Origin: Geothrix sp. 21YS21S-2
GTDB lineage: Bacteria; Acidobacteriota; Holophagae; Holophagales; Holophagaceae
Direction: 5' to 3'
Length of the DNA: 64,000 nt
NCBI RefSeq assembly: GCF_030846775.1
Contig: NZ_CP132910.1
Span: 3,320,001-3,384,000, forward strand
Shown: positions 1-64,000 of the stretch, piece after piece
Layout of the letters: each line of letters starts with the position of its first letter
Numbering within the stretch: position 1 is the first letter of the stretch
The notes under the pieces: generated by a model
Databases searched by the model: none
Seen by the model: only the letters and a program-made list of their open reading frames with translations
Told to the model about the DNA's origin: nothing
Position numbers and translations under genes: made by a program

Positions 1-80
1 CGCCGGATGGCATCCCCTTCCCGGGATTCCCGGGAATCCACCACCTTGTCTTCGATATGGCCACAGAAGGGGCAACGCAT
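1..80 (-). CDS. nrdR: Transcriptional repressor NrdR, N-terminal fragment
   Basis: Reading the minus strand from the ATG at 80 gives 26 codons beginning MRCPFCGH and continuing through KVVDSR. This is the first half of the NrdR zinc ribbon (CPFC plus the DSR stretch). NrdR is the ATP-cone repressor of ribonucleotide reductase genes. The rest of the gene, including the second CxxC and the ATP-cone, lies outside the window to the left. The family call is firm from the N-terminus alone; nothing can be said about the missing part. It is transcribed away from the SprA-like gene, with a parS-like site between them. Confidence 0.9.
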
Positions 81-119
81 GTCTCCAGAGTAACCCAAAG
101 GCGTGGCCCGGAGCCGCGC

Positions 120-135
120 TGTTCCACGTGGAACA
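120..135. promoter_or_regulatory. parS: parS-like ParB binding site
   Basis: TGTTCCACGTGGAACA is a perfect 16-bp palindrome. It matches the general bacterial parS pattern (TGTTtCACGTGaAACA) with the C/G variant known from other Gram-negative lineages. It lies between the divergent nrdR and SprA-like genes. A chromosomal parA-parB pair is present at 45.6-47.3 kb in the same window, so a cognate binding protein is encoded nearby. Identification is by sequence; binding is inferred. Confidence 0.8.
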
Positions 136-194
136 GCGCCCCCGGCTGGAAAAAGCCTCATCCTGGAAGGGTCCCGGGCCGATAATGAAGTGCC

Positions 195-800
195 ATGGCA
201 GACGGCGTTCCATCCATTTCCTCCTCCCCCCCAGCGCCGGACCCCAGCCGCGCGGGGCAGGCCGCGCCCGTGAAGCCGGGGGACTCCGGGACCACGGCCC
301 CGACGGGAGGCTCAGCCCCCAGGAAGGCCGCCAGGAGCGGCGCCGACACCCTCAACCTCTCACCTGAAGCCAAGGCCCAGGTGGCCAAGCTGCAGGCCCG
401 CGATGCGGCCGTGAAGGCCCACGAGGCTGCGCACATCGCCGCGGGGGCGGGCGTCGTCACCTCGGGGGCCAGCTACTCCTACCAGCGGGGGCCCGACGGC
501 CGGAACTACGCGGTGGGCGGGGAAGTGTCGGTGGACACCTCGCCCGTGAAGGACAATCCCCAGGCCACCATCGCCAAGGCTTCCCGCATCATGGCGTCCG
601 CCCTGGCGCCCGCGGATCCTTCGGGCCAGGACCGGTCGGTGGCCGCTGCGGCCGCCGCCATGGCCTCCCAGGCGGCGGCCGAACTGGCCAGCAAGGGGTC
701 GAAGGCGGCTGCTCCGCAGGCGGGGACCGGGCAGAAGTCATACGGGGAAGCGGCCACCAAAGGCGAAACGCCCGGTGGTCTGGTCGATACGGTGGCCTGA
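195..800 (+). CDS. SprA-family putative metalloprotease-like protein
   Basis: 201 residues. The N-terminal ~50 residues are Pro/Ala/Ser-rich and look disordered. A short conserved core follows, with HEAAH at residues 76-80 (an HExxH-type motif), then [20 protein letters not shown] and a VDTSP stretch, which are hallmarks of the SprA-related family (PF12118; also called CJM1_0395-type putative metalloprotease). The C-terminus is Ala-rich. No signal peptide is visible. The family is of unknown function, and the protease label rests only on the HExxH motif. The start at 195 was chosen because upstream codons in this frame encode nothing family-like. It stands alone between the parS site and gcvPA. 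Confidence 0.7.
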
Positions 801-989
801 AGAGGCATTCCCGCCGATCGGTGGCTGAAACGGGCGAACGGTTTCCCGGCCGCCGGTTCCGGGAACCGGAGGGTGAAAACCGTCACACCCTAGCTTGAAC
901 CCCTGAAGGCGAGGCATAGGGCCCGGCGCCATGGTACCCTTCACAAGTGAACGGTTGATCATCGTTTCCCACTCTTATGAGGTTGCCCT

Positions 990-2345
990 ATGCGCTACCT
1001 GCCCACGGCCCCTTCGGAGGATCGCGCCCTGCTTGACGCCATAGGCGTCCAGAGGGCGGAGGAACTCCTTGTGGGGATCCCCGAATCCCTTCGTCTGCAC
1101 CGGGAACTGGAGCTTCCCGGACAGCTGTCCGAACAGGAGGTCCTGGCGGAACTGCAAGGGCTGGCCAACCTGAACACGAGGTTCACGGCGCGCTTCCTGG
1201 GCGCCGGGGCCTATGACCATTTCGTGCCATCTGCCGTCGATCAGATGATCAGCCGACAGGAGTGGTTCACGGCCTACACGCCCTACCAGCCCGAGATCTC
1301 GCAGGGCACCCTCCAGCACATCTTCGAGTACCAGACCCTCATGTGCGACCTGACCGGCCTGGAAGTGGGCAACGCCAGCCTCTACGACGGCGGCACGGCC
1401 TGCGTGGAAGCGGCGCTCATGGCGGTGCGGCTCCAGAAGAAGAAGAACACCATCCTCATCTCCCAGGGGCTCCACCCCCACTACCAGGAGGTGCTCTGCA
1501 CCAACATCACGCCCCACGAGGGCCTGAAGCTGGTGGTGGTGAACCTCAAGGACGGCGTGACCGACCTGGAGGACCTCAAGGCCAAGCTGGACGGCGACGT
1601 GGCCGCGTTCCTGGTGGGCTATCCCAATTTCCTGGGCTGCGTCGAGGACCTCACGGCCATCGGCGAACTGGCCCACGCCGCGGGCGCCCTGGTGGTGTCC
1701 GTGACCCAGGAGGCCCTGAGCCTGGCCTGGTTCGAAGCCCCCGGCCGCGCCGGCGCCGACATGGCCTGCGGCGAGGCGATGTCCTTCGGCAACCGCCCCA
1801 ACTTCGGCGGGCCCTTCCTGGGCTTCCTCACGGTCAGGGACGCGCAGAAGCGCGAGATCCCCGGGCGCGTGGTGGGCCAGACCCGGGACCTGGACGGCAA
1901 GACCGGCTATGTGCTCACCCTCACCGCCCGGGAGCAGCACATCCGCCGGGACAAGGCCACCAGCAACATCTGCTCCAACCAGGGGCTGGTGGCCCTGCGG
2001 GCCAACATCTACCTGCAGCTGGCGGGCCCCGAAGGCCTCCAGGGCCTGGCGGCCCAGAACGCCGCCAAGGCGCAGTTCCTTCGGGAGCGGCTCCTGGAGC
2101 TGCCGGATTTCACGGCGCCCTACGCCGCCCCCTTCTTCAACGAGTTCGTGACGGAGTACAAGGGCGACATGGCCACCCTGCAGGCGGAATGCGCCAGGGA
2201 AGGCATCCTGCCCGGCCTGGACCTCACGCCCTATGCGGCGAGCCTCAAGAACCGGATCCTGTCGTGCGCCACGGAACTCAACAGCCGCGAACAGATCGAG
2301 CACCTCGTCGAGGTGCTGGCCCGCGTTCCCAGCGTGGTCGGATAA
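990..2345 (+). CDS. gcvPA: Glycine dehydrogenase (decarboxylating) subunit 1
   Basis: 451 residues, the usual size of the alpha subunit of the two-subunit P-protein. It opens with the YLPTAPSED stretch typical of GcvPA and contains FLGAGAYDHFVPS, YTPYQPEISQGTLQ and YDGGTA. Together with GcvPB it forms the PLP-dependent P-protein of the glycine cleavage system, which decarboxylates glycine and passes aminomethyl to lipoyl-GcvH. The PLP lysine is in the partner subunit. A GAGG ribosome site lies just upstream of the ATG. gcvPB follows after 10 nt, clearly one operon. gcvT and gcvH are not in this window. Confidence 0.96.
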   Translation: MRYLPTAPSEDRALLDAIGVQRAEELLVGIPESLRLHRELELPGQLSEQEVLAELQGLANLNTRFTARFLGAGAYDHFVPSAVDQMISRQEWFTAYTPYQPEISQGTLQHIFEYQTLMCDLTGLEVGNASLYDGGTACVEAALMAVRLQKKKNTILISQGLHPHYQEVLCTNITPHEGLKLVVVNLKDGVTDLEDLKAKLDGDVAAFLVGYPNFLGCVEDLTAIGELAHAAGALVVSVTQEALSLAWFEAPGRAGADMACGEAMSFGNRPNFGGPFLGFLTVRDAQKREIPGRVVGQTRDLDGKTGYVLTLTAREQHIRRDKATSNICSNQGLVALRANIYLQLAGPEGLQGLAAQNAAKAQFLRERLLELPDFTAPYAAPFFNEFVTEYKGDMATLQAECAREGILPGLDLTPYAASLKNRILSCATELNSREQIEHLVEVLARVPSVVG

Positions 2346-2355
2346 GGACGAAGCC

Positions 2356-3885
2356 ATGATGAACCGCACCCGCGAACCCCTCATCTTCGAACGCTCCGTG
2401 GCCGGCAAGGTCGGCATGGACCTGCCCCGGCTGGACGTTCCCGCCGCCAGGGACACCCGCCCGGCCCACCTGCGCCGCACCCCCTTCGACGCGCTTCCCT
2501 CGGTCACCGAGGTGGACGTGATCCGCCACTTCACGCGCCTTTCCAAGTGGAACTACGGCGTGGACGACGGCCTCTACCCGCTGGGCTCCTGCACCATGAA
2601 GCACAACCCCCGGCTCAACGAGAAGACCGCGGGCCTGGACGGCTTCTGCGACAGCCATCCCATGGCCGGCGCCCCCTACGTCCAGGGCAACCTGGCCGTG
2701 ATCCACACCCTCCAGGAGTGGCTGAAGGAGATCACCGGCCTGGCCGCGGTCACCCTGCAGCCCAGCGCCGGCGCCGCCGGGGAGCTCACGGGCGTCATGC
2801 TCATCCGCTCCTTCCATGTGGCCCACGGCCGCAAGCGCCGGGTGATCCTCATCCCCGACAGCGCCCACGGCACCAACCCCGCCACGGCCGCCATGGCGGG
2901 CTACGACGTGGTCGAGATCGCCTCCCAGGGCGACGGCACCGTCAGCTTCGAGGACGTCGCGGATGCCTCCGGCAAGGTGCGGAAGGGCCTCACGACCCTC
3001 CTGGCCGAGCTGGGCGGGGAGGTGGCGGGCCTCATGATCACCAACCCCAACACCCTGGGCGTTTTCGAATACCGCATCAAGGACATCTGCGACGCCCTGC
3101 ACGGCGTGGGCGGCCTGGTCTACATGGACGGCGCCAACATGAACGCCCTGGTGGGCGTGGCCCGGCCCGGGGACTTCGGCGTGGACGTCATGCACCTGAA
3201 CCTCCACAAGACCTTCTCCACCCCCCACGGCGGCGGCGGACCCGGCTCCGGCCCCGTGGCCTGCACCGCGGCCCTGGAGCCCTTCCTGCCCCGGCCCGTG
3301 GTCGTGCGCGAGACGAAGGCCGTGGGCGAGGGCCAGGTGCCCCTGCACAGCTACCGCCTGGACTGGGACCGCCCCCAGAGCATGGGCAAGGTCCACACGT
3401 TCTTCGGCAACTTCGGCATCCTGGTGCGCGCGCTCACCTACTGCGCCAGCCACGGCGGCGACGGCCTCAAGGCCGCCACCCTGCGCGCCATCGTGAACGC
3501 GAACTACATCCGCAAGCAGCTGGAGGGCACGTACCACCTGGAGTACCAGACGCCCACCCTCCACGAGGTGATCTTCGACGACAGCTACCTGGCCCAGCAC
3601 GACATCCACACCCTGGACGTGGCCAAGGGGCTCATCGACCGCGGCTTCCACCCGCCCACCATCTATTTCCCGGCCATCGTCCACGGGGCGCTCATGATCG
3701 AGCCCACGGAAAGCGAAGGCAAGGAGGAGATGGACGCCTTCATCGATGCCATGAAGGACATCGCCCGGGAAGCGGCCGAGAACCCCGAAGCGCTCCACCA
3801 GGCGCCGGTGCTGGCCCCCATGCGCCGCCTGGACGAGACCACAGCCGCCCGGAAGCCCGTGCTGCGCTGGACCCGGCCCCAGTAG
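2356..3885 (+). CDS. gcvPB: Glycine dehydrogenase (decarboxylating) subunit 2
   Basis: 509 residues from the ATG at 2356, which has AAGGA about 7 nt upstream. The open frame extends further upstream, but that part overlaps gcvPA and is not family-like. Conserved stretches include YPLGSCTMKHNP, HGTNPATAAM and LNLHKTFSTPHGGGGPG, with the PLP-binding lysine at about residue 285. It is the catalytic beta subunit of the P-protein, working with GcvPA. The gene ends in a strong hairpin that separates it from the convergent nuclease-like gene. Confidence 0.96.
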   Translation: MMNRTREPLIFERSVAGKVGMDLPRLDVPAARDTRPAHLRRTPFDALPSVTEVDVIRHFTRLSKWNYGVDDGLYPLGSCTMKHNPRLNEKTAGLDGFCDSHPMAGAPYVQGNLAVIHTLQEWLKEITGLAAVTLQPSAGAAGELTGVMLIRSFHVAHGRKRRVILIPDSAHGTNPATAAMAGYDVVEIASQGDGTVSFEDVADASGKVRKGLTTLLAELGGEVAGLMITNPNTLGVFEYRIKDICDALHGVGGLVYMDGANMNALVGVARPGDFGVDVMHLNLHKTFSTPHGGGGPGSGPVACTAALEPFLPRPVVVRETKAVGEGQVPLHSYRLDWDRPQSMGKVHTFFGNFGILVRALTYCASHGGDGLKAATLRAIVNANYIRKQLEGTYHLEYQTPTLHEVIFDDSYLAQHDIHTLDVAKGLIDRGFHPPTIYFPAIVHGALMIEPTESEGKEEMDAFIDAMKDIAREAAENPEALHQAPVLAPMRRLDETTAARKPVLRWTRPQ

Positions 3886-3902
3886 AATCCTCCGAACGCC
3901 AT

Positions 3903-3930
3903 CCCCCCCGGTGCTCCGGGGGGGATTTCA
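3903..3930. terminator. Rho-independent terminator between convergent genes
   Basis: CCCCCCCGG (3903-3911) and CCGGGGGGG (3916-3924) form a perfect 9-bp stem with a TGCT loop, followed by ATTTCATT. It sits between gcvPB (plus) and the minus-strand nuclease-like gene that ends at 3928. The short T-rich tail serves the plus strand best. Confidence 0.75.
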
Positions 3931-4731
3931 TTGTGCGGGCTGCCCGGCCATGGTCCAGGCGAGCAGGATCAGTTGGGCCGTATGCTGGCCGGCCTGGGCG
4001 AGCTGTTCCCGGACCGACCGGCCCTGGCGCTGACCGAACCGCACCCAGTAGGCGTCGGACCGGGTCCGGATTGCGCCTGCCGAAGGGTCGGAAGCGCGGT
4101 CATCCGCCAGGAGGGCTGGGACCAGGGCCCGGCTCTGCTCCAGCCAGCGCCAGGGGGCCTGGAGGAGGTTCGGCTCCAGGGCGGCGGGGCGCACTTCAGG
4201 TTCAAGGGTCATGCGATCCACCAGGTCGCTTTCCCAGCGGCTGTGGATGCCTCTTTGCCCGGTAGATTGCCCGTCATAGTCGGAGACCGTGTGGAGCGGC
4301 ACGTGGCTGTCGCCGACATAATGGCTGAGGAGGGAGGCCTGGTAGGCCACCCGGGCCCGGTCACCCTTCCGGAAGGCCTGGGCGAGGTCCCTCACCCGGT
4401 CCTGGATCACCCAGGGCACCTGCCCGGACCTCTGGAAGATCGCCGGCCCGACCTTTTCCCGGGCTTCGCCCAGGAGGGTGGGAACCCCCCCGGGGTAGCG
4501 GTCCATGTCGAGGAAATGCCGGGGACCTTCCAGGGGGTCGTCCTTCCACGCGTCGGGATCGCTGCTGTGGGCCTCCACGAAGCCCTCCTGGCCCTTGAAC
4601 CAGGCGGCTGGGCCCGCTGGAAGGTCCAGGATGGCCAGGCGAGCTACCATCCGGTGCCCCTTCCGCCCCCAGGCGGCCAGGGGGGAGGGGGCGAGGATGG
4701 CCATGAGCATGAGGAGAGGGCAACAGCGCAT
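3928..4731 (-). CDS. S1/P1 nuclease / zinc phospholipase C-like exported protein (copy 1)
   Basis: 267 residues with a signal peptide (residues 1-20, cleavage after PLAA), giving a mature N-terminal Trp (W21) followed by H26. In the S1/P1 nuclease and Zn-phospholipase C superfamily the N-terminal Trp and this His are zinc ligands. Further ligand-type residues appear in SHYVGDSHVPLHT and HSRWESD. The expected activity is a periplasmic or secreted phosphodiesterase on nucleic acids or phospholipids; the substrate cannot be decided. It starts 9 nt after the stop of its paralogue at 4741-5625, so the two form one transcription unit. Length and motif order match the family. Confidence 0.8.
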   Translation of the reverse strand: MRCCPLLMLMAILAPSPLAAWGRKGHRMVARLAILDLPAGPAAWFKGQEGFVEAHSSDPDAWKDDPLEGPRHFLDMDRYPGGVPTLLGEAREKVGPAIFQRSGQVPWVIQDRVRDLAQAFRKGDRARVAYQASLLSHYVGDSHVPLHTVSDYDGQSTGQRGIHSRWESDLVDRMTLEPEVRPAALEPNLLQAPWRWLEQSRALVPALLADDRASDPSAGAIRTRSDAYWVRFGQRQGRSVREQLAQAGQHTAQLILLAWTMAGQPAQ

Positions 4732-4740
4732 GGACCCATC

Positions 4741-5625
4741 TTAGTGTGCCCGTGTCGCAACATTCGAAGGGGCGTCCTGCCGGGAAGGATGGGAGACCGG
4801 GACCTGGGGCCTTCCGGCGCGGACCCAGGCGAACAGGATCATTTCAGCGGTGCGCTGGGCGGCCAAGGTGAGCTGTTCCTTCACGTGGGGTTCCTGCAGC
4901 TGCCTGAAGGCGGTCCAGTAGGAGGCGTCCATGGTCTCGAGGGGAATGGGGGGGCCCAGCCGGGCATCCTTGTCGTCGCGAAGGAGGCCCGCCACAAGGT
5001 TGTTGGACTGCCGAAGCCAGGCCCAGGGTGCCTGGGCCGGCTCCGGGTCCAGGACCGCGGGCCGGACCTCGGGCTCCCAGGCCTGGGCCTCGACGAGGCG
5101 CTTGACCAGGCCCTCCTCCCAGCGGTGGTGGACCCCGTGCTGGCGGGTCTCGTCCCCGTCATGGTTGGTGGTGGTGTGCAGGGGCACCTGGAGGTCGGCC
5201 ACGTAGTGGCTGAGGATGGAGGACCGGTAGGCGACCTCATGCGGGTCGGCCGAGGAGAACGCCTGGGTGAGGTCGCGGACCCGGTCGAGGATGGTCCAGG
5301 TCAGCTGGCCCGAGGTCCGGAACCGTTCGGGGCCCACCTTGTTCATGGCGGCGTTCTCTTCCAGGGGGACGCTGCCCGGGCCTCCGTAGGGCTCGCATTC
5401 CAGATAGTGCCGGGGGCGTTCGGTCGGGTCGTCCCATTTCCATTCGTCGGGGTCGCTGGCGTGGTCGGGCAGGGCCGCCTCCAGCCCGCGGAACCAGAGG
5501 GCCAGGTCCGGAGGGAGGTCCCTCAGGGCGCCGGCGGCAGCCAGGCGATGGCCCTGGTCGCCCCAGGCGGAGGCCGGAAGCGCCGTTAGGGCGGTGATGG
5601 CAAGGAGGCAGGAGAGCTTGTTCAT
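4741..5625 (-). CDS. S1/P1 nuclease / zinc phospholipase C-like exported protein (copy 2)
   Basis: 294 residues; signal peptide 1-20 (cleavage after PASA), mature N-terminus W21 with H26, then SHYVADLQVPLHT and HHRWEE, the zinc-ligand pattern of the S1/P1 superfamily. It is clearly paralogous to the downstream gene (same motif order, shared GxPERFxTSGQ/GPAIFQRSGQ-type region), but has a longer C-terminal extension of about 25 residues. It is the first gene of a two-gene minus-strand unit, with a plausible promoter at 5684-5711. Two tandem copies suggest separate substrates or dosage; this is inference. Confidence 0.8.
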   Translation of the reverse strand: MNKLSCLLAITALTALPASAWGDQGHRLAAAGALRDLPPDLALWFRGLEAALPDHASDPDEWKWDDPTERPRHYLECEPYGGPGSVPLEENAAMNKVGPERFRTSGQLTWTILDRVRDLTQAFSSADPHEVAYRSSILSHYVADLQVPLHTTTNHDGDETRQHGVHHRWEEGLVKRLVEAQAWEPEVRPAVLDPEPAQAPWAWLRQSNNLVAGLLRDDKDARLGPPIPLETMDASYWTAFRQLQEPHVKEQLTLAAQRTAEMILFAWVRAGRPQVPVSHPSRQDAPSNVATRAH

Positions 5626-5683
5626 GGTTCCTCGGGGAAGGGGCTCGGGAGCCGGGTTGAGGCTCGAGTCTCTCTTTCTTTCC

Positions 5684-5711
5684 CTTATGATGGAACGGAA
5701 CCATTTGTAAA
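5684..5711 (-). promoter_or_regulatory. Candidate sigma-70 promoter for the nuclease-like pair
   Basis: On the minus strand TTTACA (5706-5711) and CATAAG (5684-5689) are separated by 16 bp, in an AT-rich pocket just downstream of the PilB-like gene and about 60 nt before the ATG at 5625. The match is 5/6 and 4/6 to consensus. Confidence 0.45.
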
Positions 5712-5717
5712 ATTAAT

Positions 5718-7379
5718 TCATTCGCTTTCCCGGAAGGTCACCTTGTTGATCTCGGCCAGGGTCGTGACGCCCTGGCGCACCTTCTCCACGGCGCTCTCCC
5801 GGAGGCTCTGCATGCCGTAGCCGCGGGCGGCCTCCTTGATCTCGCGCACCGAAGCCCGGCGGGTGATGAGTTCGCGCAGATCGTCGTTGAGGCCCATGAA
5901 CTCGATGATGGCCTGCCGGCCGCGGAATCCGGTGCCGCTGCACTCGATGCAGCCGACCTTCTCGAAGAAGGTGGCGGTCCGGGCCCAGGCCTCGGTGAGG
6001 CCGTTCTCCTTGAGCTCCTGGGCATCGGGCGCCGCGATGGGGCGCTTGCACTTCGTGCAGAGGGTGCGCACCAGGCGCTGGGCCAGGATGCAGTTCAGGG
6101 CGGACACGAAGTTGTAGACCTCCACGCCCATGTGCTGGAAGCGGCTCAGCACGTCCAGGGTGTGGTTGGCGTGGACCGTGGTGAACACCAGGTGGCCGGT
6201 GAGGGCGGACTGGATGGCGATCTGGGCGGTCTCGGAGTCCCGGATCTCGCCCACGAGGATCTTGTCCGGGTCGTGGCGCAGGATGGACCGCAGGCCCACG
6301 GCGAAGGTGAGGCCCTTCTTCTCGTTCACGGGGATCTGGGTGACCCCTTCCAGCTGGTATTCGACGGGATCCTCGATGGTGATCAGCTTGTCCTCGGGGC
6401 TGCGGATCTCGCTGAGGACGGCGTACAGCGTGGTGGTCTTGCCGCTGCCGGTGGGGCCCGTGACCAGGAACATGCCGTAGGGCTCGCGGGCGAAGCGGCG
6501 CAGGCGGGTAAGCTCCGCGGGGGAGAAGCCTAGGATGTCCAGGCTCAGGCTCTTGAACTCCTCGCTGAGGTTCTCCTTGTCCAGGATGCGGATGACCGAG
6601 TCCTCGCCGTGGATGGTGGGCATGATGCTCACCCGGAAGTCGATGGCCCGGCCCCGGACCTTGAGCTTGAAGCGCCCGTCCTGGGGTTTCCGCTTTTCCG
6701 CGATGTCCAGTTCGGACATGACCTTGATGCGGCTGATGATGGGGGACGCGAAGCGGCGGTCGATGGGGTCGGCCGCCGCGTACAGGCTGCCGTCGATGCG
6801 GTACTTGATCTGGAACCCGGTGCTGGTGGTCTCCAGGTGGATGTCCGAGGCGCGGCGCTGAAGGGCGTTGAAGATGGTGGTGTCCACCAGCCGGATGATG
6901 GGGGCCTCTTCCTTGTCGGTGAGGTTCTCCAGGTCCAGGACGTCCTCGTCGATGTCCTCCTCCCGGAGAACCTGGACGCGGAGGGCCTCGCCGGCCTCCT
7001 CCATGACCTTCTGGCCCGATTCGGACTTCTTGAGCACCACCTGGATCTGGGCGAAGGGGGCCGCGGCGAAGCGGAGCGGGCGCTTCAGGTGCATGCGGAG
7101 GAGATCCTGGGCCACCACGTCGAGGGGGTCGGCCATGGCCAGCCAGAGGGCGCCGTCCCGCTCGTGCACGGGGACAAATCGGTGTTTCAACATCAAATCC
7201 AGGGGGATGGCCTGGAAGAGGGCGAAGTCCACCGGTTCCCGGGTCAGGTCCAGGGTGGGGTAGAGGGAGGCCGGGCGGTACTCGGTCTTGGTAAGTTCCT
7301 CTGCTGCCAAGACCGTGGTCATCTCGCCGGCCAGAAGAGGGTTTCCGGGATCGGATTGGGGGGCGGGTGGGGGTACCAT
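5718..7379 (-). CDS. pilB: GspE/PilB-type secretion or pilus assembly ATPase
   Basis: 553 residues. An N-terminal MshEN/GspE-N-like region (about 40-130) is followed by the secretion ATPase core: Walker [10 protein letters not shown] near residue 308, an Asp box, [10 protein letters not shown], and the [11 protein letters not shown] His box. A zinc-binding four-cysteine element (CTKC ... CIEC) matches GspE/PilB. It powers assembly of type II secretion pseudopili or type IV pili at the inner membrane. The ATG at 7379 lacks a clear ribosome site; an in-frame ATG at 7322 (MTTVLAAEE) is an alternative. No inner-membrane platform or secretin gene is adjacent; a GspG-like pseudopilin lies at 29.8 kb. 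The pilB versus gspE assignment is uncertain. Confidence 0.85.
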
Positions 7380-7449
7380 GCTTAATAGTGTGTCGGTTTG
7401 CCCAGGGGTTCAAACGGTCTTATTGACTAAATTCCCCGGGTATCCTTCA

Positions 7450-7479
7450 TTGACCGGCCTCGGGCCTGGATACCACAAT
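7450..7479 (+). promoter_or_regulatory. Candidate promoter of the nuo operon
   Basis: TTGACC (7450-7455) and CACAAT (7474-7479) are spaced 18 bp, 35 nt before the nuoA ATG. A second TTGACT at 7423 has a poorer -10. The region divides the nuo operon from the divergent PilB-like gene. The assignment rests on consensus similarity only. Confidence 0.35.
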
Positions 7480-7513
7480 GGAATTCCAAACGATTGCTCC
7501 CCCGGGAGGTGCC

Positions 7514-7867
7514 ATGCGCAGTTATGTTCCAGTTTTATTGCTGATACTGGTCGCCATCGCTTTGCCGGTGGTGATCTGGGGAATTTCCAGAGTCGTTCGT
7601 CCGCATTTACCTACAGCTGCGAAATACTCGACCTACGAATGCGGCATCAAGACCGTCGCCGAGGCCCGGGAGAAGTTCTCGGTGCGCTACTACCTGGTGG
7701 CCGTCATGTTCCTGGTGTTCGACGTGGAAACGGTCTTTCTCATGCCCTGGGCCATCCAGATGAAGGAACTCGCCATCTTCGGCCTCGTCGAGATGGGCAT
7801 CTTCCTGTTCCTGCTTCTTTTCGGTTACGGGTACATCTGGTCCAAAGGAGCCCTCACATGGGAATGA
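7514..7867 (+). CDS. nuoA: NADH-quinone oxidoreductase subunit A
   Basis: 117 residues from the ATG at 7514, which has GGGAGGT 5 nt upstream; the upstream in-frame ATG at 7478 lacks this. Three membrane helices. The conserved loop TYECGIKT and the helix [15 protein letters not shown] identify NuoA, a small membrane subunit near the quinone entrance of complex I. It is the first gene of an 11-gene operon and overlaps nuoB by 10 nt. Confidence 0.94.
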
Positions 7868-8370
7868 TGAATCAACCCTCCACCTTGGAGAACATCCTCA
7901 TCACCACCAAGGTTGAGAAAGTCATCAACTGGTCCCGCGCCACCAGCGTCTGGCCCATGACCTTCGGCCTGGCCTGCTGCGCCATCGAGATGATGGCCGC
8001 CGGTGCGGCGCGGTTCGACTTCGACCGGTTCGGCTGCGGCATCTTCCGCGCCTCCCCCCGGCAGGCCGACCTGATGATCGTGGCCGGCACCGTCACCTAC
8101 AAGATGGCGCCCATCATCAAGCAGCTCTATGACCAGATGCCCGAGCCCAAGTGGGTGATCGCGATGGGCAGCTGCGCCACGGCGGGCGGGCCCTTCGACA
8201 GCTATCACACCATCCAGGGCGTGGACAAGGTCATCCCCGTGGACGTCTACATTCCTGGCTGCCCGCCCCGGCCCGAGGGGCTCCTCTACGGGTTCATGAA
8301 GCTCCAGGACAAGATCATGGCGAGCAGCATGGCTGACCGCTACAAGGAAATCTTCGAGGCGGTGGGCTGA
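7858..8370 (+). CDS. nuoB: NADH-quinone oxidoreductase subunit B
   Basis: 170 residues starting at the ATG inside the end of nuoA (AAGGAG 9 nt upstream). [11 protein letters not shown] supplies the tandem cysteines, and GSCA plus [10 protein letters not shown] supply the other ligands of the N2 iron-sulfur cluster that reduces quinone. All four cluster cysteines are present. NuoB sits in the Q-module with NuoC, NuoD and NuoI. The next gene starts 2 nt after its stop. Confidence 0.96.
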
Positions 8371-8372
8371 CC

Positions 8373-9662
8373 ATGGCAATTATCAAAGTCTGGATCGACG
8401 AAGGTTGTATCGTCTGCAACGCCTGCGAGGCGGAGTGCGCGGATGTTTTCCACGTCACGGACGATACCTGTGTGATCAACGCGGCGGTGAGGGCCGATGG
8501 CCAGACCACCGAGAACCGGGCCGAGATGGCGCCCCTCAAGGCGGACCTGCAGAAGAGCCTGGAGGCCGGCATCGTCGCCGCGGCCGCCGGGTGCCCGGTG
8601 ACCGTCATCAAGTTCGAGCAGGTGGCCGATGCCGCCCCCGAGGCGCCCGCGCCCGTCAAGGCTCCGGAACCGGTTGTCGTCGAGGCCCCCGCGCCGGCCG
8701 CCCCGGTGCAGGCCGCGCCAGAACCGGTGAAGGCCCCCGAGCCCGCGCCGGCGCCCGTCAAGGCTCCGGAACCGGTTGCCGTCGACCCCCCCCCCGCGCC
8801 CGCCACGGAAGCGCCGGCGGCTTCGGAGGCCCCGGCGGCCTATGTCTACGACCTCAAGGCCGCGCCCAACCGTCAGGTCGTGATGCCCAAGACCGTGCCG
8901 CTCCCGAGCCTCAGGACCTACCTGGAGGAGCAGGCCGCCCTGGCCGCCGCCGACGAGGCCAAGTGGAAGAAGACCCTCGCCGACTACGAGACCGCCAAGG
9001 CCAAGGCCGAGGCCGAGGGCAAGGACGCCCCCAAGGCGCCGGTGCGCCCCGTGCCCAGGCCCGACGCCAACGACATGAAGTTCCCCGCGCCCCAGGCGCC
9101 CACGGATCCCGATCTCCTGAGGCTCATGGAGGTCCTGGGCGACAAGGTGGAGGAGGCCTATCAGCAGGGCGGCGAAATGACCTGCCAGGTCCACCGGGAC
9201 GCCATCCGGGAGGCCCTCGAGCTCTGCCGCGAGGATCCGGCGCTGCGCTACGAGATGCTCGCGGACGAGACGGCGACCCACTATCCGGCGGCCCAGGGCT
9301 GGGCCTTCGCGGTGGTCTACCATCTCACCAGCATCCGCAGGCACAAGCGCCTGCGCCTGCGCATCCTGGTGCCGGAGGGCTACGAGCCCGCCAGCGCCGT
9401 CCCCGTCTATCCCACGGCCAACTGGCTGGAGCGGGAGATCTGGGACATGCTGGGCATCCGGTTCCAGGAACACCCCGACATGACCCGCATCCTCTGCCCC
9501 GAGGACTGGGAGGGCCACGCCCTCCGCAAGGAATATCCGACCCCCGGCCTCGGCCAGCGGGACATCGATTTCCGCGAGGACCGGAGCGGCGTGCTGATGC
9601 GCCTCGCGATGGAGAAGGCCGGGAACCTGGGCATCAACCTCCATCCGCCCAAAGCAGAATAG
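8373..9662 (+). CDS. nuoC: Ferredoxin-NuoC fusion (complex I subunit C with N-terminal ferredoxin domain)
   Basis: 429 residues, about twice the usual NuoC. Residues 1-85 are a single-cluster ferredoxin: C12-x2-C15-x2-C18, an extra C22, and GCPV with C74. Residues 85-150 are a Pro/Ala/Val linker containing an internally duplicated segment. Residues 150-245 are charged and Lys/Ala-rich. The canonical NuoC (30 kDa) domain occupies about 250-415, with WLEREIWDMLGI, HPDMTRIL and RKEYPTP. NuoC normally docks NuoD and NuoB and binds no metal. The attached ferredoxin could deliver electrons to the Q-module of a complex that here lacks nuoEFG (inference). The frame is continuous across a C10 tract at 8786-8795. 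No separate nuoC-only start with a good ribosome site was seen. Confidence 0.9.
   Translation: MAIIKVWIDEGCIVCNACEAECADVFHVTDDTCVINAAVRADGQTTENRAEMAPLKADLQKSLEAGIVAAAAGCPVTVIKFEQVADAAPEAPAPVKAPEPVVVEAPAPAAPVQAAPEPVKAPEPAPAPVKAPEPVAVDPPPAPATEAPAASEAPAAYVYDLKAAPNRQVVMPKTVPLPSLRTYLEEQAALAAADEAKWKKTLADYETAKAKAEAEGKDAPKAPVRPVPRPDANDMKFPAPQAPTDPDLLRLMEVLGDKVEEAYQQGGEMTCQVHRDAIREALELCREDPALRYEMLADETATHYPAAQGWAFAVVYHLTSIRRHKRLRLRILVPEGYEPASAVPVYPTANWLEREIWDMLGIRFQEHPDMTRILCPEDWEGHALRKEYPTPGLGQRDIDFREDRSGVLMRLAMEKAGNLGINLHPPKAE
8649..8785 (+). repeat. 35-bp direct repeat in the ferredoxin-NuoC linker
   Basis: Positions 8649-8683 and 8751-8785 are identical over 35 bp except for one T/C change, giving a 102-bp period (34 codons, frame preserved). 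Both copies encode APVKAPEPV. The second copy runs directly into a tract of ten C residues (8786-8795). The pattern indicates growth of the linker by in-frame duplication. Confidence 0.85.
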
Positions 9663-9671
9663 GAGTTCCTT

Positions 9672-10772
9672 GTGTTCAAGAACGAGGAGATGGAAATAAA
9701 CATGGGACCGCAGCACCCGTCAACGCACGGGGTGCTGCGCCTGAAGCTGAGACTGGACGGGGAGGTCGTCAAGAAGTGCACCCCCTGCATCGGCTACCTC
9801 CACCGCGGGGTCGAGAAGATCTGCGAGAACAAGAGCTTCTTCCAGGGCCAGGTGTGGACGGACCGCATGGACTACACGTCCGCCATCGCCAACAACCTGG
9901 GCTGGGCGGAGTCCATCGAGAAGCTCTTCGGCATCACGGTGCCGCGGCGCGCGGTGTACATCCGGACCATGCTCAACGAGTTCAACCGGCTGGCCTCCCA
10001 CCTGATCTGGCTGGCCACCCACGGCCTCGACATCGGCGCCATGACGGTGTTCATCTACACCTTCCGCGAGCGGGAGGCGATCCTGGACATCTTCGACGCC
10101 TTCTGCGGGTCGCGGCTCACCACCACGGCCTTCCGCATCGGCGGGCTGCGCGAGGACCTGCCGCCCGGGTTCGAAAAGAAGGTGCGGGACTTCCTGGCCA
10201 AGTTCCCCGACTGCATCAACGAATACGAGACCCTCCTCACGGAGAACCGCATCTGGAAGAAGCGCACCATCGGCGTGGGCATCCTGAAGGCCGAGGACGC
10301 CATCGCCATGGGCGTGACCGGGCCGGTGCTGAGGGCGGCCGGGGTGGCCTACGACATCCGAAAGGCCTTCCCCTACGCGGCCTACGCGGAGATGGACTTC
10401 GAGGTGCCCACCCGCACCGAGGCCGATACCTACGCCAGGTATCTTGTCCGCCTGGAAGAGATGCGCCAGAGCGCGCGGATCATCCAGCAGTGCATCGACG
10501 GGCTGCCGGAAGGTCCCGTGATGGCCAAGCTCCCCAAGGTGCTCCGCTCCGAGGTGAACGAGGTCTACCACGCCACCGAGGCCCCCAAGGGCGAACTGGG
10601 CTACTACCTGGTGGGCGAGAAGGGTTCGCTGAACCCCTACCGCTTCCACGTGCGGGCCCCGGGCTTCATCAACCTCCAGGCCCTGCCCATGATGATCGAG
10701 GGTGGCCTGGTGGCCGACGTGATCGCCACGATCGGAACGCTTGACGTGGTCCTGGGAGAGATCGACCGATGA
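9672..10772 (+). CDS. nuoD: NADH-quinone oxidoreductase subunit D
   Basis: 366 residues from a GTG start at 9672, supported by AGGAG 6 nt upstream. MGPQHPSTHGVLRL, GYLHRGVEK and the C-terminal DVVLGEIDR end are NuoD signatures. The 49-kDa subunit forms the quinone-binding pocket with NuoB. Its length is slightly shorter than usual because the N-terminus begins close to the GPQHP motif. It overlaps nuoH by ATGA. Confidence 0.95.
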   Translation: MFKNEEMEINMGPQHPSTHGVLRLKLRLDGEVVKKCTPCIGYLHRGVEKICENKSFFQGQVWTDRMDYTSAIANNLGWAESIEKLFGITVPRRAVYIRTMLNEFNRLASHLIWLATHGLDIGAMTVFIYTFREREAILDIFDAFCGSRLTTTAFRIGGLREDLPPGFEKKVRDFLAKFPDCINEYETLLTENRIWKKRTIGVGILKAEDAIAMGVTGPVLRAAGVAYDIRKAFPYAAYAEMDFEVPTRTEADTYARYLVRLEEMRQSARIIQQCIDGLPEGPVMAKLPKVLRSEVNEVYHATEAPKGELGYYLVGEKGSLNPYRFHVRAPGFINLQALPMMIEGGLVADVIATIGTLDVVLGEIDR

Positions 10773-11926
10773 ACGCAACCCCCGAGCTGACCCTCCTCCA
10801 GACCTCCGTGATGGCCGTCATCCAGGCCGTGTGCGTGGTCCTCTTCATCTTCATCATCGTGCCGCTGACCATCTACGCGGAACGCAAGGTGCTGGGCCAC
10901 GCCCAGGACCGCCTGGGCGCGACCCGCATCGCGGGCCACCGCGTCGGGCTCACGGGCTGGCTGAACCGCGGCATGTGGCGCATGGGCAAGGTGCCCTTCC
11001 TGTCCTACTGGCGCGGGCTGCCGATGCTGGTGGGCGACATCGCCAAGCTGTTCCTCAAGGAGGACATCGTCCCCACCAAGGCCGACCGGGCCATCTTCCT
11101 GGTCGCTCCCGCCCTTTCGCTGATCGCGTCGGTGGTGGTGTTCGCGGCGGTGAGCTTCTACCCCGGCGCGCTGTTCACCTTCCCGAAGTTCGTGCCGATC
11201 CTCGGGGGCGTGCCCTTCAACGGCTTCATCACCGACATGAACGTGGGCCTGCTGTTCATCCTGGGTATCGCCTCGGTGGGCGTCTACGGGATCGTGCTGG
11301 GCGCCTGGGCCTCCAATTCCAAGTACCCCCTCCTGGGCGGCCTGCGATCCGGCGCCCAGATCGTCAGCTACGAAGTGCCCCTGACGCTCAGCCTGCTGGT
11401 GCCGGTGGTGCTCACCGGGACCCTGAACTTCAACGAGATGACCCGAAAGCTGGCCCTGGAGACGTCCCCCATCGCCGCGCCGCTCATGGCGGTGGGCTTC
11501 CTGGTCTACTTCACCTGCGGCTTCGCCGAGACCAACCGCATGCCCTTCGACATGCCCGAGGCCGAGAACGAGCTGGTGGCCGGGTTCCATACGGAATACT
11601 CGGGCATGCGCTTCGGGTTCTTCTACCTGGCCGAGTACATCAACATGGTGGTCGTGGCGGCCCTGGCCAGCGCCTTCTTCCTGGGCGGACCCTACCTGGT
11701 GCCCTTCGGGCTGCACCGCTTCGTCCAGAACTGGCCCCTCGTCGGCGCGCCCAACGCGCTTTGGTACGTCGTGAAGATGATCTTCCTGCTGTTCGTCTTC
11801 ATCTGGGTGCGGGGGACCATTCCCCGCTACCGGTACGACCAGGTCATGGCAGTGGCGTGGAAATATCTGATTCCTTTCACGCTTGTCCTTGTGGTGCTGG
11901 CTGCGGCCGTGCGCTACGCGGCCTAG
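10769..11926 (+). CDS. nuoH: NADH-quinone oxidoreductase subunit H
   Basis: 385 residues, about eight membrane helices. YAERKVLGHAQDRLG near the N-terminus, FAETNRMPFDMPEAE and the C-terminal PRYRYDQ are classic NuoH stretches. The subunit links the Q-module to the membrane arm. It overlaps the nuoD stop codon. In operons of 14-subunit complex I, nuoEFG lie between nuoD and nuoH; here the two are directly joined. Confidence 0.96.
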   Translation: MNATPELTLLQTSVMAVIQAVCVVLFIFIIVPLTIYAERKVLGHAQDRLGATRIAGHRVGLTGWLNRGMWRMGKVPFLSYWRGLPMLVGDIAKLFLKEDIVPTKADRAIFLVAPALSLIASVVVFAAVSFYPGALFTFPKFVPILGGVPFNGFITDMNVGLLFILGIASVGVYGIVLGAWASNSKYPLLGGLRSGAQIVSYEVPLTLSLLVPVVLTGTLNFNEMTRKLALETSPIAAPLMAVGFLVYFTCGFAETNRMPFDMPEAENELVAGFHTEYSGMRFGFFYLAEYINMVVVAALASAFFLGGPYLVPFGLHRFVQNWPLVGAPNALWYVVKMIFLLFVFIWVRGTIPRYRYDQVMAVAWKYLIPFTLVLVVLAAAVRYAA

Positions 11927-11936
11927 GGGAGTGAGT

Positions 11937-12443
11937 ATGCGCAAGTTCCTAAAGACATTGTTCCCGGTCGACATCTTCAAGGGCATGAAGCTGACGGGCA
12001 CGCACTTCGCGAAGGTGTTCGCCACGGCGAACCGGCGCAAGGTGAAGATGCACGTCACCGAGGAGTACCCGGAGGTGCCCGTGAAGCTGGCGCCCCGGTT
12101 CCGCGGGCGGCTCACCATGCTCAAGGACGAGCAGGGCGAGATCAAGTGCGTGTGCTGCCTGGCCTGCGAGAAGATCTGCCCGACCCAGGTGATCACCATC
12201 GAGAGCGGGAAGAAGGAGGGGCGCAAGACCAAGATCCCCACCCGCTACGACTTCGAGATGGAGCGCTGCATCTTCTGCGAGTTCTGCGTGGAGAGCTGCG
12301 GGTTCGACTCCATCATCCTTAACCACCAGTTCGAACTGGCGGCCTACAACCGCGAGGACTTCTCCATCGGCATGCTGGGCGAGTCCCAGAACATGTTCGG
12401 GCTGACCCCGGTCGGCAAGTTCTCCTATTCGGACGAGGACTGA
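11937..12443 (+). CDS. nuoI: NADH-quinone oxidoreductase subunit I
   Basis: 168 residues from the ATG at 11937 (GGGGAGTG upstream). It holds two 4Fe-4S motifs, CVCCLACEKICP and CIFCEFCVESCG. The second motif has Gly in place of the usual Pro after the last Cys, and the first has one additional Cys. NuoI carries clusters N6a/N6b that wire electrons to N2. In this operon it would be the natural acceptor for electrons from the NuoC-fused ferredoxin (inference). Confidence 0.94.
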   Translation: MRKFLKTLFPVDIFKGMKLTGTHFAKVFATANRRKVKMHVTEEYPEVPVKLAPRFRGRLTMLKDEQGEIKCVCCLACEKICPTQVITIESGKKEGRKTKIPTRYDFEMERCIFCEFCVESCGFDSIILNHQFELAAYNREDFSIGMLGESQNMFGLTPVGKFSYSDED

Positions 12444-12447
12444 ACCC

Positions 12448-13002
12448 ATGGTCGAAACCTTCCTGGCCTTCATCGGACACAACATGTTCCTGCTCTTCGG
12501 CCTCATGGCCGTGGGCGGGGCCCTGGCCCTCGTCTTTTCCAAGAACGCGGTGCACAGCGTGGTGGGCTTCCTCTTCGCCATGCTCTCCATCGCGGGCTGC
12601 TACCTCTGCATGAGCGCCGAGTTCCTGGCGGTGGCCCAGCTCCTGGTCTACGCGGGGGGCATCGTTGTGCTGTTCCTCTTCGTGGTCATGCTGGTGGAGA
12701 TGACCAAGTACAAGGAAAAGGGCCTGTTCCAGTCCCAGACGCCCTACGCGCTGGTGGCGGTGGCCGTCGGCGCCGCAGCCATCGTCGGCGTTTTCGTGAG
12801 CACCTTCTTCACCAAGGGCGCGGAGGTTGCGCTTACGCTCGACCCGGACCTCGCCCGGGGCCTGGACGTGGCCAAGGAGAACTCCCAGGCCGTGAGCCGA
12901 GGGCTCTTCGCGGGCTACCTGCTGCCCTTCGAGATCCTCTCGGTGATCCTGCTGGTGGCCCTGATCGGCGCCGTGACGCTGGCCAAGAAGGAAAGGGTGT
13001 AG
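12448..13002 (+). CDS. nuoJ: NADH-quinone oxidoreductase subunit J
   Basis: 184 residues with five predicted membrane helices. The stretches NAVHSVVGFL and LLVYAGGIVVLFLFVVMLV are typical of NuoJ, a membrane-arm subunit between NuoH and NuoK. It starts 4 nt after nuoI and ends 4 nt before nuoK, consistent with translational coupling. Confidence 0.95.
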   Translation: MVETFLAFIGHNMFLLFGLMAVGGALALVFSKNAVHSVVGFLFAMLSIAGCYLCMSAEFLAVAQLLVYAGGIVVLFLFVVMLVEMTKYKEKGLFQSQTPYALVAVAVGAAAIVGVFVSTFFTKGAEVALTLDPDLARGLDVAKENSQAVSRGLFAGYLLPFEILSVILLVALIGAVTLAKKERV

Positions 13003-13006
13003 ACCA

Positions 13007-13309
13007 ATGGCATCCATGAATACCGTCCTCTTCATCTCCTTCCTGCTGTTCTCGGTGGGCGTGGCCGGGGTGCTCGTGCGCCGCAACGCCCTGGTGATCC
13101 TCATGTGCGTGGAGCTCATGCTCAACGCCGCCAACCTGAACCTCGTGGCCTTCGCGCGCCACGCTGGCACCGTGGCGGGACAGGCCTTCGCCCTTCTGGT
13201 GATGGGCCTGGCCGCGGCGGAGGTGGCCATCGGCCTCGCGCTGGTGGTGGCCCTCTACCGCAAGAAGGACACCATCCAGGTGGACCAGATCAACCTTCTC
13301 AAGGGCTGA
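13007..13309 (+). CDS. nuoK: NADH-quinone oxidoreductase subunit K
   Basis: 100 residues, three membrane helices, the standard NuoK length. The helix with RRNALVILMCVELMLNAANL holds the conserved membrane glutamate of the proton path, and GLAAAEVAIGLAL follows. It sits between nuoJ and nuoL as in nearly all nuo operons. Confidence 0.95.
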   Translation: MASMNTVLFISFLLFSVGVAGVLVRRNALVILMCVELMLNAANLNLVAFARHAGTVAGQAFALLVMGLAAAEVAIGLALVVALYRKKDTIQVDQINLLKG

Positions 13310-13349
13310 GCATGACCCCTCCTTTGACGACTTTGACCCAGGTGAACGC

Positions 13350-15590
13350 ATGATCATGGAACACGCAGTCCTGAGCACGCCACTCCACAGTTCCGTGCTC
13401 TGGCTCATCCCCTTCCTGCCGCTGTTCGGCGCCATCCTGAACGGCGCCACGGGGCGCACCCTGAAGAACAACAAGCTGGTGGACCTCATCGCCCTGGGTT
13501 CCGTGGCGGCGTCCTTCCTGCTGGTGTGCTGGACCTTCATCCAGCTCATGGGCATGGAGCCGGCGAACCGGTCCGTGACCCAGACGGTGTGGACCTGGCT
13601 GAGCCTGGGCGACGCCCAGGTGCTGGGCGGGCTGACCCACAACACCATGGCCTGGGCCTACAAGGTGGATCCCCTCTCGGCCTGCATGGGCCTGCTGGTG
13701 ACCGGGGTGGGCTTCCTCATCCACCTGTTCTCCACGGGGTACATGGCCGATGAGCGCAAGAACGGCGAGTACTACCGGTTCATGGCCTACCTGAACCTCT
13801 TCATCTTCTCCATGCTCAACCTGGTGCTGGGCGCGAACATGATCATCATGTTCCTGGGCTGGGAAGGGGTGGGGCTTTGCAGCTACCTGCTGATCGGCTT
13901 CTACTTCGACCGCGAGTACGCGGCGGTGGCGGGCAAGAAGGCCTTCGTCACCAATCGCATCGGCGACTTCGGGTTCCTCATCGGGTTCTTCCTGATCTTC
14001 ATGATCTACGGCTCGGTGGACTTCGACACGCTCATGGGCATGACCCGGGACATCCTGGCCCGGCCCGAGATCACCCTCTTCGGCGTCTCCCATGCCCCCA
14101 CCTGGTGGTTCAACCTCATCGGCTGCTGCCTGTTCCTGGGCGCCTGCGGCAAGAGCGCCCAGATTCCCCTCTACGTCTGGCTTCCGGACGCCATGGCGGG
14201 CCCGACCCCGGTCAGCGCCCTGATCCACGCGGCCACCATGGTCACCTCGGGCCTCTACATGATCGCCCGGCTGAACTTCATCTACGTCAACGCGCCGGCG
14301 GCCCTCTCCCTGGTGCTGTTCATCGGCGCCCTCACGGCGCTGGTCGCGGCCAGCATGGGCCTGGCGCAGTACGACATCAAGAAGGTGCTGGCCTACTCCA
14401 CGGTGAGCCAGCTGGGCTTCATGTTCATGGGCATGGGCGCGGGGGCCTTCTCCGCCGGCATGTTCCATGTCTTCACCCACGCCTTCTTCAAGGCCGCCCT
14501 CTTCCTCGGGTCCGGCTCCGTGATCATGGCCTGCCACCACGAGCAGGACATGCGCAACATGGGCGGTTTGAGAAAATACATGCCGTGGACCTTCGCGTCC
14601 ATGGGCATCGCGACCATTGCCATCGCCGGCATCTTCCCCTTCTCGGGCTTCTTCTCCAAGGACGAGATCCTCTGGAAGGTGTTCGAGGGCTGGTTCGCGG
14701 GCGGCACCTACCAGGGCTCCACCCTCAGCCTCGTGGCGTGGTGCATGGGCATGATCGCGGCGTTCATGACGGCCTTCTACATGGTCCGGCTGATGGCCAT
14801 GACCTTCTTCGGCGAGTACCGGGGCGCGGGGCATGACCCCCACCACCTCACCGTCCCCTCCGAGGTCCACCACGCCGCCGATGACCATGCCGGGCACGAC
14901 GACCACGCGGGCCATGACGCCCATGCCGGCCACGCGCACGCCCCGCACGAGGTGCCCTGGAACATGTGGGTCCCCGTTGCGCTGCTGGCGCTCCTGGCCC
15001 TGGTGGGCGGCTTCCTGAACATCCCCCACAGCCTCCACTGGATCGGCAGCGGCCACTTCAGCGAGTGGATCGCCCCGCTGCTCTACCAGACCCACGCCCA
15101 CGAGGCCCACGGCGCCGTCCCGGCCATGGAATACATCCTGATGTTCGTGGCCACCGTCGTGTGGGCCCCGGCCGCCATGGCCCTGGCCTGGTGGTTCTAC
15201 GGCGCGGATCCCACCTGGTCCAAGCCCAGGGCCTTCGTGAAGCGGTTCCCCGAGCTGTTCGAGTGGGTGAACGCCAAGTACTACATCGACGAGTTCTACG
15301 AAGCCGCCTTCATCGGCCCCTGCAAGCAGCTGGGGGCCCAGCTGTGGGCCTTCGACACCTGGGCGGTGGACGGCATGGTGAACGGCGCGGCGCGCTTCAC
15401 CCTCGTCAGCAGCCACGCCCTGCACTGGTTCGACGCCAGGATCATCGACGGCCTCGTGAACCTGGTGGCGTGGGTGCTCCAGCAGGTCGCCGGGGGCTTC
15501 CGCAAGCTCCAGAGCGGCCGGGTCCAGAACTACGCCTTCGTCATGTTCCTGGGCTTCCTGGTTTTCGCCTTCTGGAAGTTCCTGGCCTAG
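13350..15590 (+). CDS. nuoL: NADH-quinone oxidoreductase subunit L
   Basis: 746 residues, an antiporter-like proton-pumping subunit. LGWEGVGLCSYLLIGFYF, GKSAQIPLYVWLPDAM and the long C-terminal lateral helix region match NuoL. Between about residues 490 and 535 there is a striking His/Asp/Ala-rich hydrophilic loop with repeated HAGHD units, longer than in standard NuoL. The longer frame of the N-terminus (ATG 13350 versus 13356) differs by only two residues. The gene is separated from nuoK by 40 nt. Confidence 0.95.
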   Translation: MIMEHAVLSTPLHSSVLWLIPFLPLFGAILNGATGRTLKNNKLVDLIALGSVAASFLLVCWTFIQLMGMEPANRSVTQTVWTWLSLGDAQVLGGLTHNTMAWAYKVDPLSACMGLLVTGVGFLIHLFSTGYMADERKNGEYYRFMAYLNLFIFSMLNLVLGANMIIMFLGWEGVGLCSYLLIGFYFDREYAAVAGKKAFVTNRIGDFGFLIGFFLIFMIYGSVDFDTLMGMTRDILARPEITLFGVSHAPTWWFNLIGCCLFLGACGKSAQIPLYVWLPDAMAGPTPVSALIHAATMVTSGLYMIARLNFIYVNAPAALSLVLFIGALTALVAASMGLAQYDIKKVLAYSTVSQLGFMFMGMGAGAFSAGMFHVFTHAFFKAALFLGSGSVIMACHHEQDMRNMGGLRKYMPWTFASMGIATIAIAGIFPFSGFFSKDEILWKVFEGWFAGGTYQGSTLSLVAWCMGMIAAFMTAFYMVRLMAMTFFGEYRGAGHDPHHLTVPSEVHHAADDHAGHDDHAGHDAHAGHAHAPHEVPWNMWVPVALLALLALVGGFLNIPHSLHWIGSGHFSEWIAPLLYQTHAHEAHGAVPAMEYILMFVATVVWAPAAMALAWWFYGADPTWSKPRAFVKRFPELFEWVNAKYYIDEFYEAAFIGPCKQLGAQLWAFDTWAVDGMVNGAARFTLVSSHALHWFDARIIDGLVNLVAWVLQQVAGGFRKLQSGRVQNYAFVMFLGFLVFAFWKFLA

Positions 15591-15644
15591 CCCTTCCTGC
15601 TTTCGCTTGTTCCGTTCGACCGTTAGACGATCTCTGGAGTCACC

Positions 15645-17279
15645 ATGAGTCCCTGGCAAAACCTCCCGTTGTGGGTCACCGTCCTCCCCCTCCTCGGGGC
15701 CCTCTTCCTCCTCTTCGTGCCGAAGGAGAGTCGAAGGACCTTTGAACTGGGGGCCCTGGCCTTCACGGTGGCCGACTTTCTCCTGAGCATCCCGCTCTGG
15801 TTCCAGTACGACCGCTCCAGCGCCGCGGTCCAGTGGGCCTATTCCTGCGACTGGATTCCGAGCATCGGGGTCAAGTTCAGCGTGGGCATGGACGGCATCA
15901 GCCTGGTGTTGCTGCTGCTCACCACCCTCCTGGGGTTCATCGTGGTGTGGTGCTCGTTCACGGCCATCCTGGAGCGCCACAAGGAGTACTACATCTGGCT
16001 GCTGGTCATGCAGTTCAGCATGCTGGGGGTCTTCATCACCCAGGACATGTTCCAGTTCTACCTCTTCTGGGAACTGATGCTGGTGCCCATGTACTTCCTG
16101 ATCGCCATCTGGGGCGGGCCCCAGAAGCTCTACGCGGCCATCAAGCTCTTCCTCTACACCCTGGCGGGCTCGGTGCTGATGCTGGTGGCCATCCTGGCCA
16201 TCTACTTCCTCCAGTTCAAGACCACCGGCCACTACGACATGTCCATCGCCTCGTTCCAGGCCATGGCGGCGACGGTCGGCGCGCAGTCCCACACCTTCCA
16301 GACGCTCCTGGCGGTGGCCTTCTTCCTGGGCTTCGCCATCAAGGTGCCCATGTTCCCCTTCCACACCTGGCTGCCTGACGCCCACGTGGAGGCCCCCACC
16401 GCGGGCTCCGTGGTGCTGGCCGGCGTGCTCCTGAAGATGGGCACCTACGGCTTCCTGCGCTTCCTGCTGCCCATCGCCCCGGACGCCACCAAGGAGCTGA
16501 TGCCCTGGTTCATGACCCTGGCCATCATCGGCGTCATCTACGGCGCGCTCGTGGCCATGATCCAGAAGGACATGAAAAAGCTCGTGGCCTACTCCTCCGT
16601 GAGCCACCTGGGCCTGTGCATGCTGGGCATCTTCGCCCTGAACCCCAACGGCATCACCGGCGGCATCCTCCAGATGCTCAACCACGGCATCTCCACGTCC
16701 GCGCTCTTCCTCATCGTGGGCATCGTCTACGAGCGCCGCCACACCCGGCTCATCGCGGAATACGGCGGGCTGTCCAAGACCATGCCCATCTACGCGACGG
16801 TCTTCCTGATCATGACCATGAGCAGCATCGGGCTCCCGGGCCTCAACGGCTTCATCGGGGAGTTCGCCATCCTGCAGGGCGCCTTCCAGGCCGCGCCCTG
16901 GATCGCGGTGGTGGCCACCACGGGCATCATCCTGGGCGCCGCCTACATGCTCTGGCTCTACCAGCGGGCCATGTTCGGGCCCATCAACGAGACCAACACC
17001 AAGATGGCGGACCTGAACCTGCGCGAGATCGCCTACTTCGTGCCCCTGCTCATCGCGGCCTTCTGGATCGGCCTCTATCCCAAGCCGCTCCTGGCCATCC
17101 TGGACAAGCCCGTCGAGAAGCTGGTGACCCAGGTGAACCCCTCCTTCTACAAGCAGCAGCCCCTCACGGCCGCCCAGCGCGAGGCCGCCAGGCGCGGCAT
17201 GGCCGCCATGGCCGCCCCGGCCCATGCCGAGGGCCACGCCGAAGGGCACGCCGAGACCAGCCATGGAGGGGGTGAGTAA
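15645..17279 (+). CDS. nuoM: NADH-quinone oxidoreductase subunit M
   Basis: 544 residues, multi-helix antiporter-like subunit. FYLFWELMLVPMYFLI, FHTWLPDAHVEAPTAGSV and YSSVSHLG are NuoM signatures. The C-terminus ends in a His/Gly/Glu-rich tail with HAEGH repeats, echoing the loop in NuoL. It overlaps nuoN by one nucleotide (TAATG). Confidence 0.95.
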   Translation: MSPWQNLPLWVTVLPLLGALFLLFVPKESRRTFELGALAFTVADFLLSIPLWFQYDRSSAAVQWAYSCDWIPSIGVKFSVGMDGISLVLLLLTTLLGFIVVWCSFTAILERHKEYYIWLLVMQFSMLGVFITQDMFQFYLFWELMLVPMYFLIAIWGGPQKLYAAIKLFLYTLAGSVLMLVAILAIYFLQFKTTGHYDMSIASFQAMAATVGAQSHTFQTLLAVAFFLGFAIKVPMFPFHTWLPDAHVEAPTAGSVVLAGVLLKMGTYGFLRFLLPIAPDATKELMPWFMTLAIIGVIYGALVAMIQKDMKKLVAYSSVSHLGLCMLGIFALNPNGITGGILQMLNHGISTSALFLIVGIVYERRHTRLIAEYGGLSKTMPIYATVFLIMTMSSIGLPGLNGFIGEFAILQGAFQAAPWIAVVATTGIILGAAYMLWLYQRAMFGPINETNTKMADLNLREIAYFVPLLIAAFWIGLYPKPLLAILDKPVEKLVTQVNPSFYKQQPLTAAQREAARRGMAAMAAPAHAEGHAEGHAETSHGGGE

Positions 17280-18736
17280 TGTCCTTCGCCGCCGGCTTGT
17301 GGGGGACCCTGGTCAGGGATCTTCCGCTCATCTACCCGCAGCTCCTCATCCTGGTGGCCGCCACGGTCATGCTCTGGCCGGGCGATATGTTCGTGCCCAA
17401 GGGCGGGAAGAGCCAGTGGGCCTTCATCACCGTCCTGGTCCTCGTGGCCGCGGGGTTCCTCGTCAGCCGCACGCCTCCGGGCGCGGGCTTCTCCCGCATG
17501 TATCAGGTGGACGGCATCACCCGGGGCTTCCAGTACCTGTGCCTCGCCGCGGGCGTGATCACCGTGCTCCTGAGCCAGCTTCAGCTGGACCTGCACAAGG
17601 ACCAGTCCGTGGAGTACTACTCCCTGATCCTCTTCTCGGTGACGGGCATGCTGTTCCTGGTGGGGGCCACCGACCTGGTGTCCATCTACTTCTCCCTGGA
17701 GCTCATGGCGCTCTGCATCTACATCCTGGTGGCGTACTTCCGCGAACAGGAGCGGAGCATCGAGGCGGGGGTGAAGTACTTCCTGCTGGGGGCCTTCTCC
17801 AGCGGCATCCTTCTGTTCGGGATCAGCCTCCTGTTCGCCGCCACGGGCGGCGTCACCACCAACCTCGCGGACCTCAACGAGAAGCTGGCCCTTCTGCCCA
17901 TGTCCAGCAACCTGCTGGTATTCCTGGGAATCCTCATGGTGCTGGTGGGCTTCTGCTTCAAGGTGGCCGCCGTCCCCTTCCACATGTGGAGCCCGGACGC
18001 CTATGACGGCGCCCCCACGGCCATCACCGCCTTCATGTCCATGGCCCCCAAGGCGGCGTCCCTGGCGGCCTTCGCCCGCGTCTTCGGATCGGGCTTCGGC
18101 GGCCTCCACGGCGAGTGGATGGCGCCCCTGGCCTTCGTGGCCGGAGCCAGCATGATCCTGGGCAACATCGCCGCCCTCCGTCAGCAGACCATGAAGCGGC
18201 TGCTGGCCTATTCCAGCATCGCCCACGTGGGCTACATGCTGCTGGGCGTGCTCAGCTCCAACGTTCCGGGCGGGGTGCAGGCCATCTGGCTCTACATGCT
18301 CACCTACCTGCTCATGCAGAGCGGGGCCTTCGGCATCATCATCTACCTCCAAGGCAAGGGCGAAGGGGAGCGCATCGAGGACTTCCGGGGGCTGTCCCGC
18401 ACCCGGCCGGTGCTGGCCTTCGCCATGATGGTCATCCTGCTGAGCCTGGCGGGCATACCGCCCCTGGTGGGCTTCTTCAGCAAGTTCTACCTGTTCAAGC
18501 TGGCCATCGAGCAGGGCCACGTCACCCTCACGGTCATCGCGCTGCTCACCAGCGCCGTGGCGGCCTACTACTACCTGGCCGTGGTGGCGGCGATGTACTT
18601 CAAGGAGCCCGCCGAAGGCGAAGTCAAGCCCATGGGCGGGATCACCGGCCTGGTGGTGGGCGTCTCCTGCGCCCTGGTGCTGGTGGGGACCCTCTTTGGG
18701 GCCTACCTGCTGGACTGGGCCGCCACGATCCTCTAG
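17279..18736 (+). CDS. nuoN: NADH-quinone oxidoreductase subunit N
   Basis: 485 residues, about 14 membrane helices, antiporter-like. YFSLELMALCIYILVAYF, FHMWSPDAYDGAPTAITAF and AYSSIAHVGYMLLG mark NuoN. It is the last gene of the nuo run and is followed by a perfect hairpin without a T-tract, then the atp genes on the same strand. Confidence 0.95.
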   Translation: MSFAAGLWGTLVRDLPLIYPQLLILVAATVMLWPGDMFVPKGGKSQWAFITVLVLVAAGFLVSRTPPGAGFSRMYQVDGITRGFQYLCLAAGVITVLLSQLQLDLHKDQSVEYYSLILFSVTGMLFLVGATDLVSIYFSLELMALCIYILVAYFREQERSIEAGVKYFLLGAFSSGILLFGISLLFAATGGVTTNLADLNEKLALLPMSSNLLVFLGILMVLVGFCFKVAAVPFHMWSPDAYDGAPTAITAFMSMAPKAASLAAFARVFGSGFGGLHGEWMAPLAFVAGASMILGNIAALRQQTMKRLLAYSSIAHVGYMLLGVLSSNVPGGVQAIWLYMLTYLLMQSGAFGIIIYLQGKGEGERIEDFRGLSRTRPVLAFAMMVILLSLAGIPPLVGFFSKFYLFKLAIEQGHVTLTVIALLTSAVAAYYYLAVVAAMYFKEPAEGEVKPMGGITGLVVGVSCALVLVGTLFGAYLLDWAATIL

Positions 18737-18750
18737 AGCACCTGGTCCCG

Positions 18751-18785
18751 TCGCCGGCAGCCTCCCCCCGGGGGACTGCCGGCGA
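18751..18785 (+). other. Hairpin between nuo and atp blocks
   Basis: TCGCCGGCAG (18751-18760) pairs perfectly with CTGCCGGCGA (18776-18785), with additional CCCCC/GGGGG pairing inside. No T-tract follows, so it is more likely an mRNA processing/stability element or a factor-dependent terminator. TACAAT at 18793-18798 just downstream could be a -10 for the atp genes, without a convincing -35. Confidence 0.55.
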
Positions 18786-18830
18786 TGGCCGTTACAATAG
18801 GCGATAATCAGACCAGAGGCGGGTGCCGGC

Positions 18831-19109
18831 ATGCTGTTCCAGCGCAAGGACAAGGGGGTCGATCCCCGTGAACGGGCCCTGTGGGGCGATCTCATGGGGC
18901 TGGGCATGGTGTTTCCCATCGCCTTCGTCGCGGGCTTCTTCCTGGGGCGCTGGATCGGAGGGCTCTTCGGGCACCCCCGGGCCGGCATGTGGGTGGGCCT
19001 GGCGTGGGGCGTGGCCACGGGTTTCTGGGAGCTGTACAAGACCACCGTGCGGCTGGACCGCTATGACGAGGCCGAAAAAAAGGAGAAGGACGATTCCCAT
19101 GGCGGCTGA
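18831..19109 (+). CDS. atpZ: AtpZ/AtpI-family F1F0 assembly protein
   Basis: 92 residues with two membrane helices (about 20-45 and 50-70) connected by GGLFGHPRAG and ending in a charged KKEKDD tail. This is the layout of the AtpZ/AtpI (PF09527) small membrane proteins found upstream of F0 genes, which help c-ring assembly or act as a Mg/Ca channel. It overlaps the next gene by 11 nt. Confidence 0.75.
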   Translation: MLFQRKDKGVDPRERALWGDLMGLGMVFPIAFVAGFFLGRWIGGLFGHPRAGMWVGLAWGVATGFWELYKTTVRLDRYDEAEKKEKDDSHGG

Positions 19110-19476
19110 GGACGGGGGGACCCACCACCTGGTCCGCATCAACCGGATCCAGCTGGCCCTGGTGCCCCTGGGCGCGGCGGGGTGGGGTCTCGCGCGGTCC
19201 TGGCGGGGGGCCCTGGTGTTCGCGGCGGGCGGCGCGGCCAGCCTCCTGTTCTGGAACCTCCACCGGTGGGTGGTGACGGGCATGCTGACCCCTTCGGTGA
19301 GGCGGAGGTGGCTCTTCGGGTTCCTGGTACTGGCCAAACTGGCGTTGATCGTGCTTCTCCTGCGTGGGATGATGGTCTGCTTCCCTTCGGAAGTCCTACC
19401 CTTCGTCACCGGGATTCTCCTTTTCAGCGTTTCCATCGTGCTGGAAGCGTTATGGTTGATCTTCCGGCCTGACTGA
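19099..19476 (+). CDS. atpI: ATP synthase subunit I-like membrane protein
   Basis: 125 residues from the ATG at 19099 (AAGGA 9 nt upstream) that overlaps atpZ. Four hydrophobic segments with an RINRIQLALV start and a positively charged loop (TPSVRRRW). Size, topology and its place between atpZ and atpB fit the poorly conserved ATP synthase I (AtpI/UncI) family. The primary sequence alone would not prove the call; context carries most of the weight. Confidence 0.65.
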   Translation: MAAEDGGTHHLVRINRIQLALVPLGAAGWGLARSWRGALVFAAGGAASLLFWNLHRWVVTGMLTPSVRRRWLFGFLVLAKLALIVLLLRGMMVCFPSEVLPFVTGILLFSVSIVLEALWLIFRPD

Positions 19477-19494
19477 GCACCCGAGGTCCCCACC

Positions 19495-20226
19495 ATGGAA
19501 CACCATGCGTCCTTTCTCGCGGTCCTGCTGACCAACCTCCTGGGGCTGGCCAGGCACCCGTGGGGCGCCTTCGCCCACGGCGAGGCCCTCTCGGTCCTGG
19601 AGCGCTACGACCACCTCCTCATCTCGGTCCTGGCGGCCCTGGTGACGGTCATCCTGGTGCTGATGGTGCGGGCGAAGCTGGTGCGCGTCCCGGGCCCCCT
19701 GCAGCAGACCATGGAATACCTGGTGAGCTTCGTGCGCACCCTGGTGTCGGACAACGTGGCGCACCATCCGGACCGCTACGTGCCCCTCATCGGCACCCTG
19801 GGCGTCTTCGTCCTGCTGAACAACCTCTTCGGCCTGATCCCCGGCCTGGGCTCGGGCACGGCCAACTACAACGTGACCCTGGGCTGCGCCCTGGTGGTGT
19901 TCCTCTACTACAACTTCCACGGCATGCGCGAGCACGGCGTCGGGAAGTACCTGGGCCACTTCGCGGGCCCGGTGTGGTTCCTGTGGATCCTCATGTGGCC
20001 GCTCGAGGTCCTGGGCCTGTTCTCCCGGATTCTCAGCCACAGCCTGCGCCTGTTCGGCAACATCGCCGGCGAGCACGTGGTGACCGGCATCTTCTTCGGC
20101 CTGGCCCCCCTGGTGGTGCCGGTGCCCCTGGCGATCATGGGCCTGTTCTTCGGCCTGATCCAGACCTTCGTGTTCATCATGCTCGCCACGATCTACGTGT
20201 CCGGAGCCGTCGCGCACGAGCACTAG
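19495..20226 (+). CDS. atpB: F1F0 ATP synthase subunit a
   Basis: 243 residues, five to six membrane helices. [14 protein letters not shown] holds the essential stator arginine (R185), and [19 protein letters not shown] is the conserved final helix. It forms the proton half-channels against the c-ring. GAGG lies about 9 nt before the ATG. It is followed by atpE after 61 nt. Confidence 0.95.
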
Positions 20227-20287
20227 CCCCGTTTCCAACCGGACGTCGGGATTCCGAACCCCGCGCCCCCCTTTTCCGAGGTTTCCC

Positions 20288-20584
20288 ATGAAGAAGTTCT
20301 TCGTCACCGCCTTCCTGTTCACCCTGGCCGTCGCCGCCTTCGCCCAGGTCCCCGGCGCCGCCGCCCCCGGCATCTTCGAAGGCAAGTTCCTGGCCCACAT
20401 CGCTCTCGCCATCGCGGCCGCCGGCTGCGGCATGGCCCAGGGCAAGGCCGTGGTCGCCGCCTGCGAGGGCATCGCGCGCAACCCCCAGGCCGCCGGCAAC
20501 ATCCGCACGACCATGATCATCGGCCTGGCCCTCATCGAGGCCCTGGTGATCTACGTGCTCGTGGCCGCCTTCGCCGTCAAGTAG
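20288..20584 (+). CDS. atpE: F1F0 ATP synthase subunit c with N-terminal signal-like extension
   Basis: 98 residues, longer than the usual ~75-85. Residues 1-19 look like a cleavable signal peptide (MKKFF, hydrophobic core, AFA before Q20). The c hairpin follows: helix 1 with GCGMAQGKA (Q51), the loop with ARNPQA, and helix 2 with ALIEALVIY, where E84 is the ion-carrying acid and Y89 is present. The Ser/Thr that completes a sodium site after the Glu is Ala/Leu here, favouring H+ (inference). No atpF or F1 genes follow; a strong terminator closes the unit. Confidence 0.93.
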
Positions 20585-20595
20585 ACCGGAGTCCA

Positions 20596-20631
20596 CCGGG
20601 ACGGGGCCCGCGCCCCGTCCCGGTTTTTATT
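20596..20631 (+). terminator. Rho-independent terminator after atpE
   Basis: A perfect 12-bp stem (20596-20607 with 20612-20623, arms beginning CCGGGACGGGGC) with a 4-nt loop is followed by TTTTTATT. It ends the atpZ-I-B-E unit and explains why no further ATP synthase genes are co-transcribed. Confidence 0.92.
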
Positions 20632-20727
20632 CAAAGAAATCCTTAGCTTTCGTCGTTTTTTTCGCAGTACAATCCTCCACGGCAATTGGCGGTGAGGTTG
20701 TCTTCAATATTCGAATATGGAGGCCCC

Positions 20728-21066
20728 ATGTTGAACATTCAGACCCGCCAGGAAGGCAACGCATCCGTCGTTACCATCCAGGGCAAGGTCAACTTCGAGG
20801 TGACGGCCCAGCTGCGGGACGTGATCCGGGACACCGTGACCACGCTCCAGCCCAAGCTGCTCGTCATCAACCTCGAGAGCGTGTCCTTCATCGATTCCTC
20901 GGGGTTGGGGCTTCTCGTGGCCGCCCGGAACAGCGTGGACAAGAACAACGGCAAGCTCCACCTCTGCGCCCTTCCGCCCCAGGTGAAGAAGACCTTCGAC
21001 CAGACGAACCTCACGAACTACTTCTCCATCTTCACGACGGAGCAGGACGCGCTTCGCGGGGCCTGA
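20728..21066 (+). CDS. STAS-domain anti-anti-sigma factor
   Basis: 112 residues from the ATG at 20728, with TGGAGG 5 nt upstream. A single STAS fold with IDSSGLGLL, where S58 is the expected phosphoserine of SpoIIAA/RsbV-type proteins. These proteins release sigma factors, or other targets, from a kinase/anti-sigma partner. The next gene, 3 nt downstream, encodes a matching phosphatase. The kinase (RsbW-like) is absent from the window. Confidence 0.88.
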   Translation: MLNIQTRQEGNASVVTIQGKVNFEVTAQLRDVIRDTVTTLQPKLLVINLESVSFIDSSGLGLLVAARNSVDKNNGKLHLCALPPQVKKTFDQTNLTNYFSIFTTEQDALRGA

Positions 21067-21069
21067 GGC

Positions 21070-22236
21070 ATGCAAAAAGGCGTCGTGCTGGTCGTCGATG
21101 ACGAAGCGCCCATACGGGATATCCTCAGCTTCTACCTCAAGCGCGCCGGCTACACGGTCCTCCTGGCCGAAAACGGCCGGGTGGCCCTGGACGAGATGGC
21201 GAAGCTGCAGCCCGACCTCATCCTTTCGGACCTCCGGATGCCGGAGATGGCCGGGGATGAGCTCTGCCAGGCGGTGAAGGGGAACCCCCGCACCCGGGAC
21301 ACGTTCTTCGTGCTCGTGTCGGCCCTGGACGGCACGGCCTCCAAGATCGGCGGGCTGAACCTGGGCGCCGACGACATGATCTCCAAGCCCTTCCACGCCC
21401 AGGAGGTGATGGCGAAGGTGGAATCGGCCTTCCGCATCATCGGCATGCAGAAGGAGATCAAGCGCCAGAACCTGGAACTGACCCGTTTCCAGGAACGGAT
21501 GACCGCCGAGTTGAGTCTCGCGGCGCGCCTCCAGGTGGGCCTGCTGCCGCCCATCCCGGGGCAGGCGGGAAACATCCGCTACACCCACCGCTATCTGCCC
21601 GCGGAGGGCATCGGTGGGGACATCTACGCCATCCTCAACCTGCCCGACGACAGCGTGGCCCTGATGATTGCCGACGTGAGCGGGCACGGCGTGACCGCCG
21701 CCCTCATCTCCGCCATGGTGAAGACCTGCTTCGAGAACCAGGTGCGCTTCGGCCACGGACCCCTGGCCTGGGCCCAGGCCATGAACCGGGACCTGGCGCG
21801 CAGCACGCTGGCGGAGCAGTTCGCGACGGCCTTCCTGGCGCGCCTGGACCCGGCCTCCGATATCCTGCAGTACGTTGCCGCGGGCCATGTGGCGCCGATG
21901 CTCATCTCCCAGGGTGCTTCCGGCGGTCCGCGGATCCCCACGGTCCTGGGGGAGCGGGGCTTCATGCTGGGCATCGACGAGGGCCTCCAGTTCCACCAGC
22001 AGACCTGCCCCTTCATGAAGGGCGACCGGCTCATCGTCTACACGGATGGTCTGGTGGAGGTGGAGCGGGAGGACCGGTCGTTCCTGGGGGACGAGGGTCT
22101 CCTGGAGATCTGCTCCGACCTGCCCGCCGACGAGGAGGCGGCAGCGGACCACATCGTTCACCGGGCGGTGACCTTCAACGACTCCACGCCCTTCTCGGAC
22201 GACGTGACCCTCGTGGTGTTGGACAGGCTGGGATAG
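21070..22236 (+). CDS. Response regulator fused to PP2C-type SpoIIE/RsbU phosphatase
   Basis: 388 residues. The receiver domain (1-120) has DD at 10-11 and phospho-acceptor D54 in LILSDLRMP. A coiled linker (about 130-160) leads into a PP2C_SIG phosphatase (about 170-385) with AEGIGGDIYAI, DVSGHG and a C-terminal FSDDVTLVVL. Phosphorylated input would activate dephosphorylation of the neighbouring STAS protein, so the two form a partner-switching module. It starts 3 nt after the STAS gene. The upstream histidine kinase is not local. Confidence 0.9.
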   Translation: MQKGVVLVVDDEAPIRDILSFYLKRAGYTVLLAENGRVALDEMAKLQPDLILSDLRMPEMAGDELCQAVKGNPRTRDTFFVLVSALDGTASKIGGLNLGADDMISKPFHAQEVMAKVESAFRIIGMQKEIKRQNLELTRFQERMTAELSLAARLQVGLLPPIPGQAGNIRYTHRYLPAEGIGGDIYAILNLPDDSVALMIADVSGHGVTAALISAMVKTCFENQVRFGHGPLAWAQAMNRDLARSTLAEQFATAFLARLDPASDILQYVAAGHVAPMLISQGASGGPRIPTVLGERGFMLGIDEGLQFHQQTCPFMKGDRLIVYTDGLVEVEREDRSFLGDEGLLEICSDLPADEEAAADHIVHRAVTFNDSTPFSDDVTLVVLDRLG

Positions 22237-22261
22237 CAGGCACCTCCAACGGTGGGCATCC

Positions 22262-22666
22262 CTATCCGGAGCGGTCCCCCTTGGCCGGACGGCCGGGTCG
22301 GACCAGATCCCACCATTCGGGACGCCGGAGCACCAGTCCCGCCCAGAGCGCCACGCCCAGATAGGCCGGGAACAGGGTGTGGCTGATCCAAGGCGCTCCG
22401 AGGCGGAACTGGGCCGATGCCGCTCCGCCCAGGAAGGCCGTCAACCAGAGGGCGCCCAGGCCGGCGGTCGCCGGCCAGGCGTAGAGCAGGGCGCCGCCCA
22501 GGACCAGGAACCCGATGACCGGAACGCTGGTCTCCGCAAACCCAAGCCCCACGGTCGCCTGGACGGCAGGGTTGGCGCGCGCGACCTTCGTCAGGCCGTC
22601 CATCAACAGGAATAGCAGCGCGACTCCGCTCAGAAGGCGCCCTGTCCAGATCCGGGTGGCTGCCAT
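22262..22666 (-). CDS. DoxX-like membrane protein
   Basis: 134 residues with four hydrophobic helices. The pattern GVALLFLLMDGLTK at the N-terminus and the short loops match the DoxX_2/DoxX-like family (PF13564), small inner-membrane proteins of unclear function sometimes linked to redox or thiol stress. It is divergent from a TetR-type regulator, which probably controls it. An SD-like GAGGAGG on the minus strand lies directly before the ATG at 22666. Confidence 0.7.
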   Translation of the reverse strand: MAATRIWTGRLLSGVALLFLLMDGLTKVARANPAVQATVGLGFAETSVPVIGFLVLGGALLYAWPATAGLGALWLTAFLGGAASAQFRLGAPWISHTLFPAYLGVALWAGLVLRRPEWWDLVRPGRPAKGDRSG

Positions 22667-22700
22667 TTGAGACCTCCTCTCAATTCGGATGGCGATTCAA

Positions 22701-22716
22701 ATATCGTTTACCATAT
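22701..22716. promoter_or_regulatory. Candidate TetR operator between doxX-like and tetR
   Basis: ATATCGTTTACCATAT is a quasi-palindrome (6 of 8 base pairs symmetric) in the AT-rich gap between the divergent genes, ending 4 nt before the chosen TetR start. Position and symmetry fit autoregulation by the TetR protein. Confidence 0.35.
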
Positions 22717-22720
22717 CCAA

Positions 22721-23362
22721 ATGGTCAAGAGGGTCCGCCGAAACTACGACAACACCGCCCGGGCCCGGCAGGCGGCTCTGACCCGCGCGAGGGTCCTGGA
22801 GGCCGCCCGGAGGCTCTTCGCCGAGCGGGGACTGGACCGGGTGACCCTTGAAGCGGTCGCCGCCGAGGCGCAGGTGTCGCCCGCCACCATCTACGCGCAA
22901 TTCAAGTCGAAGGCGGGGCTGCTGGGAGCCTTGATGGAGGCGTCCATGTTCAATGACCGATATCGGGCCTTGGCGGAGAAGGCGGATTCCGCAGGGGACC
23001 CGGTGGACGTGATGCGGGTGACCGCCTCCATCGCACGCACCATCTACGACGGTGAAAAAGAGCAGCTCGGCCTCGTCCGCGGGGCCGCGGCCTTTTCCCC
23101 TGAACTCCGGGCTGTCGAGCAGCGTTTCGAACAACTCCGGTACGACCTCCAGGCGGCCCGGGTGCGGCGGGTCCTGGAGGAAGGCTTCGCCAGGCCCGGC
23201 CTGGGCCTGGATCAGGCCCGGGACATCATGTGGATGGTCACGGGAAGGGACCTGTACCGCATGCTGGTCGTGGAGCGGGCCTGGACTTCGGATGCCTACG
23301 AACAGTGGCTTTTCGAGACCCTCAGGCGGACCTTGCTTTCCGGGCAAACGGGTCCGGACTAG
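22721..23362 (+). CDS. TetR/AcrR-family transcriptional regulator
   Basis: 213 residues from the ATG at 22721. The DNA-binding helix-turn-helix is at about 15-65, with ARRLFAERGLDRVTLEAVAA and the recognition part SPATIYAQFKSKAGLL. The C-terminal ligand-binding domain is divergent, as is normal. It would be a one-component repressor of the divergent DoxX-like gene and itself. A TTG at 22667 would add 18 residues but overlaps the operator region; the ATG lacks a good ribosome site, so a leaderless message is possible. Its stop codon overlaps the stop of the convergent hldD. Confidence 0.88.
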   Translation: MVKRVRRNYDNTARARQAALTRARVLEAARRLFAERGLDRVTLEAVAAEAQVSPATIYAQFKSKAGLLGALMEASMFNDRYRALAEKADSAGDPVDVMRVTASIARTIYDGEKEQLGLVRGAAAFSPELRAVEQRFEQLRYDLQAARVRRVLEEGFARPGLGLDQARDIMWMVTGRDLYRMLVVERAWTSDAYEQWLFETLRRTLLSGQTGPD

Positions 23363-24297
23363 CCCAGCTCGGCCAGGGTCAGGCGGATGCCCTCCTCCAG
23401 CTCCGTCATGGGCTTCGCGTAGCCCGCGGCACGCAGGCTGGTCAGGTCGGCCTGGGTGAAGCTCTGGTACTTCCCGGCCAGTTCCTGGGGGAAGGGGATG
23501 TAGTCGACGCGGCCCTTGCCCAGGTGGGCGATGAGGGCCTGGGCGATGGCGTTGAAGCTCCTCGCCTTGCCGGTGCCGGCGTTGAAGATGCCCTGGGCCA
23601 CGGGGCCCTGGGCGAAGTGGAGGCCGATGTCGACGATGTCCCCCACGAACACGAAGTCCCGCACCTGCTCGCCGTCGCCGTAGCCGCCGGTGCCGGTGAA
23701 GAGGCGGCAGGCGCCCTCCTCGCGCAGCTGCCGGAGGAGCTGGTGGAGCACGGACATCATGCGGCCCTTGTGGTCCTCCCGGGGGCCGTAGACGTTGAAG
23801 TAGCGAAGGCCCACCACCGTGCTCCGCACCTGGGGCAGAAGGTGGCGGACGTGCTGGTCGAACAGGAGCTTCGAGTAGCCGTAGACGTTGAGGGGGCGCT
23901 CGTTGGCGGGGTCCGGGACGAAGGCGGGGCCGGGGCCGTAGGTGGCGGCGCTGGAGGCGTACACGAAGGGGATGGCCTTGGAGAGGGCGTAGTTCAGGAG
24001 GGCCTTGGAGTCCCCGAAGTTGTTCTCGAGCATGTAGCGGCCGTCGCCGCCCATGGTGTCGGAGCAGGCGCCGTTGTGGAGGATGGCGTCGGCCTGGAGG
24101 TCGAAGGTGCCGGCGTCGAGGCGGGACCGGAAGGCCCGCTTGTCCATGTAGTCCTGGATGACCAGGTCCGAGAGGTTCCGGAACTTCTCGGAGCGTTCGA
24201 GGTTGTCCACCACCAGGATATCGGTGCGGCCCCTCCGGTTGAGCTCCTTGACGACGTTGCTGCCGATGAACCCGGCGCCTCCGGTAACGATGATCAC
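23359..24297 (-). CDS. hldD: ADP-L-glycero-D-manno-heptose 6-epimerase
   Basis: 312 residues from a GTG start at 24297, chosen because AAGGAGGA lies 4 nt upstream and the Rossmann motif VTGGAGFIGSNVV begins at once. Short-chain epimerase signature Y139-x3-K143 in NVYGYSK, and RYFNVYGPRE. HldD inverts C6 of ADP-heptose, the last step of heptose donor synthesis for the LPS inner core. Two GT9 glycosyltransferases upstream on the same strand fit a heptose pathway. It overlaps the convergent tetR by 4 nt. Confidence 0.9.
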   Translation of the reverse strand: MIIVTGGAGFIGSNVVKELNRRGRTDILVVDNLERSEKFRNLSDLVIQDYMDKRAFRSRLDAGTFDLQADAILHNGACSDTMGGDGRYMLENNFGDSKALLNYALSKAIPFVYASSAATYGPGPAFVPDPANERPLNVYGYSKLLFDQHVRHLLPQVRSTVVGLRYFNVYGPREDHKGRMMSVLHQLLRQLREEGACRLFTGTGGYGDGEQVRDFVFVGDIVDIGLHFAQGPVAQGIFNAGTGKARSFNAIAQALIAHLGKGRVDYIPFPQELAGKYQSFTQADLTSLRAAGYAKPMTELEEGIRLTLAELG

Positions 24298-24323
24298 GGG
24301 GTCCTCCTTGTATGGATTATCGC

Positions 24324-25274
24324 TCAGCCGTCGCGTTCGGGGCTGGAATCCCCGAAGCGGGCCATCCAGGTGGGGCCGACCTCGGCCAGGATCATGGCGC
24401 CCAGGATGATGCCGCCTCCCGCCAGCTGGAGGGCCGAGAGGCGTTCCCGGATCCCGGGCACCCACCCGGTCATGGCCAGGAGGGCCGTGAACACGGGCTC
24501 CAGGGAGTAGAGGATGGCGGCCTCGGTGCTGCCCAGGTGGGCCTGGAGGGTGGACATGAGGTAGAACGCCAGGGCGGTGGCGAGGATGCCGAGGTAGGCC
24601 AGGGCCACCCATACGCCCGGGGCGGCCAGGGCCTTGCGGGCCGTCTGGAAACCGTGGGGCGCGGGAAGGAGGGACGTGATGGCGAGGGAGACCGCGGCGA
24701 TGGTGGCCACCTGCATGAAGGCCAGCACCCAGCCGTTGGAGCGGCGGCTGAAGATGCCGGTGAGGGCGATATGGAATCCGCAGCCCACGGCGCACACCAG
24801 GGTCAGGGAGTCCCCGCGGTTCCAGCCGCCGAAGCTCACGCCCGGGGTGTGCACCAGCAGGAACAGGCCGACGGTGGCCACCAGGGCGCCCAGGCCGTGG
24901 GCGACCTTGAGGCGGTGCCCCAGGAGCACGCTGGCCATGGGGGTGAAGAGCACGTAGAGGCCGGTGATGAAGCCGGACTTGGTGGTCGTGGTGGTCTCGA
25001 GGCCGCTGGCCTGGAGCCAGAAGATGGCGGTGAGAAGGAGGCCCAGCCACAGGCCGTCGGTCACCGAGCGCCGCTCCAGGGGCACCTTGAGGGCCAGGAG
25101 GAGGATCCCCAGGCAGGTGGTGCCGATGAGGAAGCGCAGGCTGAGCATGGCCCCCACGCTCAGGCCGGCCTGGAGGGCGTACTTCATGCCGGCGAAGCTC
25201 GCGCCCCACACCACGGCGATCAGGAGCGTCCCCACCACGGCGGACGTGTGTTTCAGACCTCTGGAATCCGGCAC
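24324..25274 (-). CDS. EamA/DMT-family transporter
   Basis: 316 residues and ten hydrophobic helices arranged as two EamA repeats (about 12-145 and 160-295). AVVWGASFAGMKYAL and the second-repeat LAFYLMSTLQAHLGSTEAAILYSLEP are characteristic (the latter covering the conserved E-P turn). These drug/metabolite transporters move small metabolites; the substrate is not predictable. It lies between DUF1573 and hldD, probably in one operon (gaps of 4 and 26 nt). Confidence 0.88.
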   Translation of the reverse strand: MPDSRGLKHTSAVVGTLLIAVVWGASFAGMKYALQAGLSVGAMLSLRFLIGTTCLGILLLALKVPLERRSVTDGLWLGLLLTAIFWLQASGLETTTTTKSGFITGLYVLFTPMASVLLGHRLKVAHGLGALVATVGLFLLVHTPGVSFGGWNRGDSLTLVCAVGCGFHIALTGIFSRRSNGWVLAFMQVATIAAVSLAITSLLPAPHGFQTARKALAAPGVWVALAYLGILATALAFYLMSTLQAHLGSTEAAILYSLEPVFTALLAMTGWVPGIRERLSALQLAGGGIILGAMILAEVGPTWMARFGDSSPERDG

Positions 25275-25278
25275 GGCG

Positions 25279-26244
25279 TCAGCGCAGGGAGGCGGCGACG
25301 CGGATTTCCACTTCCGGCTGGTCGGGGCTGTCGGTGGTCACGAGGATTTTTTCGCTGTACATGCCGGCCTTGGCATTGGCGGACAGGACCACTTGCAGGT
25401 CGTGGCGGCTGGAGGCGCCCTTGCCGCCACCCTCGACCCTGAGCACCGGGTTCGTGGTGCGGGCGGAGAGGATGCGGAAGGGCTTGCCGTCCACCTGCTT
25501 GAGGACGACCTTGGAGCGCTGCTCCTTGCCGGCGGGCTCGACCCAGGCCACGCGCCCGGGCTCGGCCACCACGGAGGCGCGCAGCTCCCACTGGACGGTC
25601 ACGTTGATGACGGCGGCCCGGGGATTGTCGGTCTTCACCACCACCGCGTCGGTGCCCGACTGGCGGGAGGCGGGGATCTTCGTGCCTTCCAGGAGGATGT
25701 CCACCCAGGCGTCGTTGCCTTCGGGGCGCACGGAGCAGCTGAGGTAGGGGGCGCCCGGGGACCTGGCGTCGGTGACGTGCACCGGCTTGCCGTTGCCGGA
25801 GACGAGCCGCACGGACACCTTGCGGGGGGAGGTCCTCTGGACGTCCTGCAGGAAGACCGCCTCGCTGGAGGGCATGATCTCCCGGAGAACCTCGGCCTCG
25901 AACGTGAGGTCCACGGTGGGGTTGGCGGGGTCGTTGGAGACCACCTGGATGGACTTGTGCACCGGGCCCCGGAAACCCACGGGGTTGAACGTGGCCTCGA
26001 CCTCGGTGCTCTGGCCCGGGTTGAGGGTCCACTGGCCGATGACGGTGGAGGTGCAGCCGCAGGAAGGATTGAGCCGGCTGATGTTGAGTGCGGCGTTGCC
26101 CTTGTTGGAGACCTTGAAGCGGTGCACGGCCTTGGCGTCCCCGTACAGCTTGCCGAAGTCGAAGTGGGGCTGGTCCACGGAAATGGATGGGGCCTGGGCC
26201 AGGCACAGGGCCGGGACCATCAGGCTCAAAAGGAAGGGACGCAT
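25279..26244 (-). CDS. DUF1573 exported protein
   Basis: 321 residues from the ATG at 26244 (GAGG 7 nt upstream; the codon two residues earlier is TTG). Signal peptide of about 18 residues (cleavage after CLA). Residues 25-110 are an immunoglobulin-like DUF1573 domain with FDFGKLYGDAK and the hallmark NPSCGCTST. Two further beta-rich repeats follow. The family is extracytoplasmic and of unknown function; the Cys pair in SCGC may bind metal or form a disulfide. It is co-directional with the heptose-type glycosyltransferases. Confidence 0.82.
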   Translation of the reverse strand: MRPFLLSLMVPALCLAQAPSISVDQPHFDFGKLYGDAKAVHRFKVSNKGNAALNISRLNPSCGCTSTVIGQWTLNPGQSTEVEATFNPVGFRGPVHKSIQVVSNDPANPTVDLTFEAEVLREIMPSSEAVFLQDVQRTSPRKVSVRLVSGNGKPVHVTDARSPGAPYLSCSVRPEGNDAWVDILLEGTKIPASRQSGTDAVVVKTDNPRAAVINVTVQWELRASVVAEPGRVAWVEPAGKEQRSKVVLKQVDGKPFRILSARTTNPVLRVEGGGKGASSRHDLQVVLSANAKAGMYSEKILVTTDSPDQPEVEIRVAASLR

Positions 26245-26271
26245 AAGCAACCTCGGGCGGACTGACCCATT

Positions 26272-27231
26272 CTAAGCTGAAACCAGGTCCATGAGCGTCC
26301 TCCAGGCCCGCTCGGGGGTAATGCCGGCCAGGCAGGGGTGCCCTTCCACCGCGCACACGGGCTTGAAACAGGGGGCGCAGGGGATGCCGTCCAGGCGGAT
26401 GCCGGCGGTCTTCGGGCCCCAGGGCGTGCTGCCTCCGGGGTCCGTGGCTCCGTAGAGGGCCAGGGTCGGGGTGGAGCAGGCGGCGGCCAGATGGCTCAGG
26501 CCCGAGTCGTTGCCCAGGGCGGCCCGGGCGCCCCGGAGCCAGGCGGCGGCCTGGACCAGGGACGTGCGGCCGCAGAGGTTGTGGGTGGCGTCCTGGGCGA
26601 CGAAGTCGCACACGTCGCGCTCGTCGGGGGTGCCCAGGACGGCCACGGCGAACCCATCCAGGCGGGCCAGGCGGGCCAGGTCACGGAAGTGCTCCCGTGG
26701 CCAGGCCTTGGAGGGCCAGGTGGAGCCGGGCATGAGGCAGATGTAGGGCTCGGCGGGCAGTTCCACGGTGACGGCCGGGGCGTAGTCCGCGAAGGGCATG
26801 GGGGGCAGGTCCGGCCAGCGCCGGGCCAGCACGGCGTGGTAGCGCTCCAGGAAGGGGCCCTGGGCGTCCCAGAAGGGGCCGCTGTGGGTGTTGAAGATCC
26901 CTGCGAGGCTCTCGTCCACGCCGATGCGCTCGGGCACGCGGGCGATCCAGGCCGCCAGGGCGGGGCGCAGGGATTTGGGGAAGTGGATGCTCCTGGCGGC
27001 CCGGTGTTCCCGGAGAAGGGCGGCCATGGCGAAGGGGCCGGGCTTGCCCCGGTCGGGCACCACGGCATCGGCCAGCTCGTGGCCCTCCACCAGGGAGACG
27101 GCGGGGTTGGGACCCCAGACCACGATGGGGCCTGCGCCGACGGTCCGCAGGACGCGGAGCACGGGGAGCTGCATGGCCGCGTCCCCCACGAACCGGGGGA
27201 AGCGCACCCAGGTGGCGCCCTGGGGGATCAC
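26272..27231 (-). CDS. Glycosyltransferase family 9 (heptosyltransferase-like), second gene
   Basis: 319 residues from a GTG start at 27231 that overlaps the end of the previous gene. It begins WVRFPRFVGDAAMQLPVLRVL, a GT9 N-terminal motif (FxxxGD). The donor-binding half contains CLMPGSTWPSKAWP and ALGNDSGLSHLAAAC. GT9 enzymes transfer heptose or related sugars to lipid A-core. The open frame continues far upstream, but that stretch overlaps the neighbouring GT9 gene and is not family-like. The exact acceptor is unknown. Confidence 0.82.
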   Translation of the reverse strand: MIPQGATWVRFPRFVGDAAMQLPVLRVLRTVGAGPIVVWGPNPAVSLVEGHELADAVVPDRGKPGPFAMAALLREHRAARSIHFPKSLRPALAAWIARVPERIGVDESLAGIFNTHSGPFWDAQGPFLERYHAVLARRWPDLPPMPFADYAPAVTVELPAEPYICLMPGSTWPSKAWPREHFRDLARLARLDGFAVAVLGTPDERDVCDFVAQDATHNLCGRTSLVQAAAWLRGARAALGNDSGLSHLAAACSTPTLALYGATDPGGSTPWGPKTAGIRLDGIPCAPCFKPVCAVEGHPCLAGITPERAWRTLMDLVSA

Positions 27232-28136
27232 GCGGGCCCCCGCAGGCGTTCCAGGTGGGGCAGCAGGGAGGCGGGGTCCAGCCGGTCCATGCCGCCCTTC
27301 AGGTCGGCCTCGGGGCCGGGATACTGGACCACCTGGACCCGGCGCCCCAGGGGGGCCCAGCGGCTGGGGCCGCGGTTGGAGCTGAGGCCCATGAGGGCGA
27401 GCACCGGCACATCCAGGGCCGCGGCCAGCTGGGTGGGACCGGTGGAGGGCCCCAGGAAGGCGTCGCAGGCCGCGATGCGGCCCAGGAGGCCCCGGAGGTC
27501 GGTCTTCCCCAGCTTCGAGTCCTCGGGCGGGGCGAGGATCACGGGGTGCCAGCCGGCGGCCTTCAGCACCGGCAGGGCCCGGGCCCACCAGGCTTCGGAG
27601 GGGTAGGCCGAGGAGCCCGAACTGCGGGTGGCGATGCCGAGCAGGGGCCGGGGCAGGGTGGCGAACTCGGCCAGGCCCAGGTCCCGCTCCTCCTGCCGGA
27701 GCCGGATCCGGGGCGGCGCCGGGAAGCCCCCCTCCCAGCCCCAGGGGCGGAGGAAGTCCAGGACGTTCTGGGCCTCGTGGCGGCCCGTGCCGTTGCGGCC
27801 CCTCCAGAGGACGTGGGTGGCGTCGAGGATCTGGCGGCCCCGGCTGCGGGCCACCCGCACCGGGACGCCGGCGGCCCTGGCCGCGGTGATGACGGCCACG
27901 TCCCGGTGGCCGAGGTTGAGGACGGCGTCGGGGGCGATCTCCCGCATGAGGGCGGCCAGGTCGGCGTCCGCCTCCCGGATGTGGACGCCCGGGAGGCCCT
28001 CCAGGAGCGGGGCCGCATAGGGGGACACCAGCCAGTGCACCTCGGCCTCCGGCATGCGCGAGAGGATGCGCTCCATCACGGGGAGCGAGATGACCACATC
28101 GCCGAGGGCGTCCGTCCTGCCGAGAAGAAAGCGCAT
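27228..28136 (-). CDS. Glycosyltransferase family 9 (heptosyltransferase-like), first gene
   Basis: 302 residues. MRFLLGRTDALGDVVISLPV is the classic GT9 opening. LGIATRSSGSSAYPSEAWW and FLGPSTGPTQLAAALDVPVLALMG form the nucleotide-sugar site. An ATG six codons upstream (28154) is possible, but GT9 proteins usually start directly at this motif. It is the first gene of a minus-strand run GT9-GT9-DUF1573-EamA-HldD and divergent from the NtrC-type regulator. Probable role: LPS core heptose transfer (inference). Confidence 0.85.
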   Translation of the reverse strand: MRFLLGRTDALGDVVISLPVMERILSRMPEAEVHWLVSPYAAPLLEGLPGVHIREADADLAALMREIAPDAVLNLGHRDVAVITAARAAGVPVRVARSRGRQILDATHVLWRGRNGTGRHEAQNVLDFLRPWGWEGGFPAPPRIRLRQEERDLGLAEFATLPRPLLGIATRSSGSSAYPSEAWWARALPVLKAAGWHPVILAPPEDSKLGKTDLRGLLGRIAACDAFLGPSTGPTQLAAALDVPVLALMGLSSNRGPSRWAPLGRRVQVVQYPGPEADLKGGMDRLDPASLLPHLERLRGPA

Positions 28137-28217
28137 GATTGGATGGTTCCTCATTCCCCAAGGCTGGTCAACGCTGAGATACTGGGCCCGAGCCTCCGCC
28201 CCCCGAAAAGCGAGCCC

Positions 28218-29684
28218 ATGCGCCCTCCCATTTCCCCCAAAACCATCCTGCTGGTCGAGGATGAGGCCAGTTTCCGGGACGTCCTCCAGATGGGACTGGC
28301 CCCCCAGGGGTTCGAGACCGTCACCGCCGCGGGGCTGGCCGAGGCCCGGGCGGCCCTGGAGGCCCGCCCCTTCGACGCGGTGGTCTCGGACCTGCGGCTC
28401 AAGGACGGCAGCGGCATCGACCTGCTCACCTGGATGAAGGAGCGGGACCTGGACATCCCGGTGGTGATCATGACCGCCTTCGCCACCACCGAGACCACGG
28501 TGCGGGCCCTCAACCTGGGCGCGGTGGACTTCCTCACCAAGACCAAGAACGACATCCAGGAGCTGTCCAAGGTCCTGAAGGGGATCTTCTCGGTCTCGGT
28601 CTCCCCCGGGCCCGACGTGCGGGACATCGGGGACCTGGTGGGGGTGGGGCCCACCATCCGCAAGGTCCAGGCCCTCGTGGGCAAGATCGCCCGGGCCGAC
28701 ACCACCGTGCTGGTCACGGGGGAGAGCGGCACGGGCAAGGAGATCGTGGCCCGGCTCGTGCACCGCTACTCGGACCGGGCCAAGGGGCCCTTCGTGCCGG
28801 TGAACTGCGGGGCCCTTCCCGAGGCGCTGCTGGAATCCGAGCTCTTCGGCTACGAGAAGGGGGCCTTCACGGGAGCCAACCTCACCAAGCGGGGCCTGTT
28901 CGAGGAGGCGGAGGGGGGCGTCATCTTCCTGGACGAGATCGGCGAGATTCCGCTGCCCCTGCAGGTCAAGCTCCTGCGCGTCCTCCAGGAGCGGCGGATC
29001 CGGCGCGTGGGGGCCAACGAGGAGCGGGCGGTGGACGTCCGGGTCATCGGCGCCACGAACCGGGATCTGCGGGACCGGGCCGAAAAGGGGCTCTTCCGCC
29101 AGGACCTCTACTACCGCCTGAACATCCTCCACATCGAGCTGCCCCCGCTGCGGGAGCGCCAGGAGGACCTGCCGGTCCTGGTCGAGCACTTCCTGGCCAA
29201 GTTCTGCCGGAAGCTCAACAAGCCGACCATGGGGCTGGGGGAGGAGGCCATGGCGGTCCTGCGGGCCTGCCGGTTCCCCGGCAATGTGCGGGAGCTTGAG
29301 AATCTCATGGAACGGTGCGTCGCCCTGAACTCCGGGGGGCCCATCGGCGTGGACCTCTTCCCCGACGACCTGATGTCCCGCAACGCGGGCGGAGGCCCCA
29401 TGGTGGCCGGGGCCCTGGACATTCCCCCGGGGGGGTTCGACCTGGAGGGCTACCTGGGCGCCCTGAAGGGGCACTTCATGCTCGGTGCCCTGGAGCGGGC
29501 GGAGGGCAACAAGACCAAGGCCGCCCGGCTCCTGGGCATGAGCTTCCGTGCCTACCGGTACTGGCTGCAGGAAATGGGAGGCAAGGGGACGCCCGCCCCG
29601 GCCTTCCCGGTACCCGAATCCTTCCCCCCCGCGGAGGCCGCGGAAGGCGACGCCAAGGGCGACATTCCCAATGATTTCTTGTAA
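28218..29684 (+). CDS. NtrC/PilR-family sigma-54-dependent response regulator
   Basis: 488 residues. Receiver domain 8-122 with D58 as phospho-acceptor (VVSDLR). AAA+ domain with Walker A GESGTGKE at 168-175, the sigma-54 contact loop GAFTGA near 217, and [14 protein letters not shown] Fis-type helix-turn-helix ([20 protein letters not shown]) lies near 450, and a Pro/Ala-rich tail follows. It activates sigma-54 promoters after phosphorylation. A near-match sigma-54 promoter and a pseudopilin gene lie immediately downstream, so a PilR-like role is plausible. The partner kinase is not in the window. Confidence 0.93.
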
Positions 29685-29697
29685 AATCCTTGACCTG

Positions 29698-29714
29698 TGG
29701 CACACTGGGATGCT
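29698..29714 (+). promoter_or_regulatory. Near-match sigma-54 promoter before the pseudopilin gene
   Basis: TGGCAC at 29698-29703 is a perfect -24 element, and GATGCT at 29709-29714 resembles the -12 element. The GG-to-GC distance is one nucleotide longer than the canonical spacing, which normally weakens or abolishes sigma-54 recognition. It lies 13 nt after the NtrC-type regulator gene and about 65 nt before the pseudopilin ATG. Confidence 0.4.
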
Positions 29715-29780
29715 TGGACAAGGTCGTCCGGGTTACCCATACTTATCTCTACCCTGGACCTCCCTTCCCCGGAAAGAGAC

Positions 29781-30236
29781 ATGAAAAAGAACAAACAAGC
29801 TGGCTTCTCGCTGATGGAACTGCTGGTCGCCATGATGATCATGGCCGTCCTCGCCACCATCGGTATCCGGAAGTACCAGGAGTTCTCCGCCAATGCGCGC
29901 TACATCAAGGCCCACGACACCGTGAAGACGGTGTCCGAGGGGCTGGACTTCTACTACCTCAAGCATGGGAAGTATCCTGACTTCACAAGCTTCGAAGCGA
30001 TGGTGGAACCCAACTCGGTGCTGGTGAAGGAGAACAACATTCCCGTGAACGTGGCTTCGACGGACCCCTGGGGCAACCCCTTCGAAGGGAAGTCCGGCAA
30101 GGGCGGCTACGAGCTGAAGTGCGCGGGCGACCCGGGCGGCTCCGCCGACCGGCCTCCCTTCACCGCCGAACCCGGCAAGAACACCGGCCCCTCCGGCGCA
30201 GCGCCCGCAGGTCCCGAGAAGGAACCCGCGAAATGA
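29781..30236 (+). CDS. GspG-like type II pseudopilin / type IV pilin-like protein
   Basis: 151 residues from the ATG at 29781. A short charged leader (MKKNKQAG) precedes FSLMELLVAMMIMAVLATI, the class III prepilin signal with Glu at +5. STDPWGNPFEG near residue 95 is the DPWGNP signature of the major pseudopilin GspG. The C-terminus ends in a Pro/Gly/Ala-rich tail of about 35 residues, longer than in typical GspG. It would be assembled in the periplasm after prepilin peptidase cleavage. The stop overlaps the yceD start (ATGA), an unusual coupling to a housekeeping operon. Confidence 0.85.
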   Translation: MKKNKQAGFSLMELLVAMMIMAVLATIGIRKYQEFSANARYIKAHDTVKTVSEGLDFYYLKHGKYPDFTSFEAMVEPNSVLVKENNIPVNVASTDPWGNPFEGKSGKGGYELKCAGDPGGSADRPPFTAEPGKNTGPSGAAPAGPEKEPAK

Positions 30237-30757
30237 TTGATCTTTCCCAGCTGCCCCCCGAGGGCGTGAGTGTGGACGGCGTGACCGGCGCCCTGGACCT
30301 GGGGGACGGCACGCGCCTGCGCGAAGCCACCTGGCAGGTGCGGGTGATGCCTTCGGACGCGGATTTCTTCCTCGAGGTCAAGGGCGAGGCCACCTGGGAA
30401 GGGGGCTGCTCCCGGTGCCTCGAACCCCTGGACCTGGGCATCGAGGTGGAGAGCCAGTTCCTGGGCAGCCGCGACAAGGAGCTCGCCGTGGGCGGGTCCC
30501 ACGCGCTAGGCAGCCAGGACCTGGACGTGGTCTTCCTGCCCGAGCCGGTCCTGGACGAGGAGGCCCTCGCCCGCGAGCACTTCCTGCTCCACGCCCCCAT
30601 GCATCCGCTCTGCCGGGAGGACTGCAAGGGCCTCTGCCCGCAGTGCGGCAAGAACTGGAACAAGGGTCCCTGCTCCTGCCACCCCGAGCTGGTGAAGGAA
30701 CCGGGCGCCCTGGCCAAGGCCCTTTCGGGCCTGAAACTCAACCTGGAAGACGCCTGA
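30233..30757 (+). CDS. yceD: YceD/DUF177 family protein
   Basis: 174 residues from the ATG at 30233 that overlaps the pseudopilin stop. WEGGCSRCLEPL and the cysteine cluster CREDCKGLCPQCGKN near residue 130 identify the DUF177 family, which is linked to 23S rRNA accumulation and nearly always precedes rpmF. The following genes are rpmF and plsX, the standard order yceD-rpmF-plsX. Cysteines probably bind zinc (inference). Confidence 0.9.
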   Translation: MIDLSQLPPEGVSVDGVTGALDLGDGTRLREATWQVRVMPSDADFFLEVKGEATWEGGCSRCLEPLDLGIEVESQFLGSRDKELAVGGSHALGSQDLDVVFLPEPVLDEEALAREHFLLHAPMHPLCREDCKGLCPQCGKNWNKGPCSCHPELVKEPGALAKALSGLKLNLEDA

Positions 30758-30806
30758 CCCGGCTTCCTCCCTTTTCCCAAACCGACCACTCTCCGAGGAG
30801 TCAACT

Positions 30807-30992
30807 ATGCCGAATCCCAAGCGCCGCCATTCCCGCGCCCGCCGCGACCGCCGCCGCACCCACGATTCCCTCGACACCATGAGCTCGAGCACCTGCCCCA
30901 ACTGCGGCGTGCCCAAGATGCCCCACCGTGTCTGCCCCTCCTGCGGCTTCTACCGCGGCAAACTGACCGTGCGTCCCGCCCAGACCGTCTGA
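30807..30992 (+). CDS. rpmF: 50S ribosomal protein L32
   Basis: 61 residues beginning MPNPKRRHSRARRDRRRTHD, diagnostic for L32. It carries the zinc-ribbon form with C30-x2-C33 and C43-x2-C46 (CPNC and CPSC). A GAGGAG ribosome site lies 9-10 nt upstream of the ATG. Confidence 0.97.
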   Translation: MPNPKRRHSRARRDRRRTHDSLDTMSSSTCPNCGVPKMPHRVCPSCGFYRGKLTVRPAQTV

Positions 30993-30999
30993 GGCCAGG

Positions 31000-32052
31000 G
31001 TGGACGCTCCCGCCATCTACCGGATCGCCCTGGACGTGATGGGCGGGGACAACGCCCCCGTCGCCCTTCTCGAAGGGGCCCGGGCGGCGCTGAATGCGCA
31101 TCCCGAACTCTTCCTCCACCTCGTGGGGGATGAGGACCGGCTGCGCCCCCTGCTGGGCCACTTCGGCCTCAAGGGGGACCTCTCGTCCCGGTTTGCCATC
31201 GTCCACGCCGCCAGCGTCGTGGACATGGACGACAAGGCGACGTCCATCCTGAAGGAGAAGAAGGACTCGAGCATCCGCGTCGCGGCTCAGCTCGTGCGGG
31301 AGGGCAAGGCGGACGGCGTGGTGTCCATGGGGCACACCGGCGCCGCCATGGTCGCGTCCAAGATGGTCCTGGGCACCCTCCCGGGGGTGGACCGGCCCTG
31401 CCTGGCGACCATCCTCCCCAACATGACAGGCCGTCCCACCGTCCTCCTGGACGTCGGGGCGAACATCGACTGCCGGCCGGAGCACATCGCCCAGTTCGCG
31501 GTCATGGGATCGGTCTACGCCGAGGAGGTGCTTGGCATCGCCCGGCCCCGCGTGGGCGTCCTGAGCGTGGGCGAGGAGGAGGGCAAGGGCTCCACCACCA
31601 CCCGGGAGGCGGCCCAGGCCCTCAAGGACATGGACCTCAACTTCACCGGCAACGCCGAGGGGCGCGACATCTGGAACGGCAAGTTCGATGTCATCGCCTG
31701 CGACGGCTTCGTGGGCAACGCCCTCCTGAAGTCCGCCGAGGCCCTGGCCGAGGGGCTCATCCAGGGCATGAAGGGGGTCTTCAAGGAGAACCTCCTCACC
31801 AAGCTGGGCGCGCTGCTGACCATGAACGGCCTGAAGCGCTTCGCGGCCAGGCTGGACTACGCCGAGTACGGCGGCGCGCCGCTGCTGGGCGTGAAGGGCA
31901 TCTCCATCATCGGCCACGGCCGTTCCAACTCCAAGGCCGTGCACAGCGCCATCCGCGCCGCGCTCATGGCCTGCGAGCACGGCGTGAACGACCACATCCA
32001 GGAGACCCTGGGACGGCTCATGTCCCAGGCTGGCACCCAAGAGACATCCTGA
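31000..32052 (+). CDS. plsX: Phosphate acyltransferase PlsX
   Basis: 350 residues from a GTG at 31000. [13 protein letters not shown] near the N-terminus, [10 protein letters not shown], and [11 protein letters not shown] are PlsX signatures. The enzyme makes acyl-phosphate from acyl-ACP for phospholipid synthesis. It follows rpmF by 7 nt. The usual downstream fab genes are absent; a terminator and pyrH come next. Confidence 0.95.
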
Positions 32053-32079
32053 GGCAGGGGTCCCCCCCTGGACAGAACC

Positions 32080-32117
32080 GCGCTCCCGGATGTCGCCCGC
32101 ATTCGGGAGCGCATTTT
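32080..32117 (+). terminator. Rho-independent terminator after plsX
   Basis: GCGCTCCCG (32080-32088) pairs with CGGGAGCGC (32104-32112) and is followed by ATTTT. The loop is 15 nt. It separates the rpmF-plsX operon from pyrH. Confidence 0.75.
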
Positions 32118-32144
32118 CCGCACGTCCGCACCGTTGGAGCCCCC

Positions 32145-32849
32145 ATGAAATACAAGCGCATCCTCCTGAAGCTCTCCGGCGAGGCCCTCATGGGCGAACA
32201 GGGTCACGGCATCGACCCCGAGGTGGTGGCCATGATCGCCGACCAGGTGAAGACCATCCAGGGCCTGGGGGTGGAGGTGGGCCTGGTCATCGGCGGCGGC
32301 AACATCTTCCGGGGGGTGGCCGGTGCCACCAAGGGCATGGACCGGGTCACCGCCGACCACATGGGCATGCTCGCCACCATGATCAACGCCCTGGCCCTCC
32401 AGGACGCCCTGGAGCAGCACGGCGTGGAGACCCGGGTCATGTCGGGCATCGACGTGCCCAAGGTGGCCGAGAGCTACATCCGCCGCCGGGCCATGCGGCA
32501 CATGGAGAAGGGCCGGGTCGTGATCTTCGGGGCCGGCACGGGCAACCCCTACTTCTCCACCGATACCGCAGCCGCCTTGCGGGCCAACGAGATCGACGCC
32601 GAGGTGGTGATGAAGGCCACCAACGTGGACGGCATCTACACCGCCGATCCCAAGAAGGACGCATCGGCCACCAAGTACGAGCACATCTCCTTCCAGGAGG
32701 TCCTGGAGAAGAACCTCAAGGTCATGGACGCCGCGGCCATCTCGCTGTGCCGGGACAACCACCTGCCCATCCTGGTGTTCAACATGAACGTGCCGGGGAA
32801 CCTGCTGGCCGCGGTCAACGGGGACGTGGTGGGCACGCTCGTGGGGTAG
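32145..32849 (+). CDS. pyrH: UMP kinase
   Basis: 234 residues, typical PyrH size. [15 protein letters not shown] at the start, [10 protein letters not shown], and [23 protein letters not shown] are characteristic of the amino-acid-kinase-fold UMP kinase, which makes UDP from UMP. It is not beside tsf or frr, its usual neighbours. The next gene begins 2 nt after the stop. Confidence 0.96.
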
Positions 32850-32851
32850 CC

Positions 32852-34195
32852 ATGGACCTCTTCGCCGGCCTTCCCGACACCTCCGTCCTCACCGGCGCCG
32901 ACCTCACCGAGGGCTACCGGCGCGACGAGTCCCACGTGGTGGGGGACCCGCCCCTGGCGGTGGCCAGGCCCCGCAGCGCCGCGGCCCTGCGGGAGCTGGT
33001 GAGGCTGGCCAAGGCGGAAGGGTTCGCCCTGGTGCCCCGGGGCGCGGGGACGGGGAAGGCGGGGGGATGCGTGCCCCTGGGGCGCGCGGTCGTGGTGGAC
33101 ATGGGGGAATTCCCGGGGAGCATCCGGGTGTCGAGGCCGGACCTGGCGCTGTGGGCGCCGGCCAGCGCGATGCTCCGGGACGTGAAGGCCGCGGCCCTGG
33201 CCGAGGGCCTCTTCTACCCGCCGGATCCCAATTCCTGGGAGCAGTGCGCCTTTGGGGGCAGCCTCGCCACCAACGCGGGAGGGCCGGGGGCCTGCAAGTA
33301 CGGCATGACCCGCCACTGGGTGCTGGCCGTCGACGCGCTCATGGAGGACGGGGAGGTGCACACCTTCGGGATCCCCAGCGTGAAGTGCAACGTGGGGCCC
33401 AGCCTGGGGCAGCTGCTGGTGGGCAGCGAGGGGATCTTCGGGATCATCACGGGGGCCGCGGTGCGCCTGGTGCCCGCCCCCCGGGAGGGGCTCACCCTGC
33501 TGCTGCCCATGGAGCGCTGGCACGAGCTGCTGGACCTGCCGGGGCGCCTGGTGGAGGCCGGGTACCTGCCGTCGGCCTTCGAGTTCTGGGACCCGGCGGT
33601 GCTGCGGGACCTGCGTGAGCACGGCCCCGAGGCCGCGCGCCGGATGCCGGGCGAGGCCCTGGCCCTGCTGGAGTTCGACGACCGGGACTGCGGGTCCGAG
33701 GCCTTCCTGGAGGGCCTGGTCGAGGCGCTGGGCGATCTGGCCGAGCACCTCCAGTCCGCCACGGACGCGCGCCAGCGGGAGGCCCTGTGGGCGGTGCGGC
33801 GCACCACCTCCTCCCACCTCAAGGAGCGGTTCCCGAAAAAGGTCAGCGAGGACATCGTGGTGCCCCGGAGCCGCATCCGGGAGTTCTTCGAGGCGCTGGA
33901 GGCCCTGGGGCTGCCCACGGTCACCTACGGCCACCTGGGCGACGGCAACCTGCACGTGAACCTCCTGGCCGCCGGCGAGACGCCGCGTCCCGAACTGGAC
34001 CGCCAGCTCATGGAGCTGTTCGGCCTGTGCGTGCGGCTGGGGGGCACCCTCAGCGGCGAGCACGGCATCGGGCTCGCCAAGCGCGACGCGTTCCAGCACT
34101 TCGCCGATCCCTTCCAGATAGCGGCCCTACGCTCGATCAAACGGGCCCTGGATCCCGTCGGCATCTTCAATCCCGGAAAGGTGGTCCTGCCATGA
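32852..34195 (+). CDS. FAD-linked oxidase, GlcD/D-lactate dehydrogenase type
   Basis: 447 residues from the ATG at 32852. The FAD-binding PCMH domain (about 35-215) has PRGAGTGKAGGCVPLG and GGSLATNAGGPGACKYG. The C-terminal FAD oxidase domain (about 230-445) has TYGHLGDGNLHVN and SGEHGIGLAKRD. These match GlcD, D-lactate dehydrogenase and related 2-hydroxyacid oxidases. There is no GlcE/GlcF partner or iron-sulfur domain alongside, so the electron acceptor and exact substrate are open. It overlaps glpQ by ATGA. Confidence 0.9.
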   Translation: MDLFAGLPDTSVLTGADLTEGYRRDESHVVGDPPLAVARPRSAAALRELVRLAKAEGFALVPRGAGTGKAGGCVPLGRAVVVDMGEFPGSIRVSRPDLALWAPASAMLRDVKAAALAEGLFYPPDPNSWEQCAFGGSLATNAGGPGACKYGMTRHWVLAVDALMEDGEVHTFGIPSVKCNVGPSLGQLLVGSEGIFGIITGAAVRLVPAPREGLTLLLPMERWHELLDLPGRLVEAGYLPSAFEFWDPAVLRDLREHGPEAARRMPGEALALLEFDDRDCGSEAFLEGLVEALGDLAEHLQSATDARQREALWAVRRTTSSHLKERFPKKVSEDIVVPRSRIREFFEALEALGLPTVTYGHLGDGNLHVNLLAAGETPRPELDRQLMELFGLCVRLGGTLSGEHGIGLAKRDAFQHFADPFQIAALRSIKRALDPVGIFNPGKVVLP

Positions 34196-34839
34196 CCCTC
34201 ATCCTCGGCCACCGCGGCCTCTCCTCCACGCACCTGGAGAACTCCATGACGGCCTTCCGGGCCGCCCTGCAGGCCGGCATGGACGGCTTCGAGCTGGACG
34301 TGCAGCCCACCACCGACGGCGTGTGCTGCGTCCTGCACGACGACGACCTGGGGCGCACCGCCAAGGCCGGCGGGGTGCTCCGCAAGCTGCGCGCATCGGA
34401 GCTGCCGCCGCTGCGAAACGGCGAACCGGTGCCCCGCCTCTCGGACGTTCTTGAGCTGGATGCGAAGCTGGTGAACGTGGAGCTGAAGGGCGAACCGGGG
34501 TGGAAGCAGGCGCTGGCGGCGGTGGAGGCGGCCGAGGCTTTGGACCGGGTCCTCTTCAGCAGCTTCGAGCATAGCGAGGTGCTGCAGCTTTGGGCGGCCT
34601 GCCAGGAGGCCCGCTGTGGGTTCCTGTGGGAGACGGACGAGGCGGACGACCTGGACGCGGAGTCCCTGGACGATCTGCCGGAGAAGCTCACCTTCCATGT
34701 GCCGCTGGCGTCGGTGAGGAAGCGGCCGGAGTTCTGGAAGGCTTACGCGAAACGATTGGCGCTGTGGGGAATGAAGACCCCTGGCGAGGCCGCGGGGCTG
34801 GGGTTCGAGCCGGGCATCCTGATCACGGACGGGGTCTGA
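34192..34839 (+). CDS. glpQ: Glycerophosphodiester phosphodiesterase
   Basis: 215 residues, cytoplasmic short form without signal peptide. GHRGLSSTHLENS, FELDVQPTTDGVCCVLHDD and NVELKG give the catalytic HRG, the metal-binding E-x-D and the His of the GDPD family. It hydrolyses glycerophosphodiesters to glycerol-3-phosphate. It is translationally coupled to the FAD oxidase upstream. Confidence 0.92.
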   Translation: MTLILGHRGLSSTHLENSMTAFRAALQAGMDGFELDVQPTTDGVCCVLHDDDLGRTAKAGGVLRKLRASELPPLRNGEPVPRLSDVLELDAKLVNVELKGEPGWKQALAAVEAAEALDRVLFSSFEHSEVLQLWAACQEARCGFLWETDEADDLDAESLDDLPEKLTFHVPLASVRKRPEFWKAYAKRLALWGMKTPGEAAGLGFEPGILITDGV

Positions 34840-34856
34840 ACAAGGATGGAATGGAT

Positions 34857-36119
34857 TCAGGCTGAGAGGTTCCGCTGCAGGCGGCCCAGGGCCACGCCGC
34901 CCCAGAGCCAGGCTCCGGACACGGCCAGGGCGGCGCCGGCCAGGGGGAGGGAGACGGCGGCCATCAGGGTCGGGGTCCAGGTGCCCAGGAGATCGCCGGC
35001 GCGGTAGATGAAGGTGTCGATGAAGGGCTTGGCCTTGTACTTCTCTCCGGGGCCCAGGGGGATGTAGAGGATCTCCCGGGCGGGGCGGTCCACGGCGTAA
35101 TGGAGGCCCCGGCGCAGCACCTGGAAGAGGGCCAGGGTGCCGAAGGTGGGCAGGGCCCACAGGGCGCCGAAGCCGACGAGGGTGAGGACGGGCATGATGC
35201 AGAGCACGACGCGCATGCCGGCGGCCTTGATGAGGCGGCTGGAGAGGAAGACCTGGGTGAAGAGGGTGAGGACGTTCACCCACACGTCCAGGCGGGCGAA
35301 GGCGGCGGTGCGGGCGGCGGAGCCGGTGAAGGCCCGGGCCACGATCTGGCCCTGCTGCATGTAGAGGAAGGTGGAGGTGATGGTATAGAGCAGGATGTAG
35401 AGGCCGATGAGGGCCAGGTAGGGGGAGCCGGCCAGGAGCCGCAGGCCCTGGAAGAGGCCCGGGCCCGGTTCCCGGGTGGATGGGGCGCCGGCGCCCATGC
35501 CGAACCGGGTGGCCAGGGTTCGTACGCACAGGATGGCCAGCTCCAGGCAGAGGATGGTGACCAGGAGCAGGGTGCCGGCATCCACCTTCAGGGTCGTGAG
35601 GGCCGCGGTGGCCGAGGCGCCGGCGATGGCCCCCAGGGTGCCGCCCATGGCGATGAAGCCGAAGAGGCGCTTGCCCTGGTCCTGGTCCAGCCCGTCGGTC
35701 ATGAAGGCCCAGAATACGGACACGGCGAAGAGGTTGAACACGCTGAGCCAGATGTAGAAGGCGTAGCCCAGGCCGGCGCCGCCGTGGCCGGGCAGGAACC
35801 GGAACAGGACGTAGAACACGGCCAGCGTGGCGCCGCAGAACCGGTAGGCCATGGGAATGGACCGGCGCCGGGGGAAGCGCGAAACCAGGGCCGAGAAGGC
35901 GGGGTTGGCCAGGAACATGAAGGCCATGGTCCCGGTCATGAGCCAGGGCAGCTTGTCGGCGCCCCGGGCGATGCCGAAGGCCTCCCGCATGGGACGGAGG
36001 AGGTAGTACCCGAAGAGCAGGAGGAAGAAGTAGGCGGTGGAGAAGAAGAGGACCGCGCCTTCGCCGGGGCGTACCAGGACGAGGCGGGCCAGGATGCGCT
36101 GGGGAAGGGAGGGTGCCAT
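34857..36119 (-). CDS. ATP/ADP antiporter-like (NTT/TLC family) MFS-type transporter
   Basis: 420 residues, about 12 membrane helices. FGYYLLRPMREAFGI, FSALVSRFPRRRSIP, QGKRLFGFIAMGGTLGAI and ITSTFLYMQQGQIV follow the pattern of the nucleotide transporter-like family (COG3202/PF03219) found in free-living bacteria, distinct from ordinary sugar MFS proteins. Parasite members exchange ATP for ADP; the substrate of free-living homologues is unknown. It is divergent from the Tat-exported epimerase-like gene. The family call rests on recognised sequence pattern and should be checked by profile search. Confidence 0.75.
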   Translation of the reverse strand: MAPSLPQRILARLVLVRPGEGAVLFFSTAYFFLLLFGYYLLRPMREAFGIARGADKLPWLMTGTMAFMFLANPAFSALVSRFPRRRSIPMAYRFCGATLAVFYVLFRFLPGHGGAGLGYAFYIWLSVFNLFAVSVFWAFMTDGLDQDQGKRLFGFIAMGGTLGAIAGASATAALTTLKVDAGTLLLVTILCLELAILCVRTLATRFGMGAGAPSTREPGPGLFQGLRLLAGSPYLALIGLYILLYTITSTFLYMQQGQIVARAFTGSAARTAAFARLDVWVNVLTLFTQVFLSSRLIKAAGMRVVLCIMPVLTLVGFGALWALPTFGTLALFQVLRRGLHYAVDRPAREILYIPLGPGEKYKAKPFIDTFIYRAGDLLGTWTPTLMAAVSLPLAGAALAVSGAWLWGGVALGRLQRNLSA

Positions 36120-36201
36120 GGGGCCTCGAAAGCGGGATTCGCTACTATATAGCTAAACGAGGTATAGTCTTGGACGTTTATTGATCATCACGGGGGCCTC
36201 C

Positions 36202-37341
36202 ATGGTTTTGACTCGCCGCACCTTCCTTCAGACCACCGCCGCCGCCGCGGCCGCCGCCGCCCTGGGAACGGACGCCCTCGCGGCACCCGCGCCCGCCAAG
36301 GCCGACAAGAAGCTGCCCAAGCCCCTCCGGATCCTCATCCTGGGCGGCACGGGCTTCCTGGGCCCCGCCACCATCGAGGCGGCCCTGGGCCGGGGGCACC
36401 AGGTCACCATGTTCAACCGCGGCAAGACGCGGCCCGACCTCTTCCCCGCCGTGGCCCGCCTGCAGGGCGACCGGGACCCGAAGAAGGGCGAGGGGCTCAC
36501 GTCCCTGGAAAAGGGCGAGTGGGACGTGGTCATCGACAACTCGGCCTACTATCCCCGCCACGTGGCCGCTTCGGCCTCGCTCCTGGCCAAGCGCTGCAAG
36601 AGCTACATCATCATCTCCAGCATCTCCGCCTACAAGGAGCCCAATCCCGAGAACGGCACCGAAACGGCGCCCCTGGCTGTCCTGGCCGACCCGGCCGTGG
36701 AGGAGATGGGCAAGGAGTACCAGAACTACGGAGGCCTCAAGGCGCTGTGTGAGCAGGCTGCCGAAAAGGCGATGCCCGGCCGTGTGGCCGTTGTGCGCCC
36801 GGGCTACATCGTGGGGCCGGACGACGCCTCCGGGCGCTTCGCCTACTGGCCGGTGCGCATGGACCGGGGCGGGGAGATCGCCGTGCCCGGTTCCGCGGAC
36901 GACCCGGTCCAGATCATCGATGTGCGGGACCTGGGCGCCTGGCTCGTGCGGCTGGCCGAAGATGGAACCACGGGCCTCTTCAACGCCTGCGGTCCCGAGC
37001 GCAAGCTGCCCTGGGGCCGCCTGGTGGCCGCCTGCGTCCAGGCCACGCCCGCCAAGTCCACCCTCACGTGGATCCCCACGGAATTCCTCGCCAAGCAGGA
37101 GGGCATCGAGTTCCCCATCTGGGCCCCCTATGCGGGCGAGACCAAGGGCTTCCACACCTGGAGCAACGCCCGGGCCGTGGCCGCGGGCCTGCGCTTCAGG
37201 CCGTGCGAGGAGACCGCCAAGGATACCCTGGCCTGGTTCAAGACCCAGGAAAAGGTGGAAAAGGGCCGGACCCGTCTGGCCGGGCCCAGCCCTGAAGCGG
37301 AAGCGAAGCTCCTTGCCGCCTGGAAGGCGGCAAGGAAATAA
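36202..37341 (+). CDS. Tat-exported NAD-dependent epimerase/dehydratase-like protein
   Basis: 379 residues from the ATG at 36202. A twin-arginine signal (LTRRTFLQTT, then an Ala-rich core to about residue 30) precedes a Rossmann domain with ILGGTGFLGPATIEAAL. The catalytic YxxxK position reads Y-G-G-L-K in EYQNYGGLKALCE, and VRPGYIVGPDD follows. Extended SDR proteins are normally cytoplasmic; Tat export implies folding with bound NAD(P) before transport, as in Gfo/Idh-type exported oxidoreductases. An upstream TTG at 36181 is less likely. Substrate unknown. Confidence 0.82.
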   Translation: MVLTRRTFLQTTAAAAAAAALGTDALAAPAPAKADKKLPKPLRILILGGTGFLGPATIEAALGRGHQVTMFNRGKTRPDLFPAVARLQGDRDPKKGEGLTSLEKGEWDVVIDNSAYYPRHVAASASLLAKRCKSYIIISSISAYKEPNPENGTETAPLAVLADPAVEEMGKEYQNYGGLKALCEQAAEKAMPGRVAVVRPGYIVGPDDASGRFAYWPVRMDRGGEIAVPGSADDPVQIIDVRDLGAWLVRLAEDGTTGLFNACGPERKLPWGRLVAACVQATPAKSTLTWIPTEFLAKQEGIEFPIWAPYAGETKGFHTWSNARAVAAGLRFRPCEETAKDTLAWFKTQEKVEKGRTRLAGPSPEAEAKLLAAWKAARK

Positions 37342-40300
37342 CTAGAAGGTCACCCGGGCGCCGATGGCGTAGTTCCGGGGCTGGTTGGCCTGGAAGGCCT
37401 GGCCGCGCTTGCCGAAGCCCGAGAAGGGCGACGGGCTGGTGTTGGGGGAGCCGTCGCTGTTGATCTTGATCCCGTCGTAGTTGGCGCCGTAGTCGTAGTT
37501 GTTCAGCAGGTTCTGGACCGCCAGGTAGGGTTCGATGGTCACGGCCTTGGTGATCTTGAACCGGTGGGCCACCTTGGCGCTGATGTCCAGGTTCCAGCGG
37601 CCGTACTCCGTCCCTATGTATTCGATGGGATGGGACTGGTCGAAGCCCCCGGCCGTGCCCAGCTCGTTGTTGTACTGCTGGGTCACGTCATAGGCCTTGC
37701 CGCTGTGCCAGGAACCCAGGAACGAGATCATGGTGCCGAAGTCGAACCTGTGGGAGTAGCTGAAGGAGCCCTCGATGCGGTCGGTGCCGGCGCTGATGCG
37801 CTCGGAGCTGGTCTTCCAGTTGTACTGGGCGCCCTCGCCGTAGAGGCCGCCGGTGTTGCCCGAGGCGTCGAAGGCGCCTCCGGCGCCGCCCTCCGAGGAC
37901 TTGGCCTCCTTGAAGGTGATGGAGAAGATGAAGCTGTTGTTGGCGTCGGCGTAGGAATACTTGGCCTGCAGCTGCTTCATGCTGGCGGTCTGGTTGGAGA
38001 AGAAGATGGTGTCGCCCAGGTCGTTGCCGTTGGCGTCCAGCTCCACGAGGTTGGGTGCGGACCCGTCGGGGCCGGCCAGCTGCGTGGTGAGGTGGCGGCT
38101 CTTGGAGTAGACGAGGGTGACGTCCACGCCGCTGCGGTCGTTGATGCGGTAGGCGAATCCGACATTGAAGGCGTCCGTGGTGGGGTACTGGAAGTCGCTG
38201 GAGAGCAGGCTCTTGCCGCCGGTCTCCGGGGTGGCCGTGGCGAGCCAGCCGTTCACGGTGTTCCGGAAGTAGTCCCGGAGCCCGCCCACGTTGTTCGCGT
38301 AGTTGTAGGGCGTCAGGTCCACGGGCAGGACGATGTTGTGGCCGTTGACCTGCCCGATGACGCTGCCCGCGCTGAAGTTCGTCACGTTGCCCGAACTGAA
38401 GGGCGTGATGTGGTTGTAGGCGAAGGCGGCGGAGTTCCGGGCGCGGATGGGAAGGCCGTTGGACAGGTTGGAGAGGCCCCGGCTGAAGCCGGTGACGTTG
38501 TCGATCACCTGGGCGACGAAACGCCCGGCGCCGAACTTGATCACGAGCTTGTCATCGCCGTAGGGGCGGTAGAGGGCCTGGAGGCGGGGCTCGAAGTATT
38601 TCTTGCCCGTGGGGGCGCTGCCGTCCATGCCGGACAGGATCGGGTTGTACTGGTGGATGTAGGAGTAGATGTCGGAATACCGGTCCTTCAGGTAGTCCAG
38701 CTGGGTGTCCCAGTCCAGGCGGGCGCCGAAATAGACGCTCCAGTTCGGGTTGATGGTCCAGTCGTCCTGCAGGTAGATGCCGTACTGCTTGTAGTCGATG
38801 CCCTTCTGGAGGCCGTTGGCCACGAAGGCGACGGCCACCACGTTCTGGTTGGCCGAGACGGTGCTGTTCCAGCCGGTCTTGTAGTTGATGACCTGGCCCG
38901 TGACCGGGTCCACGCCCTCCACCACCATGCGGTAGAGGCCGGTCTCGCCGAAGAACAGCTGCTGGTCCGCGTAGGTGGTGCGCTGGTAGTCGATGCCGCC
39001 CTTGATCGTGTGGGACCCCGTGATCCAGGTGAGCTCGTTCTTCCATTCCCCGCGCTTGATGCCGGTGTTCTGCAGGGCGTTGGGGTCGATGCCGCCCCAG
39101 CCCCAGTTCTGGGCGTCGGTGCGGTGCCCCGGGAAGCCGGCGGGGATCACGGCGCTGTAGCTGCCGCTGTTCACGTAGTCCAGGACGGCCGCGGGCGAGC
39201 CGTTGCCCGGCGCGCCCTGGGAGTCGGGCGAGATGAAGTTGGCGTAGCTGAAGTAGCTGTAGTGGCTCTCCAGCACCAGGTTGGAATTGATGTTCCAGGT
39301 CCACCGCGCGCCGGCGGCCCAGGTGAGGTCCCGGTCGGTGCCCAGGGCCGAGGGGGCGATGTTGCCGGCGAAGGAGGTGGTGCGGGGGAAGCCCTGGTGG
39401 GCGATCTTGTCCTGGCTGGTGCCGTAGTTGAGGCTGAGGTTCTGGTCCTGGGAGATGTTCCAGTCCAGCTTGGCGTAGACGGTGCGCTTCAGGCTCTCCT
39501 GCCGGGTGCCGCCCAGCTCGGGGTAAAGGCTGAGGGCGTAGGGCTGGAAGGGGAAGGAGGCGTCCGTGGACTGCTGGCGCTCGGCCGAGACCATGTAGAA
39601 GAGCTTGTCCTTGAGGATGGGGCCGGAGACCGTGAAGGCGTAGCTGCCCTTGGTGTTGTCGTTCTTGGTGCCCTCGTCGGTGACCCGGGCCCGCATGGAC
39701 TGGTTGGTGTACTGGGCCGAGAGCAGGCCGGTGAAGTCGTTGGTGCCGGACTTGGTCACCACGTTGAAGAAGCCGGCGGTGGACCGGCCGAATTCGGCCT
39801 TGTACTGGTTGGTCACCACCTGGAACTCGGCGATGGCGTCGATGGGAACCGACAGAACGTAGCCGCCCACGTCGGTGGAGTTGTTGTCGGCGCCGTCGAC
39901 CGCGAAACTGGTGCCGCGGCCCATGCCGTCGCCGGTGGTGATGTAGGAGAAGGCCTTCTTGGTGGGGTCCACCTGCGACCCGGAGACGATCTGCACGCCC
40001 GGGGCCAGCAGGGCGGCCTGGTTGATGTCCCGGCTCACGATGGGCAGGGAGCTGATGACGTCCTGGCCCACCGTGGTGCCCATCTGGGCGGAGGAGGTGT
40101 CGATGGCTTCGGCCTGGGCGGAGGTGGCGAGGATCTCCACCGTGGCTCCGGCCTGGGCCGTCGGCCACTTGAGGAAGTTGGCGAAGGTGTCCTGGCCCAG
40201 GACGACGGTGGCCTGGCTCCTGTAGGACTGGCCGCCCTGGGCGTAGGTGATCTGGTACTCGCCCAGGGGAAGGGCCACGAATGCGAAGAGACCGCTGGCG

Positions 40301-40488
40301 TCGGTGGCGCCGGACCTCACGAAGGAGGTCCGGGGGTTCGTGATGGTGACGATCACGCCCGACTTCGGGTTGCCCTTGGTGTCGGCGACCCGGCCCTTCA
40401 GGGCGCCGGTGGCCTGCTGGGCAAGGAGGGGGGCGCCGGCGACGAGCGCCAGGGCGGCGAAACGTATGTAACGGGGGAGTGCGCTCAT
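37342..40488 (-). CDS. Oar-like TonB-dependent receptor with carboxypeptidase-regulatory domain
   Basis: 1048 residues from the ATG at 40488 (GGAGA 8 nt upstream). Signal peptide of about 23 residues ending LLAQ; a carboxypeptidase-regulatory-like beta domain (about 28-110) with GALKGRVADTKGNPKSGV; a plug domain (about 115-240); and a large beta-barrel ending in ARVTF with a terminal Phe, typical of outer-membrane proteins. The layout matches the expanded Oar-like receptor family of Acidobacteriota, thought to take up large substrates. A 5' leader of about 230 nt with hairpins precedes it. Confidence 0.9.
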   Translation of the reverse strand: MSALPRYIRFAALALVAGAPLLAQQATGALKGRVADTKGNPKSGVIVTITNPRTSFVRSGATDASGLFAFVALPLGEYQITYAQGGQSYRSQATVVLGQDTFANFLKWPTAQAGATVEILATSAQAEAIDTSSAQMGTTVGQDVISSLPIVSRDINQAALLAPGVQIVSGSQVDPTKKAFSYITTGDGMGRGTSFAVDGADNNSTDVGGYVLSVPIDAIAEFQVVTNQYKAEFGRSTAGFFNVVTKSGTNDFTGLLSAQYTNQSMRARVTDEGTKNDNTKGSYAFTVSGPILKDKLFYMVSAERQQSTDASFPFQPYALSLYPELGGTRQESLKRTVYAKLDWNISQDQNLSLNYGTSQDKIAHQGFPRTTSFAGNIAPSALGTDRDLTWAAGARWTWNINSNLVLESHYSYFSYANFISPDSQGAPGNGSPAAVLDYVNSGSYSAVIPAGFPGHRTDAQNWGWGGIDPNALQNTGIKRGEWKNELTWITGSHTIKGGIDYQRTTYADQQLFFGETGLYRMVVEGVDPVTGQVINYKTGWNSTVSANQNVVAVAFVANGLQKGIDYKQYGIYLQDDWTINPNWSVYFGARLDWDTQLDYLKDRYSDIYSYIHQYNPILSGMDGSAPTGKKYFEPRLQALYRPYGDDKLVIKFGAGRFVAQVIDNVTGFSRGLSNLSNGLPIRARNSAAFAYNHITPFSSGNVTNFSAGSVIGQVNGHNIVLPVDLTPYNYANNVGGLRDYFRNTVNGWLATATPETGGKSLLSSDFQYPTTDAFNVGFAYRINDRSGVDVTLVYSKSRHLTTQLAGPDGSAPNLVELDANGNDLGDTIFFSNQTASMKQLQAKYSYADANNSFIFSITFKEAKSSEGGAGGAFDASGNTGGLYGEGAQYNWKTSSERISAGTDRIEGSFSYSHRFDFGTMISFLGSWHSGKAYDVTQQYNNELGTAGGFDQSHPIEYIGTEYGRWNLDISAKVAHRFKITKAVTIEPYLAVQNLLNNYDYGANYDGIKINSDGSPNTSPSPFSGFGKRGQAFQANQPRNYAIGARVTF

Positions 40489-40563
40489 GGCGATGGTCTC
40501 CAGGGTGGCGGAAGCGCCGTCGAGAAAACGTGTGCTGAAACACCTTCCTCTCGACATGGAAGG

Positions 40564-40588
40564 ATCCCTGCCCCGAGGGGACAGGGAT
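40564..40588 (-). other. Leader hairpin of the TonB receptor mRNA
   Basis: ATCCCTGCCCC (40564-40574) pairs with GGGGACAGGGAT (40577-40588) with one bulged A and a 2-nt loop, 75 nt before the ATG. The right arm is repeated at 40604-40615 (GGGACAGGGATG), so two alternative pairings for the left arm are possible. Confidence 0.5.
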
Positions 40589-40622
40589 GACCGGTGAGGG
40601 CGGGGACAGGGATGGGGAGCCA

Positions 40623-40637
40623 ATGCATCGAATGCAT
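40623..40637. promoter_or_regulatory. Palindrome in the TonB receptor promoter region
   Basis: ATGCATCGAATGCAT has perfect 6-bp arms (ATGCAT) around CGA, in the AT-rich part of the region. It lies downstream of the candidate -10 at 40720, in a place suited to an operator or short hairpin. No known regulator can be named. Confidence 0.35.
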
Positions 40638-40719
40638 ATGTAAAAAACGAAGCTAAAATGAATCCGACCGCGGTCATTGGCAAGGGGGCGATCGAAAAAA
40701 AGTTAAAAACACGGGAACT

Positions 40720-40747
40720 TTTATATTTATTCAAGCACTTTGGCCAA
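40720..40747 (-). promoter_or_regulatory. Candidate promoter of the TonB receptor gene
   Basis: On the minus strand TTGGCC (40742-40747) and TATAAA (40720-40725) are spaced by 16 bp within the most AT-rich stretch of the region. Initiation near 40713 would give a 5' leader of about 225 nt that contains the hairpin and repeats. Confidence 0.45.
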
Positions 40748-40955
40748 TTTTTATTAGGGAATCATCCCGTTTCCCCCTGGATACGTATTCACGACCCTTC
40801 GGTATGGAATAAATCGGCAGGAAATAAATTCGTCGGGGAACTCCGGGAACCTTCCCGGGATCCCGGACACCTTTCCTTTTGACACGGGTTCCACCCGGAA
40901 AACGGCTGACTGGCTCCCAGCCGCGGAAGGAATGGACCCGTTGCCCGAGAGAACA

Positions 40956-40987
40956 GGAAAAAGGCCCCTGCGCAACCAGGGGCCTTT
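40956..40987 (-). terminator. Rho-independent terminator of the Ser/Thr kinase gene
   Basis: AAAGGCCCCTG (40960-40970) and CAGGGGCCTTT (40977-40987) form a perfect 11-bp stem with a 6-nt loop. Read on the minus strand it ends in TTTTTCC, just after the kinase stop at 40995. Confidence 0.88.
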
Positions 40988-40994
40988 CGTTCGT

Positions 40995-43550
40995 TCAGTT
41001 CACGGGGTCCGTGACGTAGAGGTCCGAAGTCAGCACTCTGACGAAGGAGTAGGCCAGGGAACGGCCGTCGGGGGTGATGGCCACCCCCTTCAGCTGCCCC
41101 ACACCGGAGCGGTCCGAGGGACCGGCGTCCGTCCATGGGGTCCGGCGGCCGGTCGCCAAGTCCAGACGGACGATGCGCGCCGGAAGGGCCGAGAGGTCCG
41201 CAAGGAAGATGGAATCGCCCGAGGCGTGCCACTGGATGGGAACGTCGGCCTCGCCGAGGCCGCCCAGGTCCTGGAGGCGGCGGCCGTCCAGCGAGGATAT
41301 GACCAGGTGGCCCTTCAGGGGACCCAGGGCCACCTTGGCGCCGTCGGGGGCGACCACGCAGAAGGCCTCCGGGGCGAGGGCGCCGGGCCAGGGCCGCGCC
41401 GGACCGCCGGCCACGTCCTGGGTGTAGCCCCGGAAGACCCCATCGGGCCCGGTGCCGCCCATGAGCACCTGGCGGTCCCCGTCCACGAACACGGCCCAGT
41501 CGGCCCGGATGTCGCGGGCCAGGGGCCTGGGGGCGCCAGGGCCGGCGGGGAGGAGGGCGAGAGTCTTTCCGGCGTCATTGGAAAGGACGGTGGCCCAGCG
41601 GCCGTCCCGGGAAAGGCTCAGGGGGTCCCCGTCGCCCAGGCGCACGGCATCCGCGCCGTCGGTTCGCCGCAGGTAGGCCCCGCCGGGACCGGAGCCCTCC
41701 AGGGTCTCCCCGATGAGCACACGGCTGCCGTCCGGGGAGAGGTCCGCCAGGATGGAGGTGTGCAGCCAGGAAAGGTCGCGGTCCACGCGGTCGCCGGGGC
41801 CCCGGAACAGGAGGGTGGTCTTGTCCACGGACTGGTCCACCAGCAGGCGGCCGGTGCGGGAGATGTCCTGGACGTTCATGCGTCCCAGGACGGTGTCCAG
41901 GATGCGCTGCCGGCCGCCCAGGGTCACCGAGCGCAGGTCCCGGCGGTCATCGGGGTGCCGGTAGGTGAAGAAGATGCGCCGGCCGTCCGGGGACCACTGG
42001 AGGGAGTCGCACCCGCCCTCCACGAGGACCGTTCGGTGCCCCTCCAGATCCACCACGGACAGCGATTCCCGGCCGATGCCCAGGTGTTCCAGGAAGGCCA
42101 CCCGGTCGCCCCTGGGACTGACCCTGGGGCAGTCGAGGATGTAGGGGGTGACGGGGGGGCCGTCATAGAGCCGGTGGCCGATGGGGTAGTCCAGGACGAA
42201 CTGGCCCTTGGGGCCCGCCCGCACCACCGCCATGGACTGGCCGTCGGGGCCCCAGTCCGCTGCGAAGACGTTCTCCAGCAGTTCGCGGGGAGCGCCGCCG
42301 GAGAGGGGGGCCAGGGCCAGGGTGCCCTCGGCCGCGCCCTGTTTGCGGAAGAGCAGGGCCATCTCGCCGGTGGCGGAGATGGAGAGGATGCGGGTGCCGG
42401 GAGGCAGCCCCAGCGGGCGCGCGCCCACGCCGTCGGTTCGGCCCACCATGAGCTGGGCGGGCTGGCCGTCGTTGGCCAGCCCGAATACGAAGGTCTGGCC
42501 GTCGGGAGAGAAGCGTGCCCCCTCCATGACGCCCCGGCGATAGGTGAGGCGGTGGTAGACCACGGGTTCGGCCGCGGTGCCGCGGCGGCCGGCGGCGAAC
42601 GCCAGGGCCGCCAGGGCCAGGACGCCGGCGGCCAGGGCCGTGCGGAGGGCCCAGGGGGGCAGGGGCCGAAGGCGCGGCCGGAGGAGGATGGCCGATTGCG
42701 GAAGCGAGGCGCCCTCCAGGGCGAAGACCAGGTCCGTGGCGGACTGGAAGCGCCGCCGTGGATCCTTTTCCAGACAGCGGAGGAGCGTACGCTCCAGCAC
42801 GGGGGGCAGGCCGGAACCCAGGGCCGGGGGGTCCTCCTTCAGGATGGCGTGCATGGTCTCCGCCATGGAGGGGCGGCGGAAGGGGGGCGTGCCGGTGACC
42901 AGCTCGAAGAGGATGATGCCGAAGGAGAAGAGATCGGACCGGTGGTCCACGGACCAGCCGTTGACCTGCTCGGGGGACATGTACCCGGCGGTGCCCATCA
43001 GGGTGCCTGCCTGGGTGAAGGCCTGGGAGGCGCGCCATTCACGGGTCTCGTCCGGATCGCCGGAGGGGTGGGCCAGGAGCTTGGCCAGGCCGAAATCCAG
43101 GATCTTCACGAGGCCGTCGGGGTCCACGAAGATGTTCTCGGGCTTCAGGTCCCGGTGGATGATCTTCTTCTCGTGGGCAACCGCCAGGCCCCGCGCCACC
43201 TGCACGGCGATGGCCAGCGCCCGGCGGACGCCAAGGGGCGGGCCGTCCAGGAGTTCCCGCAGATTCCGGCCTGAAAGAAGCTCCATGACGATGTACGGGG
43301 CGCCGTCCACCATGCCGGTGTCGTACACCTGGAGGATGTTGGGGTGGTTGAGCAGGGCCACGGAGCGGGCCTCCTGCTCGAAGCGCCGGAGCTGGTCCGG
43401 GTCGGCGGCGAAGGCGGGCTGGAGCACCTTGATGGCCACGTCCCGCTCCAGGCGCGGATCCCGGGCCCGGTAGACCTCGCCCATGCCGCCGGCGCCGATG
43501 GGGGCGAGCAGTTCGTAGGGACCGAGGAGGGTTCCGGGCGGGAGGCTCAT
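40995..43550 (-). CDS. Serine/threonine protein kinase with TolB-like beta-propeller sensor domain
   Basis: 851 residues. The kinase domain (about 10-280) has GAGGMGEVYRA, K41 (VAIKVL), HRDLKPEN with D134, DFG at 152-154 and GTAGYMSPEQ. One membrane helix at about 300-320 is followed by an extracytoplasmic region (about 330-850) made of WD40/TolB-like blades with repeated SPDG-type turns. This arrangement is frequent in Acidobacteriota and Myxococcota. The outer propeller probably senses a ligand and the inner kinase signals by phosphorylation. Targets are unknown. It is followed by its own terminator and preceded by folC 10 nt upstream. Confidence 0.93.
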   Translation of the reverse strand: MSLPPGTLLGPYELLAPIGAGGMGEVYRARDPRLERDVAIKVLQPAFAADPDQLRRFEQEARSVALLNHPNILQVYDTGMVDGAPYIVMELLSGRNLRELLDGPPLGVRRALAIAVQVARGLAVAHEKKIIHRDLKPENIFVDPDGLVKILDFGLAKLLAHPSGDPDETREWRASQAFTQAGTLMGTAGYMSPEQVNGWSVDHRSDLFSFGIILFELVTGTPPFRRPSMAETMHAILKEDPPALGSGLPPVLERTLLRCLEKDPRRRFQSATDLVFALEGASLPQSAILLRPRLRPLPPWALRTALAAGVLALAALAFAAGRRGTAAEPVVYHRLTYRRGVMEGARFSPDGQTFVFGLANDGQPAQLMVGRTDGVGARPLGLPPGTRILSISATGEMALLFRKQGAAEGTLALAPLSGGAPRELLENVFAADWGPDGQSMAVVRAGPKGQFVLDYPIGHRLYDGPPVTPYILDCPRVSPRGDRVAFLEHLGIGRESLSVVDLEGHRTVLVEGGCDSLQWSPDGRRIFFTYRHPDDRRDLRSVTLGGRQRILDTVLGRMNVQDISRTGRLLVDQSVDKTTLLFRGPGDRVDRDLSWLHTSILADLSPDGSRVLIGETLEGSGPGGAYLRRTDGADAVRLGDGDPLSLSRDGRWATVLSNDAGKTLALLPAGPGAPRPLARDIRADWAVFVDGDRQVLMGGTGPDGVFRGYTQDVAGGPARPWPGALAPEAFCVVAPDGAKVALGPLKGHLVISSLDGRRLQDLGGLGEADVPIQWHASGDSIFLADLSALPARIVRLDLATGRRTPWTDAGPSDRSGVGQLKGVAITPDGRSLAYSFVRVLTSDLYVTDPVN

Positions 43551-43560
43551 GGGAGGATCT

Positions 43561-44778
43561 TCAATCTACCAGCAAACGCGGGTCGATCCCCAATGACTGG
43601 AGCAGGTCGCCGATGAAATAGAGGGAGCCCGAAACCAGGCGGGGAATGGCTTCGGGGGCCCTGAGCCGGGCCGCGGCCTGGGCGATGTCCAGCACCTCGC
43701 AGCCTTCGCCCCACACGGCGCGAAGGGCCTGGGAGGTTGCGTAGCGGGGGTTCTCACCGCGCACGAGGGTGACCCGGGCCGGGCGCATGCGGGCCAGCTC
43801 GTCCCGCATGCCGGCCAGGTCCTTGTCGCCCATGGCGCTGAAGTAGAGGTGGGGGCTTACCCCGGTGGCCACCGCGTGGTCGGCCAGGCGCTTGGCGCCG
43901 TCCAGGTTGTGGGCGCCGTCCATGGTCACGCCGGGCAGGCCGGGCACGGCCCAGAGCCGGCCGGGCCAGGCGGTGCGGCCGATGCCCTCCCAGGCCCTGG
44001 CCTCGGGCAGGCCGAGGCGGCGGAGCACCTCCCAGGCGGTGGCGAGGTTCTCCAGCTGGTGGGCGCCGGCCAGCGGGATGCGGTGGCCCTCCACGAGGCT
44101 GTGGTCCCAGGCCAGGGTCTGGGCGGCCATGGCCGGGGCGGGGTACAGGATGGGGCGGCATTCCAGCAGGGGCCACACCCATGCGGGATCCAGGCGCGGA
44201 CCGAGGACCAGGGGGCGGCCTTGGCGGGCTGCGCAGAGCTTCTCCCGGGCGATGGCCTCCCGGGTGGGACCCAGGTACTGCATGTGATCCAGCTCGACGT
44301 TGGTCAGCACGGTGATCAGGGGATCGGACGCGTTGGTGGCGTCCCAGCGGCCGCCCATGCCTACCTCCACCACGGCGATGTCCACGGCGGCCTCCCGGAA
44401 GGCCAGGAAGGCGGACGCAATCATCAGCTCGAAATAGGTCGCCTGGATGCCCAGGGCCGCTTCGGCCTTGAAAGCGTCGGTCAGGAGCGCGTCCAGGTGG
44501 GCGGCTTCCAGACCGGCGCCATCGATCCAGATGCGCTCACCCGGGGACACCAGGTGGGGGGAGGTGGTCCACCCGGCCCGCAGGCCGCAGGCGCGCAGCG
44601 CGTTGACCAGGAAGGCGCCGGTGGAGCCCTTGCCGTTGGTGCCGGCCACCAGGATCACGGGGCAGCACCGCTCGGGGCGGCCCAGGCGGGCCAGCAGGCC
44701 CCTCGGATTCTCCAGGCCGCACTTGATGCCCCAGTGCCCGCGAGCCTCGAGCATCCGCAGGCGGGCCAGGTCACCCAT
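43561..44778 (-). CDS. folC: Folylpolyglutamate synthase / dihydrofolate synthase
   Basis: 405 residues, Mur-ligase-like. VAGTNGKGSTGAF is the ATP-binding loop (46-52), SPHLVSPGERI and VVEVGMGGRWDATN follow, and MDGAHNLDGAK is in the C-terminal domain. It adds glutamate to folates and may convert dihydropteroate. The start overlaps the end of accD by 8 nt; accD-folC is a widespread gene pair. Confidence 0.95.
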   Translation of the reverse strand: MGDLARLRMLEARGHWGIKCGLENPRGLLARLGRPERCCPVILVAGTNGKGSTGAFLVNALRACGLRAGWTTSPHLVSPGERIWIDGAGLEAAHLDALLTDAFKAEAALGIQATYFELMIASAFLAFREAAVDIAVVEVGMGGRWDATNASDPLITVLTNVELDHMQYLGPTREAIAREKLCAARQGRPLVLGPRLDPAWVWPLLECRPILYPAPAMAAQTLAWDHSLVEGHRIPLAGAHQLENLATAWEVLRRLGLPEARAWEGIGRTAWPGRLWAVPGLPGVTMDGAHNLDGAKRLADHAVATGVSPHLYFSAMGDKDLAGMRDELARMRPARVTLVRGENPRYATSQALRAVWGEGCEVLDIAQAAARLRAPEAIPRLVSGSLYFIGDLLQSLGIDPRLLVD

Positions 44779-45622
44779 GAGGATCGGTCATCCAGTCCAG
44801 GGCCGTGGCCACGAATTCCCGCAGGCGGTCCCGGGGCACCACCTTGTCCACCATGCCGTGGGCCTGGAGGAACTCGGAGCGCTGGAAGCCTTCGGGGAGG
44901 GTCTGCTTGATGGTCTGTTCGATGACCCGCGGGCCTGCGAACCCGATGAGGGCCTTGGGCTCGGCGATGTTCAGGTCGCCCAGCATGGCGTAGCTGGCGC
45001 TGACGCCGCCGGTGGTGGGGTCGGTGAGGATGGAGAGGTAGGGCAGGCCCGCGGAGTCCAGCCGGGCCAGGGCCGCGCTCACCTTGGCCATCTGCATGAG
45101 GGAGAGGGCCCCCTCCTGCATGCGGGCCCCGCCCGAACAGCTGACGATGATGAAGGCGCAGCGCTTCCCGAGGGCCCGTTCCGCGCCCAGGCGGAGCTTC
45201 TCGCCCACCACGCTGCCCATGCTGGCGGCGAGGAAGTCCCAGTCCATGACGCCCATGACGACGGGGTGGCCCTTGAGGGTCCCCTCCACCACGAGCACGG
45301 CGTCGTGGTCGTGGCCCAGGCCGTGGAGCTTCTTGAGCTGGTCGGCGTAGGGCTTGGCGGCGGAGAATTTCAGGGGGTCGCCGCTGCGGAGTTCCCCGAA
45401 AAGCTCCTCGTAGCCGGGGTCCATGACGGACTCAAGGCGCTCGGCGACGCCGATGCGGAAGTGGTAGCCGCACTTGGGACAGACGTTGCGGGTGTTGGCG
45501 AGTTCGGCGCGGTAGATCAGCTCACGGCAGGCGTCGCACTTGATCCACAACCCTTCGGGAACCCGGACGGTGCGCTCCTCGACCGCGGTCTTCTGCTGAC
45601 GCTTCTTGATGAACCAGGACAT
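44771..45622 (-). CDS. accD: Acetyl-CoA carboxylase carboxyltransferase subunit beta
   Basis: 283 residues from the ATG at 45622. An N-terminal zinc ribbon (C29-x2-C32 and C48-x2-C51, reading CDAC and CPKC) precedes the crotonase-fold carboxyltransferase core with SCSGGARMQEGALSLMQMAK and TDPTTGGVSASYAMLGD. It forms the carboxyltransferase with AccA (not in the window) to make malonyl-CoA. Its neighbours are parB upstream and folC downstream. Confidence 0.96.
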   Translation of the reverse strand: MSWFIKKRQQKTAVEERTVRVPEGLWIKCDACRELIYRAELANTRNVCPKCGYHFRIGVAERLESVMDPGYEELFGELRSGDPLKFSAAKPYADQLKKLHGLGHDHDAVLVVEGTLKGHPVVMGVMDWDFLAASMGSVVGEKLRLGAERALGKRCAFIIVSCSGGARMQEGALSLMQMAKVSAALARLDSAGLPYLSILTDPTTGGVSASYAMLGDLNIAEPKALIGFAGPRVIEQTIKQTLPEGFQRSEFLQAHGMVDKVVPRDRLREFVATALDWMTDPHG

Positions 45623-45642
45623 CGCACCCCCGGACGAGAACC

Positions 45643-46509
45643 TTAACGGCTTCCCGGCCCCTTTTTCAAGCCTTCGAAGATGCGGTCCAGCTCCGCTTCG
45701 CTGCCGTAGTGGATCTGGAGCGATCCGCCCTTGCCCCTGGGCTTGATCTCCACGCGGGTGCGCCAGGCCTGGGTGAGCTCCTCGGCCGCGGCTTTGATGA
45801 ATACGGCATGAGGATGGTGGTGCCGCCGGGCCTTGCCCTTCACGGTGCGGGCGAGCTTGTGCACCCGGGCCTCCAGGGCCCGGACGCTGAGCTGCTTGTC
45901 CACGATCTCGTCGGCGAGCTGGTCCAGGACCCGGGCGTCGTCGACGCCCAGCAGCACCTTGGCGTGGCCGGTGGAGAGCTTGGCGAAGGACACCATTTCC
46001 TGGATGCGCGTGGGCAGGCGCAGGAGGCGCAGGGTGTTGGCCACCTGGGGGCGGGATTTGCCCACCCGGTCGGCCACTTGCTCCTGGGTGAGGCGAAGGT
46101 GCTCGCCCAGCTGGAAGTAGGCCTTGGCCTCCTCGATGGGATTCAGTTCCTGGCGCTGGATGTTCTCCACCAGGGCGAATTCCAGCAGGCGGTCGTCGGG
46201 GACGTCCTTGATGACCACCGGGACGGTGGCCAGGCCGGCCCTCTTGGCGGCGCGCCACCGGCGCTCGCCGGCGATGATCTCGTAGCGGTCGCCCACCTTG
46301 CGGGCGACGATGGGCTGCACCATGCCGTGCGTCTTGAGGCTGGCGGCCAGATCGTCGAGCAGCGCCTCGTCGAAGTGGAGGCGGGGCTGGTGGCGGTTGG
46401 CCACCAGGGAGCCCACGGGCACCTCGCGGTTGCTGGTGTCCTCGGGAGCCAGCTGGCTCATGAGGGAGGTGAGGCCCCGGCCCAGGGCGGGTCGTTTGGG
46501 GGTGGTCAT
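45643..46509 (-). CDS. parB: Chromosome partitioning protein ParB
   Basis: 288 residues from the ATG at 46509, which overlaps the parA stop. Begins RPALGRGLTSLM; the CTP-binding ParB/Srx domain (about 30-125) has AGERRWRAAKRAGL and ENIQRQELNPIEEA; the helix-turn-helix core KSRPQVANTLRLLRLP binds parS. The C-terminal dimer region is Lys/Arg-rich. It loads on parS and spreads as a CTP-driven clamp. A matching parS-like site is present at 120-135. Confidence 0.96.
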   Translation of the reverse strand: MTTPKRPALGRGLTSLMSQLAPEDTSNREVPVGSLVANRHQPRLHFDEALLDDLAASLKTHGMVQPIVARKVGDRYEIIAGERRWRAAKRAGLATVPVVIKDVPDDRLLEFALVENIQRQELNPIEEAKAYFQLGEHLRLTQEQVADRVGKSRPQVANTLRLLRLPTRIQEMVSFAKLSTGHAKVLLGVDDARVLDQLADEIVDKQLSVRALEARVHKLARTVKGKARRHHHPHAVFIKAAAEELTQAWRTRVEIKPRGKGGSLQIHYGSEAELDRIFEGLKKGPGSR

Positions 46510-47291
46510 GCGGGTCCTCGCGGGATGAGGGGTTCTTCGATCCCCAGCCACTCCTTGGCCAGATTCAGGTAGGCCTGCGCCCCCTTGGAACGGAGGTCGT
46601 AGAAGGCCACGGGCTTGCCGTGGCTGGGCGCCTCGGCCAGGCGGATGTTGCGGGGGATCTGGGTCTGGAAGACCTTGCCGGGGAAGGCTGCGCGCACTTC
46701 CGAGGCGACCGCCGAGCCCAGGTTGGTGCGCTCCTCGGCCATGGTCAGGAGGATGCCGCCCAGCTTGAGGGCGGGGTTGGGCCCGGCCTGGATGCGGCGG
46801 ATGGTCTCCACCAGCTCGGCCAGCCCGTCCATGGCGAGGAACTCGCAGGGCATGGGGATGATCACCTCGTCCGCGGCCGTCAGCGCGTTGAGCGTGATCA
46901 TGCCGAGGCTGGGCGGGGGATCGATGAGGATGTAGTCGTACTTCCCGAGGACGGGCTTCAGGGCCCGGCGCAGCACCTGGAGCTCGGGCAGCTCGAAGAG
47001 CTCGAATTCCAGCTGGGCCAGGTCCTTGCCCGCGGGCACCACCTGGAGCATGGGCACCTCGGTGGTCAGGACCAGGGCCTCAACCGGCGCGCCCTTCATG
47101 AGGGCGTACGAACCCGCGCGGTGGTCGGGCTTGGGGAAGCCCAGACCCGTGGTGCTGTGGCCCTGGGGGTCGAAGTCCACCAGGAGCACGAGCTTTTCCA
47201 TCATGGCCAGGGATGCGGCCAGATTGATGGCGGACGTCGTCTTGCCGACGCCGCCCTTCTGATTGGCCAACGCGATGATCCTGGCGGTCAT
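46506..47291 (-). CDS. parA: Chromosome partitioning ATPase ParA
   Basis: 261 residues from the ATG at 47291; the frame extends upstream but the conserved start is MTARIIALANQKGGVGKTT, with the deviant Walker A lysines at 12 and 17. DFDPQGHSTTGLG and DPPPSLGMITLNAL follow. With ParB it segregates the origin region. It is 70 nt downstream of a TPR-glycosyltransferase gene; the upstream gap holds only half-site resemblance to parS. rsmG/mnmG-type neighbours are absent here. Confidence 0.96.
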   Translation of the reverse strand: MTARIIALANQKGGVGKTTSAINLAASLAMMEKLVLLVDFDPQGHSTTGLGFPKPDHRAGSYALMKGAPVEALVLTTEVPMLQVVPAGKDLAQLEFELFELPELQVLRRALKPVLGKYDYILIDPPPSLGMITLNALTAADEVIIPMPCEFLAMDGLAELVETIRRIQAGPNPALKLGGILLTMAEERTNLGSAVASEVRAAFPGKVFQTQIPRNIRLAEAPSHGKPVAFYDLRSKGAQAYLNLAKEWLGIEEPLIPRGPA

Positions 47292-47361
47292 GACAGGACC
47301 TCGGCGGCGGGGTTCGGGATTGGGGGCACCTGGGAAACCTCTGCGTGGAACAACGAAAAGT

Positions 47362-48807
47362 CTAGCAGGTTCCACGGCGGGTGTTCATTAGGTCGTTAAG
47401 GGATTCCTCGACCCGGGCCAGCACGCCGTCCCAGGTGTGGCCGTCCAGCTGGCGGAAAAGGCGGAAGGTCGGGTACCAGGGGGAATCCTCCCGGTCCAGG
47501 AGCCAGCGCCAGTCCGGCACCAGAGGCAGGAGAAGCCAGGCGGGCACCCCCATGGCGCCCGCCAGGTGGGCCACGGCGGTATCCACCGTGATCAGGAGGT
47601 CGAGCTTCGCCAGGACGCGGGCCGTGTCGCCGAAGTCCCGCAACAGCGGGGCCAGGTCGCGCAGGTTGTCGAAGGGGAGGCCGCCCTCGTAGCCCACCTG
47701 GAGGCTGTACCAGTCCACGCCGGGGACCCGGCCGAGGGCTTCCAGGCTGGCGAGGGGCAGGGTGCGCAGGGCATCCAGGGAATGGTCCCGGGTTCCGGCC
47801 CACACGAGGCCCACCTTCAGGTTCGGGGAGGGGAGCACCGCGTCGGACGCGGGGGAGGGCTCGGGGGGCGCGAAGACGTAGGGCACTTCGGCGGGAATGG
47901 AGTCCAGGCGCGTGCCCAGCACCCGGGGGACGGAGAGCAGGGGCAGGTGGAGGTCATAGCGCGGCACGGGGTCCGCGAGGGTGAACCAGGTGTCCACCCC
48001 CTGGACCGACGCCAGGACGGAGACGAGCTGGGGCTGGACCAGGGCCGCCACCCGGCCGCCGAGGGCCCGGATCCGGGCCGCGTAGCGGATGAACATCAGC
48101 GTGTCGCCGAAGCCCTGCTCGTAATGAAGGAGCAGGGTCCGCCCCGGGAAGGGGGAGCCGTCCCACAGGGGCGCCGGGGTCTCGACCCGGGGGAAGACCT
48201 CGTTGGGAGGCTCGAAGCGGCTTTCATAGCCGTCCCAGCCCTCCTGGAAGTTGCCGTACGTGAGCTGGAGGAAGGCCATCTCCATGCGGGCCTTGGGCCC
48301 GGTCATCTCCTGGTCGATCACTTCCTTCCACAGGGGCAGGAGTTCGGCCCAGGCCCTGCGCGGGAGCAGCTGGTCGATGAGGTAGTGGCGGATCCCGGGA
48401 TCCCGGGGATCCAGGGCCCTGGCCCTGCGGAAATGGTCGTCCGCCGAGGCGCCCTGACCGGCGAGGCTCAGGCCCAGGGCCAGGTGGCCGGAGGCGTTCC
48501 CGGGTTCCAGCTCGAGGAGGGCGCTGGCGTAGGCCTGGGCTTGGGCGTAGCGCCCAAGGCCCAGGCAGGCGCCGGCGACGTTCTGGAGGGCCGCCGGATG
48601 GCGGGGACAGGCCTCCAGGACCTCCCTGCCGAGGGCGAGGGCCTCCTCGTGCCGGCCCAGGCGGACCAGGAGGCTGGAGAGGTCGACCTTGACGTCGATG
48701 CGCCCGGGATCGGTGCGGAGCAGGAGCTTGTAGGCGAGAACGGCCCTGCCGGACGCCCCCTCCCGGTCCAGGCGGCGCGCTTCCTTGAGGGCGGAATCAG
48801 GATCCAT
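47362..48807 (-). CDS. TPR-glycosyltransferase paralogue 1
   Basis: 481 residues. Residues 1-165 are about four tetratricopeptide repeats (RHEEALALGREVLEACPRHP and similar). Residues 200-470 form a GT9/GT41-like catalytic half with GRTLLLHYEQGFGDTLMFIRYA, VGLVWAGT and the donor-site stretch DLLITVDTAVAHLAGAMG. The combination resembles bacterial TPR-linked glycosyltransferases of the SPINDLY/OGT-like type or family-9-like enzymes; a protein acceptor is possible but unproven. It is the third of three tandem paralogues, lying just before parA. Its ATG is inside the end of the upstream copy (11-nt overlap). Confidence 0.82.
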   Translation of the reverse strand: MDPDSALKEARRLDREGASGRAVLAYKLLLRTDPGRIDVKVDLSSLLVRLGRHEEALALGREVLEACPRHPAALQNVAGACLGLGRYAQAQAYASALLELEPGNASGHLALGLSLAGQGASADDHFRRARALDPRDPGIRHYLIDQLLPRRAWAELLPLWKEVIDQEMTGPKARMEMAFLQLTYGNFQEGWDGYESRFEPPNEVFPRVETPAPLWDGSPFPGRTLLLHYEQGFGDTLMFIRYAARIRALGGRVAALVQPQLVSVLASVQGVDTWFTLADPVPRYDLHLPLLSVPRVLGTRLDSIPAEVPYVFAPPEPSPASDAVLPSPNLKVGLVWAGTRDHSLDALRTLPLASLEALGRVPGVDWYSLQVGYEGGLPFDNLRDLAPLLRDFGDTARVLAKLDLLITVDTAVAHLAGAMGVPAWLLLPLVPDWRWLLDREDSPWYPTFRLFRQLDGHTWDGVLARVEESLNDLMNTRRGTC

Positions 48808-50251
48808 GGCGTTCGCTCGCGAGGCGGTTGAGGGATTCTACGATTCTCGCCACCACATCATCCCACCGGCTACCGTTCTGCTGACGGAACAGGCGCAGGG
48901 TGGGGTACCAGGGGGTGTCCTCCCCTTCGAGAAGCCAGCGCCAATCCGGCAGGAGCGGAAGCATCAACCAGACGGGGAGGCCCATGGCGCCGGCGAGGTG
49001 GGCCACGGCGGTGTCCACGGTGACCAGGAGGTCCAGCTGCTCCAGGACGCGCGCCGTATCCCCGAAGTCCCGCAGCCGTGGCGCCAGGTCGCGCAACCCC
49101 TCGAAGGGGAGGCCGCCCTCGTAGCCGACCTGCAGGCCGTACCAGTCCACGCCGGGGACTCCGGCCAGGGCTTCCAGCCCGGTGAGGGGCAGGGTCCTGA
49201 GGAAGTCGAGGGTGTGGATCCGGTTCCCGGCCCACACCAGGCCGACCTTCAGGTTGGGCGAAGGCTCGACGGCGCCGTCCGCCGGGGAGGCCCCCCGGGG
49301 TGCCCGGAGGTAGGGGATGGGGGCCGGAATGGACGCCAGGCGGGTGCCGAAGACCCGGGGGAGGGACATGAGCGGCAGGTGGAGGTCGAAGGGAGGAACG
49401 GGATCGGCGAGGGTGAACCAGTGGTCCACGCCCGGGCACGATCGGAGCACCGGCAGGAGCTCGGGCTGGACCAGGGCCGCCACCCGCCCGCCCTTGGCCC
49501 GGGCCAGCGAGGCATAGCGGATGCACATGAGGGTGTCGCCGAAACCCTGCTCGTAGTGGAGGAGGAGGGTCCTGCCCTCGAAGGGGGAGCCGTCCCAGAG
49601 GGGCACCGTCGGTTCGAGCCTCGGCGCCGCGCGGTTCGGCGGGGTGAAGCGGCTTTCGTAGCAGGTCCAGCCCTCTTCCAGGTTCCCGTAGGTGAGATGG
49701 AGGATGGCCTTCTCGAAGAGCGCCAAGGGGCCCTCCATGGTCCGTTCGATGACCTCCAGCCACAGGGGCCGGACTTCGGACCAGGCCCTCCGCTGGTACA
49801 GGGACCGCAGAAGGGCGATGCGGATTCCGGGATCCTCCGGATCGAACTCCCGGGCCTTCCGGAACAGGGCCTCGGCCTCGAGGGTCTCCCCGCGCGCCGC
49901 CGCGCAGAGGCCGAGGCCCTGGCAGGCCCATGCGCAGCGGGGATCGAGCTGGAGCAGGCCCCGGCAGTGGCGCTCGGCATCGTCGTAGCGCTCCAGGGCC
50001 AGGAGCGTCCCGGCGAGGTTCTGCAAAGCGCCCCGGTGTCCGGGCCGGGCCTCCAGGGCCTCGGTGCAGAGGTCCAGGGCCTCGGGGTAGCGTCCCATCT
50101 GGAGCAGGAGGCCGGCGAGGTCGACCTTGGCCTCCAGGCATCCCGGATCCGTGCGGAGGACCAGCTTGTAGGCCAGGGCCGCGCGGCCGGGCTGTCCCTC
50201 CCGGTCGAGCCGCCTCGCTTCCTGGAGGCTGGCCTGGGTTTCAGGATCCAT
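48797..50251 (-). CDS. TPR-glycosyltransferase paralogue 2
   Basis: 484 residues, closest in sequence to paralogue 1 (shared opening with EARRLDREG and almost the same catalytic block HYEQGFGDTLM and VTVDTAVAHLAGAMG). TPR part 1-170, catalytic part 205-470. The 11-nt overlap with the gene before it uses the same junction string, ATGGATCCTGA, as the overlap with the gene after it, which points to recent tandem duplication. No signal peptide; cytoplasmic. Confidence 0.82.
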   Translation of the reverse strand: MDPETQASLQEARRLDREGQPGRAALAYKLVLRTDPGCLEAKVDLAGLLLQMGRYPEALDLCTEALEARPGHRGALQNLAGTLLALERYDDAERHCRGLLQLDPRCAWACQGLGLCAAARGETLEAEALFRKAREFDPEDPGIRIALLRSLYQRRAWSEVRPLWLEVIERTMEGPLALFEKAILHLTYGNLEEGWTCYESRFTPPNRAAPRLEPTVPLWDGSPFEGRTLLLHYEQGFGDTLMCIRYASLARAKGGRVAALVQPELLPVLRSCPGVDHWFTLADPVPPFDLHLPLMSLPRVFGTRLASIPAPIPYLRAPRGASPADGAVEPSPNLKVGLVWAGNRIHTLDFLRTLPLTGLEALAGVPGVDWYGLQVGYEGGLPFEGLRDLAPRLRDFGDTARVLEQLDLLVTVDTAVAHLAGAMGLPVWLMLPLLPDWRWLLEGEDTPWYPTLRLFRQQNGSRWDDVVARIVESLNRLASERHGS

Positions 50252-51689
50252 CGGCGAGCTCCCGGGCGAGGTTGGCGAGGACCGGGGCCCAGGCGCCGGG
50301 GGAAGGCTGCCGGTGGATCCGCACGGAGGGGTACCACGGGCAGGCCGAACCCGACATGAGCCACCGCCAGTCGGGGAAGAAGGGCAGGAGCAGGTGCGTC
50401 CGCACGCCCATGGATCCGGCCAGGTGGGCCACGGCGGTGTCCACCGTGACCACGAGGTCCAGCTGGGCCAGGGCCCACGCGGTGTCGGAGAAGTTCCTGA
50501 ACTCGGCGGCCAGGTCGGCCAGGCCCGGCAGGGGCGGCAAGGCGCGGGGGTCCATCTGCAGGCTCAGCCAGCGGGTGCCGGGCACCGCGGCAAGGGGCGC
50601 CAGGAGCGCCGGGTCCAGGCTGCGGCGGGCGTCGTCCTTGTGGGCGGGGCTGCCGGCCCACACGAGCCCGGCCTTGAGCCCGGGGCCCTGGAGCTTCAGG
50701 CGAAGGGCCTCCGGGGGGACGTGGCCCGCCGGGGGGCCCATGGGCGCGGGGGGCGGCAGGTCCCCCGGCGTGCTCCCGAAGATCGCGGGCAGGTCCAGGA
50801 GGGGCGCGTGGAGGTCGAAGGGGGGGAGTTCGTCGTCCTCGGCCAGCACCTGGTCCGCGCCGGGGACGGCCCCGAGCAGGCCCATGAGGCAGGCGTACGT
50901 CTGGAACAGGACGCGGCCGCCCAGGGCCCGGGCCATGGGCAGGTACCGCGCGAACTGCAGGGTGTCGCCCAGGCCCTGCTCCACCCAGACCAGGAGCGTC
51001 CTTCCGGGGAAGGGGCCCCCGTCCCAGGCCGGCTCGTGGAACCCGCGCTGGTTGTCCATGCCCTGGGGCACGTCGAGCCTCGCGTGGAAGTCGGGCCAGG
51101 CCTCCCGGTAGCGGCCCTGGAGGAGGCGCAGGTAGGCGAGGTTCCACCGGGCCTTGGGCATGCCCGGGTCCAGGCGGAGGGACTCCAGGAGCAGGGCCTC
51201 GGCCTCCCCGAACCGGCCCAGGCGCATGAGGGTGAAGCCCAGGTTGAGATTCAGCTCCGGGCTTTCCGGGCGCATGGCCCGGGCGGCGCGGTCGGCCTCA
51301 AGGGCCTCGTCCAGGCGCCCCAGGCGGGCCAGGACGCCAGCCTGGTTGGAGGTGGCCACGAGGTTCCCGGGGTCGAGGGCCAGGGCCTGGCGGAAGTGGC
51401 CCAGGGCGCCCTCCAGGTCCCCCGTGGCGTCCAGGACGCTGCCCAGGCCTGTGTGGGCCGCGGGGTTGGCGGGGACCAGGTCCAGGGATCTGCGGCAGGC
51501 CTCCAGGGCCTCCTCGTCGCGCCCGAGGGCGTGGAGGATGGACCCCATGTTGCACCAGGCGTCGGCCAGGGAGGGATCCCGGCTGATGACCCGCCTGTAG
51601 GTCAGCAGGGCCCCGCCCAGGTTGCCGGAACGCTGTTTGGCCAGGGCCTCCTGGAGCCAGGAGATGATTTCCGGCCTGGGTTCCTCCAT
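50241..51689 (-). CDS. TPR-glycosyltransferase paralogue 3
   Basis: 482 residues from the ATG at 51689; the open frame runs further upstream but there overlaps dapF. It carries five or six TPR units (about 10-205; for example NPAAHTGLGSVLDATGDLEG), more regular than in paralogues 1 and 2. The catalytic half is about 225-475 with LLVWVEQGLGDTLQFARYL and LVVTVDTAVAHLAGSMG. It is the most divergent and first-transcribed copy, probably the ancestral type. dapF ends 17 nt upstream. Confidence 0.82.
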   Translation of the reverse strand: MEEPRPEIISWLQEALAKQRSGNLGGALLTYRRVISRDPSLADAWCNMGSILHALGRDEEALEACRRSLDLVPANPAAHTGLGSVLDATGDLEGALGHFRQALALDPGNLVATSNQAGVLARLGRLDEALEADRAARAMRPESPELNLNLGFTLMRLGRFGEAEALLLESLRLDPGMPKARWNLAYLRLLQGRYREAWPDFHARLDVPQGMDNQRGFHEPAWDGGPFPGRTLLVWVEQGLGDTLQFARYLPMARALGGRVLFQTYACLMGLLGAVPGADQVLAEDDELPPFDLHAPLLDLPAIFGSTPGDLPPPAPMGPPAGHVPPEALRLKLQGPGLKAGLVWAGSPAHKDDARRSLDPALLAPLAAVPGTRWLSLQMDPRALPPLPGLADLAAEFRNFSDTAWALAQLDLVVTVDTAVAHLAGSMGVRTHLLLPFFPDWRWLMSGSACPWYPSVRIHRQPSPGAWAPVLANLARELADGS

Positions 51690-51706
51690 GGGGGCGCCTC
51701 CGGGCT

Positions 51707-52483
51707 TCAGGATAGCAACGAAGGGTCGGCGGCGAAGGCCCCCATCACGGCCACGGGCCCCGAGAGCCAGAGCTCGCGCCAGCCTTCGCCCTCGGGGCTG
51801 GCGGTCACGGTGACCTCCCCGCCCCGGGGCAGGAGGCGCCAGGTGCGGATGCCGGTGCGCCGCGCCAGCCAGGCTCCGGCCACCGCGCACCCCGTGCCGC
51901 AGCAGAGGGTCTCGCCCTCCACCCCGCGCTCCCAGCTGCGGATGCGGGCCGCTCCGGGCCCGAGCACCTCGAGGACGTTGACGTTGGTGCCACCCGGAAG
52001 GGCCGGGTGGCGCCGCAGGGGCACGGCCAGGAGGCCCAGGTCGAGGGTCGCCACGCCGGGACGCTCCAGGACCAGCTGCGGGTTGCCCACCCAGCCGAAG
52101 GCGTGGGGGCCTTCGAGGGGGGCGGGGAAGGGGCGGAACCCGGTGCCGGGGCCCGACGGCATGAGGATCGCCACCGCGTCGCCTTCGCGGCGGAGGCGGA
52201 CCGGCTCGCCGCTGGAGACCACGGCGATCTCGCTGCCCGGGGGGGCGCCGGGAAGGGCCAGGGCCGCGCGGGTGCCGTTGGAGCAGAAGGTGGCGGCGCC
52301 GTCGGCGTCCCAGTGCTCCATGCCCCAGGGCCGGCCCGGGAGGGGCCGGGCCAGGAGGAAGAGGCCGTCCAGCTTCCGGCCGGGGCAGAGGGCGCGGGCC
52401 CACGCGGGGCCGTCGCCCCCGGGCGGGAGCTCGTCCCAGGCGTAGGCGAAGGTGTTGCCCGAAGCGGAGGCGACGGTGAACAT
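51707..52483 (-). CDS. dapF: Diaminopimelate epimerase, divergent
   Basis: 258 residues. Both catalytic cysteines are in place: C67 in FCSNGTRA (canonical CGNG region) and C195 in the CCGTG loop. GTNVNVLEV and SWERGVEGET are conserved around the substrate site. Several usually fixed residues differ: the N-terminal GNDF motif is GNTF, and GNPH is GNPQ. It converts LL-DAP to meso-DAP for lysine and peptidoglycan if it retains this activity. It overlaps ftsB by ATGA. Confidence 0.82.
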   Translation of the reverse strand: MFTVASASGNTFAYAWDELPPGGDGPAWARALCPGRKLDGLFLLARPLPGRPWGMEHWDADGAATFCSNGTRAALALPGAPPGSEIAVVSSGEPVRLRREGDAVAILMPSGPGTGFRPFPAPLEGPHAFGWVGNPQLVLERPGVATLDLGLLAVPLRRHPALPGGTNVNVLEVLGPGAARIRSWERGVEGETLCCGTGCAVAGAWLARRTGIRTWRLLPRGGEVTVTASPEGEGWRELWLSGPVAVMGAFAADPSLLS

Positions 52484-52791
52484 CAGCGCCGGGCGCCCCG
52501 CTCGCGGAAGGTGTAGATGGTCTCGCCGGGGCGGGCGAGGCCCTGCTGGCGGGCCAGGGCCTCGTAGAGCTCGGGGTCCCGGGCGGCGAGCCGCTTGACC
52601 TCCTCGCCCAGTTCGAGGTTGGCCCTGCGCATCTTCAGGAGCTGGCGCTGCTGGTCGAGGAGCTCGGCCTGGCGCTTGTGGAGGCTCCCGATGCCGCTGG
52701 GCGAGAAGAGCAGGATCCCCGTGGACGCCAGCCCCGAGAAGGCCAGGACGCCCCAGAGCGTGCTGGACTTCAGGAGGAGCGACGTGTTCAT
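52483..52791 (-). CDS. ftsB: FtsB/DivIC-family septum formation protein
   Basis: 102 residues: a short N-terminal cytoplasmic part, one membrane helix (about 12-30), then a coiled coil (about 35-70, LHKRQAELLDQQRQLLKM) and a conserved end ARQQGLARPGETIYTF, typical of FtsB/DivIC (PF04977). It bridges divisome components in the periplasm. Its place directly after eno is the common eno-ftsB order. Confidence 0.88.
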   Translation of the reverse strand: MNTSLLLKSSTLWGVLAFSGLASTGILLFSPSGIGSLHKRQAELLDQQRQLLKMRRANLELGEEVKRLAARDPELYEALARQQGLARPGETIYTFRERGARR

Positions 52792-52798
52792 GGGGGTC

Positions 52799-54158
<1,360 letters not shown>

Positions 54159-54159
54159 A

Positions 54160-54744
54160 TTACTTCTTGACGGCCTTCTTGGCGGCCGGCTTCTTGGCGA
54201 CGGCCTTCTTGACGGCCGGCTTCTTGGCGACGGCCTTCTTGGGGGCGGCCTTCTTGGCGACGACCTTCTTGGGGGCGGCCTTCTTGGCGACGACCTTCTT
54301 GGGAGCGGCCTTCTTGGCGACGACCTTCTTGGGGGCGGCCTTCTTGGCGACGACCTTCTTGGGGGCGGCCTTCTTGGCGACGACCTTCTTGGGGGCGGCC
54401 TTCTTGGCGACGACCTTCTTGGGGGCGGCCTTCTTGGCGACGACCTTCTTGGGGGCGGCCTTCTTGGCGACGACCTTCTTGGGGGCGGCCTTCTTCACGG
54501 CGGCCTTCTTGGGGGCGGCCTTCTTCACGGCGGGCTTCTTGGCCGCGGGCTTCTTGGCGGCGGGCTTCTTGGCCGCGGGCTTCTTGGCGGCGGGCTTCTT
54601 GGCCGCGGCCTTCTTCACGGCGGGCTTCTTCGCCGCGGGCTTCTTGGCGGCGGCCTTCTTGGCGGCCGGCTTCTTGGCGGCGACCGGCTCGGCGGCCGTT
54701 TCGACGGGAGCGGTGGTCTCGTCGGGCTGATTGATGTGTTCCAT
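54160..54744 (-). CDS. Histone H1-like protein from a strong internal start
   Basis: 194 residues starting at the in-frame ATG at 54744 (MEHINQPDETTAP). AAGGAG lies 6 nt upstream, in an AAAAAGGAG context far better than the ribosome site of the full-length frame. The product would be a short acidic head followed by about 170 residues of AAKKPAAKK and AAPKKVVAKK units with no aromatic residues, resembling AlgP/Hc1-type DNA-compacting proteins. It is very basic and likely binds DNA non-specifically. This start may make a free histone-like protein in addition to, or instead of, the fusion. Confidence 0.7.
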   Translation of the reverse strand: MEHINQPDETTAPVETAAEPVAAKKPAAKKAAAKKPAAKKPAVKKAAAKKPAAKKPAAKKPAAKKPAAKKPAVKKAAPKKAAVKKAAPKKVVAKKAAPKKVVAKKAAPKKVVAKKAAPKKVVAKKAAPKKVVAKKAAPKKVVAKKAAPKKVVAKKAAPKKVVAKKAAPKKAVAKKPAVKKAVAKKPAAKKAVKK

Positions 54745-55710
54745 TGGGAACTCCTTTTTGCCCTTGCGGGCGGGTTGGGGGGATTGGGTGGTTGACTGTG
54801 GTTTGCCGGTTGGAACCGAACCACCCGCCTTCGGTTTGTCGCTTTCGACGACACCCGCCGCGGCCTTGGCGGGCCTGGTGCCCTTGGCCGCGGGGCCTTG
54901 CTGCGCTTCCTGCTTGCCCTTGGACTTGACGGGCTTCTTGATCACCTCGACACCGGCCAGGATCTGCGCCAGTCGCTTGCCGGGATAGAACTCATCCAGC
55001 AGGGCGTCCCCGACGATGACGCCATGTACTCCCATCCCCTCCAGCTGCTGGATCTGCTGGAGGGTACAGACGCCGGCTTCCAGGATTCGCAGGCATCTGC
55101 TCTGAGGGACCTTCTTCATCAGGGTGAGCGCCTCCTCCCACCGGGGCTCCCATGTGTCGAGGTCACGGCCCAGCACACACACGATATCGGCATCGGCCTC
55201 CAGGGCCCGCTTCAGGTCGGCCTCGCTGGCCACCTCCACGATCACGTCCAGGCTCTTGGCCCGGGCGAGCTTCGAGAGGGCCGCGAGGCGGTCCGGCTCC
55301 AGGAGGGCGGCCATGAGCATCACGGCGTCGGCTCCCAGGATCTTGCTCTCCTCGATCTGGTACTCCTCGAAGATGAAGTCGTGCCGGATGAGGGGCACCT
55401 TCACGGCGGACCGCACCTCGGACAGGTGCTTGTCCTCGCCGAAGAAGAGGAAGCGGTCGGTGGCGACCGAGATGGCCCTGGCGCCGTTCTCCACGAGGCT
55501 CTTGGCGTGGGTGGAGGCCCTGTAGGCTTCCCTCACCTGGCCACGGAGCGGGTTGCCTCCGGCGGTCTCGGCGATGATGGAAATGCCGGGCTGGCTCAAC
55601 TCCTCCTTGAGGGAGTGGTGCCCCTTGTAGGCGTCCTTCACCGCTGCAGGGCCTTTTTGCTTTTTGATCTCGATGTCCAGCGCCTTAAATATCTGGACTT
55701 TTTTCAACAT
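54160..55710 (-). CDS. Pseudo-indole-3-glycerol-phosphate-synthase domain joined to histone-H1-like Lys/Ala repeat tail
   Basis: 516 residues in one frame. Residues 5-260 follow a TrpC (IGPS) barrel: SIIAET, AISVATD, FEEYQI, ILGADAVMLM, VIVEVASE, VIVGDALLDEF. Compared with IGPS catalysis, the Glu positions are kept (E48, E159), but the two lysines are A50 and H110, the Asn is L180 and the Ser is A212, so normal activity is unlikely. Residues 262-322 are a Lys/Pro/Gln linker. Residues 323-516 are a Lys/Ala/Pro/Val tail of KKAAPKKVVA-type units, like bacterial histone H1-like nucleoid proteins. The start at 55710 has only a weak GGGGG ribosome site. No other trp gene is nearby. Whether fusion or two products is expressed is unknown. 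Confidence 0.75.
   Translation of the reverse strand: MLKKVQIFKALDIEIKKQKGPAAVKDAYKGHHSLKEELSQPGISIIAETAGGNPLRGQVREAYRASTHAKSLVENGARAISVATDRFLFFGEDKHLSEVRSAVKVPLIRHDFIFEEYQIEESKILGADAVMLMAALLEPDRLAALSKLARAKSLDVIVEVASEADLKRALEADADIVCVLGRDLDTWEPRWEEALTLMKKVPQSRCLRILEAGVCTLQQIQQLEGMGVHGVIVGDALLDEFYPGKRLAQILAGVEVIKKPVKSKGKQEAQQGPAAKGTRPAKAAAGVVESDKPKAGGSVPTGKPQSTTQSPQPARKGKKEFPMEHINQPDETTAPVETAAEPVAAKKPAAKKAAAKKPAAKKPAVKKAAAKKPAAKKPAAKKPAAKKPAAKKPAVKKAAPKKAAVKKAAPKKVVAKKAAPKKVVAKKAAPKKVVAKKAAPKKVVAKKAAPKKVVAKKAAPKKVVAKKAAPKKVVAKKAAPKKVVAKKAAPKKAVAKKPAVKKAVAKKPAAKKAVKK
54241..54480 (-). repeat. Eight tandem 30-bp repeats encoding AAPKKVVAKK
   Basis: The 240 bp consist of eight back-to-back copies of one 30-bp unit, identical except for a single G-to-A change at 54304. 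Each unit encodes ten residues of the basic tail. Flanking less regular 15- and 30-bp related units extend the array to about 54170-54680. Such identity means recent expansion and a site prone to copy-number change. Confidence 0.95.
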
Positions 55711-55816
55711 TTACAACCCCCGGATCTCACTGCTTCCAGACACGTTTTTGTACCAGGAGCCTCATGAGAATGTTCTTACTACAAACCACTAAACCAGCGT
55801 TCCTAAAGAGGTCAAC

Positions 55817-55831
55817 AGAATTGTGAATTCT
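55817..55831. promoter_or_regulatory. Palindrome in the divergent region before upp
   Basis: AGAATTGTGAATTCT has perfect 6-bp arms around GTG. It lies midway between the pseudo-IGPS gene and upp in an AT-richer divergent promoter region. Candidate operator; no regulator can be named. Confidence 0.35.
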
Positions 55832-55888
55832 TTTCGCGATTGCGCCCGAGATTTTTTCATCGAAGGACCATTTTCGGAATCGCTCCGG

Positions 55889-55908
55889 ATGCCCCAAACT
55901 AGGGGCAT
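55889..55908 (+). other. Hairpin immediately upstream of the upp ribosome site
   Basis: ATGCCCC (55889-55895) pairs with GGGGCAT (55902-55908), 6-nt loop AAACTA. The AGGAG ribosome site begins 3 nt after it. A structure so close to the ribosome site could modulate upp translation. Confidence 0.45.
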
Positions 55909-55922
55909 ACAGGAGCGCGCCC

Positions 55923-56549
55923 ATGGAAGCCACCGTTCTCGACCACCCACTTTGCGACCACAAGATCTCTCTGCTGAGGGACCGGAAGACGCCTGGAATC
56001 CTGTTCCGGCGGGTTCTCGAAGAGCTCGGCCTCATCCTCGCGGTGGAGTGCACGCGCCATCTGCCGACCGAGCCCGTCGCCGTAGAGACGCCGCTGGAGC
56101 GGACCCAGGGGCGCCGCCTCACGTCCCTCGATCCCGTGGTGGTACCCGTCCTCCGCGCCGGACTCGGGCTGCTGCCCCCGTTCCTCCAGCTCCTGCCCAC
56201 GGCGAAGGTCGGGCACCTCGGCCTCTACCGCGACCACGATTCGCTGGTGCCCGTGCCCTACTACCGCAACTTCCCGCCCCTCCTCGACCAGAGGTACGTC
56301 TTCATCCTCGACCCGATGCTCGCCACCGGCGGCAGCGCCTCGGAGGCCGTGAGGCAGCTGAAGGTCGCCGGCGCCCAGCGCATCACCCTCGCCTCGGTGC
56401 TCGCGGCGCCCGAGGGCGTCGCCCGCCTCCAGCAGGACCACCCCGACATCCGCATCTTCGTCGCCGCGCTGGATCGCGAGCTCAACGACAAGGCGTACAT
56501 CCTCCCGGGCCTCGGCGACGCCGGGGACCGCCTCTTCGGGACGCTCTAG
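55923..56549 (+). CDS. upp: Uracil phosphoribosyltransferase
   Basis: 208 residues, standard size. PVLRAGLGLL, the PRPP loop LDPMLATGGSA, and the C-terminal GLGDAGDRLFG are UPRT signatures. It salvages uracil to UMP, feeding the pyrH step encoded at 32 kb. It is alone on the plus strand between the divergent pseudo-IGPS gene and the convergent flagellar cluster. Confidence 0.95.
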   Translation: MEATVLDHPLCDHKISLLRDRKTPGILFRRVLEELGLILAVECTRHLPTEPVAVETPLERTQGRRLTSLDPVVVPVLRAGLGLLPPFLQLLPTAKVGHLGLYRDHDSLVPVPYYRNFPPLLDQRYVFILDPMLATGGSASEAVRQLKVAGAQRITLASVLAAPEGVARLQQDHPDIRIFVAALDRELNDKAYILPGLGDAGDRLFGTL

Positions 56550-56669
56550 GAAGCCCGGGGGGGGGCTTCCGGGCACCGATGCCATGGCAGCCTCCCCGGA
56601 GGGCTCCTGGGGGCCTTCCAGGGTGAGGGCAGGGCCATTCCGGCGCCGGAACCAAGCCCGGCTTCCTTC

Positions 56670-56785
56670 CCTTTTCATCCCCGTCCACCCCCGGCAAGGG
56701 GCCGACGCGACCCGCGGCGCAACGCTCTGGCGCGCCGCGGGAGCCCAGGCCTCAATTGGCCGGGGATGGACGGGGATGGAAAAGG
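56670..56785. repeat. Nested long inverted repeat between upp and the flagellar cluster
   Basis: Outer arms 56670-56695 and 56759-56785 are about 26 bp long and complementary with only a mismatch and a one-base insertion (left arm begins CCTTTTCATCCCCGTCC). Inside them CCCGCGGCGC (56711-56720) and GCGCCGCGGG (56732-56741) form a second, perfect 10-bp stem. A shorter hairpin GGAAGCCC/GGGCTTCC (56549-56570) directly follows upp. It sits at the junction of convergent genes, without open frame or T-tract. Could be a bidirectional terminator or a member of a dispersed palindromic repeat family. Confidence 0.7.
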
Positions 56786-56804
56786 ATTGAAAAAATCCTG
56801 GCAA

Positions 56805-57104
56805 TCAACCCCGGGCAGGCTTGTAGCCGCTCAGGGCCCGGCTGCCCTTGCTGCGGGCCAGGAGTTCGTCCCGGACGGCCCCGCGGATGGCGTTGAGGTG
56901 GTTCACCTGGGTCTCCAGGCGCCGGCCCAGCTCCTGGGCGCGGGCGAGGATGTCGGGCCACCGGGGGCCCTTCTCGGCGCCGGCCAGGGCCTCCTGGAAG
57001 GCGGCGTGCCACGCGGCCACCTTTGCCGGGTCGGGGTCGTCGATGAGGGTCGCCAGGAGCCGTTCCAGGTCGTCCAGCGAAGCCGCTATCCTGCTGTCGC
57101 TCAT
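56805..57104 (-). CDS. Small helical protein downstream of fliS, FliT-like by position
   Basis: 99 residues from the ATG at 57104, which overlaps the fliS stop (ATGA). It is almost all helical, with charged heptads (ILARAQELGRRLETQVNHLNAI), and ends in a basic SRALSGYKPARG. Position directly after fliC-flaG-fliD-fliS is where fliT or other flagellar chaperones occur. Sequence similarity to FliT cannot be shown by eye, so the call rests on size, helicity and synteny. Confidence 0.5.
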   Translation of the reverse strand: MSDSRIAASLDDLERLLATLIDDPDPAKVAAWHAAFQEALAGAEKGPRWPDILARAQELGRRLETQVNHLNAIRGAVRDELLARSKGSRALSGYKPARG

Positions 57105-57529
57105 CCCACCATGCCCTGGGGGGAGAAGGCGGGAGGCTGGGCCGTGCCCTGGCGCTGGTCCAGCTCGGCCCAGGCGGCCTTCATCTCGCCGATCTGGCGC
57201 TCCAGGACCTCGAGGCGCTCGGCCTGGTTCTTCTGGCTGGCGTCGAAGAGCTCCTTCAGCCACCAGTCGTAGATGCGGGTGAGGTTCACGACCAGCTCGC
57301 CGCCGCCCTCGTGGTCGAGGCGGATGGCCAGCTCCTCGACGATGGAGGAGACCCGGTTCACCATGCGCGCCCGGGTGGCGATGTCCCGGCGGCGGATGGC
57401 CGCCACCGCCTGGATGAGGAACTTCTGGGCCCCTTCCAGGAGCATGAACATGATGTGCTCGGGGGTGGCGCCGTTGATCTGCTGCATGAGGTACTGGTTG
57501 GCGACAGCACCGCCGTAGTTCGGGTTCAT
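57101..57529 (-). CDS. fliS: Flagellar export chaperone FliS
   Basis: 142 residues. NQYLMQQINGATPEHIMFMLLEGAQKFL is replaced in function by the FliS pattern: an N-terminal helix, then TPEHIMFMLLEGA, corresponding to the conserved TxxxLixmLyeGa motif. Four helices in total. It binds the flagellin C-terminus to prevent early polymerisation. The C-terminal 25 residues are Gln/Pro-rich and extra. It lies 40 nt after fliD. Confidence 0.88.
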   Translation of the reverse strand: MNPNYGGAVANQYLMQQINGATPEHIMFMLLEGAQKFLIQAVAAIRRRDIATRARMVNRVSSIVEELAIRLDHEGGGELVVNLTRIYDWWLKELFDASQKNQAERLEVLERQIGEMKAAWAELDQRQGTAQPPAFSPQGMVG

Positions 57530-57569
57530 CGGGATCCCCCACTTGAGTTTCGTCTTCCGGAGGTGATGG

Positions 57570-59198
57570 CTAGATCCCCGAGAGACTTTGTCCTGCCGCG
57601 TTCAATTGTCCCACGGTGGCTTCGAGGTTCGAATAGAGCTTCTCCAGGCTGGCCTTGCTTCGGGCCAGGAAGTCCTGCTGCTGGAGTATCTGCTGGGAAA
57701 GCGTATAGTTGGACGCGTTCAGGTCCTGGATGATGCCGCCGATGTTGCCCGAGGTCACGGAGGTGAGGCTGGTGTCCAGGTCCTGGAGCAGCCTCGAGAT
57801 TCCGGTGGAGACGCCGAGGGTGCCCGAGGCCCCGCTGGAGGCCTTGACCACAAGGCCCTCCAGGGAGGTGCCGCTCACGCCGTAGAAGTAGCCGTCGGTG
57901 CTGGTCAGGGTGTTCGTCTCGGTCGTCCCGTCGGCCTTTTGGTTCTGGAAGGTGCCGGTGAGGACCCCGTTCACGGTGGCCACGTTGAAGGAGATGGGGG
58001 ACTTCGTCGTGTTGCTGCCGGATCCGACGAACGTCAGGAGGGGGCTGGTCGAGGTGGCGGAGTTGGCGAAGAGGTTGCTGACGCCCGCGGGGTCCTTGGT
58101 GAGGGCGGCCTTGAAGGCGGTCGTGTCCAGGCTGATGGTGCCGTCCTGGTTGGTCTTGAGGCCCACGCCCGCCGCGGTGGTGAAGGTGGCCGTGCCGGGC
58201 AGGCCCGAGGGGGCCCCCATGAGGGTGCTGGAGACCTGGGCCACCATCTGGCGCAGGCCCATGTCCATGTTGAACAGGCCCTTGGTATAGGATCCATCCG
58301 AGTTCTGGGTGAAGGTGGTCTTGGACTTGTAGTCGTTGTAGAAGGTGTTGAACTTGTCCACCACGTCCTGCATGGCCTTGGCGGCGGCGTCCTGGTCCTG
58401 GGTGACGGAGAGGGTCGTGGCCTTGGTGAGGTCCGTCTGGGCCTGGTTCAGGTTGAAGGTGACGCCCTGCACCGCGTCGCTGACGGAATTGGAGGACCGG
58501 TGGAGCTCCACCCCGTTGAGGATGAAGTCGGAGTTGGTGGCGGCCTGGGAGGTCGACGTCCCCGCGCCCAGCGTGCTGCCGGCGGGGGCCGTGAAGGAGA
58601 AGGAGGTGGCCCCTGAGGCCCCCTGGCCGGTGTTGTTGGCGCTCAGCACGAGCTGGCTGGAACCGTCGGCGCCGGTCTGGATGACCGCTGCGTTGACATT
58701 GATGGCCGTGCCGCTGGCGTCCTTGGCGTTGTTGATGGCCGCCGCCAGTCCGGCAAGGCTGTCGTTGCCGGCGCTGATGGTCACCGTGAAGGCTTTGCCG
58801 TCCATGTCCGTGAGCGTGTAGTCGCCGACCCCGATGGCCGCGTTGGGGAGCATGGTGGTGGGCATCACGAGCCTGGCCCGGGTGGCCAGGCTCTTGACGA
58901 TGACGTCGTACTGGCCCGGGGCGGCCCCGCTGGCCGTGGCGGTGACGTAGGCGCCGGTGGAGTCCGTGCTGGTCACCTTGTTGCTCTGGAAGCCGCTCGT
59001 GCCCAGGGTGGCCATGGAGATGGAGAGGCTGGTCAGGTCGGTGGAGAGGGTCTGCAGGGCGGCCGTTTTGGAGTTGTTGACGGTCTGCTGGGTCTGCATC
59101 CGGACCATCGGCTGGCTCTGCTGATTGATGATCGCGGCGATGAGCTGGTCGGTGGGCAGGTTGGTCGACAAGCCTTGGAAGCTGATTCCGGATGCCAC
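57570..59198 (-). CDS. fliD: Flagellar filament capping protein FliD
   Basis: 542 residues. The N-terminal part (GISFQGLSTNLPTDQLI and a helical coiled region) and the C-terminal helices (QQDFLARSKASLEKLYSNLE) are typical of hook-associated protein 2, with Ser/Thr/Gly-rich beta domains between. It caps the growing filament and promotes flagellin polymerisation. A GGAGG-type ribosome site precedes the ATG. It follows flaG on the minus strand. Confidence 0.93.
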   Translation of the reverse strand: MASGISFQGLSTNLPTDQLIAAIINQQSQPMVRMQTQQTVNNSKTAALQTLSTDLTSLSISMATLGTSGFQSNKVTSTDSTGAYVTATASGAAPGQYDVIVKSLATRARLVMPTTMLPNAAIGVGDYTLTDMDGKAFTVTISAGNDSLAGLAAAINNAKDASGTAINVNAAVIQTGADGSSQLVLSANNTGQGASGATSFSFTAPAGSTLGAGTSTSQAATNSDFILNGVELHRSSNSVSDAVQGVTFNLNQAQTDLTKATTLSVTQDQDAAAKAMQDVVDKFNTFYNDYKSKTTFTQNSDGSYTKGLFNMDMGLRQMVAQVSSTLMGAPSGLPGTATFTTAAGVGLKTNQDGTISLDTTAFKAALTKDPAGVSNLFANSATSTSPLLTFVGSGSNTTKSPISFNVATVNGVLTGTFQNQKADGTTETNTLTSTDGYFYGVSGTSLEGLVVKASSGASGTLGVSTGISRLLQDLDTSLTSVTSGNIGGIIQDLNASNYTLSQQILQQQDFLARSKASLEKLYSNLEATVGQLNAAGQSLSGI

Positions 59199-59237
59199 TG
59201 GACCCTCCTTTCCCGGTGCGGGGCAAAAACTGCTGCC

Positions 59238-59714
59238 TCAGAGACTCTTATCAAGAAGAATGCCAGAGTGACCCTGCTTCTCGGCCATGCGGAGGTTCCG
59301 GGCCTGCTGCACCACCTCTTCGGGCGGGAGCTGGCGAATCACCTTGTTGGTGACCGGGTTGACGACCCTGAACACGACGATGCCGGCCTGGTAGTCGGGC
59401 TGGAACTGGAGGTTGGAGGGCAGGCTCTTCAGATAGGACTGGAAGGCCTGGGCCGCCTCCTCCATGGTCATTTCCGGGGAGACCTGCTTGTTGGATACCC
59501 CCGAGGCGGTGGAGAGTTCCAGCTTGGTGGCCGCCTGGGCCGTCGCGGCGGCCTCCTGGATGGCCTTGCCGGAAGCGGAGGCGACGGTGGTGGGCGTGGC
59601 GGTGGTGGTGGTGGGCCTGACTGCGCCCTGGACGGACTCCGCCTGGGCCGCCGCGTAGGCCGCGGCTGGAGGGCTTGGACCCGGACTTCCGGTGGGACTG
59701 ATGGGATCAGACAT
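59238..59714 (-). CDS. flaG: FlaG-family flagellar protein
   Basis: 158 residues from the ATG at 59714, preceded by AGGAGG at 5 nt; the frame extends upstream without ribosome site. The first ~85 residues are Pro/Ala/Thr-rich and likely disordered. The conserved FlaG core is C-terminal: LQFQPDYQAGIVVFRVVNP, TNKVIRQLPPEEVV. FlaG proteins influence filament length. It lies between fliC and fliD, the common order. Confidence 0.88.
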   Translation of the reverse strand: MSDPISPTGSPGPSPPAAAYAAAQAESVQGAVRPTTTTATPTTVASASGKAIQEAAATAQAATKLELSTASGVSNKQVSPEMTMEEAAQAFQSYLKSLPSNLQFQPDYQAGIVVFRVVNPVTNKVIRQLPPEEVVQQARNLRMAEKQGHSGILLDKSL

Positions 59715-59796
59715 GGATTCCTCCTGGATTTCCATGGGCATGGGAGGAGGACCTTGCGGCCCTCCCCCCATGTTAGCTATCCGATGGAGTCAGTAC

Positions 59797-60639
59797 TTAC
59801 TGAAGGAGGGCCAGGATCTGCTGGGAGCTCTGGTTGGACTTCGCCAGGGCGCTCGTTCCGGACTGGTTGAGGATCTGGAACTTGGTGAGGTTGACCACTT
59901 CGTCCGCGATGTTGGCATCCATGATCTGGCTGCTGGCGGCGGTGAAGTTCTGCACCTGGACACCGAGGATGTCGGAGGTGGCGTTGAGCTGGGCCTCGTT
60001 GGCGCCGATGCTGGCGCGCATGCCGCTGACGGATTCCAGGGCGGCGGCGAGCTTGCTGACGACGCTGCCGGCGGCGGTGGAGCTGGCGAGGTTGTCGCCG
60101 GTGGTCCCGTTGGAGACCAGGCCGAGGGCCGCGGTGCTGGCGGTGGCGACGGAGCCCAGGGAGACGGTGAGGGAGCCGTAGTCGCCCGCCTGGACGGCGA
60201 CCGAGGTGGTGGAGCCGGCGGTGCTGCTGAAGATGGCCGCGCCGTTGAACTTGGTGGAGACGCCGATGTTGCCCATCGTCTTGATGATGTTCTGGAACTC
60301 GGCGTCCAGGTTGGCCCGGTTGGAGTCGCTGATCGTGCCGGTCTGGGCCTGCTGGGCCAGCTGGGAGGCGCGGGTCAGGAGCTGCGTGACCGAGTCCAGG
60401 GCGCCGTCAGCGACCTGCAGGTAGGAGACGCCGTCGTTGGCGTTGCGCTGGGCCTGGGTGGCGATCTTGATGTCGGCGTTCAGCTTGTTGCCGATGGCCA
60501 GGCCGGCGGCGTCGTCGGAAGCCTTGTTGATGCGCTTGCCGGTGGTGAGACGCTCGATGGTCTGCTGCAGGTTGCCACCGGTGATGCCCAGCTGACGGCT
60601 GGCGTTCAGGGCTGCAACGTTATTCAGAATGGAAGTCAT
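59797..60639 (-). CDS. fliC: Flagellin
   Basis: 280 residues from the ATG at 60639, with GGAGG 5 nt upstream. The N-terminal D0/D1 helices (SILNNVAALNASRQL, ERLTTGKRINKASDDAAGLA) and the C-terminal D0 (SGTSALAKSNQSSQQILALL) are conserved. The central part is short, so this is a minimal flagellin without large D2/D3 domains. It carries no cysteines. A sigma-28-like promoter lies about 75 nt upstream. Confidence 0.96.
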   Translation of the reverse strand: MTSILNNVAALNASRQLGITGGNLQQTIERLTTGKRINKASDDAAGLAIGNKLNADIKIATQAQRNANDGVSYLQVADGALDSVTQLLTRASQLAQQAQTGTISDSNRANLDAEFQNIIKTMGNIGVSTKFNGAAIFSSTAGSTTSVAVQAGDYGSLTVSLGSVATASTAALGLVSNGTTGDNLASSTAAGSVVSKLAAALESVSGMRASIGANEAQLNATSDILGVQVQNFTAASSQIMDANIADEVVNLTKFQILNQSGTSALAKSNQSSQQILALLQ

Positions 60640-60660
60640 GGCATCCTCCGTGATGCTGAT

Positions 60661-60678
60661 GGCGGCATCCGTGCCGCC
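60661..60678 (-). other. Hairpin in the fliC 5' leader
   Basis: GGCGGCA (60661-60667) and TGCCGCC (60672-60678) form a perfect 7-bp stem with a 4-nt loop, between the sigma-28-like promoter and the ribosome site of fliC. It may stabilise the abundant flagellin message. Confidence 0.45.
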
Positions 60679-60713
60679 GGGTTTTAGGGCTCGGGGGTAT
60701 CCCCGCAAGGTTC

Positions 60714-60741
60714 TATTCGGCCTGAAAACCTCCGGCCTTTA
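60714..60741 (-). promoter_or_regulatory. Sigma-28 (FliA)-like promoter of fliC
   Basis: On the minus strand TAAA (60738-60741) and GCCGAATA (60714-60721) are separated by 16 bp, close to the flagellar consensus TAAA-N15-GCCGATAA. Its position upstream of flagellin supports the assignment. Confidence 0.65.
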
Positions 60742-60799
60742 GTAATTTATTCCATCTCCCGGGACGAATTTCCCTTCGGCCATAGATATATGATGGCGG

Positions 60800-62494
60800 T
60801 CAGGATTTTTCCGGCCGCCCGAGGATGGAGCGGAAACGGCCGAGGAGCCCCTTGGGCTGGGGCGGGGCGACGGGGTCGGATTCCCGGGCGTCCAGGTCCA
60901 CGTCGGGCGGCACCTGGGTGGAGGGGTCCAGTTCCAGGGCCTTCCGGTAGCAGGCCGCGGCGTTGGCCTCGAAGCCCTTGCGGTGGTAGAGCTCGCCCAT
61001 GGAAGCCCAGGGCGCGGCGGCCCGGGGGCGGAGCTTGGAGGCGGTCTGGAGCGCGTCGATGGACCGGGTCGACCAGGCGGGGTTGGCCAGCCTCAGCTGG
61101 CCGAGCATGAGCCAGGCGTCGTAGGCCACGTCCAGGTCGGGCTCCAGCTGCACGGCCTGCTCCAGGGTGCGGATGGCCTCCACGGTGCGGTCCATGAGGA
61201 CCTGCTGGCGCGCCTTGCGCACGAGGCTCTTGGCCCGGGCCGAGCCCTCCAGGGGCTGGGGCGGCGGGGGGGGCGGCACGTAGGCGGGGACCTCCTGCTG
61301 GAACGGGGACTCGGGCGGCTGCAACGGGAGCGGCTGCTGGAAGGGGGAGGAGGGCTGGAACCCGTGGGGCTGGGGGGGCGGCGCCTGCGCCGCGAAGGGA
61401 TCCGGGCGCGCGAAGGGATCCGGCCGGGGGCCGGAAGGCGGCGCCTGGAAGGGATCGAGCCGGGGCATGGGCGCCGGGGGCTGGGGCGGCGTGCGCGGCG
61501 CGGCCTCGTCGGAGTAAGGCTCGGAGAGGCCGTAGGGATCCTCGGCCCTGGGCAGCGGGTGGCTGGGCTCAGGTTCAAGGTCCAGGAACTCGGGGTGCAG
61601 GGCGGCCTGGTCCAGCTGGATCGGGGGCTCGAGGGGGGGCGGAACGTGGATCCGGGCGCGGCCTCCGCCCGGCGGGAAGATCAGGGGGAACTCCTTGGGT
61701 CCCTTCAGGGGCAGGGGCGGCATGGCAAGGTGGGGCGTGACCGGCGTCTGCGCCGGGGGTTCGGGCGGCTCGCCGCTGACGCTGGGCAGCGTCCCGCCAC
61801 ACAACACCAGGGCCCCCAGGGCCCACAGGGTGATGATGAAGCGGCCCGCGGCCTCCTCCTCCAGGTTGCTGAGGGAACGGAAGGTCTCGAAGCTGATGGG
61901 GTCGGCGCCCAGGAAGGAGAGCGCATAGGCGGTTCCGGGGGTGAGGGGCAGGTCGCTGAGGCTCTCCACCAGGTCCCGGCGGCCCTCCCAGCGCCACTCC
62001 GTCTCCCGGTCCAGGACCGTCAGGAGGTCCATGAGGTAGTGGGACTCCTGGAAGGTGTTCCAGATGAAGTGGCGGTGCTGGAGCTTGAAGTGCAGGTCCT
62101 GCTCCAGCCGCTTCTCCATGGGACCGGCGTGCCACGTCCACGCAAGCACCGGGTGCTCGAGGGCGTGGATCATGATCTGTTCCTGCAGGGCCTGCAGGTG
62201 GAGGTCCCGCTCCTCGAGGTTCATCATGCCCCACTGGATGACCTTCTCCCCGATGCGGTAGCGCTCGTCGTTGGCCAGCAGCTCGTTGAGGGAGGCGAGG
62301 TCGAGGATCCCCTGGCGGAGCAGGTAGTTCCCGAACTGCTCTCCGGCCACGTCGCTCTTGAGGTGGATCAGCTCCCCCCGGCTGATGAAGAGGGTGCGCA
62401 CCCCGTCGTTGTGTTCGAGGATGAGTTCGCCGCTCACGGCCTCCTGGCGCATGGCGCCCATGAGGACGGGCAGGTTCTTGATGGCCTCGGTCAC
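60800..62494 (-). CDS. DUF4388/PatA-like domain protein with proline-rich linker and TPR tail
   Basis: 564 residues from a GTG at 62494 (GGAG 6 nt upstream). Residues 1-110 resemble DUF4388/PatA N-terminal domains (SGELILEHNDGVRTLFISRGELIHLKS), found in gliding/chemosensory regulators. A helical middle region (110-240) is followed by a very Pro-rich, low-complexity stretch (about 245-430) and two or three TPR units (about 435-545, AWSTRSIDALQTASKLRP, AAACYRKALELDPS). No enzymatic motif. It probably acts as a protein-interaction hub in a regulatory or motility context. It lies upstream of the flagellar cluster on the same strand, separated by the fliC promoter. Confidence 0.72.
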   Translation of the reverse strand: MTEAIKNLPVLMGAMRQEAVSGELILEHNDGVRTLFISRGELIHLKSDVAGEQFGNYLLRQGILDLASLNELLANDERYRIGEKVIQWGMMNLEERDLHLQALQEQIMIHALEHPVLAWTWHAGPMEKRLEQDLHFKLQHRHFIWNTFQESHYLMDLLTVLDRETEWRWEGRRDLVESLSDLPLTPGTAYALSFLGADPISFETFRSLSNLEEEAAGRFIITLWALGALVLCGGTLPSVSGEPPEPPAQTPVTPHLAMPPLPLKGPKEFPLIFPPGGGRARIHVPPPLEPPIQLDQAALHPEFLDLEPEPSHPLPRAEDPYGLSEPYSDEAAPRTPPQPPAPMPRLDPFQAPPSGPRPDPFARPDPFAAQAPPPQPHGFQPSSPFQQPLPLQPPESPFQQEVPAYVPPPPPPQPLEGSARAKSLVRKARQQVLMDRTVEAIRTLEQAVQLEPDLDVAYDAWLMLGQLRLANPAWSTRSIDALQTASKLRPRAAAPWASMGELYHRKGFEANAAACYRKALELDPSTQVPPDVDLDARESDPVAPPQPKGLLGRFRSILGRPEKS

Positions 62495-62520
62495 GGGTTC
62501 TCCGGTGGTGAAATTACGTC

Positions 62521-62526
62521 ATTATA
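62521..62526 (-). promoter_or_regulatory. Consensus -10 element before the DUF4388 gene
   Basis: On the minus strand the hexamer is TATAAT, 27 nt before the GTG start at 62494. No good -35 is visible at 16-18 bp, so the promoter may be activator-dependent. Confidence 0.4.
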
Positions 62527-62648
62527 GGCAAGGTCCGCCGCCGGGCGCGTCCAGAATCGAGCACAACAGTTATTATTGATGACGATGGTGGCAGCCTCCC
62601 GGTGGGCCATCCAGGAAAAGGTTGGGAATATCCCTTGGAAGGTGGCCA

Positions 62649-63353
62649 TTGAAACGGACGGGCAGGTCCCCATCCCCGCTGGAGGCGGGGCTCGCCTACA
62701 CCTTCCGGGACGAGGCGCTGCTGCGCACGGCCCTGACCCCGCCCTCCTCCGGGCTGTCCCCGGACAACCAGCGGCTGGAGTTCATGGGGGACTCCATCCT
62801 GGACCTGTGCGTGTCCCTCCTGGCGTACCGCGAGCACCCCTCCTGGCCCGAGGGCTCCCTCTCCAAGCTGCGCGGGCTCATGGTCTGCACCGACGCCCTC
62901 CATGCCTGGGCGCTGGATCTCGGCGTGACGCTGGTCGCCGGTCCCCGGTCGCCGAAGAAGGGCGGAGCCAGCCTGCGCAACGCCCTGGCCGACGCCATGG
63001 AGGCCCTCCTGGCGGCCGTGTTCCTGGACCTCCAGGCCGCGGGGGGGAACCCCCTGGACGGCGTCCTCGCCATCGTCGAGGGCCGCTTCCTGGAGCAGAT
63101 CCGGGCGGCCTACGTGGGGATCTGGGAGGCCAAGGACCACAAGACGACGCTGCAGGAGCGGGGGGCGGCGCTCGGACTGCCCCCGCCCGTCTACGAGCTG
63201 CTGGACCGGCAGGGCCCCGACCACGCCCCCTCCTTCACGGTGCGGACCGTGGTGGGCGGCTTCGAGGCCGTGGGCCGGGCGGGGAACCTGAAGGGGGCGC
63301 AGATGGAGGCGGCGCGCCTCCTGCTGGCTGCGCTGCCCAAGCCTCCTTCTTGA
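62649..63353 (+). CDS. rnc: Ribonuclease III
   Basis: 234 residues from a TTG at 62649 with GGAAGG 6 nt upstream; a TTG at 62622 would add nine residues and also has a purine-rich lead. The nuclease domain (about 12-150) has the signature RLEFMGDSILDL and the second acidic motif in DAMEALLAAVFLD. The dsRNA-binding domain (about 160-230) has DHKTTLQERG and ends with MEAARLLLAAL. All catalytic acidic residues are present. It cleaves double-stranded RNA in rRNA maturation and mRNA turnover. No ATG start exists near the conserved N-terminus. Confidence 0.9.
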   Translation: MKRTGRSPSPLEAGLAYTFRDEALLRTALTPPSSGLSPDNQRLEFMGDSILDLCVSLLAYREHPSWPEGSLSKLRGLMVCTDALHAWALDLGVTLVAGPRSPKKGGASLRNALADAMEALLAAVFLDLQAAGGNPLDGVLAIVEGRFLEQIRAAYVGIWEAKDHKTTLQERGAALGLPPPVYELLDRQGPDHAPSFTVRTVVGGFEAVGRAGNLKGAQMEAARLLLAALPKPPS

Positions 63354-63405
63354 AGTGGTCCGCATCGGTTACCATCACCACCATGGACTGAGGATTGAAG
63401 ACCCC

Positions 63406-64000
63406 TTGAAGATCCTGCCGACAGTGAACATCCAGAATGGACGCGCGGTCCCCATCGTGGGGGAGGGCGAGGGCGTCGACCTCCTGCCCCTGGTGGCCTT
63501 CCTCCTGGACCAGGGCTGCCACCGCCTGGCGCTGGTGGACGTGGACGCGGCGCGGGGCCAGGGCAACAACCGCGAGCTCATCTCCCGGGCGATCCAGAAG
63601 TTCCACGCGGGCCGCCCGAAGGTTTGCATCCAGGTGGGCGGGGGCATCCGCAGCTCCGACCAGGCCCAGTACTTCCTGGACCAGGGGGCCACCTGGCTCG
63701 CCGTGGGGACCATCCTCCAGCGCTCTCCCGTGATGGTGGAGCAGCTTCTGGCGCGGTTCCGCGAGCACCTCACCGCCGCGGTGGACGCCCGCGGCGGCGA
63801 GATCCTCCCGTCGGGCTGGGGCGGGATCAGCGGCGAGACCGCCGAGGCCGCGGGCCGCCGCATCGGGGACTTCGGCTTCAAGCGGCTCCTCTTCCTGGAC
63901 CTTCCCGCCACCCGGCCCGCCGTTCCGGACTTCGCCACCGCCCGCACCCTGTCCCTGAGCTCGCGCCTCTCCATCTGGATGGGCGGCAGCATCCAGACCG
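63406..64000 (+). CDS. HisA/HisF-related TIM-barrel protein, 3' end outside the window
   Basis: 198 codons are visible from a TTG at 63406, and the frame is still open at the window edge. It aligns with HisA: ILPTVNIQNGRAV, LALVDVDAARGQGNN, IQVGGGIRSS, AAVDARGGEI and MGGSIQT near the end. HisA isomerises ProFAR using two aspartates. Here the first (position 8, in the usual PAIDL motif) is Asn, while the second is present (D127). Phosphate-binding glycine motifs are kept. It may be a HisA paralogue with altered function, or a HisA with unusual chemistry. No other his gene is visible. An upstream GTG at 63355 would add an improbable His-rich head. Confidence 0.8.
   Translation, partial: MKILPTVNIQNGRAVPIVGEGEGVDLLPLVAFLLDQGCHRLALVDVDAARGQGNNRELISRAIQKFHAGRPKVCIQVGGGIRSSDQAQYFLDQGATWLAVGTILQRSPVMVEQLLARFREHLTAAVDARGGEILPSGWGGISGETAEAAGRRIGDFGFKRLLFLDLPATRPAVPDFATARTLSLSSRLSIWMGGSIQT

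Follow-up and report, generated by a model that had tools for sequence, protein, structure and literature searches.

The window, the whole 64,000-nucleotide stretch of DNA analysed here, comes from a genome that its named relatives place in the Holophagaceae (Acidobacteriota), within a host group of soil and freshwater Acidobacteria. It carries a contiguous complex I operon on the forward strand with the gene order nuoA-B-C-D-H-I-J-K-L-M-N. As the initial annotation had it, nuoD is followed directly by nuoH with no NADH module between them; nuoE, nuoF, and nuoG are absent from the operon here, and likewise in relatives with and without the fusion described below. The first gene, nuoA (7478–7867), is an open reading frame whose product is 44% identical to NuoA of the canonical complex I encoded elsewhere in this genome, and nuoB (7864–8370), encoding the cluster N2 subunit, is assigned by Pfam Oxidored_q6 (E = 5e-30). 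Downstream of the fused nuoC lie nuoD (9672–10772), nuoH (10769–11926; PF00146, E = 5e-97), and nuoI (11937–12443), which has two 4Fe-4S motifs (N6a and N6b). The remaining genes, nuoJ (12448–13002), nuoK (13016–13309), nuoL (13350–15590), nuoM (15645–17279), and nuoN (17279–18736), were assigned by identity to the canonical set. NuoD keeps the HPSTHG and DRMDY quinone-site motifs and matches complex I with E = 4e-106, compared with 8e-47 for membrane-bound hydrogenase, and is on these grounds of the quinone-reductase kind rather than the hydrogenase kind. The 11 nuo genes include none for NdhS, NdhV, or NdhO, the accessory subunits of NDH-1.

Some further features of the window are recorded here as separate observations. 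Residues 495–535 of NuoL (14832–14954) are rich in histidine (13 of 41 residues) and form a possible metal-binding segment, and another possible segment of this kind is the histidine-rich C-terminus HAEGHAEGHAETSH of the proton-pumping subunit NuoM (17223–17279). On the reverse strand, positions 3928–5625 encode two adjoining, related proteins that appear to be secreted and S1/P1-type nuclease-like, both with an AWG(R/D)xGHR start.

The nuoC gene (8373–9662, forward strand) begins with an ATG 2 nt downstream of nuoB and ends 9 nt short of the start of nuoD. Its translation product of 429 amino acids consists of an N-terminal ferredoxin (residues 1–85; 8373–8627), a Pro/Ala linker (about residues 86–156; 8628–8840), and NuoC. 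The NuoC part begins with an extension (YVYD..PKTVPLP..; 8841–9170), which is conserved in both fused and unfused Holophagaceae, and continues into the core domain (residues 272–391; 9186–9545), which matches Pfam Complex1_30kDa (PF00329) with E = 1.9e-37. The linker, predicted to be long in the initial annotation, does indeed extend over about 72 residues, of which 65% are Pro or Ala, and it varies between congeners. Cysteines occur in the ferredoxin domain at positions 12, 15, 18, 22, 33, and 74, and include the CxxCxxC...CP ligand pattern of a monocluster [4Fe-4S] ferredoxin. The window copy matches Fer4_15 and Fer4_13 below the curated Pfam cut-offs (E = 0.01 and 0.05), which fits with a stretch between the third and fourth ligands that is about 19 residues longer than in short members of the subfamily from Bacteroidales, Omnitrophota, and marine archaea. 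The cut-offs are reached by a free paralogue encoded elsewhere in the genome (G000:C1:1619759-1620007), which is 75% identical to the fused domain, and by the fused ferredoxin domains of genome G054. Despite the weak score of the window copy, the assignment of residues 1–85 as a single-cluster ferredoxin is secure as judged from sequence and predicted fold, and bears out the original reading of the domain.

As for the cluster ligands, C12, C15, C18, and C74 are invariant in all fused and free copies that reach those positions. The initial annotation had also listed C22, and this part of its assignment does not hold, because 11 of 54 copies have Ser or Thr at this position, which rules it out as a ligand. 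The ferredoxin domain is under purifying selection: between congeners, a simple counting method applied to three genomes gives dN/dS values of 0.06–0.21 for the ferredoxin, 0.14–0.18 for the NuoC core, and 0.19–0.45 for the linker. The ferredoxin domain modelled alone reaches a pLDDT of 93.1, and its 13 best structural matches are all monocluster ferredoxins (Z 6.5–8.6, rmsd 2.0–2.7 over 56–70 residues). The closest solved structures are those of B. thermoproteolyticus, H. thermophilus Fd1, M. tuberculosis Fdx, P. furiosus, D. africanus FdI, and T. maritima. The fused ferredoxin is predicted to bind a [4Fe-4S] cluster. The full-length AlphaFold model, with a pLDDT of 52, is too poor for placing the ferredoxin domain.

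The genome is a single contig of 5.25 Mb and contains a second complex I set besides the operon of the window. Of this set, nuoEF lie at 3.074 Mb, nuoH-N at 3.561 Mb, the gene for a NuoG of 475 residues at 3.586 Mb, and nuoABCD near 3.620 Mb. Loss of the NADH module from the genome is therefore ruled out. The two sets share 32–52% identity. Among the family genomes where both genes could be placed, canonical nuoC and nuoF are at most 12 kb apart in 42 of 46. The exceptions are one g4 genome and, in the genus of the window, the three complete genomes. The genome-wide findings given here rest on family searches and selected genome stretches. Because nuoF lies beside the other nuoC in 42 of the 46 genomes, NuoEFG are assigned to the other complex I, which makes the complex of the window a second, 11-subunit enzyme. 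The initial annotation had held that nuoEFG elsewhere in the genome, together with NADH-dependent activity of this complex, would speak against its proposal; of the two, nuoEFG are present, but the family neighbourhoods tie them to the other complex I. The canonical genes in the window's genome are scattered over four places (L009, L096, L097, and L033), unlike most other genera, where canonical nuoC and nuoF occur together. Possible sources of reduced ferredoxin in the genome comprise five POR-domain genes and four HydABC-like sets. As a side observation, locus L007 (4699–17118) holds two divergent HydABC/NuoEFG-like sets within 13 kb, one of them with a NuoF-like protein of 1077 amino acids.

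The fusion is not unique to the window. Across 77 family genomes, the 11-subunit nuoC is present in all genera, save where drafts are incomplete, and a family-wide search for the same fusion recovered it in 4 of the 11 Holophagaceae genera, namely g1 (the genus of the window), g2, g6, and g7. Within g1 it occurs in three complete genomes, i.e., that of the window and two more, and in two drafts, with G070 being unfused. Its presence in the complete genomes G066 and G067, as well as in the other genera, rules out chance and an assembly or frame artefact. Four of the genomes (G068, G069, G056, and G057) are drafts with the fusion on broken contigs, and the G058 copy is interrupted by an in-frame stop, perhaps through an error of assembly. 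Two tandem ferredoxins precede NuoC in all genomes of g2 (three) and g7 (five), as well as in one of the two from g6 (L137-L140, L142-L144, L147, and L148), at the same operon position. In the tandem form, a linker of 45–109 residues joins the two ferredoxins, and the one leading on to NuoC is shorter (about 20–34 residues where measured). The g2 genomes are only 0.9–1.2 Mb in size, with 43–47% GC at the fusion locus, and the two-ferredoxin NuoC is kept in all three. In g3 (Geothrix), NuoC is unfused and a free ferredoxin is found in a conserved neighbourhood, while in g4 and g11 the complex is present and the family-wide search found no such ferredoxin. Outside the Holophagaceae, 396 sampled Acidobacteriota genomes gave one marginal match, and within the phylum the ferredoxin subfamily is essentially confined to this family.

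The fused ferredoxins all fall on one side of a branch with 98/99.7 support, apart from the free ferredoxins, and a recent duplication inside the window's genus is not favoured as the source of the fused domain, though the AU test does not reject it (p-AU 0.188). In a tree of NuoB, NuoC, and NuoD combined, the fused genomes fall in two places, and the origin may be either one old fusion with subsequent losses or two fusions. Two observations on other members of the subfamily can be added. The free paralogue in G066 (L155 9612–9815) is only 67 amino acids long, without the segment found between ligands three and four in its relatives. In marine group II archaea (L064, L066, L068-L073, L075, L076, and L080), ferredoxins of the same KVWIDEGC subfamily are fused to a flavodoxin-like domain, in a single protein of about 640 amino acids that also contains additional sequence.

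In cyanobacterial NDH-1, ferredoxin docks on NdhH and on the basic hairpin that separates the two cluster motifs of NdhI, at a distance of 9.6 Å from cluster N6a (PMC6992706, PMC7021789). The NuoI of the window has GKKEGRK at this hairpin (residues 91–97; 12207–12227), which we propose as a ferredoxin dock. The KKEGRK sequence occurs in the 11-subunit NuoI of the window and in 19 of 20 relatives, the remaining one having KMEGRK; it is absent from the canonical NuoI of the same genome, and NADH-type NuoI structures in the PDB have EREDG-like residues there. KKEGRK is also present in unfused relatives, which suggests that the 11-subunit complex probably accepted ferredoxin already before the fusion took place. 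The net charge of free ferredoxins is mostly −10 to −14 and that of fused domains −4 to −11, with the reservation that these copies do not represent independent samples. Since less electrostatic steering is needed once a donor is tethered, the lower negative charge of the fused domains agrees with, but does not prove, a model in which the donor is tethered.

Based on these observations, we consider it likely that the fused domain is a built-in ferredoxin input arm feeding NuoI, which would make the complex a ferredoxin:menaquinone proton pump. The tethered [4Fe-4S] cluster would receive its electrons either from soluble reduced ferredoxin or straight from a ferredoxin-reducing enzyme, for which 2-oxoacid:ferredoxin oxidoreductases and HydABC-type enzymes are candidates. 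The tether would allow the ferredoxin to contact the basic NuoI hairpin, at the site otherwise taken by the NADH module, and electrons would then pass along N6a, N6b, and N2 to menaquinone while the membrane arm pumps protons. The enzyme would accordingly operate as a ferredoxin:menaquinone oxidoreductase with its own carrier, alongside the NADH-type complex I of the same genome. A second ferredoxin may have been added in series in three other genera. The tether does not appear to be required for complex function, since most family members (Geothrix) run the 11-subunit complex unfused, and g4 and g11 do so without such a ferredoxin. An input arm to NuoI had been suggested in the initial annotation, and the proposal finds partial support in the ligands, selection, fold, recurrence and duplication of the domain, in the basic hairpin, and in the separate NADH complex I. 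The bound cluster, docking on NuoI, the direction of electron flow, the donors that load the arm, and the type of quinone are predicted elements of this reading. It is also reasonably probable that in this branch of complex I the NADH module has been replaced by a covalent wire of one or two ferredoxins, which would identify the class of donor in the Holophagaceae, with the two-ferredoxin version representing a stepwise rebuilt input arm.

Complex I is in principle reversible, and the gene anatomy would be identical for both directions of electron flow. The same arrangement could let the proton-motive force and menaquinol reduce the tethered ferredoxin, supplying low-potential electrons to soluble reductive enzymes, e.g., for nitrogenase or reductive carboxylation. 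Nitrogen fixation in some Holophagaceae (PMC11561045) is in line with such a role, but each of the three small g2 genomes (0.9–1.2 Mb) has retained the fusion, and if g2 is Acidiparvus, for which no nitrate or sulfate reduction genes are reported (PMC11561045), the need for ferredoxin made by reverse flow would be less obvious. The genome of the window moreover already has candidate ferredoxin sources, and we regard reverse flow as unlikely. Somewhat less probable still is that the ferredoxin domain serves as a landing site for NuoEF-like or HydABC enzymes, with electrons derived from NADH or H2. The detached nuoEF pair and the four HydABC-like sets in the genome would suit such an adaptor, as would the reported co-expression of an FeFe-hydrogenase with the 11-subunit complex in Desulfitobacterium (PMC11238625). 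However, most relatives have nuoEF clustered with their canonical nuoABCD, and the three g2 genomes combine a two-ferredoxin fusion with no NuoF relative besides the canonical one. A redox sensor or assembly element off the electron path would suit the working of unfused relatives without a fused ferredoxin and the long and variable linker, but is very improbable given the invariant ligand cysteines, the purifying selection on the domain, the tandem duplication in three genera, and a NuoI hairpin of the ferredoxin-docking kind.

An input arm of tethered ferredoxin bears on a question raised for related enzymes, as the direct donor of the 11-subunit complex I was stated to be still unknown in a 2024 study (PMC11238625). 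According to the account given there, which cites Moparthi and Hagerhall 2011, no donor protein shared by all bacteria of this kind could be found in a search for one, and a docking platform that accepts several donors was put forward. A natural fusion of ferredoxin to a core subunit constitutes independent genetic evidence for ferredoxin as the donor, and gives a single-gene handle on the question, in the form of one ligand cysteine or the whole domain. The occurrence of none, one, or two fused ferredoxins within one family also offers a rare view of how an ancient proton pump can gain an input arm. Mesoterricola appears to be represented by cultured isolates whose genomes are complete; its members are facultative anaerobes that reduce Fe(III) (PMC13064192). 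Acidiparvus/UBA12189 is a streamlined freshwater genus, and the paper describing it mentions neither complex I nor ferredoxin (PMC11561045). Our search of open-licence papers found no report of a ferredoxin–NuoC fusion, single or tandem, which is not proof of absence from the literature.

Both the 11-subunit complex I and the ferredoxin-driven NDH-1 are already known, and the part without a match in the papers searched is the ferredoxin covalently fused to NuoC. The 11-subunit complex of Desulfitobacterium hafniense DCB-2 shares all 11 genes and their order with the operon of the window, likewise lacks nuoEFG, and has a quinone-reducing Q-module. Its donor is thought to be ferredoxin, PFOR, or a hydrogenase, though this is unproven, and unlike in the window, a fused ferredoxin is not reported (PMC11238625). 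Cyanobacterial and chloroplast NDH-1, a ferredoxin:plastoquinone oxidoreductase, likewise lacks the NADH module and receives electrons from ferredoxin into N6a at the basic NdhI hairpin, but it uses a soluble [2Fe-2S] ferredoxin whose docking is aided by photosynthesis-specific subunits (PMC7021789, PMC6992706), whereas the window has a [4Fe-4S]-type ferredoxin covalently tethered to the homologue of NdhJ (NuoC). The monocluster ferredoxins of Pyrococcus furiosus, Thermotoga maritima, Bacillus thermoproteolyticus, and Desulfovibrio africanus (FdI) have the ligand pattern and fold in common with the window domain, which differs in being fused to a complex I subunit and, as noted above, in exceeding the short members of its own subfamily by about 19 residues. 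Gene fusions inside the peripheral arm are likewise represented by NuoCD and NuoBCD, but while these join subunits of the complex to each other (PMC12361115), the fusion in the window joins an outside electron carrier to the complex.

Follow-up and report, generated by a model that had tools for sequence, protein, structure and literature searches.

The tail of mycobacterial HupB is H1-like. HupB itself is described as a DNA-binding HU protein with a eukaryotic-like tail (PMC5676037), and in Pseudomonas the phasin PhaF and AlgP carry H1-like Lys/Ala/Pro tails, by which granules are presumed to be anchored to the nucleoid (PMC9239181). Further nucleoproteins of the HC2/H1-like kind are Hc2 of Chlamydia and the H1-like proteins of Burkholderia. 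A separate group of genes yields more than the full-length protein: archaeal Cas11b and the short form of SpaO are described as C-terminal products of in-frame internal starts (PMC11899642, PMC13059759). The gene described here lies in a stretch of 64,000 nucleotides of Geothrix sp. 21YS21S-2 (Holophagaceae), which as a whole is called the window. Both ingredients of this gene are already known, and what appears to be new is their union on a dead metabolic barrel, that of indole-3-glycerol phosphate synthase (IGPS, TrpC), with a predicted nested histone-like product. Among the top-ranked entries listed in searches of open-access papers no description of such a fusion was found.

The likeness to each of these systems is partial. 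With TrpC the protein has a common fold and sequence descent (Z 27–33; PF00218), whereas it is without the equivalents of K53, K110, N180 and S211, lies outside the trp locus and has a polycationic tail attached. This tail scores above the PF07382 cut-off that marks HC2/H1-like nucleoproteins and below the cut-offs of the NCBIfam H1-like models; it differs from these nucleoproteins in forming the C-terminus of a TIM barrel, a free form being predicted only from the internal start. PhaF and AlgP follow a common plan with it, a head domain followed by an H1-like Lys/Ala/Pro tail, but here the head is an IGPS barrel with no phasin by Pfam, and an internal start is present. HupB is likewise a DNA-binding-type protein with an H1-like tail, although its head is HU and not a metabolic barrel. 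The likeness to Cas11b and SpaO lies in the in-frame internal start; the proteins are unrelated, and the short product predicted here is histone-like. By analogy, the mechanism proposed below would resemble both PhaF/AlgP and the internal-start genes, without the gene necessarily belonging to either group.

The gene is an ORF of 516 aa on the minus strand (54160..55710), with an ATG start and without internal stop, and in Pfam one and the same protein matches IGPS (PF00218; 167.7 bits, cut-off 27, residues 22–240) and HC2 (PF07382; 102.3 bits, cut-off 40), which bears out the preliminary description of a TrpC-type barrel and a Lys/Ala-rich tail in one frame. On the same strand it divides into an IGPS-type (β/α)8 barrel (residues 1–253; 54952..55710), a variable linker (residues 254–322; 54745..54951) and an H1-like, HC2-type Lys/Ala/Pro tail (54160..54744), that is also the predicted free protein of 194 aa from the internal Met, with a net charge of +65 and a PF07382 score of 104.4 bits (cut-off 40). 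Situated 77 nt 3′ of the fusion is eno (52799..54082, minus strand; Enolase_C/Enolase_N, PF00113 and PF03952), and the other neighbours are upp, which encodes uracil phosphoribosyltransferase (PF14681), and at a greater distance a gene for a DapF-type epimerase (PF01678), so that the neighbours eno and upp claimed earlier agree with Pfam; no trp gene adjoins the fusion gene. Beyond the dapF-type gene two minus-strand ORFs with tetratricopeptide repeats were seen (48797–50251 and 50241–52403). Rfam gave zero matches at gathering scores in 52000–57500, and no tRNA was found within the 64-kb window. A scan that covers promoters of the sigma-70-like type found none in 53950–55950, and initiation on a shared mRNA is therefore preferred over an internal promoter. 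An antisense ORF, that overlaps the repeat (54167–54730, plus strand), is taken as a by-product of this repeat.

The residues essential in Sulfolobus IGPS are given as K53, K110, E159 and N180 (PMC7681013), and for the M. tuberculosis enzyme the cited passages state that activity became undetectable after exchange to Ala at E57, K59, K119, E168 or E219, and that K119R caused a loss of more than 2700-fold (PMC10591298). The Geothrix barrel has A50 for K53, H110 for K110, L180 for N180 and A212 for S211 (Sulfolobus numbering second), i.e., both lysines, the Asn and the Ser are lost just as the preliminary description had it; its phosphate-site motif GDALL is also kept, while the retained Glu, counted there as two, are three (E48, E159 and E211). 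The alignment of family barrels, which covers 62 loci from 61 genomes after exclusion of three truncated ones among the 65, shows that the position of K53 is occupied by A (57) or S (5), that of K110 by R (55), H (5) or Q (2), that of N180 by V (54) or L (8) and that of S211 by G (37), A (21) or C (4). Essential Glu159 is kept as E in 60 barrels and is Q in 2; E210 is present in 62/62 and E51 in 61/62, the single exception, K, being probably due to the metagenome-assembled genome (MAG) G066, whose frame is broken inside the barrel. All seven positions are intact in the canonical TrpC of three genomes of the same genus (G000, G001, G005).

It was also considered that the catalytic residues might merely be shifted, which turned out not to be the case, as AlphaFold2 places the changed positions at the expected strand ends. 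The best barrel model, obtained from 14 sequences, has a mean pLDDT of 83.7 and a pTM of 0.82 (residues 1–25 low; mean pLDDT of the other four models 60.8–71.4) and contains the strands of an eight-stranded barrel. It aligns with IGPS chains at Z 27–33 (6bma, Z 32.8 over 227 residues; 1igs, Z 30.5), and by sequence its nearest relatives among solved chains are IGPS enzymes and designed proteins of that type. Yet the NCBIfam TrpC equivalog models all stay below cut-off among the matches listed, with the best at 186.5 bits vs 260. Given these scores and the lost residues, the barrel, as far as sequence comparison and modelling indicate, shares the descent and the fold of IGPS, of which it is a paralog, but lacks K53, K110 and N180, three of the essential residues, and the marks that define the enzyme. 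The dN/dS of about 0.063, pooled over 428 pairs, indicates that strong purifying selection maintains the barrel.

The search for a second, canonical trpC, proposed in the preliminary description, located one in the host genome separate from the fusion (G000:C1:241.6 kb), between trpD-type (PF00591) and trpF-type (PF00697) ORFs and with trpB next to it at 242.9 kb. An additional IGPS match away from the fusion is present in 52 of the 62 fusion genomes. Neither another IGPS nor trpB was found in G006, G007 and G008 (0.9–1.2 Mb; 96, 97, and 84% complete) or in G073 (94% complete), an absence that rests on draft genomes 84–97% complete, and the fusion is kept in all four. In six more fusion genomes (G003, G042, G069, G071, G072, G075) just one IGPS match was obtained, and these may simply be incomplete. 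Since three relatives of ~1 Mb keep the fusion without detected trpB or second IGPS, it probably serves a purpose other than making tryptophan. For comparison, UBA12189 'Acidiparvus' is characterized in the cited passages as streamlined and free-living, with 1.12–1.37 Mb and with amino acid synthesis of Cys, Arg and Pro only (PMC11561045). As a side observation, the non-fusion IGPS of G056, G057, G066, G068 and G070 reaches 207–222 bits to PF00218 and the complete ones elsewhere ~145–187 bits; there may be two sorts of canonical TrpC in Holophagaceae, some members of which would have had their trp locus exchanged.

With a profile of 16 barrels and a match threshold of E 1e-30 or better, the fusion barrel was matched in 62 of 77 Holophagaceae genomes from 11/11 genera, a count that includes the MAG G066, and full-length matches within the family score 445–517 bits. 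Outside the family but in the same class, of which 93 genomes were searched, 3/16 genomes match, at 112–118 bits only; across 396 phylum genomes, in which the best ≤6 candidates per genome were scored, the best match outside Holophagaceae has 163 bits and is taken as an ordinary TrpC. The fusion was thus not found outside Holophagaceae among the class and phylum genomes searched. A separate contig scan gave 14 loci with 62–99% identity, labelled Holophagaceae (10/14), Acidobacteria only (3) and Deltaproteobacteria (1). In each of three assemblies (G031, G036, G050) the fusion barrel occurs twice, as full or partial copies, which perhaps reflects mixed strains or contamination.

As to linkage, eno follows the fusion on the same strand in 47/47 complete loci, each with more than 300 nt of downstream sequence, at a distance of 71–96 nt in 40 of them and of 31–344 nt in the remainder. 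A upp match is located upstream on the opposite strand in 56/65 loci, the ~1-Mb genomes not being among them. At six eno loci that belong to other families of this class (L108–L113), the 1.5 kb inspected upstream do not contain the gene. Fifteen family genomes gave no match, but true absence of the fusion is supported in none of them. Ten of these contain eno, and in nine of the ten the contig ends 1–387 nt upstream of the eno match; in six of these nine (G032, G037, G051, G064, G067 and G068) remnants of the HC2 tail are seen at the contig end beside eno. The eno of the tenth, G020, is perhaps foreign, with an identity of only 58%, and in G015, G033, G040, G074 and G076 eno was not found either. 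The six assemblies with such remnants are interrupted within the Lys/Ala repeat beside eno, and for this reason the gene will often seem absent or truncated in draft genomes.

The integrity of the fusion was read at 65 loci from 62 genomes, 63 of which reach the barrel end, the other two being truncated where their contigs stop; at 47 loci a stop codon lies within the contig. Within 70 codons past the barrel, an in-frame stop occurs in 0/63 loci, whereas the other two frames have stops in 35/63 and 50/63, i.e., they are open in 28 and 13 of the loci, respectively, vs 63/63 for the linker frame. The linker protein varies in sequence and in length, with the internal Met at residues 307 to 331 (57 loci), and is loosely constrained (dN/dS ~0.5), the frame being unbroken nonetheless. 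Two separate genes, or an artefact of assembly or frame, were ruled out, as the same frame is found in single-contig genomes and in MAGs. The proposal that the two parts might always be separate genes in relatives likewise proved negative, and by its sequence the barrel-tail gene is a true fusion across Holophagaceae.

Between linker and tail lies an element, overlooked in the preliminary description, of the pattern GCCC-N4-GGGC-NNN-AAGGAG-N6-ATG. It is composed (minus strand) of hairpin 1 (GCCC-N4-GGGC; 54760..54771), just 5′ of AAGGAG, the Shine-Dalgarno (SD) sequence of a putative internal start (54751..54756), and of the internal ATG at residue 323 (54742..54744), which sits at the loop of hairpin 2 (GTTCC-CAAT-GGAAC; 54738..54751). 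AAGGAG-N6-start is in frame in 62/63 loci, with ATG in 61 and GTG in one (G056), and G057 is without the element. The use of codons was compared over 33 representatives that share <90% DNA identity, chosen among the 57 loci in which the motif is present and an ATG start can be read; columns counted as conserved when the amino acid had two exceptions or fewer, Met and Trp being left out, which gave 127 columns. Only 5 of them have an invariant codon and all five fall in the element (Ala314 GCC, Lys316 AAG, Gly317 GGC, Lys319 AAG, Glu320 GAG), and the pooled synonymous difference, 0.413 in the barrel and 0.191 in the linker, is 0.002 in the junction element. This pattern indicates that the junction start site is constrained at the DNA level inside the frame. 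The whole element pattern occurs once in the 5.25-Mb genome, at the junction, and its reversed-pattern control 0 times. A second AAGGAG-N6-ATG exists in the window at 37763–37777 (plus strand): AAGGAGCCCTCGATG.

Predicted SD pairing, computed against the anti-SD octamer with spacing not weighed, has a median of −7.2 kcal/mol at the internal start and −6.8 kcal/mol at the first start, the internal one being stronger in 44/59 rows and not the stronger one in 15/59; in this Geothrix gene the first start is predicted to be stronger (−9.3 vs −7.5 kcal/mol at the internal start). Among 167 other in-frame ATGs of the barrels, 4.8% reach the median pairing of the internal start. At positions −60 to −25 of the internal start the fraction of C is 0.54 and that of G 0.10 (barrel: C 0.30, G 0.31), and this C-rich, G-poor stretch of the linker, just 5′ of the start, may keep the upstream region unfolded.

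Hairpin 1 has an intact stem in 59/60 rows, with loops that change; G073 has lost this hairpin and retains AAGGAG-N6-ATG. Hairpin 2, that spans the start codon and would partly hide it, exists across genera in three compatible stem types, distinguished by the residues before and after the start (Phe/Glu, Pro/Ala, and Ser/Asp), each of which pairs its own partner half. Among 20 distinct elements its mean energy is −4.65 kcal/mol as found and −2.49 kcal/mol with the halves swapped (0/20000 permutations); the half-swap test supports hairpin 2 in a way that is only suggestive, as its statistic ignores relatedness. Covariation in a fixed register was mixed, because the register of the stem differs by type. 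In 2 of the 20 elements hairpin 2 is absent (G073) or very weak (G066).

The fusion gene is the sole HC2 locus found in the host genome, both HC2 matches lying inside it. Over the complete loci with the element the part after the internal Met is shortest in G008 (29 aa, +17) and longest in G073 (211 aa, +76), and in the ~1-Mb genomes only 29–33 aa follow the internal start, without a Pfam HC2 match. The tail of G057, where the junction element is absent, has a D/P/T-rich mixed KKADPTPVPDSDPTPAKT-type repeat instead of the Lys/Ala repeat. Among 46 complete tails (median net charge per residue 0.36) that of G057 is the lowest (0.13) and that of G056 the second lowest (0.22), hence the two least basic tails belong to the genome without the element and to the genome with GTG. 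From its composition and its homology to HC2, and by analogy with the H1-like tails of AlgP and PhaF (PMC9239181), we infer that the tail would bind DNA or another polyanion (RNA, polyphosphate).

With moderate confidence we favour a model in which a dead IGPS paralog and an HC2/H1-like polycation are expressed from one mRNA as a barrel-tail fusion and as a free H1-like protein. Since the only invariant codons are those of the internal start element, the gene most likely makes two proteins, as read from its codons, and the pseudoenzyme tethered to a nucleoid protein, as imagined in the preliminary description, is at best one of the two. The gene would be an ancient one of Holophagaceae, perhaps co-transcribed with eno, in which the catalytically dead paralog bears the polycation at its C-terminus, and at the junction a conserved start codon, preceded by an equally conserved site for ribosome binding, would let ribosomes also initiate inside the gene. 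The barrel would be a non-catalytic head, holding a partner or sensing a ligand, the free tail would supply bulk nucleoid binding, and the structure of the start site may set how much fusion is made relative to free tail. That the two least basic tails go with the lost element and with GTG speaks for the model. Against it speak the stronger predicted pairing of the first start in this Geothrix gene, the 15/59 rows in which the internal start is not the stronger one, the partial masking of the start codon by hairpin 2 and the short tails of the ~1-Mb genomes; nor would every carrier of the fusion make two products, because G057 keeps it without the junction element.

Other explanations were weighed against this model. 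The barrel could still be an enzyme of a different reaction, which the tail would carry to DNA or some other polyanion: the three pocket Glu, the glycine of the phosphate loop and many newly invariant residues are kept, and purifying selection is strong, but both catalytic lysines and the Asn are lost in 62/62 barrels and no conserved neighbour other than eno was seen downstream, and we regard this as unlikely. Somewhat less likely still is that the free H1-like protein alone matters, with the barrel read mainly to couple translation or to set dosage. The junction element is indeed the most constrained DNA in the tested part of the gene, and a linker protein with dN/dS ~0.5 fits such a scheme; a barrel with dN/dS of 0.063 and many invariant residues does not, nor do 63/63 linkers without in-frame stop, given that 35 and 50 of the 63 contain stops in the two remaining frames, nor the barrel that G057 retains without an internal start.

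The element might not be a start at all, serving in RNA processing or as another nucleic-acid element, so that the fusion would be the sole product. That AAGGAG is flanked by two hairpins and that the start codon is partly paired could be taken in this sense, yet the spacing AAGGAG-6 nt-ATG recurs in 61/63 loci, GTG takes the place of ATG in one more, and in G073 AAGGAG-N6-ATG persists while hairpin 1 is gone; this reading is judged improbable. That the protein is a working IGPS with a basic tail has next to no probability. The IGPS fold and the PF00218 score speak in its favour, whereas the essential residues are missing, the TrpC equivalog models reach at best 186.5 vs 260 among the matches listed, a canonical trpC exists elsewhere and the fusion is retained where trpB was not found. 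It was ruled out on these grounds, i.e., the lost residues, the missed equivalog cut-offs, the separate trpC and retention without detected trpB.

Returning to the favoured model of one mRNA and two products, a more far-reaching version can be sketched, that is possible though rather doubtful: the dead barrel would bind a phosphorylated metabolite, the H1-like tail would alter nucleoid packing or enolase-linked expression, and the fusion/free-tail ratio, set by the structured internal start on the same mRNA, would tune the response family-wide, down to genomes of ~1 Mb. Automatic annotation would probably label the gene "indole-3-glycerol phosphate synthase," and thereby hide both the lost catalysis and the nested H1-like protein. 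If the two-product model is true, a metabolic enzyme that has lost its catalysis would underlie a nucleoid protein common to the family Holophagaceae, and the gene would in addition enclose a histone-like protein; its retention in ~1-Mb genomes without detected other IGPS or trpB argues for an important role other than in tryptophan synthesis.
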